Source: Chrysoperla carnea
Lineage: Eukaryota > Arthropoda > Insecta > Neuroptera > Chrysopidae
Length of the DNA: 64,000 bases
Direction of reading: 5' to 3'
Assembly: GCF_905475395.1 (NCBI RefSeq)
Contig: NC_058337.1
Location: 70,452,368 to 70,516,367 of the forward strand
The notes under the pieces are model-generated. The model was not told where the DNA came from. It saw only the letters and a list, made by a program, of their open reading frames with translations, and ran no database searches. The translations under genes were made by a program, and so were the position numbers. Positions 1 to 64,000 of the stretch are shown one piece after another. Every line of letters starts with the position of its first letter. Position 1 is the first letter of the stretch.

Positions 1-49
1 TTTTATTCTTTTTTAACAATACATATATTATACAGAATACGTCAGTTTC

Positions 50-430
50 TTTAGTTTAGTCCCAAGTTTGTAACGATTAAAAATATTGGTGCTACGAACA
101 AAATTTTGTTATAAGTGTTCATAAAATTTCTTCATTAGTCCATTTCCGATTGTCCATCTGTCTGTCTGTCTGTCCGTCTGTCATCACAATAACTCAAAAA
201 CGAAAAGAGATATCAACTTGAAATTTTTATAGCGTGCTTTCTAAAATGCATGCTTGTCTAAAAATTTCACATACCAACAAAGACGATAAAGCCTCTTCGA
301 TAAAGTAAATAACGATTTTTTGATCAGGCATTGTAAAAGATCACATAAATTTTCACCTCAAATACTTATCCTTACATATGTAAAAAATCACGGTACTATT
401 TTTTTGTTTGAACACTCTGTATATGAAGAA
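50..430 (+). repeat. GTCTGTC-core dispersed repeat, copy 1
   Basis: Contains TTAGTCCCAAGTTTGTAACG, AACAAAATTTTGTTATAAG, TTAGTCCATTTCCG, a TGTCTGTC run, AACTCAAAAACGAAAAGAGA and TTTTTATAGCGTGCTTT. Other copies lie at 7480-7900, 9765-10031, 18590-18860, 38390-38720 and 51425-51590. The layout recalls non-autonomous dipteran repeats (mini-me and DINE-1 type) that also have a GTCTGTC core, but this is only a resemblance. Confidence 0.75.
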
Positions 431-959
431 AAACAATCCGCTGTGAACAATACAGTATTGTATAGTATAACTAATTTACCATGAATTTAAATCCATTGTT
501 GTAAATGTTTTTAAAGTTAAAGAAATCATAAATATATTACTTACTGTAGAATTAAAACAATAATTACGAACACAATTAATAAATTTAATATTAAAATTTT
601 AATACCAAATTAAAATGGCAGTTACAATTCTATAGCACTCGTATTTCGATTTGAACATCATATAAATATTATAATACAGGAAACGGTATCACCCAACCAT
701 CACCCAACTGATAACCAGATGCGATAGTTTTTATTACTTTCAGATTATGTAGTTTTTATTACTTTCAGTTGGAATGTGGCCTTCGCTCAAGCACGATTAC
801 AAGATTATTGCAGATACAAAAGGAAAAGTCATAAACGTGTGAAAGTGTTTGGAGTAAAGGAAATTCAACAAAACCAAATTGAATCTACGTCTGAAGGGTC
901 GGTGAAATACGTAAAATAATTTGTGAATATCAACATAGCGACAGAAAATTCGTAGAAAT

Positions 960-1140
960 AGAATTAAATTTCGATTTTTGCCCCAATTTTCTAGATTTTT
1001 GTATTTTATAAATATGTATTTCGACTACCAAGTAGTCATCATCAGTATGAATTAGTTAATCGTAATTACTCTTATTATGTCACTCGTTGCTTATTTGGTG
1101 GCGGACTGCACCAAATTGGTGGTGCAGTCCACCACCACCA
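960..1140 (-). repeat. Dispersed repeat with hammerhead-like core, copy 1
   Basis: Read on the minus strand, CTGATGA (1039-1045) is followed by T, a perfect six-pair stem GACTAC-TTG-GTAGTC and then GAAA (1019-1022). That is the order of the conserved core and stem II of a hammerhead ribozyme. The same ~110-bp sequence recurs at 48681-48830. Next to it lies a hairpin, GGTGGCGGACTGCACC with its complement (about 1098-1135). Such motifs are known from Penelope-like elements and retrozymes; no protein part is seen here. Confidence 0.5.
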
Positions 1141-1157
1141 AAACCTTATTCTGATAA

Positions 1158-1300
1158 ATGTCGAAAACTTGCGGCAGACATATGAAAATTTCACCTTCCA
1201 AAAGAGTTAATTTCTGTCGACATGTTAAAGAAAACGCAAAAAAAGCATCTATGGCGATTCAACAAGCTTTTCGCATACTCTTAATCTATTTATTCAGGTC
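1158..1300 (+). pseudogene. Possible LINE reverse-transcriptase scrap
   Basis: The frame gives RVNFCRHVKENAKKASMAIQ, which resembles the stretch after the reverse transcriptase core of R1/LOA-type LINEs (a histidine-valine followed by a helix with KA...A). It is short and isolated. Confidence 0.3.
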
Positions 1301-2112
1301 ACGCTATAACTTGAGAACGGGTGGAACAATAGTTTTTTTGTTGTGTTAGTTATTGTCGTTAGAAGGTTTGTATGAAAGGAAAAATTAAGGAAGTTGAGCG
1401 AAACAATAGAAAATTTAAGAAAAAATGTTAAATGCAATTAATGACGGAAACGCGTATAAATAATACATAACATTACATTCTTCATGTACTCTGTATTTAC
1501 TTGCGCTTCCACCATTTTTATCTAGAATTGTGAACAGGTATTTGAATAGTATTGAGGAATTATTTATTATTATTCAAGTATTGTGAATATGTATTTATTA
1601 GACCTATATGCACAGCAAGCTCGACTGCTCCAAGAGATAGTAGCCAAATTTGTATAAAAACAAAAAAAAAATTGTTATATGTAATCAAAATATAACATTC
1701 CTCAAGGTAATTTTCGGGTAAAATATCTAAAGATCTAAGAACTTTTGATCTTTCTGGTTATTGATAATTTTATATTAATTGACTTTTACAATTCCAAAAA
1801 CTTTCCCATTTATTTACGCACACAAATATCGTATTACTGTTTAAAATATTTTCTTCATAACAAACTTACTTAAAGTCAAATAAGGAAAAACTAAATCCAA
1901 TGTTATCATTTTGAAAGTAAAACTTGACTAAAGAAAGTTAAAAATGAATGTGAATTATGTAAGGAGCCTTTAAATATAAACAGTGATTAATATCATAATA
2001 TTAGAATAGAAACAAATAAACTGATGGTATTATAAATTTTGTTAGTTAAGCTTTATCATTAGTTAAAATAAATACGACGCTTTCAAACTTAAATAATGAT
2101 TAATATATAGAA

Positions 2113-2136
2113 TATAGATAGATAGATAGATAGATA
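2113..2136. repeat. GATA microsatellite
   Basis: About six ATAG/GATA units in a row. Confidence 0.9.
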
Positions 2137-2267
2137 TGTTTAAGTCGAAAGAAACTTCTCACGCCGTTCATTCGTTGTTTATGTGTTCTAAGCTACATAT
2201 GGTATCAATTATTTCTGCTTAAAATTTAACATGACATCCCAAAAAACTTTTCTTCCTATTAAATTAT

Positions 2268-2822
2268 ACAGGATGTTTCGGAATTGTCCAGCGCTATTTG
2301 AGGTAGGTACATATTGTGGTAGAAACACAATAAAAAGTACATACTAACTTATGTCTCAAATTAATTTAAGAGAAATTTCAAAGGGTGTGTGTTACGTTGG
2401 CACTACCATGAAAAGTTCTCAGAGTTCTGAATTTCTTGGATTAAAACAAGGAGTTCTTGATAGTTTTTAATAATGGTCCCAGGCAGTAAGTCTTCGAAAA
2501 TTGGTGGTGCTATTGACTTTTAAATTGGTGGTGCTAACTAACGTTATGTTGGCATCACCATGAAAAGCTACCGAAATTTCGATGAAAGTGCTGAATTCCT
2601 CTGTTCTGAAGGATTTGTTGATAGTTTTTAAAAAAAAAAAACTCTCTATTAAAGCAACAAAAGTCAACTTTGAAAATTGGTGGTGCTTACGTAACGTTAC
2701 GTTGTTTAATCAATTTTATCAATTAATTTGAGACATATTTTTGTACGAATTTTTTTTGTTTATTTAATGGTATAGAGAGCACATGCCTCAAATAGAGCTG
2801 TGCAATTCCGAAACACCCTGTA
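2268..2822. mobile_element. Foldback element with ACAGGRTGTTTCGGAATTG ends
   Basis: The left end ACAGGATGTTTCGGAATTG and the right end CAATTCCGAAACACCCTGT are inverted copies; the arms extend to about 110 bp and include CTATTTGAGG and TGTCTCAAATTAATT. The centre has an internal duplication: GTTACGTTGGCACTACCATG (near 2390) and GTTATGTTGGCATCACCATG (near 2542), each followed by a GAAAAG...GATAGTTTTTA block. It is non-coding, about 555 bp. Confidence 0.8.
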
Positions 2823-3199
2823 GAATTAATTTGAACTTACACATCATTGTTTAAAATAGTTTTCAATTCATTATCACAATACATGCATTTGATACAAGGC
2901 TCAATTAAATTTCTAAGAACTATTTCTTTAGAATAATAAAATTATAATGTTAAAATACTAACACTGAAATTTATATTGTAGGATCAAACTCGAATCGGGA
3001 TTATTTGACTCGATCTATCGCATTCTTCTGGAAGGAAATTTTCAATATTTGAAAAAAATTTACGTATTTACAAGTTCCTGTGTATTTAGAATACTTAGGT
3101 ATGATGTAAACTTTTAATTTTTAAACGAAGATTTGAGTTAACTAAATATTTTTTACATTATTGGATGCATTCTGAGATATTGCAATATTTGAATCGATG

Positions 3200-3500
3200 T
3201 TAGCCCGTATCTTAAAAACTATTCGACCAGTCATCTAATGCACCCGATTTTTGTATTTTTGGGTCAAAATTACCTTATGTACTGAGTTTTATCGAAATTG
3301 GATATAAAAAAAATTTCTCTATTTTTTGCAATTTTTTAAGGGGTACCACTTTGAAAAAATCGAGATAAACGAAAAAAAAAAATTTTGTTTTGGAATTTGA
3401 TGATTTTTAAGTTTCAGGTCTGTACGATCAGTGGTTTATGCTGTGCAATGATTCGTCAGTCAATCATTCAGGACAAAGCATTATATATACATATACAGAT
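3200..3500. repeat. GGTCAAAATTA unit and LINE-tail-like unit
   Basis: The first part (to about 3420) matches the repeat cluster at 51600-52100. The second part (about 3405-3500: GTTTCAGGTCTGTACGATCA and GGTTTATGCTGTGCAATGAT) recurs at about 4697-4795. It ends in a TATATATACATATACAGATG-like tail typical of a non-LTR element 3' end. Confidence 0.6.
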
Positions 3501-3904
3501 GTCTCTTTCAAAATTTATTTTAATTGTTTATATTTATTAACTGGTTTCTTTCCATGAAAATGAGAATTTTTTATTTCAAATAAGACCATAATAGTTAAGG
3601 TATGAGGTAAGACAGAAGTATTCAGATTCTTTTCCAATGTAATTACAGGCTTATTTACAAATTTATTTATTTACAGGCTTACTTACAAATATAAGTCTGT
3701 AGTACCTACTTATTCCTAACACCAATGGCCTATGTTATCTATTCAATGCAAAATAAACAAAATATAACACCACCATAAGTTATCACTTACCGTCTTTATG
3801 AATTACATTTACTACTAGTTAGTTCAATGCAAACTAAAATTTCTAAATTTATTGTTTTATAACGCAGTTTAGAACTCTTTATTAGCCCGTGAAAGAGTAA
3901 CTTC

Positions 3905-4200
3905 TGAATGTCGTCGAAACCACACTTTTCCATATGATTTCCAATCCCTCGAGTGGTACTGAGGGTCTCTAGCCCCTCTTCATAGTTGTAGGCAAATATG
4001 CATGAACTAAACGAGCCACCAAAAATCTGAGACCACTGTTGTGGGCTACCTTAGAACTACACCTTTCTTCATAATTTCCAAACTCCCGAATGGTACTGGA
4101 TGTCGGTATTCCCCGCTAAAGTTGCACGAGTTTAAGGGTGGTAGCTACCTTCAAAACCGCTCGGGGAATTGGAAATGTGGACAAATGTAGTCTTTGGTAA
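3905..4200. repeat. Direct and inverted repeats of ~135 bp
   Basis: AACCACACTTTTCCATATGA (about 3918) and AACTACACCTTTCTTCATAA (about 4054) begin two related units, each continuing with a GAGTGGTACTG/GAATGGTACTG block. A third piece near 4150-4180 is inverted (CGCTCGGGGAATTGGAAAT). The origin is unknown. Confidence 0.55.
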
Positions 4201-4689
4201 ATTTACAAAGCCATAATATTTCAATTCTAAGAATAAATTCAAAAAATAGAACAAACTTATCAATCTCGCTAAGCAAAACACTTCGTCTAAAGAAGTTTTC
4301 TTTAACACTGATCAAACTAAACGAGTTGTTTTCCTGAGAAACATTTAATCAAAAAACGAAATAAGAGTATTGATTGATTACACACATAGATTAAATGTGT
4401 GATTTATACAAAAGATTTTTAATCAAAACTTTTAGCTCGATGCTATCACACTTCAGAATTTTGCCCTCAATTAAGGGGTTCGTGCGCAATCGTAACTTTT
4501 TTGTAAATAAAATATAGCCCATGTTACTTGTTGACAATGTAGCATTCTATAAGTGAAATAATTTTTAAAATAGGATAAGTAGTGTCCTCAATAATGATGG
4601 ATTTTCATACAAACTTCCATCCCCTATTTCACCCTTTTAAAGGTAAAATTTCGAAAAATACTTATCAGATGCTTACAAAGAATACAAAG

Positions 4690-4795
4690 AACACACTTTC
4701 CAAGTTTCAGGTCTCTACGCTCAGCGGTTTATGCTGTGCAATGATCATTCAGTCAGTCATTCAGGACAAATCATTTTATATGTATAGATGATGGT
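4690..4795 (+). repeat. Second copy of a LINE-tail-like unit
   Basis: GTTTCAGGTCTCTACGCTCA, GGTTTATGCTGTGCAATGAT, CAGTCAGTCATTCAGGACAA and a TATGTATAGATG end; about 85% like the copy at 3405-3500. Confidence 0.7.
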
Positions 4796-6539
4796 TTCTG
4801 TTGGACGAACTCTAACCGTAAAACGACTCAAAGCTCTAATCTGAACGTTTACTGGCGCCATCAATTGTTGAGATTCTATTATACAACAATTCCAGTCTAT
4901 ACCGATTATTTTTATTTAACGATTTTTTGTTTGATTTGGATATTAGATCTAATTGCCAAAAAAAGACTGAAACCACATTGATATACTTCCTAGTTTTTTA
5001 AGGTCTGTTTTTCTTCCTAGTCCGTAGCTTGTTAACTTTTTCGTTGGTTCTGCTACACTGCAACTAATTACCGACTCATCCTTACTTACCTTTGAAAGCT
5101 GTCTATGTACCCTTTATTTTGCATTGTTTTTAATAAATGTGTCTATCGTAAATTCATCAAAAAACTATACCACAAGTATATGAAAGTCGTATTTGTTTTT
5201 GATAGAATACCGTAAAAAGGTTGGTTGTCACACGTATTATTATATAATCTCAATATACACTTGAACAACAACAAAAGCAAAACAAATTTCCTTTAATTAA
5301 AAATTATCAGATGTGGTAATTAATAATTCTTTTAAATTTTATTGTTTATATTACACTAGATAATTATATATAAAATGTAATTATTAATTGCTGCCAATAA
5401 ATATCGAGATACTTAAAGAATTTTAAATGAAGTATATAAAAGGTTTTGATTAATTTTATATTATTTATAAAATACAAAATTATGTTTTATAAGGTTACTC
5501 GATTAGTCACACAAAGTAAGTTATGTACCAAAATCTTGGTTAGAGATAATAGATGCGTTTAGAATACTTAGATATAATTTCTTTTGAAGGTAAAATATAC
5601 ATCCTGCAAGAACTGTGTAATCTCTATTAAAAACCGTAATTATGTTATCTTACAATATTTTTGAAACTTTTTGTAATATGAAGTCCTGATATATTATTTT
5701 TCCTAATTGTATGAGACAGAGTAGCACGATGAAACAGACAGCTGAAAACTGAAGGGCAGATTTACCTAGGTATACTAAAGAACATTTGATAAACTAAAAT
5801 TTTCCGCCATTGCTACAAATCCTTTGACACGTTGGAAGACTAAAGAGTTTTAATTATTTATCAAGAGATGATGTTATATTTCTTCAATGAATTCAATTCC
5901 ATTATTTGATCATCCAAATATATTAAATACATGGTACATATATCTAAAATCTAACAATGTATCTAAATCAGTTACAGATACTTAATTTATATAAACGTCC
6001 ATATATGTACTTCGAAACTACAAAATGCAGCGAGGTACAGTATTTAGACATACATATTCCGATACTATTCAACACACTGCATAAATTATAATAGAAATAT
6101 GGTAGCAGATTTGTAAAACGAATTGGATTTTTTGTTCTCTTCGCCTTTACCATCTATTGTAGGTATACACAGTTCTTTAGTCTTTGGCTTTTTACTCTTA
6201 AATTAAAAATCAAAACAAAATTTTATAAATAAATTGTGTTTTTAAAACGAACTAGTAAGATTTTATCAATCTATAAAAAATATAGTGCACCCCACGATCA
6301 CTTTTTTTTATAATATATAAAATTTCTATTCCCATGAACATATTCATTAGATAGGTTCGTAAGAATTATTTCCTGATATGGATCAGGAAAATCCATTTGA
6401 CTCTCCATTTACCAATATCGATTTACAGTTGCCAAGAAGAATAATCCGCGCAATTTGAAAATTTCGTATCATCTGTTTAATTAGTCGCACATCAAAAATA
6501 CTTCTTAAAATATAGTTCGCCTCTCTTTAAAATACATTT

Positions 6540-6680
6540 TCATACTGAGAACGATTGTAGATTGATAGAATGCTCGAGTGTAAAAAAGACGTTTATGTGT
6601 GCTTCATAGACTCGGAAAAAGTTTTTGATAGTAGATATAATGCATAATAAGCTTTCAAAAATACTCGCAAATTTGTGATT
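6540..6680 (+). pseudogene. LINE reverse-transcriptase fossil fragment
   Basis: One frame reads ECKKDVYVCFIDSEKVFD, close to the DVYVCFIDYEKAFDRV block of RTE/BovB-like and related LINE reverse transcriptases. A frame change later, HNKLSKILANL follows as in the family. The catalytic YxDD part was not found, and several changes make this a dead scrap. Confidence 0.6.
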
Positions 6681-7479
6681 TTCGACAACAAAGGCAATCT
6701 TGTAACTGCAACAACAAGACTTATAGTGATAAAATCAAATTGAAAACAGATCAAGTCGAGAGTGCGTTCATCAAAATAAAAGATCGCAAGAAAAGTAAAA
6801 GTGTATGAGGGGAGTATTTAAAATGATACGGTTGATCAGTTTTTCCATATGCCTATGAAATTTAACACCACATTTAATATACGTCTGTCTATGTAACAGT
6901 AAAGTTATATAAATTATCGGACATTACCAGAAATAAACAAATTATGCGATCCAACTAATATAAAATTATCGATAAGCTTTAATGGACTAGATTTCAATAA
7001 AAAAAATGACTTGAATAGTAACTGGAAAATTTGAAAGCTTGAACTGGCACGACTTTGGAAGAGATATGCAGAGCACCGAAAATTCGAAAAACGTGGAATA
7101 AAATTTTCAACATCTCTTAAAGGAATTTAAAACCATGAATACATACATAAATCGAATACCCGTATATCGAAAGCCGTCGTCATTATATGTTGAACTTAGA
7201 CATAAAACGAAGAGAAACAAAAATGCAAATGACTGTGTGTTATTAATCTCGTTACAGTTTGAGACATGTATAACAAGCACAACAGTTCTTTGTTATTAAT
7301 TTTAACGTAATTTAATAGCAACAAAACAAGTCAATGTACGTACCTATTTATTTATTTTGAACCGACTTCGAAACGGGGTTTTTCAATTCGTCTGTATTGT
7401 TAGGTACAACATTACGCTATATCTTATACAGAGTAATTTTGTAAAAAGTTTCCACCCTATATATTCAAAAAACGGAAGG

Positions 7480-7900
7480 TACATAAAACAAGTGAAAACC
7501 GTGCTTGAATGTCAGTGCTTGCAATTTTTTTAATAAATTAAAAAAATTTAAATAATCAACACAAATATGGCGGCCTTTTGGCCGCTATTTCATCTAATTT
7601 TATTGCATTACCGGGTCAATTTATTTTTTTATGAGGAACATTTTTTAGACCTAAACTTTTGTTCTATCTCTAACGGTTTACAAGATTGGTAAACATCAAG
7701 TCCCAATTGACTTCTGTTGTTCATATTGGTATCTCTTTTCGTTTTTGAATTATAGTGATGACAGGCGTAAAGACGGATGGGACAAACGGAAATGGGCTAA
7801 TTAGGTGATTTTATGAACATCTAAGCGTTAATCTAAGCGTTTAAGCGTTACAAACTTGAGACTAAATTTAGTATATGTTGATATATGTATTTTTCATATA
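7480..7900 (-). repeat. GTCTGTC-core dispersed repeat, copy 2 (inverted)
   Basis: The reverse complement carries TTTAGTCTCAAGTTTGTAAC, TTAGCCCATTTCCGTTTGTC, AAAAACGAAAAGAGATACC and ACCGTTAGAGATAGAACAAA, in the same order as copy 1. At its far end, TGTCAGTGCTTGCAATTTTT matches the far end of the copy at 38390. Confidence 0.75.
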
Positions 7901-8269
7901 TACTGCAGGCTGCTACTCATACAAGATCATTTTACGATGTCTGCATTATCGAAAAGCGGTCAATTTTGTTTTTCATTTTAAGGAGCTACATATTATTTGT
8001 ATCTGATTCTTGTTCTTTGCCAAAAAAAGAAACTTTTGTTTGAGAATTTTGTTTCTAGGCCTTAATTTTTAGCACCTTTAACGCTAAAAACTGTGAAAAT
8101 AGTTAAAAATTTAGAAAAAAAAATTTGGGGAATTTTTTTTTGATAAAACATACCTTATTGTGGAAACTTTATAAAAATCATCTTGTTAATTACGTTGATT
8201 GTGATCTGACTTTATTGATTCTTTTTATTGAATGGGTTATACTTCAAAGAAGATTTAAATTAGACAAAA

Positions 8270-9115
8270 AGAAAAATTTCAATCCTATTACAAATTTGAA
8301 AAGTATCACCCAAAGTTAGTAGGATTACATACTTGGTTTATCAAAATTGGATAAAATTTGAATGTGAAAGATCAAAATTAAATGTTTTGGATTCTGATGA
8401 CGTCATAAAGTTAAAAAATTTGATAAAAATTTTTTTATAACACAGGCACATTTAATCCGATCTTATTAGAATTTTTTTTAAACCCATTAATTTTTGGTCA
8501 TTTTTTTCAGCTGTGATGTCAGTTTTTCGCTAGTTATCACTTATAAGCTTAATTCCGAGACCAGGACTCCCTATTCTTGAAACCTATTAGAGCTAGGTTA
8601 ATTTTGATCAAAAATTTGAAAAGAATGACCCAAATTTAGTAGGATTACATACTTGGGTCATCAAAATTGGATAAAATTTGAATGTGATAGAGCAAAATTA
8701 AATTTTTTGGATTCTGATGACGTCATAAAGTTAAAAATTTTGATTTTTTTGCTAACACAGGCAAATTTAATCCGATATTATTGGAATTTTTTTTGAAACC
8801 CACTAATTTTTTGTCATTTTTTTCAGCTGTGATGTCAGTTTTTCGCTAGCTATCACTTATATGCCTAATTCCGGGACCAGGACTCCCTATTCTTAAAACC
8901 TATTCGAGCTAAGTTAACTTTGATCACAAATTTGAAAAATATGGCCCAAATTTAGTAGGATTAAATACTTGGTTTATTAAAATTGCATAAAATTTGATTG
9001 TGATAGAGAAACATTAAATTTTTTAGATTCTGATGGCGTCATAAAGTTATAAAATTTGATTTTTTTGATAACACAGGCAAATTTGATCCGATCTTAATGG
9101 AATTATCAAAAGAAA
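8270..9115. repeat. ~318-bp tandem repeat, about 2.6 copies
   Basis: The marker AGTAGGATTACATACTTGG recurs at about 8318 and 8638, and as AGTAGGATTAAATACTTGG near 8954 (periods 320 and 316). TTCTGATGACGTCATAAAG and CAGCTGTGATGTCAGTTTTT recur with the same spacing. The copies are perhaps 90% alike. Satellite-like, with no coding capacity. Confidence 0.85.
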
Positions 9116-9764
9116 CCTTATTTTAAATTTTTACATAGTGTACTATAATTTTCAGGCCTGTGCTATAATTTTACGGCCCTGGTTTCAGAATTTCTTCTCT
9201 GAAATTTGGGAAACTTGATTAACAGCCTCATTAAAGGCTTTGTACACACAATAGTCATGATGATTGACAGGAAAAAATACTCTTTTTAACTTTAAAACTA
9301 TAAGTATTTTTATAAGAAGCAACTACACTTTTTTCCAAATCTGAATGAGTTTAGGTATTACAATAAATATATTAAAAAGAAGTAAGAAATAGTTTCGTGC
9401 GTTGTCCTTTACAAATAATCAATCTTGTTGAATATAAATTATATTTATTGAATGTCGCTTTCTTATAATTCTACACGTAGGTATAAAAGACAGTTTGTTA
9501 GTAGTAGCTTGCTATCCAAAATAATGTTACATTTGCGAATTGGAAGCACAGATGTTATTCGTTTACATTGACATGAGTGGTGTTTACTTAATCAATGGTA
9601 ATCAATCATTTTCTACTCATACATATTTTACACATGTTAAAGTAGGAACCACCAACTATACAGACTTCTGTTTTACTTTTAGTCCAAGAGCCAATGGCCA
9701 AAATTATCATTGTTCCAAGATACCGTAATTTCCTTAAGCAAAAGTTGTTTCAGTTTAAATAACT

Positions 9765-10031
9765 TTTTATACCCTGTATAAGTAAAAATGGAAAATTTTG
9801 GTGTTGGTGGTTATAGAATCACCTAGTTAGTCCATTTCCGTTTGTCTGTCCTTCTGTCAGCGACTTAACTCAGAACGTGAAAAGCTGGAGTTCGTAAATG
9901 AGCAACATAAAACAATTGGATTTTGTGTCCGAAGAACCATCTTGTAAATCGTTAGAGATAGAATAAAAGTTTAAATATAAAAAGTGTTCCTTATATAAAA
10001 CTAGACGTGCCTTATATAAAACTAGACGTGC
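9765..10031 (+). repeat. GTCTGTC-core dispersed repeat, copy 3
   Basis: TTTTTATACCCTGTATAAGT, CCATTTCCGTTTGTCTGTCC and CGTTAGAGATAGAATAAAAG place it in the family. Its right end has a 21-bp direct duplication (CTTATATAAAACTAGACGTG twice, 9989-10031). Confidence 0.75.
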
Positions 10032-10058
10032 ACCTAAAATGGTAATAGCCTTTAATGA

Positions 10059-10922
10059 AGATAATTATAAATTTCCTATCTTCTTCTTAAAATTTTTTTG
10101 TATCACTAACCGTTTATGACTTATTCGACTATGACGATTTCCTAGTTGACCATTTGACCAATATCTCTTCTAATATTTGTGTAAACAATAAAATGATGAT
10201 AACGTAACTTTTAAACCTACCAATTTCACAAAACTTTTACTTTAAACTTTTTTTTCTTAAATTAATTAATATTTATGAAGTTATAACGCGTTCAGTGTTG
10301 CAAGCATCAGGTGCAAGATTAATAAAAATGACGTATCCCTAGTGTAATAATAAAAATTCAATAAATATTTGATAAAATATTAATGATAGTCACATAATTA
10401 GCACTAAATAAATTAATTGTCTTCTTACTTTCAAGAGCGACGATTAAAAGAAATTGACCAAAAAGATTTATTTATCTACAATAAACGTTATTACCATTTT
10501 TGGTGTAAAGTGTACGGTTACGGGGTTATAAGCCATAACGGTTTTTCTCAAAATAGTGGCAATTACGTCTTCCAAATTTGTAAAGATTTTGTGCATTTAC
10601 ATGCAGTACGTGATAATAAACCTATTTTTGGAAAAAAAAAACTCCTGTAATTTAGTGCAAGAAAATATTCTCGTTTATCTGTAGCTGTAGTGCAACATTG
10701 AACGCGTAATACCTTCAAAAATATTAATTTTAGAAAAAAAGTTTAAAGTAAATGTTTTAGGAAAATTGTAGATTTAAAAGATAAGTTATCATTTTATTGT
10801 TTAAACAAATATTAGAAGAGATATCGGTCGAATAGTCAATAAGTAAATCTTCATAGTCGCATAAGTCATAAACGGTTAATGATACAAAAAAAATTACAAA
10901 AAGATAGGAAATTTAATTATCT
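10059..10922. mobile_element. Large foldback element with ~240-bp inverted arms
   Basis: The left arm (about 10059-10315) and right arm (about 10686-10922) are imperfect inverted copies. For example, TCACTAACCGTTTATGACTTATT pairs with the AAGTCATAAACGGTTAATGA region, and ATAACGCGTTCAGTGTTGCA pairs with TGCAACATTGAACGCGTAAT. The ~370-bp centre contains a 77-codon open frame without a recognised domain. Part of the centre (GTGCATTTACATGCAGTAC to CTCCTGTAATTTA) recurs just outside at about 10976-11050. Confidence 0.75.
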
Positions 10923-11738
10923 GCAATAAAATGGAGGTACTTCCTTTCTCCCTCCCCCACTTTTTTCACAAGGATTTTGTGCATTTACATTCAGTACCCA
11001 AAATAAATAACACCTATTTAAATAAAAAAAGTACTCCTGTAATTTATTGCAGAAAAAAGTTCTCTGGAGGAGGAGAAATATAGTATCTTTTTTAAAAAAT
11101 TCTTCTGATAAAAAGTCGTCACAAATATGGAATTTTGAAAAACAAATTCAATTTTAGAACAAGGAACTATCAGAACGATTTATTTTTCCGCATATAGAAT
11201 TTTATAATATATTTTCAACTTTTAACAATTATAATTGTTTTTTACCGTTTATTCTCGCACTATTGTGTGGCTTTTAGATAAAATTCAGCTTCTCTATATC
11301 ATAATTAATTAATGTGCTATAAATATTTAATTGTTATCAATTCCGATATTCGTAATTGGCTTACGTATTTAATCAATTTAATTAATTTTATTGGGACAAA
11401 ATTAGAAGTCAAATTAAAATAATTAATGTTAATAATGTCATGCAAACGAACAGACACTACGAGTTAAAAGAAATGGAGTAAAAATGTTGTTGTATATACT
11501 ACTAATAACAATGGTTTTTTTCAGATCTAGTAGGAAGAATCGGTAGGAATTTGAAAAATTGTTTACGATATTCTATCACTGGTACAAAATCAATGGCTCC
11601 AACTTTTATTCATTTTTTTTATAAAGGTCAGGCATCTACTTTTTTGTCGCTGAATAGATTAAAACACTTACTTGAAAACTTATAATTTTAATTAAAATTT
11701 AAAAAATACAATAAAAATTAAAAATTAAACAACAAAAA

Positions 11739-14700
11739 TTAATCAAAAGATAATCCAGTCCCTTTTAAATTCTCTGCAGCCCATTCATCAAATCGTCTCG
11801 ATAATTCCTCCGACATATGATTCTTATAATCTCCAACGGTACCTTTACGTATAAAACTAATTCCAATTTTGTCCATGTAATCTTCACCTTGAATTTTTTC
11901 TAACAATGGTTGAATATTTGTTGCGCGATTTTTTTTCATACTATTAAAATTTAAATGTTCCTTTAATTTCTCCACTTGTTCTTCATTGATTTCTTTACCC
12001 AAAAATTTCGCTGTTTTGTATATATGTCCATCTAAATCAGCTTTCATATCCTCATATTTAATGAATAACACATTTGGTTCGTTACGTAGTTCCCAAAAAC
12101 CTAATATATGGTCCCATATTGGACAGTATGGTAATTGATTATTTAAAAATAGTTCACAGAATTCGTCAAATGTTGATTGTAAATTATGGATTAATTTACA
12201 ATAGTAGTAATATGAAACGCACATGTCCTTGGGATTTCGAGCAACATAGACAATCTAGAAAAATAACGTGAATTTTTAATATGCCTTAAATATTATGGTA
12301 TGTCATTTTTTAACACAACAGAGTCACCTCAAAACTATGCCATAATTTGGTGACGAAAAATGCGGGCAAATATGATTATTATGAATCAAAGAGATTTTTG
12401 TGATAAATTTTGTAAAAAAAATTTTAATTTGGTGATCGTTGCCATAAATTCGATTTATTAAGGCTAACTAAGTCTTTTATAAGCTTAATGAATTATTAAT
12501 CAGTATATACAAGTAAATGACTTTTTTTTTGGATAACAGATATATTTATTTAGTTTACTGTGGACTTATCTAAGCCAAACACATCCATTTTTTGAAAAAT
12601 AGAATTGAAACCTAATTTGCAATTTATTTTATATCGGCAACAATCAATCATAAATGAATAATTTAAAAACTAGTTTTGGGTAAATAATTAAGTCGAAGAG
12701 CAAAAGAAGATTTTCCAATGATTTACCTTTGGTTTAACTGATAATAATTGACGTGGTAAAAGTCGTAGAGGTAAATGTGATTTTATAAAACGGGTAGGTT
12801 CTAATTTTTTTACAAAATCAACCGAATCTCCATACATTTCCATAAATTCATCGTATCCTTCAGCTAAAACTGCGCTTAATCTGGAAACAATAAAAGTTAG
12901 TTTAATTTAAGTAATACGACCACTGATAAAGCTTTCGTGACCGATTGCTGAATGCGAAAATAAAGGTCGTTTTTTCGAAATATGGTGCAGTAACTTTTTC
13001 AGGCAATTAATTGTTTATAACGCTATCAATCATGATAGGAAATTATTTTTTTTTTTTTTTTAACTGTAAAAACGGATAATAAATTATTTTCTAAAATTAT
13101 TATCGAAAGAATTTTATTAATAATATTAATTATAATAAAAGTTATTCAAATTTCGGGAGAAAAGCGTCAAAATAGCTATTTACCCATTTCATATATTAGG
13201 TTCTAATGAAAAAAGGAAGCTCTACGGCATCTCATTTTCAAGTTAAAGGTCTAATTTAATCTAAGTATCACACAATACGCCAATATTGTTTAAAAAATTA
13301 TATGTAGTTTGTTTAAACGTTTAACGTATAGTTAAAAATAAAATACCAATAATATGATACTAATATACATATACACAATTGTCCAAAAAAAGACAGATCT
13401 TTTCCACTTTACTAGACATCTCTAACTTGATTTTTCGCGGCGATATGCTCATTTGAAGTTTGATGCCGTTACTCGAATTAGTCGCATTTACTGTAGCAGA
13501 CTAGAGGCCATTTATTAATTACGTAAGTTTCCCGAGGGGAAAGAGGGTTTAAAAAATCTCTACATGCTCTTATCTTGGCGGGAGGGTGCTTAAACCCAGT
13601 CTTACGTAATATTTTGTAAGTCGAAATTAATGTTAGAAATGTAGTTCCATTTATAACCAATTTTTGGATCAGGAGTAGAAAGAAATGGTTTGAACACCAC
13701 TGATATAGACCAACCATTGAAAATAAATAAATGAATGAACTTACTAAAAAATAAGACTTCCGAAAACTTACTCTATCAAGGGTGTGCGTAGATTTTGAAT
13801 TACTTTTGCACCTTCATAATCTAAATCTGTCCCAAGTAACCATACCATTTCCTGAGTCCATGTTGAGCCTGGATATAAACAAACATTTTTAAATAAACAA
13901 AAAAAACTTGTTTTCTTAAACTATTTAGTATAAACTACTTTCACTTTGTTTATATAATATCATAAAAAAAAGTATTGATTCATAACTTTTATCCAAAAAT
14001 TTATTAATTATAGCTTTATAAAATAAGAAAGTTGCTGTTATCAACAAAAAATTATTTTCTGATTTTTTATTACTTTTTTTTTTTTGATACATAATATTTA
14101 AATTTAAGTGATTTGTAGGTGTTTAAACTATATATATTCGCTAGCAGCGTTATTTTCTTGGTCTCACGCGAATGTAGGCAATGTAATGTATGAAAACATA
14201 CCAGTGAATTTGACGCCTTTCAAATAAAAATTATTTATTAAAAAAAATTATGTATTTTATTTTAAGAGAGAAATCACTGAATTCTTTTGCAATTACATAG
14301 TTGATTACCATATAGTTGATTTTTTGTTGATATGTTTCTTCAACAGAAAGTTATTTATCTTTTTCTATGCTTTTTGTGTTTTCTGTTTTACATTTTAACA
14401 TTCATTTGAAACACAAATTATACGTGAGAAACAAGAAAATATTATTTTCATGCTAGCGTGTAGCTGCATTATTTCATCGCTAGCAAAAGAGAAAGTATAT
14501 AAATCATTTATGATTTTGGAGATTTTTTATTGGAGATAAAATTTCCACATTATTGCCGAAAAACAATTTTCTATGAAAGTGAAATAGGTATTTTATATCC
14601 CAATAAAAGTCGAAATATTCGTAAAAACATGAGAAAAAAATTTCATGATAATTACCCCGCGATACTAAATGTATTGTATACATGAGATATTGAGACAGAA

Positions 14701-16866
14701 AAACAAATAATTTTAGTCCCGGTTTAATATCTTCAGTCTCGCAAACAAATCAATGTCGATATGAGCTGGTTTTCATATTTTCATAATAAATAGTTGGGAT
14801 AAAAAACTACTCACCAGTTCTGGGTAAACTAACCAACCAAATGTCATCTTCACGTACTTCCAAATCCAAAATACGATCGCCAATAGATGGATAAGCTTTT
14901 GGTAATAAAACATTAGTTGTTCCCGCATGAATGAATGAATCTTTCACACCAAAATATTCGTCCATTTTATTCGAAATTGATTTATCCAATGGAGAATAGC
15001 TTAAATGTACTTTAGTCTATGAAAAATTTAAATTTCTTAATAAAATTTTACTTCTTGCAATATCAAAAAGTAATAATATATCTAAAATCTAGGTTCAATA
15101 CAACAAATATTGGGGTACATTCCGTAACAACAGATTTAATGGTGGAAGCGTCGCAAAATGAAATTGAATACTCACATTGAAATAGACAGGCTGATTTTTT
15201 TAAAGGTTTCTATCCTTATGTTTGGAAAACGGAATGGAATATCAGAAAACGAGAAAAAATGTTTTGAGTCATTTTTAAAGGAAACGAAAATACAGTATCT
15301 AGTTTTTTAATATGGGGGCGCCATCCATCCCTTGCTCCATTTGGACGTGAAAAAAAGACAAACAAACATACAAATAAATAATCAAACTGACATTAAAAAA
15401 TATTTTACATGAATAGCCTATATCATTTTACACGTAGATAGTTTAAGGTTCAGAGTTCAAACTGTTTTTTATCAAGAGAAAGTATCTTATTCTTTTGATA
15501 AATGGGTATTATACCTAAGTTAAATAAAAGCATTATCAGTAAAACAAGCGAGAAATACTTAAGCTGTATATTACAATCATAGTATTCGATTTAATTTTTC
15601 AACTCTTCCACTATTATATCTGTCATCGAAGCGTCATGTAATGATCCAGAATCATAAAAAACTTTTCCCGACAAGTTCAATTTGTGTTTAAAATGGAAAC
15701 TAATATGCAGCAATAAGGGCTTGAAAAACATCTTTTAATTTGGGCCAAAAAATAAAGAACTACATAAAATTTCATTGAAATTGGTTGAGTGATTTCGAAG
15801 CTCAGCGTGAACGAACATCGTATTACGAGATTTTTATATATAAAGATTGTAACCTAAGACAGACATTTTACATGCTTCTTATGAAAAAGGAATCTGTTTT
15901 TCTTTTATCAAATTCTTATTCCTTTCTCAAATTCCATGATGCACCCCTCAGCATATCGTGCTGGCTACTGATGAAAAATAGACTCATGCTCTAACAGTGT
16001 ACAGCTAAGGAAAAGCAGGCATAAGAAATGATATTAAGTATATATAATAATATTGGCTATAAATAAAAATAAAAAAGTAAATTATTCACTATATCTTATT
16101 TCTCTAGCCTATCTTTAGCCACGGACACTGCACTGCAGAATTTTTCACGGGTAGAACTAGTTTGTTACTTATTACACTTAAAAATGAGATAAATAAAATA
16201 TATAAATGAAAATCTTATGTTGATTTTTGCTCTTATTTATAAATATTAAATATGTTGTTCATTCATCAATAAAAGTTTAAGTAAGATCGATTTTTCTTAA
16301 ATTATAAGAATTCATCTTTTTATACTTTAAATATATTGGTTTTTAATTAATCGAATTTGAGTTTAAAAATATACAGAGTGTACCAAAATTTAAAAGCAGA
16401 ATAATATAGAGTATACTAGTTAATCGGTTAATATTTTGAATATCAATTTAAACTTTCAAAATGTCCACCAATTTGTTCTTTAAACCGATTTCAAAAAAGT
16501 AGAAGGTTCTATGTTCGACGATTTCTCCACCAATCACGAACCGATATGGTTTTGTTTGAAAGGGAATACTCTCCAGGTGGTCCCATAATTGTTTCATCGA
16601 AATAGGTTCAGTAGTTTTTAGGATATGAACTAATACGTGTAAGTGTCTTTGTTTATTACGTACGAAGGTACAAAATAAAAATTTTTTGAAAAAAAGTAGA
16701 ACGAACTTCAAAAAATGCATGGAATAGTAAAAATAACTTTAAAATACCGGCGATTACTCACAAGGAAATTAATTGTTGATTGAAGTCGGTACTTTAAACT
16801 TATTTTTTTACTTTTTAGTGCAAATTCAATAATTTCTAATAAAAGTTAAACTTTACTTACAGCCAT
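11739..16866 (-). CDS. Cytosolic sulfotransferase (SULT family), 5 exons
   Basis: Coding exons on the minus strand, in order: 16861-16866 (only Met-Ala), 14815-15016, 13772-13868, 12727-12880 and 11739-12254, giving 324 residues, the usual SULT length. The enzyme should move sulfate from PAPS to small hydroxyl or amine compounds in the cytosol. Seen: the 5'-phosphosulfate loop PRTGSTWTQE (about residues 67-76), split by an intron after Gly; a histidine in FIKSHLPLRLLP (about 137) at the catalytic-base position; the 3'-phosphate site YVARNPKDMCVSYYYY (from about 156); and the C-terminal RKGTVGDYKNHM block (from about 289) typical of the dimer and PAPS-binding region. There is no signal peptide or membrane segment. 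Introns are 472 bp to 1.8 kb. The six-base first coding exon is the weakest part; it is chosen because ATGGCT is followed by a good donor (GTAAGT) and phase is kept. A possible AATAAA lies at 11605-11610. The substrate cannot be read from the sequence. Confidence 0.93.
13516..13612. repeat. Palindromic element with TTACGTAAG ends in sulfotransferase intron
   Basis: AATTACGTAAG and CTTACGTAATAT bound about 97 bp whose inner parts (GAGGGTTTAAA and GCTTAAACCC) also pair in part. It resembles short ATTACGTAAG-ended repeats seen in many arthropod genomes; this is from memory only. Confidence 0.45.
15690..15850 (+). repeat. Non-LTR element 3'-tail-like sequence
   Basis: TTCATTGAAATTGGTTGAGT, TTTCGAAGCTCAGCGTGAAC and a TTTTTATATATAAAGATT end look like the 3' tail of an RTE-type LINE or its SINE partner. 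It lies in sulfotransferase intron 1, and no reverse transcriptase sequence is attached. Confidence 0.45.
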
Positions 16867-17316
16867 TATAAATTTTTAAAAACTTAAGAACTATTTTTGT
16901 AACAAATGTATTTTGTAATGATTTTTTTTAAATGATATGTGTTCGTAATAGAAAGAAAGAACTTCACACCAAGATTGTCTAACTGAGAATAAGATTGATA
17001 TAATCTGTACAATTATATATTAACAACTTTCTTTTAAGAAGTTTACGTAAATACTACAACTTTCTTTATTTTACATCCGATTTATAATATTTATAAACAT
17101 GGTATATTGTCAAGTTATGTGATATAATTATCCAAATGTATAAATTATTATAATTTAATATAATATAGATAATATTATAATTAATGAGAATAAAGATATT
17201 CATTTATGCGTGAAAACGAGGAAATATTTTCAATAATGTGATTAAACAGTATATTTAATTGCGTGCTTTTTAAATTTTAATCGGATATATCACACTCCAC
17301 TGTAAGGTCCGACATT

Positions 17317-17369
17317 CATTGGCGAGTGGAACCCGAGCCGAGCGGGCTCGCCAAGCTCACTCGCTAATG
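17317..17369. other. GC-rich nested hairpin
   Basis: ATTGGCGAGTG pairs with CACTCGCTAAT (one G-to-A difference) and inside it CGAGCC pairs with GGCTCG. It is a sharp GC-rich island in AT-rich DNA upstream of the sulfotransferase gene; purpose unknown. Confidence 0.5.
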
Positions 17370-18589
17370 TGTGGCAAACTTTCATTTGGCTAGTGAACCC
17401 TAATATTGATTGCATATAAAAATAAACTTTATTAAGGTGGTTGTCTTTGTACAATATTGTAAAAATAGTGTACTACATCATACAGCAGTGGTATGTACGT
17501 ATAGATATGCTTAGCACACTCAAATAAGTATTAATTTTAACATACTTTTAACTCAACTGTCCATTTATCGCGTATTCTGTATGATAATAGCATGATAATA
17601 AACATCTGTAATTCTGTATATAATAGACATCTCTCTTACACTACTTATACTCTAAATATAATTGTTTCTGTCAACAAAACTTTTAAAAAACTTTGAGTAA
17701 TTATATCTCAAGAATGAAACTGTCAATAGTTTTGGTTTTTTTTTTTTCAACTCACATGCTCAAATTCATGAATGTTCAGTTAGTTTTTTGAAAATATGTA
17801 TCTTAAATCTAGTTTTTTCTAGAATTAAAAAACTTGTTAAAAATACAACAAAACGCAACCTTTCCTATGCTCTACATGTTAATTATCCGAACTTTAATTG
17901 TATTTAACTCGAGTTAGAGACGGTCAAACGACTTCAAATTTTTTTGGTTAATGTATTATTATATTCCTAATAAGTATACACAAATTTAGAATTTTCTGTC
18001 GATATGCCCATAGCAAGACAACAACCTTAATACTTTAAATGTCTATTTGTCTCATAAAATGTGCATTACATATACTATAGAGCAGTGAGTGTTAAAATAA
18101 ACTTGATGTAATTTTCATCATAAAAAATTTTTTAACTATTGATCTCTTTGATAGTTTGTATACTATACAACTAGTGCAGAAGTGAATTCCAGAGTGGAAT
18201 AAACAATTTGCATGGGTTGTAAACGCCATTTTTCTTTATGAGTGCAGGATCAGTTATTTATTTCGGCGCGGTTTTTTCATAAAAGGACAAATAGCAATTA
18301 GGTACTACTCACAGAGTGCGACAAAATTTTTGGTCTCACACTAATAGCAAATTATCAAAATAATTTACTTTTGTAAATTTACAGTACAGAACGAGAGTAC
18401 TTACCTTGCATGAATGAAACAAAATTTAATATTTGAAATACATTACTTAAGTTAAATGAAGGATTTGTATCAAAAGGATTTTACATCGAAAATGTCTTCA
18501 TAATAGCAACGTAGTTTTACACTCCCGTAAGGTGTCCAAATAACATACCAAAAAAGCAACTTTATATCACCTTCCGACCGCCATTTATA

Positions 18590-18860
18590 CTAGTGTTTCA
18601 AATTTTCGAAGAATTTTCGAGAAAACTTTTTTTGATTTTTTTGATAAATTTTTCATAATGCTTGCATGTTTAAGCTACCTACAAATTTTCTTTATCTTTT
18701 ACTTTTTTTGGAGAAAATGGGCACCAAAGTTTTATCCTAATTTGCCCCTGCACGAGAAAACAATAATGTTTACGAAATTTTTTTCAAACAAAAGTTGTTT
18801 ATTTTGGTATAAGGAACATTTTTTTATCTTTAAATTTTTGTTCTATCTCTAACGGTTTAG
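18590..18860 (-). repeat. GTCTGTC-core dispersed repeat, far-end part (inverted)
   Basis: Reads TTTTGGAGAAAATGGGCACC, AAAGTTTTATCCTAATTTGC, CAAACAAAAGTTGTTTATTT and TTGTTCTATCTCTAACGGTT. This equals the middle-to-end part of the family and closely matches 38570-38720. The GTCTGTC core itself is missing here. Confidence 0.7.
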
Positions 18861-19641
18861 CATAAGCAAAACTCAAAATTTTAGCATTTCTGAAATTTTC
18901 CAAGCACCATATCTCAAAAACTATCAGACATACGGAACTGTAGATCGACTTAAATTGTTTCAAATTTAGTATACTTTCAAAATGATAATGGCAACTAATG
19001 TCAAAAAGCTCACAGTTTTTGAATTGCACTGCAAAAACTGAAAAAAGTTCGAAAATTTTTCGGTTTATCACTTATTACGCAGGAAGCACAACTTTTTTTG
19101 CTAGCAAAATGTAGAATTTGACTGGCGTATACCACCTTATCAAGAAATTAACAAATAAATCAAAAGCCATGGGCAATCCGAGAATATCCTGATAATTTAA
19201 TACTATAACGAGTATTCGAATAGACTAAGATTTCAGAGTAGAAGATCATAAAATTATTTTTAATTCTGAAATTGTTCAAAAAAAGCTAAAATGACCATCC
19301 ACTAAAATAATTTGAAATTTACCCTTGAGTAGGTATGTATAAATCGAATACTCCTATGCCAACATAAGTCACCGTCGTACTGTACCTCTACTGTTTCGAA
19401 ATAAAATTATAAATATAAATTTTGAGACCATGTGAAAGTTTTAATCCCGAACAGTCAAATTGTAAATAATAACGCTGTAAAAATATGCAACAATCAATTT
19501 GATTATCTTTAGTTTCCGCCTAAAATTAATTTAAATTCAACTCATATAGTGCTGTTAAGGTGGGTGCTACAGTAACTACACTGTCTCATCTGCCAAACAT
19601 GAATCTGTCAAAGTGACAACGTCAGCGTTTAGTTTAAAATC

Positions 19642-22600
19642 ATGAATTTTATAATAGAAAACGATGGTATTTTGTAAAATAAGCATATTAAATCTTTAAT
19701 TATTAATAACATTCATGTGTATTTATACTTTTCAGAGTTTTTCAAACATTTTCTTTCATCCGAACCTAAAAATAACAATGTTATTGAAAATATTTTGGTA
19801 TCGGAACAAATCAAAAAACTATCAGATGGTATAAATGTCTTAAATACTGAACTACAAAATCAAATTAATTTAAAGCACAAAGATTTATTAAGTCAGGCGT
19901 CATGTAGCAGTACTTTAGAAACACAATTAGTCGATATTCAAAATCATGTACAAAGTTTACATTCGGGAGCTGAGAAAATTAAACGATCTGTATGTTTAAA
20001 ACACATTTTAGAGAGATATTATGATTTCCGATGTTAATGAGAAATCTCTATTTAATTTAAAATTATATTGTTATTAATATTATAGTTAATTCTTAATATC
20101 GAAGAAAGATTTAATTTTACAAAAGAGAATTTCTAGTATTGGCTGTCTCGGAAATTGTAATCTTCTTTTTTTGCATTATTAAAGTTTCAATTCTTAATCT
20201 TTTTAATTTATTATAGATTACAGAACCGTATAAAATTTTAGAATCAGATATTCACATTCTACAAAGATTACACAGTGCATGCCATATTTTACGATATGTA
20301 GCACTAATGCAACAATGGCTACGTGAATTGGATAAAACATCTGATCAAATAGCTCAAGCAAAAATTATCAATAATTTAAGTATGTTAAGTACAAAATTCA
20401 GAATATTCAAGTTTCCTTTATCAAATGGATATTTTTAACTGCTTGGAGATATTAATCCATTGGTTTTCCAAAAGTTCAAAAAAATAAACTTAAACTTCGT
20501 CATTTTTAGAAAAATTGAAAGAAACGAAAAAAATTACACAAACGCCGGGACTTCTGTGTAATTTTCTCCGTCTCGGTCCAGGCATTTGAGTAATTTTTTA
20601 TTTTCTTTCTATTTGTTCAAATGAAAATAGTTAATGTACGTTTTTTTTTCCATTGAAGTGTACAGTCGCACACTTACATTTCAAGTGATATAATGTGGTA
20701 AGATAGAAAAACCTAATAAAAGTATCATGTATGAGGGACTTTGACATAATAAAGTACAAAAAAATTTGAAATAAATGTAAAAATTTAGTTTGATAATAAC
20801 CTAAACTTTTAATTTGTTACGTTTGATAAGGGGAACTGTTTACTACGGATTCTTGTTTATAAAATTAATTTTTTAAATTTTTTCCTTTAGCTGAATTAGT
20901 ACAGGATCCATTATTGTCTGATGTTGAAATTATTTCTGCTAATATTCGACAAATTCATTTAAAACGACAACAGTTATCAAAATTAGCTAAATCTCAATTA
21001 AAACAAGCTGTAATTACTGAAAATAAAACACAAATGATGACATTTATTCAGGTGTGTAAACGTTCAAATTAGTAGATAAGGATTTTACTCGTAGAAAATT
21101 TTGATCAAGAGTAGCAGATCGCGTGTTCTTACAAACATTGTCATAATTATTTTGAATTTTGGCGAATTAAACGACTTTACATGGAACGATTAAGAAACAA
21201 GATTTTCTAAATCGAATATTTATTTTACACTAATTATAGATTTACAAAAAAACATTAAGTTCGCCTCTATTTAAAGGGGCCTCCACTAAATGTCTACATG
21301 CGAGACACATCAGTTATAAATACGGTCCTGTGTGAGTGAATTCACCATATCTGTGTGAATTACCATATCTGTGAGTGAAATAAATGGCAAATTTATCGCA
21401 ATTTTTATTAAAAAATTTTAGATTTTAGCCAATTTACAAATTTTAAATAACGAAATTGAAGAACTTGTTAAAAGTATGATAAACGATATTTCAATGAGTA
21501 TAAAAACAATATTAACACAATCTGAAGATAAATCCGATTCGAATTTATCGAAAAACAGAGGACGTGGTGGTCCTGGTGGAGCAAATTTAACAAATACTAT
21601 TACAATTTCTAAAGAAAAATTATGGTCAGCACTTGAAGGTTTATTTGCTGATAAGATGTATCAACAGTGTAAACAGGTTTGTGTTTCTGCCCAAATCAAA
21701 ATCAAATTTTTCTGCTTATGTTAATAATTAATAAATTGAAATTTCCAGATAAAACTCTTGGAAAGCTTATTGCTTGAATTAACAAACTCCACAAATTACG
21801 AATCGTTGTCATTGAATTTCTGGAACAAAGCAATTGAAACTGCTGTGAATGAAATGAAAAATTCCTCACCAGTTTTTCAAAATATTTTCGAGGAGGATTA
21901 TCCATGTATTTTAAAATTATACAGTGAATTAACAAGAAAATTAAATACTAAAGAATTTGTTCCCAAGTAAGAGATCAAAAACTGTTTAATATTATTTAAA
22001 TATTTTATTGTGTTTTTTTAATAGGCAATCAATGATGGTCGCTTGGGAAAATGTATATCTCTCAAAATCGCTATCGAAATTTTTAGATAAACTTACCGAA
22101 ATGTTTTCTGAACCAAATACGTACCCATCACAAGAAAATATTGATGGTTTAACGCGTATTATATCCAAGTAAGAAATAATAAACTTATTTAAATATTTAT
22201 TTATTCAACGTGTTTATATTATATTTTAGCGAATTAAGCGTAGCTTTAATCGAAGAAACATTAAGCAATGCAATTGCAAAAAATGTCGCCAAAGCAGTGA
22301 AATCATTTACATTAAAATGTGAAAATATTATTTCTACAGCTCCTGAAACTGCCCATACAATAGGTAAAATCTAAACCACTAAGTTTTTATTCACTTATAA
22401 ATCAATCAAATTTTATATTTTAGGAGTTACAAACGCATCACAGCAATTTAACGTACAACTAGCTAACTCAATGTTGTATTTTAAAACACAGTTAAATCGT
22501 ATGCTAACAAATATGAATAATACATTATCGAAAAATACGGTACAAACAATCGAACAAAGTTTGAAGAATGTTGATCAAGCTATTTCAACAATTATTTCAC

Positions 22601-24280
22601 CTCTTGTTGGTAATTATTGCTAGTGGTATAGCCATAGATAATATGTATTTATATATTATAATTAGTTGTCTATAATTATAATAATTCATTAAGGAACGCT
22701 CGGCAATTTATTTTATTCAGTGACTTAGATTTTTGTATTAAGTGACAATTTTCATCGTCACTTAATAATATAAAAAATGATAAGCACGGAAATGTATTAT
22801 TAGCAATTTAAATCTTTCAGGGCCAATTTTAAATGAAAGTCAGTACCCACACTAAAGGTGGTGGGGCTTTCCGAAACTAAAGCTGACCAAAAGCAGATGC
22901 GTATATAGAACGGACCATCTCTCTTTGAGTTTCGGAAATAAAATACTCTTTTCAATTTCTATGCCATTTAGTTAAGAAAAAATCATTCAAATGTCTACCG
23001 CGTCTCTTTTTACTTTGAAACCGTTAACCTTCCTTACTCTATTGTTACCCCACTAATTATCTGCTTTTTTTTAAGTTTGTTCTTACAAATTTTTGTACAT
23101 TTTAGATTCAATTAATAGTGCAATTGAAACAATAATATTAACAATTCATGCTGAGCCTGATTGGAATCGATTACAAGTACCAACAAAGAAATTAACGATG
23201 AATTGCAGCCCTTATATGCGTGAATTGATCGAATATATTGCACGAGCCTACAATGTACATTTATCACTATTTAATCCATCAGAAGCTTTATCATCCAGGT
23301 AATTTCTAGTGATCTTTCGATGCAATTCTTTCAAAAAATTGATTACCACCAAACTCTCTAGAAAATGCAAGTTTTTAAAACTATATATTTTTTAGTTGTG
23401 CAAGAATAGCCATACGTTGTATCGATCTGTTTATACGACATTCATCATTAGTACGTCCAATCAATGAAGGTGGACGTCTTCGATTACAAGCCGACTATCG
23501 TGATATTGAACAAGCACTATGTGTTATTTATCCACAATTACAGTCGTTAGGTACACCATATCGATTATTAAAATCAATGGGTACGTTAATAACATTACCG
23601 CCATCAGAAGTTGTCCAAAGTCAATTAGTTGGTAGTTCAGTACCGCATAGTACAGTGTTGTTGATGTTATTCTCACATGCTAGTCCTGATTTACAATCAC
23701 CATATCAAACCACAAATTGGAGTATTGAAAAACTATCAAAGTGGTTTGATGAACATACGGATGAGAAAAATAGGTAAGAAATTCTCGTATTTATCGAATG
23801 AGTCATCTCACAATGACCTATATAAATCCATTAATAAGAACAGCATTTAGAAAAAATTTTTGAGGTTCTTATTTCAAAATTAATCAATGAATTTCCATTT
23901 TATCCATTTTATCCATTAAATCACCAAACGAAAATTAAATTAATTTATTTGTCTTTTTCATTGCAAAAAGAAATTGGTTACCTAATAACGGCTTTACGAC
24001 ATTAATATGCAGTTTACAAACTGTAACTGACTGAACATTTGTAAATAACGGCCCATTAATCACACCCATTATAGGACAATATGTAGAATGAAACCATAAA
24101 AACAATAAAATGAATTTCAAATAATTATATTAATAATAATAATAATAATAGTTTATTCATTCTAGGATTGAATTAATATCGGGCTCTTTACAAAACTATT
24201 TAACCAAAGTGCGAAAAAACAATGTAACTGTATACGATCCTGTATATGTATTGATGGCGAGTTTAATAAATAATGAATAA
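19642..24280 (+). CDS. Cog5: Conserved oligomeric Golgi complex subunit 5
   Basis: Twelve exons: 19642-19666, 19736-19989, 20217-20379, 20891-21051, 21422-21676, 21749-21966, 22025-22168, 22230-22363, 22424-22609, 23106-23298, 23396-23773 and 24166-24280. They sum to 2226 nt, a 741-residue protein, close to fly Cog5 and shorter than human (839). COG5 belongs to lobe B of the eight-subunit COG complex, which tethers retrograde intra-Golgi vesicles on the cytosolic face of the Golgi. The start MNFIIENDEFFKHFL is spliced after the eighth codon. The next segment (VSEQIKKLSDGINVLNTEL, then HKDLLSQAS and VQSLHSGAEKIK) matches the conserved N-terminal helical region of COG5 as I recall it. The rest is helical, with no signal peptide or membrane segment. 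Most introns are under 110 bp. The gene runs tail-to-tail into GM130, another Golgi tether. AATAAA signals occur near 24718-24727. Confidence 0.95.
20512..20622. repeat. Palindromic element in COG5 intron 3
   Basis: Two arms related by inversion (about 20515-20545 and 20590-20620) surround a smaller hairpin in which ATTACACA pairs with TGTGTAAT. It looks like a small MITE-type insertion. No coding capacity and no clear target-site duplication were seen. Confidence 0.5.
24131..24150. repeat. AAT/TAA trinucleotide microsatellite
   Basis: Six to seven uninterrupted TAA units lie in the last intron of COG5, just before the polypyrimidine tract of the final exon. Confidence 0.9.
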
Positions 24281-24992
24281 TTGAAAATGAAAATATTTTT
24301 AATTTTTTTCTATTATTCAATATCCTTCACGTTTTCCAATACAAGTTTTAACTTGAATTTACAGACTGCTTATAAACACACCAACGCGCATTTATATGGA
24401 GAAAAGGATGGTCAAATCATGAAAGCTCATATTAACGGGAATTGTGTGAATAATGACGAAAAAAAGTGCCTATAACGATCTATTTACTGCCTATAAAAAT
24501 ATAGAAAAAATAATTACGATATTTTTGCGGCCACCAAATGAAAGTATTGTGGCCCCAAATTGCGAAAAAAATTTAAAATTTGGAAAAAATTCAAAACCAA
24601 TAACAATTAAATTTTTGATATTGCACATGATTATATTTATATACAAAAACAAATTCCAAATTTTTACAAATTTAGTTTCTAAAATATAAAAAAATTTTCA
24701 GTTTCACATTTCAATATAATAAATAAATGGAGGAGTCAGTATAGAGTACTACAAACCGTACCCTAAACAGTATTGTTAAACTGCCACAAGTATTGAAATA
24801 AATAATTATTTACTGTAATTGCAAATTTAAAACTAAAGCTTCCCTTTCAGCTTTAATTTTCCTTTATATTTTTTTTTTAAATTTTGACTCACAAAATCTA
24901 TCTTGAAACACAAAAATTTGCGGCGTGTTATCGGATTAGGTAATATACCACTTTTGGTACTCTGTACACTTTTTAAATAAATAATATTACTT
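24281..24992. other. Convergent 3' region between COG5 and GM130
   Basis: About 0.7 kb of AT-rich sequence holding the 3' UTRs of the two tail-to-tail genes, including AATAAA on the plus strand near 24718. Short open frames here have no recognisable family and low complexity. Confidence 0.6.
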
Positions 24993-27900
24993 TTAAACTG
25001 TAATTAGTTGACCTGAACAATATGAACATACATGCGCAACTGATTCTTTAGGTTCAATTAAATTACTGCTATTAATTTCACTTATTAATTCTCGAATTTT
25101 ATCAGCTCGTTTAATACTTTCAGGACTATCACTTTGATCTGCATCAGTACGGAATTTTTGACATTCTTCTATTAATACGGATGAAGATATTTTCTCTGTA
25201 ACAAACTGTTGAACCAAATTATTTAATTCATTTAATTTTTCCTTCATATGTTCTCTGTCGCGATTCAATAATCGTAACTCTTCATCTTTCTCTTGTGATC
25301 GTTGCTTTAAAATACCTCTTTGAAATTGGTATAATGCCACGTATTCACCAATTGTTTCCGTTTCACTCTGTAATTGCAATACAAGATGTTCCAGTTCTAG
25401 CTTTTCTTCAGTTAATCGTGCTACATCATCCATAATACGTTTAAAGCGTTGCTCTAGCTGTTCCATGGCCTTAACTTTTTCGTAATGATCATCAATTAAT
25501 TTACATTTTTCACAGGCAGGTTGATAGCTTGTCGAGTTTAAGGCACTATTTTCAGTTTTATTTACGGGAGGTGCTATTTCTTCTTGGTGTTGATGTATCA
25601 CATTTGGGGCATTGTGGTTTGCAGGCAACTCTGGAAGTGATTCTGTAATGATAGGAGTGGAAACACTATTATCAGTCACATCCGTTTTTATGTGATTACT
25701 TTCGAGTTCGACAATTCTAGCATCTTTTTCATTTAATTGTTGTTTTAATATTTCGACTTCATTTTCACACGCTTTTAATTTCTTTAAAATTTCTTGGCCT
25801 AAATGCTGCTCACTTTCTAATTTTTCAGTCAGCATTAATTCTTTCTGCGTCTGTAAAATAGAAATTTTAGCTTTAGTTACAATCATAAAATTAACAATTG
25901 ATACGTAAAGGAGACAAAACAGTTGCCCAGCTTATTAAAGCAGCTGTTCCTTTACTTTTCTGTTCCTTTACTTCGTATTAGAAACATTTGTATTCGGAAA
26001 TTATTACTGCGAATACTGTTACACTTTACAGACTTTCAGAAAAGGGACACAAAATTCTTAAATGCATATCGAAAATTTAGATACTTACAAATTCAACAAA
26101 TTTATCTTGTAATTCCATAACTTGTTCAGTTAATTTTTTATTCTGTTTAATGGCTTGAGCTGCAGCTGCTTTATCACTTTCCATTGCCGCTACTAAACGA
26201 GCTGCATTTGGCTTATCATTTTCTAAATCGTTCATTCGTTCCTCCAATTGACTTATATGTTGATTTCGTAACTCCAATTCTGTTAATAAATCTTTTTTCT
26301 CCTCCAGTAATTTTCCATTCTCTTTATTTTTCTCTAAAATCAATTGATCTAAACTGGCAATACGCATTTGTATCTCAGATAAATCTTTTGTCGTATCTTT
26401 TTGCGGTGGCAACTTTTGTTTATGTAATGTTTGGATATCCTTTTCAAGAGTCCCCATATGCGTAACTAATTCTTGTTCCCGTTTCTGTAATTTTTCATTT
26501 TCCTTTTGTAAATTTTCATTTTGTTGTGAAAATGTTTTAATTTGTTCGTTTAATTGTGTTACATACTGCTGGTATTGCTCATTAGTTTTCTCTTTCTCTA
26601 GAGATACCGATTTTAATTCTTCAGCTAAATGATTAATTTTTAATTCCATAGCCAATTTTTCCTTATTCAAAGTATCAACCTGTAATTCTAATTTTAAATA
26701 TGCAAATTAATATTAAAAAATAAACAACTAATAATCCACAGTTAATAATTTAAATTCATAAATTTTCGATCACATATGGATTGCACGCGAATACAACTAA
26801 TAAATTACGCAGCCAATTGATACTACTTGGCGTTCAATGCGGATGCAGCTCACGATAATTGTAAAAAAAAAAGGCACGAACATAATAATCATCAACAGAA
26901 AATGACTTCGTACAGCCGAACTGAGCCAACTACTTTCAAACGATAATCTATTTTTTCTTTAACATACATGGAATATAATAATCGTTCAGTTTACATCTAG
27001 GCATAGACAGATTGCGTTAAGCAATGCATCTAAGTAAGAGGTTTTATAGATGTTATATGAAATTGCAAAAGTATGACTTACAACTCCAAGCGTCCTACAA
27101 CTAACTCAACGCGTATCGAAGCTTCAACACATGTCTATAGAACCTCTTTCTTAGATGAGTTGTTTAACTTATGTATTTTGTCATATTGTGGTAGGCCTAT
27201 GTCTAGATGTAAACTGAACACTAGGCATAGATACAAAAACGATTAGGCGATACAGTATGGGATTAATCCCACTTTGTATGCTTATATATTATATATGTGT
27301 AACAAGAGCTCTTATGAATGTTAATACATAAAACAATACAGCAGTATTATGTTGTACTCATAGCTAGGCATACACCAGTTAAGTGTGTCTAATGACAACT
27401 ACTATATTCAAAACACGATCATACGACCAAAGTTAAGTAATATCAGGCATTACTAGCATCGACATAGCAGACTAGTCGATAACAAGTGTTTTTTAATAAA
27501 TAGACGAATCATTTTAGGTCAAAAAAGGCTAAAATGAAGAATTTTTATATATTTTCCCCCCTCCTTGGGTAAGTTACCCCGCCGATCCAAATTGAATATA
27601 TACAGAAAATTACAGTGTCAACGAAGGGCGAAAAACCCCAAGAAGAGGGGATTATATCCCCATTCTAACTTCGAAATCGTGATCAGTGACCCCAAAAACC
27701 TCCGAGTATACTTTTTTGGCCCATTTTGTCGAATATTTACCTACAGAATCCTGCTGTTTTGAACCAGCGGGGGCGAATATCCCCAGAAGAGGGAAGTTCA
27801 TCTTCATTTTAACTTCGGAATCGTAATAAGTGATCCCAAAAACCCCTTAGTATACTTTTTTGATCCATTTTGTTGAATATTTACAGAATATTGCAATTTT

Positions 27901-30004
27901 GGACCAGCGAGGTAAATTACCCCAAGAGAGGGAGATTATATCGAAATTCTGATTTCGGAATAGTGATCAGAGATCTCGAAAACCCCCGAGTATACGTTTC
28001 TGGCCCATATTTTCAAGGTTTTAAAATTTTCAAAAATCACCTCATAAATGGGTTCTAATGATTAGCCTATCTGGCCCATAGCAAAAACCAAAACTTTCTA
28101 GCGGCAAAAAGTTAGATGTAGATTCCGATGTATGGACCTTCCTGATCATTTAAAAAAAAAAAATGGCTCGATAGGTTGAGGTACAAAAAAATTCTCCATG
28201 AAATCCTAAAATGACACGATAATAGTACAACACAACATTGCAACAATTTGTTATTGATTAAGTTTAAAATGAATTCTTACATAAACAATCTTACATAAAG
28301 TTTTTCTCTCACTCTATTATAATATTTGTTTGTAAAAATGAAAATAAAAGTTAAAAATGAAAGAAGTGAGTTTTAGTTTTTTGAAGAAAAAGAAAATCTC
28401 CAAATTTGGCCCTTTATTTTTTCATTCACTTGTGAGCGAAAATTTCTGAATTCGTTTTTAAAATTAAAGAAAAAATGCAAATATACCTAATTGTGATGTT
28501 TCATTATTACATATTTGATGTAATTTTAATTCCGTTAACGACAATTTGTTTATTTTTTCAGCTAATTCTTGTTTCAATAACAAATTTTCCTGTGATTGGG
28601 AATTCAATTTTTGCGTTAATTCTCCAATGTCTTCTGTCAATTCTTCAATCCTTGATTTTGATTGAATTAAATCTTGTTTCAACATATCAACATTTTCTAT
28701 AGTTTGTGTTTGAATTCTTGTATCTAATTCAGCTTTCACATTTGATAATTCACGTTCTAGGTCACTAACACGATGTCGCGATGCACGTAATTTACATTGA
28801 ATTTCCTCGTTTTCACTAATTTTTTCTTTAATAATGGTTTGACTTTTTTCTAATGCTGCTGTTAGCTCAGATCTTTCACCAACAAGAATTCCTGTTGTTT
28901 TAGCATGATACTCCAACTGTTCTTGCAATGGTCGAATTTCTTGTTGAACTTTGACTGTCATTTCTGATTGCATTGCATGTAGTTGACTTTCTAATGTCTG
29001 AATACGATCTAAATATTCTTGACGATTCAATGCAAGTTGAGAAATTTCGACACGTTGATTTTCAACGATACTCGCCAATTCTTGATTGCGTTTTTCTAAT
29101 GCACTTTGTGTACTTTCTAGAAAAGATGTCGAATCTGTCGATTCAATATATTTATTAATTTCAGTTGAAAGTTGTCGAATATTTTCAGCACTTGATAATT
29201 CGACAAAAGTTTCGGCAGGTACTATGGTTTCATTTTGAACTTGTGGAGAAATTTCGATAAAAGGTTCAGCATTGGATGGTACATTAGAAAACGTAATAAT
29301 CGTTTCATTAGGCTGAAGAATTGAATCTGTTGATGGAAGATTTATATCAACTAGTTGGGCATTTGTATCTACTAATTGGAAATTTGCGTCTATTGATTGA
29401 AGATCTATGTCCATTGATTGAGGATTTGTATCTGTTAATTGAAAATTTTGTTCTATTGGTTGAACATTCGTATCTGTTGGTTGCAAATTTTGATCTATTA
29501 TTGCGTGATTTGTGTCTGCCAATTGAATATTCGTATCTAGTGGTTGAATGAATTGATCGAAATTATTAGCGAATTGTTCATGATTGTTGCTAAAATAGGA
29601 GGTAATGGAAGGAATTTGAGTGTCATTTGAATTCTCTTCATACACAATCTTATCAAAATTCATAAAATTTGTAGTAGATTCTTGTAAATTTATGGTATGC
29701 TCTGAAGATCCTTGATTTGTAGCAAACGCTTCATCAAAGAATTTTTCCGGAGAAGTTGTAGAAATATTATTTCCATTCGTAGTAAAATTTTCCATTGGAG
29801 GCGTGGAATTTGAATTATTAGGGGGCACAATTTCATCATTATCTTCAATTTTTTTTTGTTTTGGCTCAGATTTTCGACTTTTTTGTTGAAATTCTTTTAG
29901 CTATAACGATAATTGGCATTAATGACTATGCAATTTTAATGAAAAACTATGAATACCTTTTTATAACCAGCTGCAATTTTATCAGCTTTTGATAAATCTG
30001 CCAT
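24993..30004 (-). CDS. GM130: Golgin subfamily A member 2 (GM130), cis-Golgi tether
   Basis: Coding exons, 5' to 3' on the minus strand: 29957-30004, 28487-29900, 26089-26687 and 24993-25850. They sum to 2919 nt, 972 residues (human about 1000). GM130 is a coiled-coil golgin anchored to the cis-Golgi by GRASP65; it binds p115 with its basic N-terminus and tethers incoming vesicles. Seen: the N-terminal block KIAAGYKKLKEFQQKSRK, like the p115-binding start of human GM130; a low-complexity region with twelve heptapeptides (about 134-217); long coiled coils; QNKKLTEQVMELQDKF; and ETETIGEYVALYQFQR (about 850-865), a signature near the end of vertebrate GM130. The C-terminus, QLITV, resembles the GRASP PDZ ligand of the family. 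Two CxxC pairs (CEKC and CSYC) flank the last coiled coil. Intron 2 (26688-28486) holds a MITE and a tandem repeat. Confidence 0.95.
26984..27219. mobile_element. MITE with inverted ends, in GM130 intron 2
   Basis: A 236-bp foldback element. Its outer ends, GTTCAGTTTACATCTAGGCA and its near-perfect reverse complement, are followed by further imperfect pairing (the TCTAAG and AACCTCTT blocks of both arms). It has no open frame and must have been moved by a transposase encoded elsewhere. The family is not recognised. Confidence 0.75.
27585..28025. repeat. Three tandem copies of a ~142-bp unit
   Basis: The marker GAGTATAC/TAGTATAC followed by TTTTTTGGCCCATTTT-like sequence recurs at about 27706, 27850 and 27990, giving periods of 144 and 140 bp. 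Each unit also has a CCCCAAGAAGAGGG-like block and an AACTTCGGAATCGT-like block. The array is richer in C and G than its surroundings. It lies in GM130 intron 2 and looks satellite-like. Confidence 0.8.
29298..29549 (-). repeat. Twelve tandem 21-bp units coding heptapeptides in GM130
   Basis: Within exon 2, twelve consecutive seven-residue units can be read without a gap, from IQPLDTN and IQLADTN through LQPTDTN, FQLTDTN and FQLVDTN to LPSTDSI and LQPNETI. The loose consensus is xQ-P/L-x-D-T-N. The units are degenerate at DNA level. The region is polar and probably disordered, and lies between the p115-binding N-terminus and the first coiled coil. Confidence 0.9.
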
Positions 30005-30308
30005 TTCTTATGTTATTGAATAAAATTAATAAAAAGTTAACTTGACAGTCCATGTCATAATTGACAACACGACACGATGCCCACAAGTTTTCAGCTACCA
30101 ACTTAACAAAAATTAAATAAAAGTACGGGTAAAACTCGTGCAATCAAATTTCAAAAAAAAATTGAGTCTTTTTTGAGATGAAAATAAATCTTGACATTTC
30201 AAGCTTAGGAGTTTCGAAAATTTCTTATTATTCAAACAAATATTTGTATTTGATTTGTGTAATTTGTTAAACTTCAAATTTGCTTAATATGTTTATCTAA
30301 AATAAACA
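30005..30308. promoter_or_regulatory. Shared upstream region of GM130 and NTMT1
   Basis: The start codons of the two divergent genes are only 304 bp apart, so this stretch must contain both 5' UTRs and both core promoters, probably a bidirectional promoter. I see no clear TATA box at a usual distance. The call rests on gene arrangement. Confidence 0.6.
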
Positions 30309-31174
30309 ATGTCCGAAAACTGTGATAAAAACTTAGAAACTATTCAAAATCAAGAAAATAACGATGAAAAAATTAATGATAATGATCAGGAGTGTAAGTC
30401 GGATGAATTTTACGAACATGCGAAAAAGTATTGGGCTAAAATACCAGCCACAGTTGATGGAATGTTAGGGGGTTTTGGATTTATATCCGACACAGATATT
30501 AAAGGATCTCGTTTATTCTTAAAATCATTATTCAATCTTAACAATGGTCCGGACAGAGATCGGGCATTGGATTGTGGTGCTGGTATAGGTCGTATTACTA
30601 AACATTTGCTAGCCCCTATTTTTAAAAAAGTAGATATGGTCGAACAAAATCCTAATTTTATTAAAAACTCATTAAATTACATCGGAAAATATGAGCATAA
30701 AATTGGTGAGAAATTTGTAGCAGGTCTACAAGAATTTGTACCTAAAGACCAATACTACGACGTTATTTGGTGTCAATGGGTTTTGGGGCATTTAAAGGAT
30801 GAACATTTACATCAATTTTTAACTCTGTGTCAGTACGTAAACTTGTTTCCAAAATGATCGAACTTAAAGAAATCTAATCAATTACAATTTATTTCAGATC
30901 CGGTTTAAAGAAAAATGGAGTAATAGTAATCAAAGAAAATGTAACATCTTCAGATCAAGTTGAAATGGATACTGAAGATTCATCTGTAACAAGACCACAT
31001 TCACTTTTAGTAAAAATTTTTGAAGAATCAAATCTACAAATCCTTAAAGATGTGAAACAAACAAATTTTCCCAAAGGATTGTATGGAGTACATATGTTTG
31101 CGTTAAAATCTAAGACAGTGAAATCTGAAGTAAATTTACATGAAAAATTAAACCAATTAAATGTCAATGACTAA
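30309..31174 (+). CDS. Ntmt1: Alpha-N-methyltransferase NTMT1 (METTL11A)
   Basis: Two exons, 30309-30832 and 30898-31174, give 266 residues; human NTMT1 has 223, the difference being an acidic, Asn-rich N-terminal extension of about 35 residues. The enzyme methylates the alpha-amino group of proteins that expose Xaa-Pro-Lys after Met removal (ribosomal proteins, RCC1 and others), using S-adenosylmethionine. Seen: KYWAKIPATVDGMLGG, the family start; SAM motif I DCGAGIGRIT (about 88-97); VDMVEQNP (motif II); WCQWVLGHLKDEH (from about 154), matching the substrate-site block of human NTMT1; and NGVIVIKEN in the second exon. The start codon is the first in frame and is followed by a plausible acidic leader. 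The gene is divergent from GM130 and converges on RpL35. Confidence 0.96.
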
Positions 31175-33348
31175 GTCACTGTATATAAGTTTACTGTAAT
31201 TTTTAAATAATAATTTATATTTATTTTGTTAAAATTAAAAAGTTTTTTTTTTATAACAGATTATTGAGCTAAAACTAGAAATTGTTACGACTTATTGATT
31301 TTAAACAAGAATAAGGATGTTCAATTAGGGTTGCCAGAAATCGTGTATTCTCTCCCGACTCCCGATATCAACTTATATTCTCCAGTTCACGCCATAGAGA
31401 TTACATATAAAACTTTGTTTTGCTAAAAGGAGATGGGTAACCTTTGAATGCAATCTTTGATTTGTAACCAACTTCTTCGATTTTTAATCAATTTTAATTT
31501 CACTTTCAAATTTTGTCATAGTTTTACATTTTTATGGGTAATATGGCCAATTCGACATCAGGATTATCCTCTATTATTAGCAGCTTTTATTTTAAATTAC
31601 TTGAAGTATATTTATTTAAATGTTTAAACTTAGTAGCTAACAGTATTATAATTCTGTAGTAAAATAATTATATTAATTTCACTATCTCCCGACTTTCTGG
31701 TTTATCTCCCGGTTTCCCAGAACTTTGAAGTGGCAATCCTATGTTCAGTATTCATCGATGTTGGCTAAACACCGTGAACTGGATTTATAATATGACTCAA
31801 CTCTAAATTACTACGCAATATTTGGCTAAGGCGCGAATTAGATTAGATTTGTAATTTTAGAAAAATAGACCAGTCGTTTCACTTTAGTTTACAAATTGAG
31901 TCATATATACAAGATATTACCGAAACAAATGGAAAGTTTCATGAAATATGTTAAATGAAAATAGGAAGTTAGTCGGATGTTTTGACAATAAAACATATTC
32001 TGACGTTATATTACACCGGGCTGTTGATCCTACTCAAAATTATTATATTCTATGTTCCAATTACTATAGATCGGACTATTTTAACAGAAAAAATGAAATT
32101 GCAAAAGTCTGCCTTTTTGAATACTCAAAACAGAAACAGATCTTAATGCGGGATGCCAAATTACATACAGTCGTAGGTGTTGTGTAACGCTTAGAGTGGG
32201 GGCTAGCTAATAGCTTTTCACTGTAAAGAGATAGAAGAAAATTTATGCTGTAAAATTTACATTGATAAAGTAGCAAACAGCTTCGGTTTAAAACACTTTT
32301 CCGCAAATTTAACAAATTTGCAAAAACTGCATGCAAATAAAACAAAAGTTTTGTTTCGATTTCCACCAAATTAGAAATTTACCTACATCTGCTATCACAA
32401 AAACTCAGTTAGGAACATGAGCTATTTTTTTGCACTTCTGCACTATGCAAAACCGAATTTCCGAATGAAAAACTTCGTTTTTTTTTTTATTAATAAAAAG
32501 TGCAGACTGTATTGTTATTTCATTTTCAGTTAAAATCGCCCTACCTATATGTAGTTAGAGCAAAGTGGAGTATACTAAGAACGCTTTCTACCCACAATGG
32601 AAAATCAAATGGAAATTGGAAGTATTTCCAGTATTTTGAAATCAACGTATAATTTATTATTTGCCTCATATAAGGTCAATTGAACCCAAGTTTTTTGATT
32701 AAAATTGTATATATATATTGTTTAACTATATATGTACAATTTTAATTACAAAAACTTCCAAGCTATCCATTTTTTTTTTTTTTTTTTTGTGGGTAGAGTG
32801 TTCTTGGTATACTTCGCTTTGATTTAATTACTATAGTAGATAGGGCGATTTTAACTGAAAAGAAAATGGCAATACAGTCTGTTCTTTATAATACTCAAAA
32901 TTTCCCTTCAAAAAAACCTCAAATATCAACACCAGTCTTTTTAAATAACGAGAGGAAATCAGTTGTCAAAACTCAAAATCACGCTTTTAACACAATACAA
33001 AATTCCTATAAAATAAATACATCAACGCTTTCTATAATCTTTTTATTCAATGAAAATGATTCGCTGAGTGATAAAAAGTTCGTTTTTTTACTTTCGAGGT
33101 GCTGAGATCTTAAAAATATACTCGCATATCAATTCAATAGTGAGTAGATTATAGATGTCCAAGAATAATTGTCTTTTACTCACCTATACTTAACGTTTAG
33201 AAGTCACTTAATGTAAAACATCTAATTTACATATTAGATAATACAAACAACACTTGTGTTGTTTCAATTGCCCAAGATTCAAAGGATATATTGAAATTAA
33301 AACTCAAAATTTTTATAAACTTGTTATATTATAATTAAATTATACATA
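31175..33348. other. Intergenic space between NTMT1 and RpL35
   Basis: About 2.2 kb between two convergent genes. Apart from 3' UTRs it holds a foldback element (32524-32861). An open frame at 31948-32187 has no family I recognise and an AT-driven composition, so it is not called as a gene. Confidence 0.6.
32524..32861. mobile_element. MITE with ~75-bp inverted repeats
   Basis: The ends TTTTCAGTTAAAATCGCCCTA... and its inverted copy ...TAGGGCGATTTTAACTGAAAA continue into imperfect arms of about 75 bp. The centre is itself palindromic (AAAATTGTATATAT/ATATGTACAATTTT). An A/T homopolymer run lies in the right half. It is non-coding and its family is unknown. Confidence 0.8.
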
Positions 33349-33942
33349 TTAAGCTTTGACGGCGAATTTCCTTGGTGGGAATATTGACTTCTTGCGAATT
33401 TCTTTTCGGGTCTTCAATTTTGCCTCATGTGGTGTTAATGCACGTCTGATGGCTCTGGTCTTCTTTGGTCTTAAATCTAATGGCTTGTGTTTCTTGCCTT
33501 TGAACAATTTTCTTAGATTTTCCTTTTGCTTTTGGTGCATAACAATGTATACACGAGCAATAGCTTTACGAACCACTCGTCTGAAATAAATAAGCAAAAC
33601 ATGAAAAACCATCATAAATCGAAATCCAATATATAACTTACATTTTAGATAATTTTGAAGCGGCTCCGCCAGTCACTTTAGCAACTCTTAAATTTGTTAA
33701 TTCAGTTTTAAGTTCATCTAATTGTTTGGTAAGGACACTTTTGTCCTTGGTTCTCAATTCGGAACATTTAACCTTACCCTGAAAACATATGAAAAAAATT
33801 TTTGAGAATGAAATTTTCCAAAATTACTTTTTCATACCGAAAAGCAAGGAGAATCAATATTAAATATTTAAAAAAAAATTGTAATAGTAATTCGATTAAT
33901 ATTAGTAAATTAAGATAATATTTTATTTATAAAACCTACCAT
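33349..33942 (-). CDS. RpL35: 60S ribosomal protein L35 (uL29)
   Basis: Exons on the minus strand: 33940-33942 (the ATG alone), 33642-33778 and 33349-33580. They sum to 372 nt, 123 residues, the exact usual length. The protein starts [20 protein letters not shown] and ends [15 protein letters not shown]; both ends and the central [20 protein letters not shown] are canonical. uL29 sits at the peptide exit tunnel of the large ribosomal subunit and helps dock nascent-chain factors. An exon holding only the start codon is common in animal ribosomal protein genes and is shared with RpL4 in this window. A pyrimidine tract just upstream (33966-33972) suggests TOP-type translational control. Confidence 0.98.
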
Positions 33943-35689
33943 GTTTGCGACGTACTCGTATCACCGGAAAGAATTTCTATTACAAACTGTTTGGAAGAGG
34001 GCAGCACGAAACAGATATTGGAGAAATTGTCAAGGAGAAGATACGAGTATAAATCATTTATGGTTGTGAGCAATTTAAATTTTCCCGGGGATTTAAAGAA
34101 AAAATATTATTAAATAACTTTTAAAAAAAGATAAGTGATTAATAATAGATATAATATAACAAAACAATATAAATTAAAGTTAATATTTAATCAAGTATAA
34201 TTTCTTTTAAAAGATTCAATAGTTGTTTAAAATTAATTTTTATTAGAACATGACTTCGATAGACCTTCATTGGGAATGTAAAGACATGTTTTTATTATAA
34301 AAATGTGAAGGTGTACTTTCATACTTGGTAGAACTAGACATCTACCAAGCTTTCATATTGACGCTTGACACTGTTTCAATAATTCAAAGTGCCAATAAGC
34401 ATCCTTCTTTGGATTTTGTTTGAATGTCTGAACTATTTTTAAGCTATTTTTAATTATTTATTTTATTTTTATTTTATGGTAGAAATTTTTCGCAATTGTT
34501 AAATCACTATTATCATTGAATATTGTATGTTTATATATTGTGTGATGTTTTGATTTTCATATCAATAAAGAATAATAATAATATAAAATTAAAGAAGAAA
34601 TTTCGTATTTTTTGATACACTAGCATTACAGTAATGTTAGAATATAACGTTCATAAAATATAAAATTATCCAATTTTTGAAATTAAATATATACACTGCA
34701 ACTTAAAATGCAAATTATTTTCATTGTAACTAACCCCCTCACCGTCTTGACCGAGCCACGTTTTTATGGATGCTCCCAATATATGGTATATTTTGCGTGA
34801 ATTTCTTATAAGAATTGATTTGATTCTGGTACTGTGTATGCATAGATAAAAGATTTACTTATATTGTATGTGTATTTATGACATACTTGTCGGTGCCCAT
34901 TTTTGTATAATACGAATTTCTGGTAGTGTGCAACCGGCTTTAAGGTGAAAAAAATTAAAAAAAAAAAAAAAACTGCCGTAACGTAATAATTTATTTTGCT
35001 TCCTTCTTTAAATACACACACTGAATTAAATTTTGTTAAAGTTTCTAGATTTAATAAATTTGTATTAATCAACAATAGTATTAATCAAATCTTCAAAATT
35101 GTATTCTTAGTTAAAAATTTGAATCTAATATTTCTCTCGAACTTATCAATTTTCAAATTACACAACTTGGAAAATACTTACGTATGAAAAGAACTTATTG
35201 TAGGAGGGATGATTACATACATATGAATAATATGAATGAATTATCTAGAAATAAAACATAACAAAACGTGTAAACAAAGGCAACAATTTAAATGATATTA
35301 AATTAGCCACATGTGTGAGAAGGATGCAACTATGAAACTAAAAGTAAAATTTAACTTGAAAGATGTATTTTAAAAATACTCAACAAAATTTTTAAATTAT
35401 GTTTTAAAAAGAATAACAATTGTGCCTTACAAAAACAATTGAACCATATTTGTAAACATTTATTTTTAAACATTTAATTTATTTAAATGTAAGTTATTTT
35501 TAATTAATTAATTTATGTAAAAATAAATTAATTAGATTTAATTAAATCGTAATATCTTTTGTATATATTGAGGTTATGTTCGTTTTGATATATTTTATAT
35601 TAACAAAAATGATAAGCACATGCAACTGATATTAATAAAATTTTTGTGTAAGTTAACTGTTATTTTTTATTTTTTTTGGAAAAGATATC
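33943..35689. other. Intergenic space between RpL35 and DCAF1
   Basis: About 1.7 kb between divergent genes, with both promoters inside. It is very AT-rich. Short open frames on both strands have no recognisable similarity. No repeat family could be assigned. Confidence 0.5.
33966..33972 (-). promoter_or_regulatory. Probable 5' TOP start of RpL35
   Basis: On the minus strand TTCTTTCCGG lies about 24-30 nt before the ATG. A C followed by a short pyrimidine run at the cap site is the hallmark of mTOR-controlled ribosomal protein mRNAs. The exact cap site is inferred. Confidence 0.45.
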
Positions 35690-38600
35690 ATGGATTTGGC
35701 ACAAAGTACGGATGCTGCGGCAATTTTACGTCAATGGGAAGAAGAACATACACAATCCGGTTACGATCCGGTACCAGTTTTAACCAGGTATCATTTACTT
35801 TATTATATATATTTTTATTATTCATTGTTGGCTTGTATCGGAAAGTTAATTTTCAGTAGTTTATGTTTCGAAATTTCTGTAAGTTTTATAATGTAGGCTT
35901 TCGTGTTTGGTCTGTAAAATTTTGTTAGCATAAGCAAGGACAACTGTTAACACAACATGGTGAAATATTTACCAAAATTAGCATCAGGCTCCGTATAAGT
36001 ATTGTACATTTTTATTGCAATTTGAAAATTCTTATTTTTCAAAGAAGATACATGTTGGTATTTACGAAATTTTGGGGTTAGAAAAATTTTCACATATAGG
36101 AAATTACCGATACGATTGTTAATTGCTTTGTTGTTTTCAAGCATGAAGTTTCCTTATTCTATATTTACGTTCAATCTTAAATTTAGAAGATAATGTAATA
36201 GGGAAAAAGGGGACTCCATATGTTTAATCAAATTATTAAATAATCTGCCAACATTATTTTATATTATATATTTATATATGTCTTTTTTGTCATTTGGGAA
36301 ATTGTAATATCTTTTAACATGATGTTGGTATATTTCAACTTATTTTTTAATTTTAGGTTAGCTGAACTTATTGAACAAGAAACAGAAAATTATCAAAAAA
36401 TGGATCCAGATCCATTTGATGAACGTCATCCATCTAGAGCCGATCCAGAATGTAAATTGGGTCAAATGTTAAAAACACTTTTTCGTAAAGATCTATTTAT
36501 GACAAAGGTAAGAAGCAACTTTCGAATTGCCTATAGCATTGAATTTTTGTCTGTAGCCTCGCTCGCTATAATGATTCATTTAGAGAACGTACCTTGGCCT
36601 CAGCTATAATATAGACAATGCCAACTTTAAAGGCAAATCCACCACTGGTTCTCGTTCAACTTACTTGACCCCGCTTAGCTAGCCCCCTAAACGCCAACTA
36701 TACTTCCATCCCCTGAGCAATAAGGCGACTTCGGCCTTTGGCCACGGGTCTTGCTGCGCACTGAACTTACTATAGGCATTAGTTTAGAATGTTTAAGAAC
36801 TCGTTGTGCTTACAAGAAGACTTCCGCGCATCATATAAAAAAACATATAAGATAAAAATAAGCAAATAAAAAAGGCTTTATTATTTTAAGGACTTTTTTT
36901 TCGATTTATGAAGTTTCATAGAATTTCATGTCGAGTTGCATCTTTCTAGCATGTCTAGAAGAAAAAGGAGTTTTGGAGGCTTTTTCGCATTTTCAGGAGG
37001 TTGTGACACAGATTTTAAAATTTTTCGAAGTATTTTGTTAATTTTCTTCCATTACGTAAATAGAAGTGAAAAGGGTAGTATACTTATGGGACACCAATAG
37101 AAGTAATGGATAGTATGACTCGATTACTCTCAGGGGTTAATCAAAATTTTAACCAATTTGGTTCAGTGGGAACTGATGAATCTTAAAGTTTAAATATTTC
37201 TATTAATTTTAAGTTTAAAGAATTTTTTTACATTTTTTAGCTGGTAAATGATTATTTACGAGATAATTATTGGTCTCGTGTACGAGTTCCTGATCAAGAT
37301 ATTGATGCTTTAAATATAGCAGCATGTAGATTACTTTTGGATACAATGCCAGGCTTAGAAACATCTGCTGTCTTCCAGGTAAGTTAATATTCAGGGAAAA
37401 GTCATTTTTCAATTAAATGAAATTTGGCTTACATTTGAATTCTTACCGTTTGGGGTACGTTTTAGTTATTTTATGATTAATATTTACTATAAATACAAAC
37501 CTCAACTGCGAATAGTTTTGAAGTTACTCAAAGCTCTTCAATTTTTATTAAATTCAGAAATAATTATGACGTGAAAACTTAATACAAACGGCAGAAATCG
37601 AATCTCGGACTGCTTGCTTTCGCGGCAAGCGCCTTGGAGCATAAATACAAAAACGAAATAATTACGATTTTAACTTAGAAATTACCAATTAGTCTTCCCA
37701 CTTCCATCGTAGAAAATGATAACTTTTTTTATTTATTTATTTATTGCCAGGATAATATATATACATATTGATCAAAAGAAGTCAATTTATAAAAAATTTA
37801 AGAAGAAATACCTTATTTTTATTTCAAAGCCATATTTTTAACCAGACGTTTTTTATAATTTTTGTAGCCAGACAATGATAGTTTAATAAATCGAATGTTA
37901 AAATGGGCACAAACTGCGCAAGATCCATTACGCAGCTATGCAACAGGGTTATTAGCAGCTGCCATGGAAGTGCAAGAAGTTGCCACAAAATATCGTGAAC
38001 AAAATGGTAAATTGATACCGTTGATGTTAAAACGTTTATGGGAAATACAGAGTACAATAAATGGTAACAAAGAAAATGGTGAAAACGTACAATGTAACGG
38101 TGACATACAAAATGGCACTCATGATGGCGGAACTGTCGCGGAAGGTACTACCGATGAAGGGACTGGTAATGATGTAGCGGCATCAAATTTAGACAGACCA
38201 TTTGCACATTTATCAAAATTTCAAAAACAGCAAAATTTATCCAATCAACTTGATAATGAACGGATTAAAAATACACCGTATGGTTCAAGAAATAAATGTA
38301 AGTTGATTTTTGTACAATTGAGTAATAATCATAGAAAAAGATGATATAAAAGATTTAAAATGTACAGTTTAACAAGTGAAAACAAACAATTGGCTGAATT
38401 AATTGTTGAAATACTCTATATAGAAAGTGTTGAATGTTAGTGCTTGCATTATTTTTAATAAATTAGAAGAGTTTAAAAAATCAACACAATTATGGGGGTC
38501 TTTCAGCCCAAAATTTCTTCTTTCCCAAAATATTTTATAGTTTGAAGCTACCTGCAAATTTTTAACTCCTTATTTTTTATAGTTTTGGAGAAAATGTACA

Positions 38601-41600
38601 CCAAAGTTTTGTCCTAATTTGCACCCTCACGGGTAAAAAAAGTGATGTTTCACAAAAGAATGTTTCAAACAAAAGTTGTTTATTTTTTTATAAGAAACAT
38701 TTCTTACATTTTCAATATTTATGTTTTAGCAAGGTACTCAGAAAATGGTATATATGGTTCAATGAAAAGTCCTGCAATTACATACAGTCCAGATAAATCT
38801 CTAAACACCAGCAAAACACCCTCAAAATTCGATAGTAATCAAGTGAGTACTTTTCCAGTATACAAATTTGTTACATCTATAATAGAAAAATTAAGGCTGT
38901 TGTCTCCTTACAATATTGTAATAATGTTTTTTACCATACTGTGTAAAATAATTATCATACATTGAAAACTAGTGCGTTACTTTTAACTCTAATGTACAAT
39001 GCGGAGATATTCTCGTTAAAAAAAAGGTGTATTCTCGTAATAAAGTGTCTCTTCAACTATCTATACTTTAACTACAGTCGTTTCTGTTAAACAATAAAAT
39101 TCATTAACATTGAGTAACTATATCTCAGTATTTAATGGTCAATAATTTTAAAACGAACTAAAAATAATGTATAATTTAAGGTTGAAGGTGTGCCCTTCTT
39201 GCATTTTTATTGAGATATCTAACACTCCACGCTTTTTAACATTAAATTTTACATTAAAATTATAAAAATTTATTTTATACTTTTTAGTTCGTTTTGAAAA
39301 AATTTGTTTTTTAAAAATTATATTTTATTAAAATTTTTATTTTCTACTTTTTAGTATTAGATTTTTTTAAATTTTCATGCATTGTCATCCATCTGTTATC
39401 TTTGTTCAAAATTTCAATTCTAACTCCTCGTTCTTTTAAGTATTGAATTTTTTTTCATGCATTGTCATCCAGTAACCAGTATTTAGATTTCAAAAATCGA
39501 GTTCATTGAGAAAGTTAGTTTTAAATTAATTATAAAATTTGACCCGAACGGGCATATATGAAAGCGAGTTAATAAAAACGTGATAAAAATAGCAATTAAT
39601 AAAAAACGAAATCTGTATAATAAAGAAAAGGCACTTGTAAGAATTTAAAGATTGGAATGATAAGATAAAATAATAAAATTTTTCCCGTTTCATTTATTAC
39701 AATTAAATGTAATGTATACATTTTAGAAATAATTTGGGTCAACAGATTAATTCTTGTATTTGATTCTTTAATTGCAATGGTTTCTTGATTTAATTTTAAA
39801 ATTTTCTTTATAGATTTTACACGAAGAACCCGATAGAAAACGTGCCCGAATTGATTTAAACAATTCGATTCAATCACCACCAAATAATTCATCATTTAAT
39901 TCACAGAAATCGCCGGGAGGTCAACAAAATCACGCTCAACATAATTTAGATGTAACAGACTCAAGTAATTCATCATGGGCGGAGTTAGAGAATTATGTCA
40001 TTGGTTATATACAAATGTACCCTCCTACAGCGTCTACAAAACAAATACTAATTTTGAAATATTTAACACCGATGGGTGAATATCAAGAGTTTTTAAGTCA
40101 TGCGTTCGAACAGAACGCTTTGGGTTTAATATTAAGTTACGTTAACGTGAAAGAACATGGAGATGTTCGTTTAGCATTTGAAGCATTAAAATACTTATCA
40201 GCATTGCTGTGTCACAAGAAGTTTTCCATTGAATTTATACATGCTGGTGGTTTACAGGTAAACATTAATTTTTATGGCACGATGAAAACCCACAAATCAA
40301 AAAAGTTTAATTTTATAGTAGAGTATCAAGTTTTAACAATACAATGAAATGATTAGAAAAATACAAATTAAAATAGATATGACTTAAACAGATTAAATTT
40401 AGGCTTATGAAAAGTTTATGTAATGGCAACATTGCACTCTGGATGTGATATTTAGTTTTGAGATATTAGACTTTAAAATATTAAAATATTGTAAAAATTA
40501 ATCTAGACGCATGCTATTTGTTTATATCACGGTACGTTTATATTTTAGCGATTAATCTAAAGTGCATTCGATCTATAAAATAAATAATTTTCATGCGAAG
40601 TCAGAATATTTTTATGAAATGAAAATAAAATTCCATTATTTTCCATAAAAATTATAGTAACGAAAATAGCACACGTCATAAGCGCCACCGCTTAATTTCC
40701 TTCTTTAACATTACTCTCTGCATTTCTCAGTTTATATATATCTTTGAAAATTTTACCCGCTGGAGTTGAAACTGTAACAGGCTATTTGACTGGATTCGCT
40801 CGCTTATAATGTCATAAGCAAGTAAATAAACAAAACAGTCAATCCAAACCATACATTACACAACAGCCAATCTAAACCTTATATCACAAATATATTTGTA
40901 ATATGAACTGTGCTCTAAAGTTTGAGATCACAAGCCAATCCAAATCTTATTGATACGTGACAATTTGTGACTCCAAAATACTGAGCTGATCTCTCCTGAT
41001 TGAAATATGAAATGCCGAAGAGGGTGTAAAAATTATCTTAGAACATATAATTAATTAAATGACATAAAAAAGGAATTTCTACTCAATGACTTATGAACTA
41101 TAGCTGTGAATGATATAAAATATAGTCGCGAATCGCTAAACAATTTTTTTCGAGAATTATTTAATAAATTCATTTTTTTTATCATATTATGACAAACCGA
41201 TTTTAAAATCCATAATCTATACAGATGTCAGTAATTATAACGATAGTAGTCATAGTGTCTAATGGCCTATTGAAATATTTTGATGCTTCAGCTACTATAA
41301 TTGATGCATCAGCGTAAGTCGAAAAAGACTCTAATTCAAGCATAAAATATTTTTTAGAGATTATTAGAAGTGCCAAGACCTTCTGTAGCAGCTACAGGTG
41401 TTTCCATATGTTTATATTACCTAGCTTACTGCCAAGATGCCATGGAAAAAGTATGTTTACTATCAGAATATGTCATTTGGCACCTAGTAAAGTAAGTTTT
41501 TGATTAATATTATCATACTTGTGTTGAAAAAGTGTAAGTATATTCGTTTACTAAATAATTTTCCAGGTATGCACTTTGGTTAATAGAATGCTCTCATCAT

Positions 41601-44600
41601 GATTCAAGTCGATGCCATGCTGTTATGTTTTTCGGCCTAACATTTTCATTTAAAGTCATTTTGGACGCGTTTGACGATCAAGATGGTTTACGAAAATTAT
41701 ATAATGTAATATCAACATTGCCTATATTATCAACAGATGATGATCATTTACTTTTAAATGATGATGTAGTTTGTGCAGCCCGACAAATTGTTCGTCATGT
41801 TTGTGTCGCATTGAAACGTTATTTGGAAGCACATTTGTACGTACGTAGTGAACAGTTAAAACGATCTGTTGTTCAATTATTACCATATAAGGTAAGGACA
41901 TTGATTTTTTTTAGAATTATGTTGAGAGAATTTACTCAGAGCAAGAGATTTGAAATGTTTTATTGTTCTTTTAGGCAATGTGTAAATTAAATAGTGCTGA
42001 AGATGTTCAAGAACGCATTGATACAATGCTCGAACTTCTACCATATCGAGCACATTGGCCACCAGTTGATGAATTATTACGATTAGGTGCTATTACAATT
42101 TTATTACAAATCATAGCATTCTCATATGAATGGAATTTTGGTGGAAGAGCCGAAACAGTAAAATCAGCATTAGATGTACTTGCAATATGTGCAATAATGC
42201 CACGCGTTCAAATGTTATTCGGAGAACGGGTAGATTTACCTGAAGAAGCGATCACTGTTGGTATAAACATTATTCTAGGAGCAGCTGAAGGTGAAATTGT
42301 TGCTGATCCAGATGTTCAAAAGGCTGCACTTAGTGTAATCGTGAACTGTGTTTGTGCACCGATTCACAGAGTAAGTAATTTCTTAAGTATGAATAATGAA
42401 ACAAATTTATTTAGCTTTTACTATTTTTTTAAGCTTAATTAAAAAAATGTTGTTTATTAATATTTTTGATTTTGTAGCCTGGAGGATCGGTAACACGTTT
42501 TTCAATGGGAATTGGATCACCGAGAAAAAAATCAAATTTACGCAATTCAGAGGAGCTAATACAAAAAGTATGGGAGAGTGTTCGATCCCAAAGCGGTATT
42601 ATGGTGTTGTTACAATTGATGCAAGTTAAAACACCAATTACGGATGCGGATTCCATCCGTACGTTAGCATGTCGTGCATTAGCTGGCTTAGCACGATCGG
42701 ATACTGTAAAACAAATTATTGGAAAGCTACCACTTTTTACTAATGGACAATTGCAAAGTAAGTAAAATATGCGATGTGCTTATAATTTACCTATTCAGTA
42801 ATGAAATTCATTTAACAAAAAGTGATCTACAATCAAAAATTAAGACTTTGGAAATTTCAATTTTGCATTTAGATTTTACAAAAAAATTTTTGAAAGGCAA
42901 GCTCAGATAACTGCATTTATATAAACGTTTATTCCAAAAGCTTATCGATTGTAAAAATTAAAAACCCAGCACTAATCGTATGGGAATTGGCTTACGATCT
43001 TGTAGATCTAAGCATCCTGACCAAAAGTCTCGTATTATGAGCAAATTTGTACGTGATCCAATTCCTATAAGATTAGTGCAGGATCCTTAAATGGAAATTA
43101 ATAACTCTATGTGTTTATTTTATAGATTTAATGCGAACACCAATTTTACAAGAAAAACGCCAAGAACATGTATTATTCCAAAAATATGCGCTCGAGCTTA
43201 TGGAGAAGGTGTCTGGAAATACCAAACATACAGCATCACATGAGATTGATGCATCATTAGCGAATATACATCGTGCTAATGTTGTGGCTCAGACAAAAAT
43301 ACAATTTAATGATAAACAATTGTTACAATTAATACATCAGCATTTGGTTGGACGTGGTTTGAATGAAACAGCTGGAACACTACAACGTGAAGCGCAATTA
43401 AATGCAATTTTACCACCACCAGGTACCATCAATGTTCCAACACCATCAATTGCTAAAAATTTATCAATAGCTGGTAATAATTTTAGTCCTTTACGCTATG
43501 TGCCACCAACTACACCAAGAGTAAGTAGATAATCAGTACTTTTTTATACATTTTTTGGCTTCGGAATCTTTATTTGTAATTTCAAGACACAATATTATGT
43601 AAAAAAAATTTTCACATACGATTTCCTCTGAAGAGAAGCTACAGGGATCTTTCCATTTAGTATGAACTAGTTTGTGTTTGTGTCTTACGCAGAGACATTT
43701 TACGGCACTATTCTTGTAAGAGACGAACCTACATTATGGCGCTGTGGTTGTCAGACAGACAATTAACAGGCACATTGTATTTGAATAATGTATATGCTAA
43801 TATATTATTTTAAATTTAAAAAATGTTTGTTGTACTTTTTTTATTTAAATAATTGCACATTTATGTAGAAGTAATTGTACGGTTGATAATCGCCTTTATA
43901 TGACAGGCACAGTGGTGCACTAAATACGATAATTTTTTTTTCTGTTGTTCGCTTTGAAGAGTTCTGAAATCCAACAATTGTAAATATCACTGACTAGAAT
44001 GTATATATACTATTATTTAATAATAGCATATTTTTCTTTAAAGGCATTAACAATTTAAGCTATTCATACAATTCATTAAAAATCTTCTTACAAAAGAAAG
44101 ATAAATATTTCCTTTTGAAAAGAAAACATTTAACGATAAAGGGACGTTGAGGTAATAATAATAGACTAATAAAGTATCTCGGCCATCTATTGGGCAAAAA
44201 AACAAAAAACAAATATGGGAAATTTTAAATAAATGTCAAAAATAATTTTATTATATTTTTAAAAATTATCAAACAATCTCTTAAAAACTATTTGTAACAA
44301 ATTAAATTAGACATTACTAAGAAAAAATAAGTGTCTATAAAAGTCCAAAATTATGTATGAATAATTGGGTTGATGACTGACATCGAACTTGCCACATACC
44401 CCAACAATGACTTCACTTCTAAACTATCTTTCTCTTTGTTTAATTAGGACTATTGAACGTTCGTTTGCGTACTTCTAAAGATTTTAAAAAACCAACTTCA
44501 CTTTTCTGTCCGTGCAGTGAGAATTCTTTACCAGAATTTTTATTTTTGTATTTCAGTCACGGATACCATACCTCCACCACCATAAAAATACGGCGAACAC

Positions 44601-47600
44601 TAGTATATCAAATTCTACATCAACCACATCAACTTCAACGCAAAATCATCCAACCACACCAACTACGGAAGCTTCTCAACTACAATCGACATCGACAAGT
44701 TCCATTAAAATTATCAGAAAAACAAATAACTCATCAACAAGTGCTAATAATCAATCTACAACCTCAACACCACAAAATAGTCGGCTAGAAAAACAAATTT
44801 CGTGTACAGGGGATACGTTTAGTGGTACAACTACAATTGCAATACCTGGTACATCAACCGATGAAACAATTGTACCACCGCGAATAACATTAGACTCAAT
44901 TATAACAGAATATTTAACGAATCAACATGCATTGTGTAAAAATCCAATGGCTACATGCCCACAATTTAATTTATTCGTTCCGCATAAATGTCCTGATCCA
45001 AAACCACATATTGCATCCATGCATAATGTTGTTTTACGTCATAGTAAACGTGCTATGGGCTATAATTCTCGGACTTTAGATCGTCGACTAATACATTCAA
45101 GATTTTGTCCGGTACAAACAATTCGAGTTGTGGATAGTTTTTATACTTGCGCCCAATTTATGGTAAGATTTAATTTTTAATATAATATTTTGGAACATAA
45201 TTTGCTTAATAAGAACAGAAATATTTCAAGCCAAATTTTTTCGTTTCCTACAGCCGAATAATGATACAAAAATGATTGTTGGAAGTTTTAATGGTGAAGT
45301 CAAATTATTTAATATACAAACAGGTAACGAGGAAGCCACCTATCAATGTCATGATAGTTTAATAAATAATATTCAAATAAGTCGAACTGGAAAATTACTT
45401 TTAACATCGACATCATGGCGAAGTCCATTATCAGCTTTATGGGACACAGAATATTTTGAAATGAAGTAAGTTTAAATTTTGATTATGAATGTATCAGATA
45501 ATTATTTCGATGTTTTTCCGTTTCAGATGTCCATTAGATGAGGAAGAATATGTCGAATTTAGTAATTTAACGCAAGATAAAATAATCGGAACGAGGGGAG
45601 AAATCGCTACTGTAAGTATTTTAAAATTTATTTGTAATTTTAAAATCATTATTTGTCATATTATGATAATCAAATCTAACCAAAGAATCCCACGAATCCT
45701 CAATGGAAAATGATTTTCGGTCAAACTTTCTGAAACTATGTATTCTTGTAGTCACTGATGAAGAGTATAATAAAGTTGTAAAAATGATAAAGTCATAAAA
45801 ATTTGGAACTATGATATATAAGTAATCATATTTCAAAAATATATTCATTAAACACTTCTTCAGCAATGAACACTTCTTTACACTTTTTCTAGCATTCTAT
45901 GTACACAGCACTCATTGGGGTGAATGTAAATAAAAATTTTCAAACCACCAATGGGGTCTTGCTTTTATATTTTACATTTGTTAAATAAGCGTCGATTTCA
46001 AAACGTAATTCAGTTCTATTTTTTACAAAAATTTTGTGGCGCAGAAATTGGTGAGCATACGGAATATGAATCGGTTCACAGATGAATAATCAATCATTCC
46101 CTTAGGGTCGAATTTTTTTTTAGTTTATATGATATAATCTTCGAAGTATACCCTATCCAGTAAAAAAATGAATGATCGAATTTGGACTACTCTGTAAAAA
46201 GTAACGTGTGATCGCACATAAAAAAATTATACGGTTTGACTTGAGAACCTCCTTTTACGTCGATTAACAAAAGGACGTAAAATGCAATTTGAATTTTATT
46301 ATTTTAGTCAATAATAAATATATTAAAATGATTATATTTTCCAGATTTATGACGTAGCAACTGGTACAAAATTATTTAGTCTATCACCAACGATAAGTAA
46401 TCAATATACAAAGAACAAAGCAACATTTAGTCCAACAGATGAGTTAATCTTATCAGATGGTGTTCTATGGGATGCTGTATCAAATCAACAGATACATAAA
46501 TTTGATAAATTAAATCAAACACAAAGTGGTGTTTTCCATCCAAATGGTTTGGAAGTAGTATCTAATACAGAAGTATGGGATTTGCGTACTTTTCATTTGT
46601 TACGTACAGTGCCTACTTTGAATCAATCACAAGTGTTGTTTACAAATTTAGGAGATATTATTTATGGTGTAGCATTGGAGCATGAAGCCGAAGAGGAAAT
46701 TGAGTATGATACAAGTTTTAAAACACTAGATGCATCGGATTACAGTAGCATAGGTAAGATATTAAATATTTATAGGTATTTTTTTGATTTCTAGAAATAT
46801 TTTAGAGACAATACGGCGAATATAATGAAATTCAATTAAAAAATATTTTCATTATATTTATATTTCGTTCGTTTGGAGCTAATGAGAAAATTTTAGGTCA
46901 TCATATTTAGGCTGAAATGTAAGTTATTATATAGTTACCATAGCCTAAGCATAGAAACTGCAAATAGTCAAATACCATGCTGGAAATACCTTAAGGCGGA
47001 AAATATCAAGTTTGTCTAATTGAAAGACACGATGCAGGATGAAATTAATTTTATTACTATTTTCATATTAGTATAAGAAAAATTGTCCGACGAAAAACAT
47101 TAAGTAATGATGGCGCTGCTGTAGCTAAAGTGTAAATTTTAAAAGCAGTGCTTAAAGTAGTAAGAGTAGGTTAGAGAAATTCACATTAAAGTATTCTGCT
47201 ACACAAGCGCCATTCTAACCACTTTATTTAATGCTATTTTTTGGACACTTTTTTAGCCAAACAGCCATAAGAATTTGTGCTCCTTTACCTCCGCACTCCA
47301 TAAATACAGGAATAATGAAACTTTTAACGCTCGTTGAACTTTCATTCATCCGTAGACAGCGCAATTAAAAGTACCCAGCTAGCTCATATCTATCTTCTCA
47401 GGTAGGCAAGAAGCCATTACTACATCACAATTTGACGTTAGCCACTCTAAAATAGTTTAAAAGTTCACAAGCTCGGTATCTTAAGGAAAAAAATTTTTTA
47501 CTACTTGAAAATCAATTCTGTTACACACAACTCAGACAAAGAAAGATGCTGTGTGGAAGATGACTTTACAGAATACTTCTAAGGCTCAGACTAGCAAATA

Positions 47601-49852
47601 TCCTTACAACTTACATTATGTGGTGTTATAAAATCTTTGCCATTCCATTACATGAAGTGTTTCTTATAGATATAAAAGAAAATTTTATCTATATCAACTG
47701 TTCAGGAGCATATTTATTTTTAGTACAAATGGAAAATTTTATTTATATATTTGTATATTTTAGTTTGCTTACCAAAAGTTGGGTTGTTGGGTAGAATTCA
47801 GTTGTAAAAAAAATTCCAAAAATTTAATAGCTTTTATCTTTAATTTCAGCTACTATAGATGTTAAGAAAAATATATTCAGTTTATGTATCAACAAATACG
47901 ATACACAAATTGCTCTAGTCGAAAATCAAGGTGTATTTGAGTCAGGTCAAGAAAGCGTAGTTCGAATTTACGATGTTGGAAGACGCCGCGATGATGAAGA
48001 TGAACAGGTAAGGTTTTATAAATTAACTACTTCTAAGATCCAAATTATTATGTTTTATTCTTATTTCAGGAAGAAGATGATGATGATGATATGGATAACT
48101 CCGAAGATGGATCTGGATCCGGATCTGAATCTGAAGAAAGTATGTATTTTGAAAATTTTAAATTTGACTGTACTTTTGCCTCTTAATTTGTCTTTTGTTT
48201 AGTTTTCGTGGATTTTGATTTTGTTCGATCTAGAAGTAATATGATCCTTCCTTTCTATTCCAGCTCCAGGTATCCTTTTATTTTTCTTCCTCACTTTTAT
48301 TTAAATCGACGAAAAGTCTTACTTTAATTTCATTTTGTGGTTAAAGAACCCTTATCGGAATATAAACAAAATGAATAAAGAATAAAACTATCGATAAATT
48401 TGAGGCACATATTATATAAAGAAAAACCTTGATTACAACTTATCTGATGTGCAGTTTTATCAATTTTATAATAAAATCTCTTAGTTGTAATCTGTAAAAT
48501 AATGTAAATAACATATAAGGATGAATTTTTTATTTTTTTTTTATTTACCGTATGTTTGAAACGAATACGATAATTCGATAGAGAACAAATTTATGTTACC
48601 ATACCAAACATGAAAACCGCCTGCGGTGTAAATTTAAAAGCAGTCATGGCCAAGCTATTTATAAACATAAATTTCAAATAAATTTCGATTTCTGCCCCAA
48701 TTTCCTAGATCAGTTTTTCGTATATTATAAATACGTATTCCGACTACCAAGTAGTCATCCTCAGTATGAATGCAGTCCGCCACCAAATTAGCTAATTCAT
48801 ACTGATGCTGACTAGAGTTCCATTTATTATCTTCGATAATATTTATATAAATTTCAAAAATTATAATTTAGCCTTAGACCTTAGACCCAAAAAGAGGAGT
48901 GTTATTGAATAAAAAGATCAAGAACAGTCAACAAACTAAATAACTATGATATCAGGTAATCGAAATAGAAAAAAAAAGTAAAATAGAAAAGCCCTCAGAG
49001 TAAAAAAGTAAATAGAAAAGCCCTCAGAGGATAGATGAAAAATCTTGTAAAAATGAGCTTAAAATAGTGCATTCAAAATATAAAAAAGTTATAAAAATTG
49101 CAATTATATCTGTGGATTATAAGGGGATATAAATTGAAGTAAAAACTATTTTCTACAACTTTGTATATAAATTACAATAGTCCTTTTCGATATCCACTTG
49201 GTAGCATAGAAGTTTTTGCAAAATTTTATCATTGGTACATTCTAATTTTATCATACATCAGCAAAAGCTATATTTTTCTTCAGAAAAAAAAAATGGTATT
49301 CAAATTTAAAGCCCACCATTTTTCGTAAAAAGGCATGAATGAAATTCTTTTGTTTGATAACAACAAAGTCATTTTCTATATACCGAGAGTGTTCTTTATA
49401 AAATAACTTGTAAGAAAAGTTAACTGGGAAATTAAATTTTGTTTTCTGTCTTTATAGATAGCATAAATCTATTAATCGATGCGGTAGCTGCAGCAAGTTC
49501 ACGTAGGCGCCGTAGACGGCGTAATTCACGGAGACGAACTAGTGGTGGGGGAGGTGGAGGAAATGGTGCTGCTGAGGGTGGTTTACGTGTTGCACCTGCG
49601 GCTAATGATAATGAAAATAATATTGCGGGTGAAAATGAAAATAACGCAGGAAATGATAACCAAAATGAGAATAACGAAGAACAAAACGAAGAAAATAATG
49701 ACGACGATAACGAAGATGATGATGATGATGACGATGATGACGGTGAATGGCAATCATTGTCTAGCAATGATGATTACGATGACGATGGTGGTGCATTTTC
49801 TATGTCAGATACATCGGACATGGATGCGTTAGAGGATCTACTATTCGAATAA
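35690..49852 (+). CDS. mahj: DDB1- and CUL4-associated factor 1 (VprBP / mahjong)
   Basis: Eighteen exons: 35690-35787, 36357-36507, 37241-37378, 37868-38297, 38730-38842, 39814-40257, 41358-41491, 41567-41891, 41975-42370, 42478-42757, 43126-43520, 44557-45162, 45254-45465, 45527-45611, 46345-46753, 47850-48007, 48070-48139 and 49458-49852. Sum 4839 nt, 1612 residues (human 1507). DCAF1 is the substrate receptor of CUL4-DDB1 and also scaffolds other E3 ligases; the fly gene is tied to cell competition through Lgl. Seen: a helical/Armadillo-like N-terminal half ([42 protein letters not shown]); a LisH motif at about 897-930; SIITEYL before WD40 repeats (about 1090-1440); WDLR at about 1347; [13 protein letters not shown]; and an acidic tail ending EDLLFE. 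A run of seven arginines then six glycines interrupts the acidic tail. The first WDxR box reads WDAV. The start is the first in-frame ATG. AATAAA lies at 49889-49894. Confidence 0.96.
36640..36780. other. GC-richer patch in DCAF1 intron 2
   Basis: About 140 bp with clearly higher G+C than the surrounding intron and stop codons in the frames I checked. It could be an old insertion or a SINE-like relic; I do not recognise it. Confidence 0.3.
37588..37642 (-). other. tRNA-like fragment in DCAF1 intron 3
   Basis: On the minus strand a stem-loop GCTTGC-CGCGAAA-GCAAGC is followed by CAGTCCGAGATTCGATTTCTG, like an anticodon arm and then a T-arm with a B-box-like GATTCGATT. The acceptor stem and a clear D-arm are missing, and U33 is absent. 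It is probably a tRNA pseudogene or a scrap of a tRNA-derived SINE. Confidence 0.35.
38390..38720 (-). repeat. GTCTGTC-core dispersed repeat part in DCAF1 intron 4
   Basis: TGTTAGTGCTTGCATTATTT and following sequence match 7505-7570, and TTTTGGAGAAAATGTACACC through CAAACAAAAGTTGTTTATTT match 18690-18820. This shows that the two segments belong to one longer family. It ends about 10 bp before exon 5, so the insertion lies right against the acceptor region. Confidence 0.7.
42966..43083. mobile_element. Short foldback element in DCAF1 intron 10
   Basis: GCACTAATCGTATGGGAATTGG at one end and CCAATTCCTATAAGATTAGTGC at the other are inverted copies with few mismatches around a ~60-bp centre. It is MITE-like and non-coding, and ends 42 bp before the next exon. 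Confidence 0.65.
48264..48269 (+). other. Possible 6-nt microexon of DCAF1
   Basis: CTCCAG sits between a strong acceptor (TCCTTCCTTTCTATTCCAG) and a plausible donor (GTATCC), inside the intron between the last two main exons. Adding it keeps the frame and turns ...E-E-N-S-I... into ...E-E-T-P-D-S-I.... Inclusion is an inference from splice sites only. Confidence 0.35.
48681..48830 (-). repeat. Dispersed repeat with degraded hammerhead-like core, copy 2
   Basis: Same sequence as 960-1140: TTTCGATTTCTGCCCCAATT, TACGTATTCCGACTACCAAG and TAGTCATCCTCAGTATGAAT. On the minus strand stem II (GACTAC/GTAGTC) is intact, but the core reads CTGAGGA and GGAA instead of CTGATGA and GAAA, so self-cleavage would be lost. 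It lies in the last DCAF1 intron. Confidence 0.6.
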
Positions 49853-51424
49853 GTTTGATTACTGGGTTGTTCATAAAATACGTCGCACAATAAAGACTAA
49901 AATGATTTTTGTCTCCCTTCACAATTCTTTTCATTTTTGTATATCCTGTATCTAAAATTACGTCCAAATAAAAAATTTGATCTGCCTAACGCTGCAAATT
50001 GTAACGTTAGCCAGCCTATGCTTCCAGCTTTTTCTTATTTTGTAGGTATTTTATAAACAACCCAAAATAAAAGAACGGTCGTTTTTCGTTCCTTACTTTT
50101 CAAGATGTATAATTTATTTAAATAAGACAAATTTTTTATTTTAAAGTCATATTTCTAAGAAAAGGATTACTGCAAAAAAATAGATATCAAATTGAATATT
50201 CTTTTAGAGAACTCAGTGGCAAATTGTAATCCTATTATAGAACTAAGCTTATTAAAGTTTTAATATTTTAAGTAAAAAATAAACTCAATTGTCCTCCAAT
50301 TCAGTGTTTGGAGTAAAAATTGTAAATAGCCAAAAAAAAGAAGATTATTATTATCATAATTATTATAAAATTGTCATTAAAAATCATATTTTGCTTTGGT
50401 ATGCATTTGCTGAATTGTCGTATAGTTCCGTATTTCGTTTATCATTTGTAAAAAGGATAATCATGATATCAATCGATCATTATGATATCAATCGATCATT
50501 GTTTGTTTAATTTTTGCTTTAATGGATAAAGTAAATTCTTGATAAAAATTATGTTATATTATTTATAAACAAGAAAATTTCAAAACCTTTATTATTTCGA
50601 AACATCTCTTTTTTTTTATTTTCAGTACCTTGTATATGAAAATGTAAATATATTCTAAGACATTCAAATATATAATATAATTTTTTTAAATATACTGTTT
50701 TTTTTTTTGTTATTTATTGCACTTACGATTACGATTATTCATATACTCTTCAGGTTTCTAGTCAATTTGCTTAAAATCTTTTTTGGATTTTTTTATTGGG
50801 TTTCGTTATGTTTATATGTAAAATTTTAAATATCCGTTTAGAACATAGATTCATTTAAAATTTGGAATCATTAGAAAATTGAATAAATGACTTGATATTG
50901 GGAAGTTTTCATAACTGGTGTTAAGGAAATTAACTTTGGAATATAAAAGTGGCAAAGTAAATTTGATTTCTAGTGGAATCATTAACAAGTTAACTCGGTA
51001 TCGTCAATAGAGGCTTGATTTATACGGTGATGTTTATTCTGATAATAGGGAATATTCATGAAATTTAAATTTGGTTCAAATATTTTTTCCGTAACTTCAT
51101 TGGCTGAACATTTGAACTAAACCATTATTTTTTAGTAATTTTAAACTATTTCTAAAACGGAAATTCAAATTTTAAAACGGGCGTGACGTCATAGTAGGTC
51201 TTTTCAGACTTGTTGACATACTGTATGTTATTAATTACTTATATTTTGTAAAGTATTACCATGGATATATACTATACTTACTATATACGTGGGTATTACA
51301 GCTGTAGTAAACAGTACATTGAACTGCCACAAACTGACAGATCACATATTAATACGTCATCAACAGAGAGCGCTAAAAGGACTGCGTATAAATATCTCAA
51401 AATAATTCTCTATTTTAAATATTT

Positions 51425-51590
51425 TTTATACCATGTATATATGAAATATATCAAGGTATACTAAATTTAGTTCCAAGTTTGTAACGCTTAAAAATATTAA
51501 TGCTTCCAACAAAATTTTGTCTGTCTTAGAAACGAAATAAGATATAGAGCGGCAATTTTCATAACGTCGTTAATACGTACAAGTGAAGTC
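51425..51590 (+). repeat. Copy of the GTCTGTC-core repeat family (left end)
   Basis: Begins TTTTTTATACCATGTATATATG and runs through AAGGTATACTAAATTTAGTTCC, AAGTTTGTAACGCTTAAAAA and AACAAAATTTTGTCTGTC. It matches the copies at 50-430 and, inverted, at 7480-7900. The middle of the element is deleted or diverged. Confidence 0.75.
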
Positions 51591-51599
51591 AAGTTACAT

Positions 51600-52100
51600 A
51601 AGGTAGGTGAACTGGGTCTCGATTTTTAGCAATTTTCTTAAGAAGTACCCCCTAGACAAAATCGGGAAAAAGTTTTTGTTTCCAATTTCGATAAAATTCG
51701 GTATATAAGGTAATTTTGACCCAAAAAATACAAATTTATAGATCGATTGGATGCATAATTTTTGAGAAAATCGCTATTTGGGTCCAATTTTTTATTATAT
51801 CTCAAAAGCCATTGATCCAATCATTAAACAAACCCGATTTTTAGACTTTTTGGGTCAAAATTATCTTATATAATGAGTTTTATCGATATCGAAGCCATAA
51901 AAAAATTTTCGATTTTTTGAAATTTTTTCAAGGGGTACCCCTTAGAAAAAATAAAAAAAAAATCGAGAAAAAATTTTTTTCTCCGATTTCGATAAAACTC
52001 TGTAAGTAAGATAATTTTGACCCAACAAAAAAAAACAAAAATCGCGTTTATGGATCGATTAGATGCATAGTTTCTGAGAAAATCGAAAATCGCCAACAAT
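51600..52100. repeat. Cluster of GGTCAAAATTA repeats in alternating orientation
   Basis: Blocks such as GGTAATTTTGACCCAAAAA and TTTTTGGGTCAAAATTATCT, each next to a GATTTCGATAAAA or TTTTATCGATATCG block and an AAGGGGTACCCCTT-like block, occur at least three times in both orientations. A related single unit lies at about 3200-3420. The family is unknown; the units read like nested insertions or inverted duplications. Confidence 0.65.
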
Positions 52101-52796
52101 TCCATAATCAACATTGTCTTTACATGGTATTTCAACAATAAACTCAGTCAATTGTTTGTTGTCACTTGTTTACACTTAATTACAGCATTTTTAAACAGTA
52201 TTTATATTTTTTACTATGTTATAACGGTGTAAACAATGAATTAAATATATAAAAAAAAAACATTAATATTCCCTGTTGATTTTATGAAGGCAGCAACTTA
52301 ATATTACTTTTAAATTGAGTTAACTGGTTAGTTACTAGCTACTACTGGTTTCTATCGTTCGGTAAAAATGATTTTCGTGATTTTTTTCTGTAAATTTAGA
52401 CGATACATGCAGCAGAAGCATTTTCGACGCAAATGCTTAAAAACTTTTTTTGTGATTGTATTACTGCTTCTTCTTAGAATCACCCACTTCTGGATCAGCT
52501 GAAGTTCAATTTATTGTTTAAAATAACTATTTTCAAAGTTTTCAACCATTTTTTGGTCAGTAAAATATGACTTAAATTCAACGCAACCTTCCAGAACTAC
52601 TAGATTAAATGCTTTACGATTTTATAATTTTGATATACAACTTATTAGAAATATCGTATATGTTTATTCAGTCTATACGAAAAATGCTATAATTTGAGAT
52701 TTGAACCAAATCATAAAGAATAAACACTACATACATACACGATATAAATCAAGTAGATATAATATTACACGGATATCAAAGCATCTCAACCAAAAC

Positions 52797-52806
52797 TATT
52801 TCCTTT
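52797..52806 (+). promoter_or_regulatory. Probable 5' TOP start of RpL4
   Basis: ATTTCCTTTCG lies 70-80 nt upstream of the start codon, as expected for a terminal oligopyrimidine cap site of a ribosomal protein gene. A second pyrimidine-rich candidate (TCGCTCTAG) lies near 52826-52834, so the true cap site is uncertain. Confidence 0.4.
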
Positions 52807-52875
52807 CGTATGGCGGACTGTCGAGTTCGCTCTAGTTGTGTGAATTAAAAAAAGAAATTCGATAATAAGCCTATA

Positions 52876-55800
52876 ATGGTAAGTAAACAATTATTTATTT
52901 ACTGAATTTGATTTTATTTTTAAATTGTGCATATGAATTCGTTAAATTTTTGAGATTTAGTTACTTATTTTGTCATAAAATAAAAGAATTGGGCCACGTG
53001 TTTAATGTCGGCATGGCGTATGTTATGACTAAAAATTGGTAATATTTAATTAAGTTCAAACGTGTTTAACTAATTTAGGTTTAAAAAATATTACTTTATT
53101 CTTATATTATTTATTTTTAACTTTGTACTGGCTGGAGGTGGACGTAATATTAAGTTCTGACAGTCTTGTCAATAAAGAATTCGATTTGTACCATGCTTTC
53201 TAAAGCATGGTAGAAGAAAAACTCGTATAGCTAGGATAGTTAGTCATTATTTGTGAAGAATATTTAAAAGTTTATTTTGTTAATTTATTTTTATTATTTT
53301 AGGCATTGTGCGCTGCGCGACCGCTAGTCAGCGTATATTCTGAAAAAAATGAAGCAATTAAAGGCAACACTTTAGCATTGCCCGCTGTATTCAAAGCACC
53401 AATTCGTCCAGATGTTGTGAGCTTTGTTCATCAACAACTTGGTTTCAATCATCGTCAACCATACTGTGTAAGCAAAGAAGCTGGTCACCAAACATCAGCT
53501 GAATCATGGGGTACGGGACGTGCTGTAGCTCGTATTCCACGTGTGCGTGGTGGTGGTACTCATCGTTCAGGTCAGGGTGCTTTCGGTAACATGTGTCGTG
53601 GTGGACGTATGTTTGCACCAACCAAACCATGGCGCCGTTGGCATAGACGTGTTAATGTAAACCAACGTCGTTATGCTATTGTTAGTGCTATTGCTGCCAG
53701 TGGTGTACCCGCATTAGTTCAAAGCAAAGGTATTACAATTTAGATTTAAAGTTCCGTCTTCAAGAGTTACTTAATAGTGGATATTTTGTAGGTCACGTAG
53801 TTGATAACATCCCAGAATTACCGTTAGTGGTATCAGATAAAGTTCAGGAGCTCACAAAGACTAAACAAGCTGTGATCTTCTTGCGTCGTATTAAAGCATG
53901 GGCCGACATTCAAAAGGTAAAACATTTATTTGATATTTTAAATAAATCAAGTGAGATTTATGATTGCAACTATAATTGATCAAAACTATTTTCACATAAT
54001 TTATGATTTTGGTCGCAAATATATTTCATTTTAAAAAAGTAAATTACGAAAAAGTGGTGATTTCTTTATCGTATAAAGTTATCAGTTTCCAATTCGGTTT
54101 TTAAAAAAAGGAATAAAATCGAATTTAATACGATTTGTTATATGCTTAGTGAACGTTATTTCTAATACTTAATTCATTCGAAACTATCTTTGTCAATGTT
54201 AATTTGTTCATTGAAAACACGGATCTAGTAATTATAGTATGGATGTAGTATAAAGTCCTACTTTAGACGAGGGGGGTGTATTACTCAGGGAAGCAATGTG
54301 CCTACTTTTGATTGGTTAGTTAATAGTTGTAACACTAGGATTGAAGATTGAATATTCACTAAATTGAATAGAATATTATTGCGTTTAGGTTACTTATATC
54401 GTTGACAAAATTGTTTTAAAACAAGCATAAATACTTCACATATTGTCTTTACAAATTTTACATTTCTTTTGAATATAATATTATTTATGTTGTCCACATA
54501 CGTCAACCATATGTCAAACATGTTTCAAGCCTTTTTTAAAGAAGGCTTCGAGCATACTTTCAGCATGCGCCTAGTTAACAGCCAATAGAAAGTAGGCACA
54601 ATGATAACCTGCCTCTTCCCTCTGAGTGAGACTCATCCCACTCGGTTATACTCCATCCCTTTTAAAATATTCCTATATCCATGGTTGAAAAGTATGTCTA
54701 CGGCGTCTAAAGAGGAATTTGCTGAGCTACGTGCAATTAAAACACTACGGATTTTCACTAAATACAATAGACTTTGTTTGATAGTATGAAAAATGTCTTT
54801 ATTAATATCGGTACAATTATCTGACGAAAAATATTGGGTTTTTTTATTCAAAACAACTCATTTTGTTGTTGTTACGTGATGGAAAAAGGTTTAGATGCGC
54901 TGTGATAACACAAAAAGGTAGTACATACTTCGTATTGCAAGTACTGAAATGCCATTTGTATATGAGTTTTAGTGATTTGCCTACAACTTTTTCTGTGTAA
55001 CATCCTGCATTTATTTTTACGTTATCAAAATTTTTTTAGTTTGAAAATAGTATCATATGATGAGAAATTTCCTGAGCACTGGGTTATGATTTTACAATGA
55101 TTACCTGTTGACACCTGAATAATAACTCGTTTAAATTGATAATAAAATTAAATTTGATTCAAACTAATTATTTTGTTTCTTCTTTTTTTGTATAGGTATA
55201 CAAATCCCAAAGAATTCGTGCTGGAAAAGGTAAAATGCGTAATCGTCGTCGTATTCAACGTCGTGGTCCACTTATTGTGTACCATAAGGATCAAGTAAGT
55301 ATTGAATTTGATTTATAAATATTAACGTCCATAGAAATAAATAATAAATCTATTATCATTCTTAAAGTTAGTACGTGAAATATGACTAATGAACTTGTGC
55401 TTTTACATCGACATACGTTTGAAACAAAACAATTTTTTTTCAGAACAAAATAATTTAACGAAACTACGAATGAGCTACTTTAAAATTACAATAAATTTCA
55501 AAGCTGTTTTTCACATCTCCATTTTTATTTTTTAAATGGCAAAGCAAGCCATAGACTATAGTTCATGTTAAAATTATTCGGTGAAATGGCCCATCAGGAA
55601 TCATGTTGAAAAAGATCCTCCTATATGTAAAAGTAAGTTAAAGCACCATGCCGCAAAGAAATAAATCTGGTAACTTCGGTACAGGAAGTTAAAAAACATT
55701 TGATCTCGCGTCAATTTCCAAAGCCTTACGTGAAGTTCTATACAGCATTTATGTAATTTATTTCGAATACTTATGCAGAGTTAATATCCAGCAACGCCGT

Positions 55801-58207
55801 ACATATTTGCTGGTTTAGGGATGGTGCTTAAACTTATTTTTACATATAGGAGTTTCTTTTTCAACATGATTCATGGTGGGCCATTTCACCCGAAAAATTT
55901 GAGTATTTGGTATTGTAGTCTTATAATACGATTTATTATAACCCTAATTTTGATCATGAGATGGGGTGAAATTATTTTGAAATAAGTTCGCATTACCTTA
56001 GTTTGCACATAAACATTAAATGCTTGAAGTTCTCTTTGTTTTTTTACTTTGTTTTTGAAAGCATAGAAAAAAGGCGCAATTCCATTGAAGCAACACTGAA
56101 CGACATATCGCTCGATATTGGATGCCAAGTGTTGCCTCTTGAGGCGTGCGACAATGTGGCACAAAATTCAATTAAATGTCGCACGCGGACTTGTTGCCCC
56201 ATGTCGTATGCGCTTTGTTGTACATGAGTGTGGCATGCGGCTAAAGGAGACATATTTTTTTATCGCTTTGTGTTCCTTCTATTGAAAGACTGTGTATAGC
56301 ATGCGTCAATATCGCATGCTACATGTCGCTTCAGTGGAATTGCGCTTTTAGACTAACGTTAGGTTCTTTTAGGCATAACCCAAGTACCATTTTTTGTAGA
56401 AATTTTTTTAAATTAATTTTTTTTGCAAAAACAAATGCAGAAAATTTACAAGTATGATAATAGAATTATTTAAAATGATGATCCTTTTGGTCCGTGTTTA
56501 TGAACACTCTTGATTTTAAACTTAACCATTTCTGAAGTTAAATTTTATCCGTTTGAAAATAAATACTTCAAAAAACGTATTTTACAATGAAATAAATTTT
56601 TTCATAGGGTCTTCGTCGTGCATTCCGTAATATTCCAGGAATTGACTTAATAAACGTTGAACGTTTGAATGTTTTAAAACTTGCACCTGGTGGTCATGTA
56701 GGCCGTTTTATAATTTGGACAGAAAGTGCATTTAAACGATTAGACCAATTGTATGGAACATGGAAACGTACAGCTGTAGCCAAAAAAGGTTACAATCTTC
56801 CACAACCTAAAATGGCTAACACTGATTTGGCACGTTTATTGAAAGCTGATGAAATTCGTAAAGTTCTACGTGCTCCAAGGTTTGTATTTACTTGTTTAAC
56901 TTTTTACTAGCACAGTTCTCAATTATTAGAGCGTTCTCTTAAATATCAATTTGTAAATTTAGTTTTAAAGAAATCGGAAAAATAGATGCTTAATCCCACT
57001 TAAGCGTTTTGTTTCCTGAATCGTTAACGAAACCCTTTAGCTTTAGTAAAACTATCAATTCATATGATGAATACAATTATTATTCAGAGCATTGGACGAT
57101 GAATAATTAAGTGATTACATAATTGACACCTGAGTTAACCAAATAATCAAGAAAATGCCAGTTAAATTTTTTTGATTCCAGAATATTAATAGGTTTATTT
57201 TTTAATTGCAGGAAGAAGGTTGTACGCAGTGTACGCAAACTTAATCCATTGAAGAACACACGTGCACTTTTGAAACTCAATCCATATGCTGCTGTATTAA
57301 GACGCAAAGCAATCATTGCCCAATTGAAACGTAAAGAAGAACGTGCCGCATTATTAAGAAAGAAACTTGGTGTGAGTATATTTAGTATATTTTATACCAT
57401 TTGCATATTTTGAAATGATGAGTTTATTGGTCCGTGTTTATGAATATTTTTGATTTTAACATACCAATACTGAGCTTTTTTTTAAAAAAACGTCTTAATT
57501 ATTTTTATTCCTCAGTAAAGAGATGATTAATTGTATTTGTGTTTTATGATTAGGAACCAGAACCTGAAGAAGCAAAACGAGCAGCCTTACATAAAGAAAA
57601 GAGAAAGTTAGCAATTAAAAAAGCCAAGGCACTTAGACCTAAAAAACCAAAAGTAAAGAAAGTTGACAGAATAGCTGCTAAAAAAGTAGCCTCAGCCGCT
57701 AAACGTGCTGAATTTGCTGAAAAACGAGCTAAAATCTTAGCTGAAAAGAAAGGAGAACGAGCCGCTGCTAAAGCTGCAGTTATTGCTAAACGTAAAGCTA
57801 AAGAAGCATTATTAGCTGAAAAACAAAAGAAGAGTGAAGAACTTAGAGCTGCTGCCAAAGTAAAAGCCGAAGAAAAAGCAGTACGTAAAGCAGCATTAAG
57901 AGCAAAAGCTGCTGAAGCTAAAAAGAAGGCACGCGAAGAAGCAGCCAAAAAAGCCGCAGCCTTAGCAAAAGAAAAAGCAGCAGCTGCAGCAGCCGCCGCC
58001 GCTGAGAAAGCAAAAAAAGCTGCCACAGCAAAAAAATCTGCAACTTCAGCAAAAGGTAAAGGAGCAGCACCCGCCAAAGGTGCAGCACCCAAAAAAGACG
58101 CAAAACCAGCACCAGCCAAGGGAGCGAAACCAGCAGCAAAACCAGCTCCACAAAAATCTGCTTCAACAAAATCAGCACCAGCAAAACCGGCGCCAGCCAA
58201 GAAGTAG
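52876..58207 (+). CDS. RpL4: 60S ribosomal protein L4 (uL4) with long Lys/Ala tail
   Basis: Seven exons: 52876-52878 (ATG only), 53303-53729, 53792-53916, 55196-55294, 56608-56879, 57212-57371 and 57554-58207. They sum to 1740 nt, 579 residues. uL4 reaches into the peptide exit tunnel of the large ribosomal subunit. Seen: [17 protein letters not shown]; the universal loop with [55 protein letters not shown]; and [20 protein letters not shown]. These are all in place up to about residue 362. The last exon codes a 217-residue tail made almost only of Lys, Ala, Glu, Arg and Pro, ending in [10 protein letters not shown]. Human RPL4 has 427 residues and fly about 400, so the tail is unusually long and resembles a histone H1 tail. 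Introns 3-6 each contain a C/D snoRNA-like unit. AATAAA lies at 58287-58292. Confidence 0.97.
54295..54602. mobile_element. MITE with ~30-bp inverted ends, in RpL4 intron 3
   Basis: AATGTGCCTACTTTTGATTG at the left and its inverted, slightly changed copy ending in AAGTAGGCACAAT at the right bound about 308 bp of non-coding DNA. Pairing continues as TTAGTTAATA/TAGTTAACA. The family is not recognised. Confidence 0.7.
55053..55122 (+). ncRNA. Box C/D snoRNA candidate (family B), RpL4 intron 3
   Basis: Box C ATGATGA at 55057-55063 and box D CTGA at 55115-55118, with internal C'-like TGATTTT. Box D ends 77 nt before the 3' splice site. The unit shares TCATATGATGA, GAGCAYTGG, TGATTAC and TTGACACCTGA with the unit in intron 5, so the two are paralogues. 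The terminal stem is weak, and I could not identify an rRNA target. Confidence 0.65.
55570..55900. mobile_element. MITE with ~80-bp inverted repeats, in RpL4 intron 4
   Basis: GGTGAAATGGCCCATCAGGA with following sequence and its inverted copy (CATGGTGGGCCATTTCACCC) form arms of about 80 bp. They include TCATGTTGAAAAAG and CTCCTATATGTAAAA, around a ~170-bp centre without coding capacity. The arms are well matched, so it may be fairly young. Confidence 0.85.
56068..56350. mobile_element. MITE with AAAAGCGCAATTCC ends, in RpL4 intron 4
   Basis: AAAAGGCGCAATTCCATTGA at the left pairs with TCAGTGGAATTGCGCTTTTA at the right. The inside is rich in CGACAT/ATGTCG and GCATGC motifs. It is about 283 bp, non-coding, and lies about 120 bp upstream of the U18 unit in the same intron. 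Confidence 0.75.
56468..56543 (+). ncRNA. Box C/D snoRNA U18 (SNORD18), RpL4 intron 4
   Basis: Box C ATGATGA at 56475-56481, guide TTGGTCCGTGTTT at 56487-56499, D'-like ATGA directly after it, C'-like TGATTTT, and box D CTGA at 56532-56535. A six-pair terminal stem (ATTTAA with TTAAAT) closes the unit. The guide equals that of human U18, which pairs with AAACACGGACCAA in 28S rRNA and directs 2'-O-methylation of an adenosine (A1313 in human). The fifth base before D' pairs with the expected A. Box D ends 72 nt before the 3' splice site. Vertebrate U18 copies also lie in RPL4 introns. Confidence 0.93.
57060..57140 (+). ncRNA. Box C/D snoRNA candidate (family B), RpL4 intron 5
   Basis: Box C ATGATGA at 57064-57070 and box D CTGA at 57130-57133; box D ends 78 nt before the 3' splice site. 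It is a paralogue of the unit in intron 3, with the shared blocks GAGCATTGG, TGATTAC and TTGACACCTGA. The sequence before the D'-like ATGA differs in its last three bases from the intron 3 copy, so the two may guide different sites or one may be decaying. The target is unknown. Confidence 0.65.
57405..57483 (+). ncRNA. Box C/D snoRNA U18 (SNORD18), RpL4 intron 6
   Basis: Box C ATGATGA at 57415-57421, guide TTGGTCCGTGTTT at 57427-57439, D'-like ATGA, C'-like TGATTTT and box D CTGA at 57470-57473. This is the second U18 copy, with the same guide base for base. Box D ends 80 nt before the 3' splice site. The terminal stem is weaker than in the intron 4 copy. Confidence 0.92.
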
Positions 58208-58877
58208 ATTCTAAGATAATAATTTGGAAAAAAAAGAATTAAAAATCTAGCAATGTTTATATATGTTTATATAATTTATACGAATTAATAAAATCCTGTT
58301 TTTTTTATATGTAAAGTACTGTATTTATAAATAATATACAAATATATGAACTTGCTGGGTGAATTGTTTTGTAATTCCTTTCCTTGGTAAAATACTATTC
58401 TATTGGAATTTGTTTTAAGGTGAATAACGATTCTAAAATATTTGTCAAGGTTTTAAACGGTTGAAATTGTTTATACAGCAGTAAAAAAATGAATTCGATG
58501 CCTTTGAATATTTTACTGATTCTAACATCGGGAGAACAATGTTTGAAAAAAATAAGCACAAAATATAGTTACGTTATTTGATCATAGCGAAAACTCTTTT
58601 TTATAACAATAACAAAAAAGCTAATAGAAAAACTAATAGATTTGAAGTTGTTTCTGCAGAGTTGTGGCTGCCGGGCTTCAGCAACAAAAATTTAGGTAGG
58701 TCACCTATATATGAAGAGTCTGTGATGCTGGAGAAATAATTTGAATTTTATTAATGAGTAAAAAATTCTGCGTCGATATAAAGTTCAAAATGGCCGTGAT
58801 GGAAGCTGATTCTACAATAAATTCATGAAAAATAGATAACAGCATGAAAATATCTTAAAAACATAATTTATGAATAC

Positions 58878-58930
58878 GTTTTTATACCCTGTGTACATGT
58901 AATATATATCAAGGTATACTATAGGCCAAT
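58878..58930 (+). repeat. End fragment of the GTCTGTC-core repeat family
   Basis: TTTTATACCCTGTGTACATG followed by ATCAAGGTATACTATAGG matches the left end of the copy at 51425. Only about 50 bp are kept. Confidence 0.65.
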
Positions 58931-59574
58931 AGAATAACGGAAAAAGATGTGGCTTACGTGTTGTCGGTTATAGATCATCAGTGATTTTAATCTATGGAGG
59001 GGGATACTCGTCCGGAACCTGCGAACTGGGGTAATTATAGAAATTCGGCTAAAAATTTTATTTTACTTTCTTATAAGCGATGTAACTAGTAAATGGTGCA
59101 CTCTAGGGTACTGGTGCTATGGAAATTTTTGTTCTTTAGATGTTTTTCTAGAACTTCTAAAGAAAAAAAACAAATTTTTTGTTGCGAAAAAAGACCTAAA
59201 AAACGCTATTTTAATTGATTTTATTTGTTTGCAAATAATTGTTTTTAATAAAATTGACCCCTATATCCTGTAGCTGATACCTCAAAGAACAAAATTAGCT
59301 TTGGAACGTTCCATTCGATCTAATAGTTTTTGCACTATTCCATTTAGTTCAAGATGTCTGAAAAAAAAAAGTGATCGACTTTGAGCAGGCCACAAGGTCT
59401 GAGTTTTTAACCGATCGCAATCCGCTTGTCACAAAACGAAAGGGCAAAATTTCAATTTTATTTAGTAATTTTGTTGCCTTATACATATTCAATATGAAAA
59501 ACAATTACAGCGGTTTAAAAAACACCGAAAATTCCTTAGTTGCAAAATTAATTTTCTCAACGAATTTTCAACAA

Positions 59575-59855
59575 TAGAAGGATTTATGCTTTCACGGGAC
59601 AATCAAACTCATTAACCGTAGCAGGTGTCATTTTAGAATATAGATGGGACTATCATAAAACAATAATTGATTTAATTGGATAGGCAATACTAAAAAAACT
59701 ATTTTGTTGTCTTTATTTATAACAAAATAGTTATTTTAGTATTGCCTACTCAATTAAATCAATTATTGTTTTAGGATAGTTTCCCTCTATATTCTAAAGT
59801 GACATCTACTACGTTTAATGAGTTTGATTGGTCTGTGAATTCATAAATCCTTCTA
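59575..59855. mobile_element. Near-complete palindrome, ~280-bp foldback MITE
   Basis: TAGAAGGATTTATG at the left and CATAAATCCTTCTA at the right start two ~135-bp arms that pair almost throughout (CAATCAAACTCATTAA; AATAATTGATTTAATTG; ACTATTTTGTT), with only a ~15-bp loop near 59715. It is flanked by TA, as for Tc1/mariner-type insertions. It is non-coding. Confidence 0.88.
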
Positions 59856-61689
59856 TTTTTTCCATATCTCTCGATTTAGGCCAAATTAGGTCACGTCTCC
59901 CGAATGAGGCCTCAAATCGGAATTTGGTAAAGATAGCTTTTCCATTTGTCTTGATAAGCTTAATTTACTGGTATAATTTTCTGCTATCAATAAGAGAACA
60001 TCCTGCACAGGGTATTCGAACAATTTAACTAAGCCAATTGTTTATTTTCACCAAGTGTATTTTATTATAATTTAGAAATACATTTGAACTATTACGAAGT
60101 TCAAACTGAGTTATTTCAATGCAATAAAAAATTGTATTGTGTTGTGTTGCAATATTGACCTTGTATGGGTGTCGTTTAATAACACTTTTACAAATTTGTA
60201 TATTTTTTCTTTAAAAAGAACTTACATTTTTATTGACATCATCAAAGTTGGGAATTAAACAAGTGTCCAGTTCATTACGTATGCAGGAATAAGTTATAAA
60301 TGGCCTGAGGGTCTCATTCCGTTCATGTTATCAGCCGCAAGCAGGTGAATGAACCAGAAGATTTCTATGTAAATGTTTATTTTACTGCGGAGATTTTTTA
60401 AAAGTTAATCTATTGGACATTGTCTATTTAAAAAATGTTATTTATAAATTTTTACAAATAGATTTATTTAGGTATTAGGTCAAGGATTTATTTAAATTAT
60501 TTAACAAATTATGAACCTGGAAACATTGTTTGTTGTTATTTAAAAAACACATGAATTGTTGGTTCTAGTTTGCTCAAAATGATATTATTATAGGGTGAAG
60601 AAGCATATTTCAAAAAACTCGATTTTACGGTATTACACTTTTCCGTATTCTCTTTAATTTTAGAAATAGAAAAATACTAGCAATTACTTATACTTCGAAA
60701 TTCCATAAAAAAATTCCTTTCCGAGTTTTAGATAACAATTTATGATTAACGATATACGTATTCCTCATATATCATTCGTAATTTAAAAAAATTCTTGCTT
60801 AATATTAATCAAATTAGATTTTTTATGATAAGCAAAGTAGCAGTAAATAAAATTTATTGCAATCACCCAAAACTTGTTTCTTAGAATCTTAATGTTTACG
60901 TTTAAAGTTTGTTTTAAAATATAAAATTTGATCCATGGTTTCATCGTAAATATATAAAGTTGAAAAAAAAAATTGCTGGTGAATAGATTGTTATTTATCG
61001 AGAAATTTAAGATTACAAACGCGTTAATTTTTTGGTATACATTGCAATGTTATACTTATGGTATGATTGATGCTTGGGAAGTCAGATTAGTCCATTTGAA
61101 CCCATTGCATTTGCCCACCACATATAAACATGCATTTGCGCTAACAAGCGATATTTTAAGTATGATATAAATTAATCGCATAAAACGTAATTTTGATAAA
61201 ACTAAGAATAACGCAGGGTTCATTTAAGTTTTCTCTAAATGGTAATTACTATTTTGAGAAAATTAAAACAATTATAGATTAATGCGCTATAAATTAGTTT
61301 ATAATCAATTGAAATTTTACGAATCGAATACATAACGGAGAATCTATATTTTGTAGTATAAAAATCTACTGTTATTTAAATGAATTTCAAAACATTGTGA
61401 AGAAAATATTAAGTTTACCGTAACACAACTATTATTATTATTAAAATTACCAATAAAAAATTTTATAATAGTCATTTATAAATTTACGAGACAGTGGCGT
61501 TCTTCTAGGAAAGCAAATTCTAAGATCCATAGAGTGATTCTAAGACGAGTTTCTTGATTTTTCTCCAATTTAATTGGATTATTCTATACTGTGAAAGTAA
61601 ATAAGTGACATGGATAAACTTACCTTACAAGTGAAATTTACAAAATTTAAAAGACAAATTTTTCGGGTACAGAATCCATCTCGTTAAAA

Positions 61690-61965
61690 TAACCTTTATC
61701 CTTAAAGCGTTCTCCAAACTGAACCGATTTTGAAGATCATCTCAAATTTTTTAGTTTTTTCGGGTACGGAACCCGAAACTCGAACTTGAAACATAGAGAA
61801 GAACACTCTCTATTAAATTACCTTTCAAAAGAAATAAAAAAAATCAAAATCGGTCCAACCGTTGAGGCGGTACGATGCCACAGGCAGACACACACACACA
61901 CACACACACAGCGGTCAAACTTATTTAACATAACACCCCCTTTTTTAGTTCGGGAGATAAAAACT
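61690..61965 (+). repeat. LINE or SINE 3'-tail-like sequence with CA repeat
   Basis: AAATCGGTCCAACCGTTGAG, then CGATGCCACAGGCAGACACA, eleven CA units (61889-61910), GCGGTCAAACTTATTTAACA and ACACCCCC form a tail I know from non-LTR retroelements of several insect groups. No reverse transcriptase sequence is attached here. Confidence 0.55.
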
Positions 61966-64000
61966 AGAACGTTTAAAGTTGTAGCCATTACCTTCCAATT
62001 CATCTTTAAAAACCAAATCATGTTAAAAAAGAGCGGCCAAAGAGAAATAAAATCCTATGATGTCGTAGAGAAAATTGGATCAACTTTCTAGCGAACAAGT
62101 CTCGAGGGAAAAATTTTATATTTTACAACTATAAAGTTTATCTGTTTATCATCCAAACCCCCTCCCCCAGCTCACATGCTGGTGACGCCCTTGAAAAATC
62201 ATATGGAAGAATACGAATTATCAATCTCATATCAGAATATATTTAAGGACGATCGGCTTTGTATTAATTTCAAGTATAACATTTGAAAAATTATATTTTC
62301 AATTTTGATTATGAATTATGTTATAATTTTTTTTTCAATTTAAGAAGAAATTTTCACTATTTTTTCGATTTTTGACAAAGTTGTGTTCTTCGCTCGAGGT
62401 CATAAATTTGGATTATTCATTAGACCAACATCATAAACAAATCTGAGAAAAATCAGAACTACCAGATTTGACGATAACTACCCTATGCTTTTAGACGATA
62501 AGGTTTCTGGATTATATAGGACATATTTATGTAACATTTATCTATTGATTACCTGATTCACTTAAAGTGTACAGAAATATTGTTACATTTTTTGGGCAGA
62601 TATGCAGATAAGTGTTTGAATATCTTTTTAAGAATAGTTTCTAAATACTCACACTATTTATTTAATTTATTAAAGAAAATAAATTATACGACACTGTTTC
62701 ACATAATACCTCAATTATTTGCAAATAAAATACTAGTTTGGTATTTGCTTGTCTGAATATTTTTACATTTTTACTTAATTAATAGAAAAAAATTGATAAC
62801 ATTAATAAATAAATAATTAATTGTTTAGGTCCGTCCTAAGGCAAAATGAAAACGCTTTTTGTAAATTCTTTTAGCTCTCATTTACATTACTTGGATGAAA
62901 AAAATCATAACTGATGATTATTAAAAAACGAATGATAAGAATTCAATTTCAGAACGCATTTTCTATTTTTATTGATTGTTAAGTGAACTAAAAATTTGCT
63001 AAAAAATATTTATGTATCTTAATATGTTATTTTAAAATATAAAACGACTGAATTTTGACCTTCAGATCAAAAACATTTCATAATATTTTAAGTAAGTATC
63101 TTAATCAATTGTGTAAGGAAACGGAGTGAGTTTAATTTCCTTTTAATAACTGTAGTTTTCATAAGTATCAAAATATCAAATTTTGACTATCGTAACAAGG
63201 AGTAAAATATTTTATAATATTCTAAGAAATTTCTCTTCCTAATCCTTTTTAATGAATTAAAAATTTTGATTCATTGAAATGGATTTTAGATACAAAATAC
63301 AGTTAGATTCGGGTCTGTATTTTATATATCGGTAGGTATCTATAATATATTTTGGGAAAAAACTATGCTAGTAATAATATTTATGTAAATTAATAGATGT
63401 TTTATTGAATTTAAGATAAAACTCCGTTAAACTTAATTATCATATTAAAATTTAATTATGTATAACTTAACTATATTTATTATTTTCTTGGAATACAATT
63501 TATGACATTACCTACTTGGAAGTATTTGTTCCAAACATTGCTGAATAATATGAAATTTTTAGTCGAGAATGACTTTGTAATTTTTGTAAAGCTTTAAAAA
63601 AGTATTTGCTTGTTTCTCTTTCTCTCTATCTATTATTTGAAGGATTTACCGAGATTTAGTTCCCAAAATTCTTTTTTTAAATTTCTAATAAATATAGTCG
63701 TATTTATTTATATTATTACAAATAATGGCCAATCTTGTCTCGAATGATCGAATATCGTCAATCAGAAATCTTTTGTGTGAAATTAAATAAATTATTAAAA
63801 TTAAGTCTGAAATGGGTAAATACTTTTCATCAGATCTGTTTAAAGGATAGTTTCCTAAAATGTTTTCATTCATCATTTTTTTTTCAATATATAAAGTGTC
63901 GTTGAATTAGACGGGCAATTGGAGTATGAAATTTTGAGTTTTTCATATTCATAGAGTGTGATTTAAACAGTATTTTCAAAACTTGATAAATATATATTAT

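Follow-up and report, generated by a model that had tools for sequence, protein, structure and literature searches.

The locus lies in a 64 kb window of Chrysoperla carnea DNA (the whole stretch of 64,000 nucleotides that was analyzed, with a G+C content of 29%), in which the gene for ribosomal protein L4, RpL4 (uL4), runs on the + strand from its ATG at 52876 to its stop at 58207. Seven exons join into one spliced frame that is open to the stop and specifies a 579-aa product that ends in a long tail rich in Lys and Ala. The exon 2 frame matches Pfam Ribosomal_L4, and the conserved part of the protein aligns with other L4 proteins in a single stretch. The best PDB chains for this part are 4v6w_CC (E = 1.6e-182, 609.8 bits), from an entry that we take to be a Drosophila ribosome, and 6xu6_CC (608.5 bits), both of them 60S ribosomal protein L4, with the next-ranked chain at 565.3. 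The entry 6XU6 is likewise described as a Drosophila ribosome (PMC13228274). Comparison of the RpL4 protein with viral contigs gave 10 pattern stretches, none of which was confirmed as a relative. Neighboring reading frames between 11739 and 30857 match sulfotransferase, golgin and N-terminal proline methyltransferase family proteins. The introns of interest, all on the + strand, are intron 3 (53917–55195, 1279 nt, phase 0), intron 4 (55295–56607, 1313 nt, phase 0, with two inverted-repeat elements inside), intron 5 (56880–57211, 332 nt, phase 2) and intron 6 (57372–57553, 182 nt, phase 0).

Each of these four introns carries one box C/D unit, composed of an ATGATGA box C and a CTGA box D, as a preliminary description of this DNA had proposed. 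In introns 3, 4, 5 and 6, respectively, box C starts at 55057, 56475, 57064 and 57415 and box D ends at 55118, 56535, 57133 and 57473, giving C/D cores of 62, 61, 70 and 59 nt, and in boxes and length all four match the box C/D type. A search of the whole window for the strict motif pair (RTGATGA followed by CTGA, with a span of 47 to 91 nt) returned eight pairs on the + strand and one on the − strand. The RpL4 units account for four of the eight; of the others, three lie at 48077–48083 with starts 3 nt apart and one lies at 9257. In 20 shuffled versions of the window the mean was 1.1 pairs on the + strand (range 0–4). RpL4 introns 1 and 2 contain no RTGATGA/CTGA pair.

The distances from box D to the 3′ splice site, measured at 77, 72, 78 and 80 nt in introns 3 to 6, reproduce exactly those reported before. 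Intron length ranges from 182 to 1313 nt, and the distance to the 5′ splice site ranges widely with it, whereas the distance to the 3′ splice site changes little; if units were placed uniformly in such introns, a spread of at most 8 nt would arise with a probability roughly estimated at 8e-6. The branch point usually lies some 25 to 35 nt before the exon, and with a branch point in that position the RpL4 distances would fit an optimum of about 50 nt. A review puts the best position for C/D snoRNAs about 50 nt before the branch point (PMC8162545); the earlier suggestion that the spacing, here 72 to 80 nt, is of the kind favored in splicing-coupled C/D snoRNA processing is supported by the optimum described in that source. 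The terminal stems of the four units reach best scores over seven positions of 5, 6, 3.5 and 2.5, and random flanks reach 5 in 17% and 4 in 55% of cases, so that the stems are suggestive at most; the RNA folding energies of the units are no better than those of shuffles.

The units in introns 4 (56475–56535) and 6 (57415–57473) had been described as copies of U18, and a covariance-model search for SNORD18/U18 was proposed as a check. In that search the intron 6 copy passes, with 47.1 bits for Rfam snoU18 (gathering cut-off 47), and by this margin of 0.1 bit is the sole above-cut-off Rfam match in the whole window, but the intron 4 copy remains below, with 38.3 bits for SNORD18 (gathering cut-off 41, E = 1.2e-4 for 5.6 kb searched). 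For rRNA pairing, 28S contigs L002, L003 and L004 were taken from bacterial MAG records and are confirmed by Rfam as eukaryotic LSU rRNA; L003, in whose numbering all target positions are given, is a partial eukaryotic 28S and not C. carnea rRNA. The 18S contigs (L005 and L006) are incomplete or divergent. The intron 4 antisense element TTTTGGTCCGTGTTT (56485–56499), followed by a D′ box ATGA at 56500–56503, forms a 15-nt duplex with 13 Watson–Crick pairs with AAACACGGACCAAGG in L003 and L002. The intron 6 element TTGGTCCGTGTTT (57427–57439), with its D′ box ATGA at 57440–57443, forms 13 Watson–Crick pairs with AAACACGGACCAA in the same two contigs, and AAACACGGACCAA is the 28S stretch paired by both copies, with 13 Watson–Crick pairs each. 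Counting N+5 from the D′ ATGA selects the same A for both copies (L003 position 900), with two further, weaker N+5 placements in L003 for the intron 6 copy; in this test 0 of 300 and 1 of 300 shuffles were as good. Together, the Rfam scores and the antisense elements of 13 to 15 nt in both copies uphold the U18 assignment.

The two U18 copies are also clearly alike, with a similarity score of 48 (best of 1000 shuffles, 23) and a match of 51 nt at 84% identity (E = 1e-12) when introns 4 and 6 are compared as a whole. Their D-side halves differ, and therefore only the D′ guide looks kept. The antisense element and its position beside D′ are those of U18/SNORD18 (Rfam RF01159, RF00093); the RF01159 consensus has the same D′ ATGA as the copies here, whereas the RF00093 consensus has CUGA, and one copy here falls below the Rfam cut-off. 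By way of the U18 sequence, the predicted target can be matched to a published site, Am in 28S AAACAmCGGACC, which would be the A of AAACACGGACC; a published table gives U18 as the guide of an Am for yeast, human and Arabidopsis (PMC8817022). An 18-mer of U18 was found in one viral contig (L001) and was read as a chance match. At 42451–42473, 23 nt resemble a segment of the U18 unit in intron 6 with 96% identity, probably also by chance.

The remaining two units, B3 in intron 3 (55057–55118) and B5 in intron 5 (57064–57133), both on the + strand, constitute a second family, here called B. That they are related to each other, as the preliminary description had it, is confirmed by a B3–B5 similarity score of 28 (best of 1000 shuffles, 22), and the four comparisons of a B unit with a U18 unit are ordinary (an equal or higher score in 375, 418, 298 and 78 of 1000 shuffles). 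Restricted to the part 3′ of D′, the B3–B5 score is still 19, against a best of 18 in 2000 shuffles. As the likeness exceeds that of shuffles, including the part 3′ of D′, the two are probably copies of one unit rather than products of convergence on one target. In the whole-intron comparison of introns 3 and 5 the match covers 75 columns at 71% (E = 0.05), which is weak alone because unlike intron pairs give short matches down to E = 0.017. Both copies share a box D-side stretch, TGATTAC...TTGACAC, adjoining box D (TGATTAC...TTGACACCTGA; 55098–55118 and 57112–57133), which could be a second guide or a constrained C′ region. With the box D-side elements considered as guides, the N+5 rule gives one 9-pair placement in L003 for B3 and none of at least 9 pairs for B5.

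Both B units pair with 28S rRNA next to a D′ box. The B3 antisense element GAGCACTGGGT (55074–55084; D′ box ATGA at 55086–55089) is 11 nt long and forms 10 Watson–Crick pairs and one G-U pair with GCCCAGTGCTC in L003. The B5 element TATTCAGAGCATTGG (57081–57095; D′ box ATGA at 57099–57102) forms a 15-nt duplex of 13 Watson–Crick and two G-U pairs with CCAGTGCTCTGAATG in L003. For B3 and B5 alike the top-ranked antisense run in that contig lies at a single site (2563 and 2565), and if ATGA is taken as the D′ box, as it is for the two U18 units, N+5 selects the same C, at 2566, for both; B3 has two further, weaker N+5 placements in L003. In the divergent LSU of L002, B3 pairs over 15 nt (12 Watson–Crick) with an apparently equivalent stretch, and the best runs of B5 are elsewhere than at the site equivalent to that in L003; L004 is without the family B site. 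Antisense runs in a reversed 28S decoy comprise 8 to 9 pairs at most. A laxer test by run length, with the U18 copies as positive control (20 and 17 of 1000 shuffles as good), gave 458 of 1000 shuffles for B3 and 23 of 1000 for B5. Since run length alone was too lax, as the B3 value indicates, the N+5 test was added.

We considered whether the B units could be C/D units, decayed or orphan, that have no target in rRNA, their complementarity to 28S being due to chance. The B3 duplex taken alone is indeed unremarkable, with 50 of 300 shuffles as good in the N+5 test, that of B5 is fair (7 of 300), and neither copy is accepted by any Rfam model. Set against this, both copies choose a common nucleotide, which shuffled B3/B5 pairs do in 30 of 90,000 cases (N+5 test), and in the laxer test 2 of 1000 shuffles had a site at which B3 and B5 each reached 10 pairs. 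The boxes and the spacing of the B units are intact, and the chosen C fits a known methylation site at which the snR76 consensus guide stands in the same register. An origin of the 28S pairing in chance is very improbable in our judgment.

Family B, which had been left unnamed, can now be named by its 28S target and is best read as a snR76/HBII-180-type guide. The designation refers to a functional counterpart, judged by target and register, and implies no common descent. In both copies N+5 falls on the C of 28S GCCCAGTGCTC, which fits as the snR76/HBII-180 site. The Rfam snR76 consensus (RF01209) reads GCACUGGGCA followed by CUGA and B3 reads GCACTGGGTT followed by ATGA, in the same register; the consensus places GCACUGGG, two bases and then the D′ box, as B3 does. 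The B3 assignment draws on its boxes, guide, N+5 nucleotide and snR76 consensus register, and that of B5 on its boxes, guide and N+5 nucleotide. We take HBII-180 to be SNORD88 and the snR76/HBII-180 site to be C2197 in yeast and C3680 in human, and Arabidopsis C2198 is presumably the snR76 site as well. For the C at L003 2566, the spacings to neighboring methylations agree in five of five checks, two drawn from Neurospora (PMC2780460) and three from Arabidopsis (PMC8053127), as compared with one and two of five for the two preceding Cs. In the Neurospora source, Cm2159 is the snR76/HBII-180 counterpart, with Gm2250 (its rRNA unlabeled in the source passage) and Am2288 further on, and the guide's D′ element, at 10 nt, is as short as the one in B3 (PMC2780460); the Arabidopsis methylations are C2198, A2215, A2221 and G2237 (PMC8053127).

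Family B shares with snR76/HBII-180 the target C and the guide register beside D′, and differs from the snR76 model of 101 in its shorter cores (62 and 70 nt), in its ATGA D′ box and in giving no significant covariance-model match. No Rfam covariance model was accepted for B3, for which snR76 scores 14.3 bits (cut-off 55, E = 0.88) in an alignment that is out of register; several other C/D models score above it, and the snR76 alignment is no evidence by itself. For B5 again none was accepted, the best being snoR18 at 23.5 (cut-off 55), and snR76 was absent. The host gene differs too, family B being in RpL4 and the chicken guide assigned to the same site (GGgCD10) being listed in other host genes (PMC2653536).

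The vertebrate gene offers a close comparison, and with it another candidate for family B. According to Table 1 of a chicken survey, two RPL4 introns (1 and 3) host U16 and three (2, 5 and 6) host U18 (PMC2653536), so that several copies of U18 in different introns of this host, and two guide families interleaved in its introns, are common to chicken and C. carnea. An interleaved pair in RPL4 thus has a precedent, with a different partner, U16 having an 18S target and the snR76-type guide a 28S target. From the chicken arrangement one might propose that family B is U16 and that the alternation is the ancestral U16/U18 pattern. However, the target of U16 is an A of 18S, reached by a 5′ element (PMC2653536), whereas the antisense elements of the two B copies point to a C of 28S; no U16 model is among the Rfam matches listed for B3 or B5 up to E = 10, each list omitting one same-clan match of lower score; and the B cores of 62 and 70 nt compare with 124 nt for the chicken U16 entry, where predicted lengths are too long by up to about 20 nt (PMC2653536). 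We consider an identity of B with U16 highly improbable and retain the snR76-type assignment. In Drosophila, 27 cytoplasmic ribosomal protein genes are reported to host snoRNAs in their introns, RpL4 not being named in the source passages (PMC2246290). Among the literature matches listed, none is a paper on insect RpL4 snoRNAs, the Drosophila catalogues being beyond the reach of the search.

The order of the units along introns 3 to 6 is B-U18-B-U18, and from this it had been suggested that a two-intron block carrying B and U18 together was duplicated within the gene, or that the units were copied twice. Beyond the order itself, the data do not support duplication of a block. Block duplication would double an exon, and the exons concerned are unrelated: for the exon 4 and exon 6 peptides 702 of 1000 shuffles score as high, and for those of exons 3 and 5, 189 of 1000. 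Whole-intron comparison of the like pairs yields one long match each, which is the snoRNA unit, and otherwise only short matches, with no extended similarity found outside the units. The phases disagree as well: introns 3 and 4 are both in phase 0, but introns 5 and 6 are in phases 2 and 0. Duplication of a block thus seems most unlikely, and what remains is the copying of single units, or copying old enough for the flanks to have decayed. In chicken, almost all snoRNA paralogs were traced to intragenic duplication (PMC2653536).

Taken together, it is very likely, as far as DNA sequence can tell, that RpL4 introns 3 to 6 encode four C/D guides, two copies each of U18 and of a snR76-type guide, that are processed with splicing. 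From the observed intron map, boxes, spacing, two family relationships, rRNA complementarity and register, we infer expression, processing, protein binding and methylation for the four units. Production of the snoRNAs would be coupled to splicing of the RpL4 pre-mRNA, with the C/D proteins assembling on each unit at its distance of 72 to 80 nt from the 3′ splice site; debranching of the intron and trimming would then leave the snoRNA. Both guides would act from box D′, the copies in introns 4 and 6 as U18 directing Am in 28S AAACAmCGGACC, and those in introns 3 and 5 as snR76/HBII-180-type guides directing Cm in 28S GCCCmAGTGCTC. We regard as rather doubtful a fuller scenario in which RpL4 of this lineage kept U18, the second snoRNA became a snR76-type 28S guide in place of the vertebrate U16, one large-subunit protein gene thereby supplies duplicate guides for two large-subunit methylations, and the box D-side element of B could serve as a second guide.

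The RpL4 units are a clean new example of a familiar intron-hosted guide arrangement and are not new in kind. They supply a probable guide, missed by sequence models, for a widely shared 28S methylation. The main use of the locus would be in annotation and in the study of snoRNA movement between introns. It also shows intron-hosted guides staying at a constant spacing from the splice site in introns that otherwise differ in length and accumulate repeats.

Three inverted-repeat elements were observed in the two long introns. In intron 4, a large foldback inverted repeat at 55570–55900 has 83-nt arms that are 87% complementary and is nearly all self-complementary (70% over 348 columns), and a second, MITE-like element at 56070–56349 has 26-nt inverted repeats (88%); neither has a second copy in the window at E ≤ 1e-3. 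A weaker inverted repeat with 41-nt arms (73%) is present in intron 3 at 54286–54611. All three elements lie upstream of the snoRNAs, leaving the interval between box D and the exon free of them.
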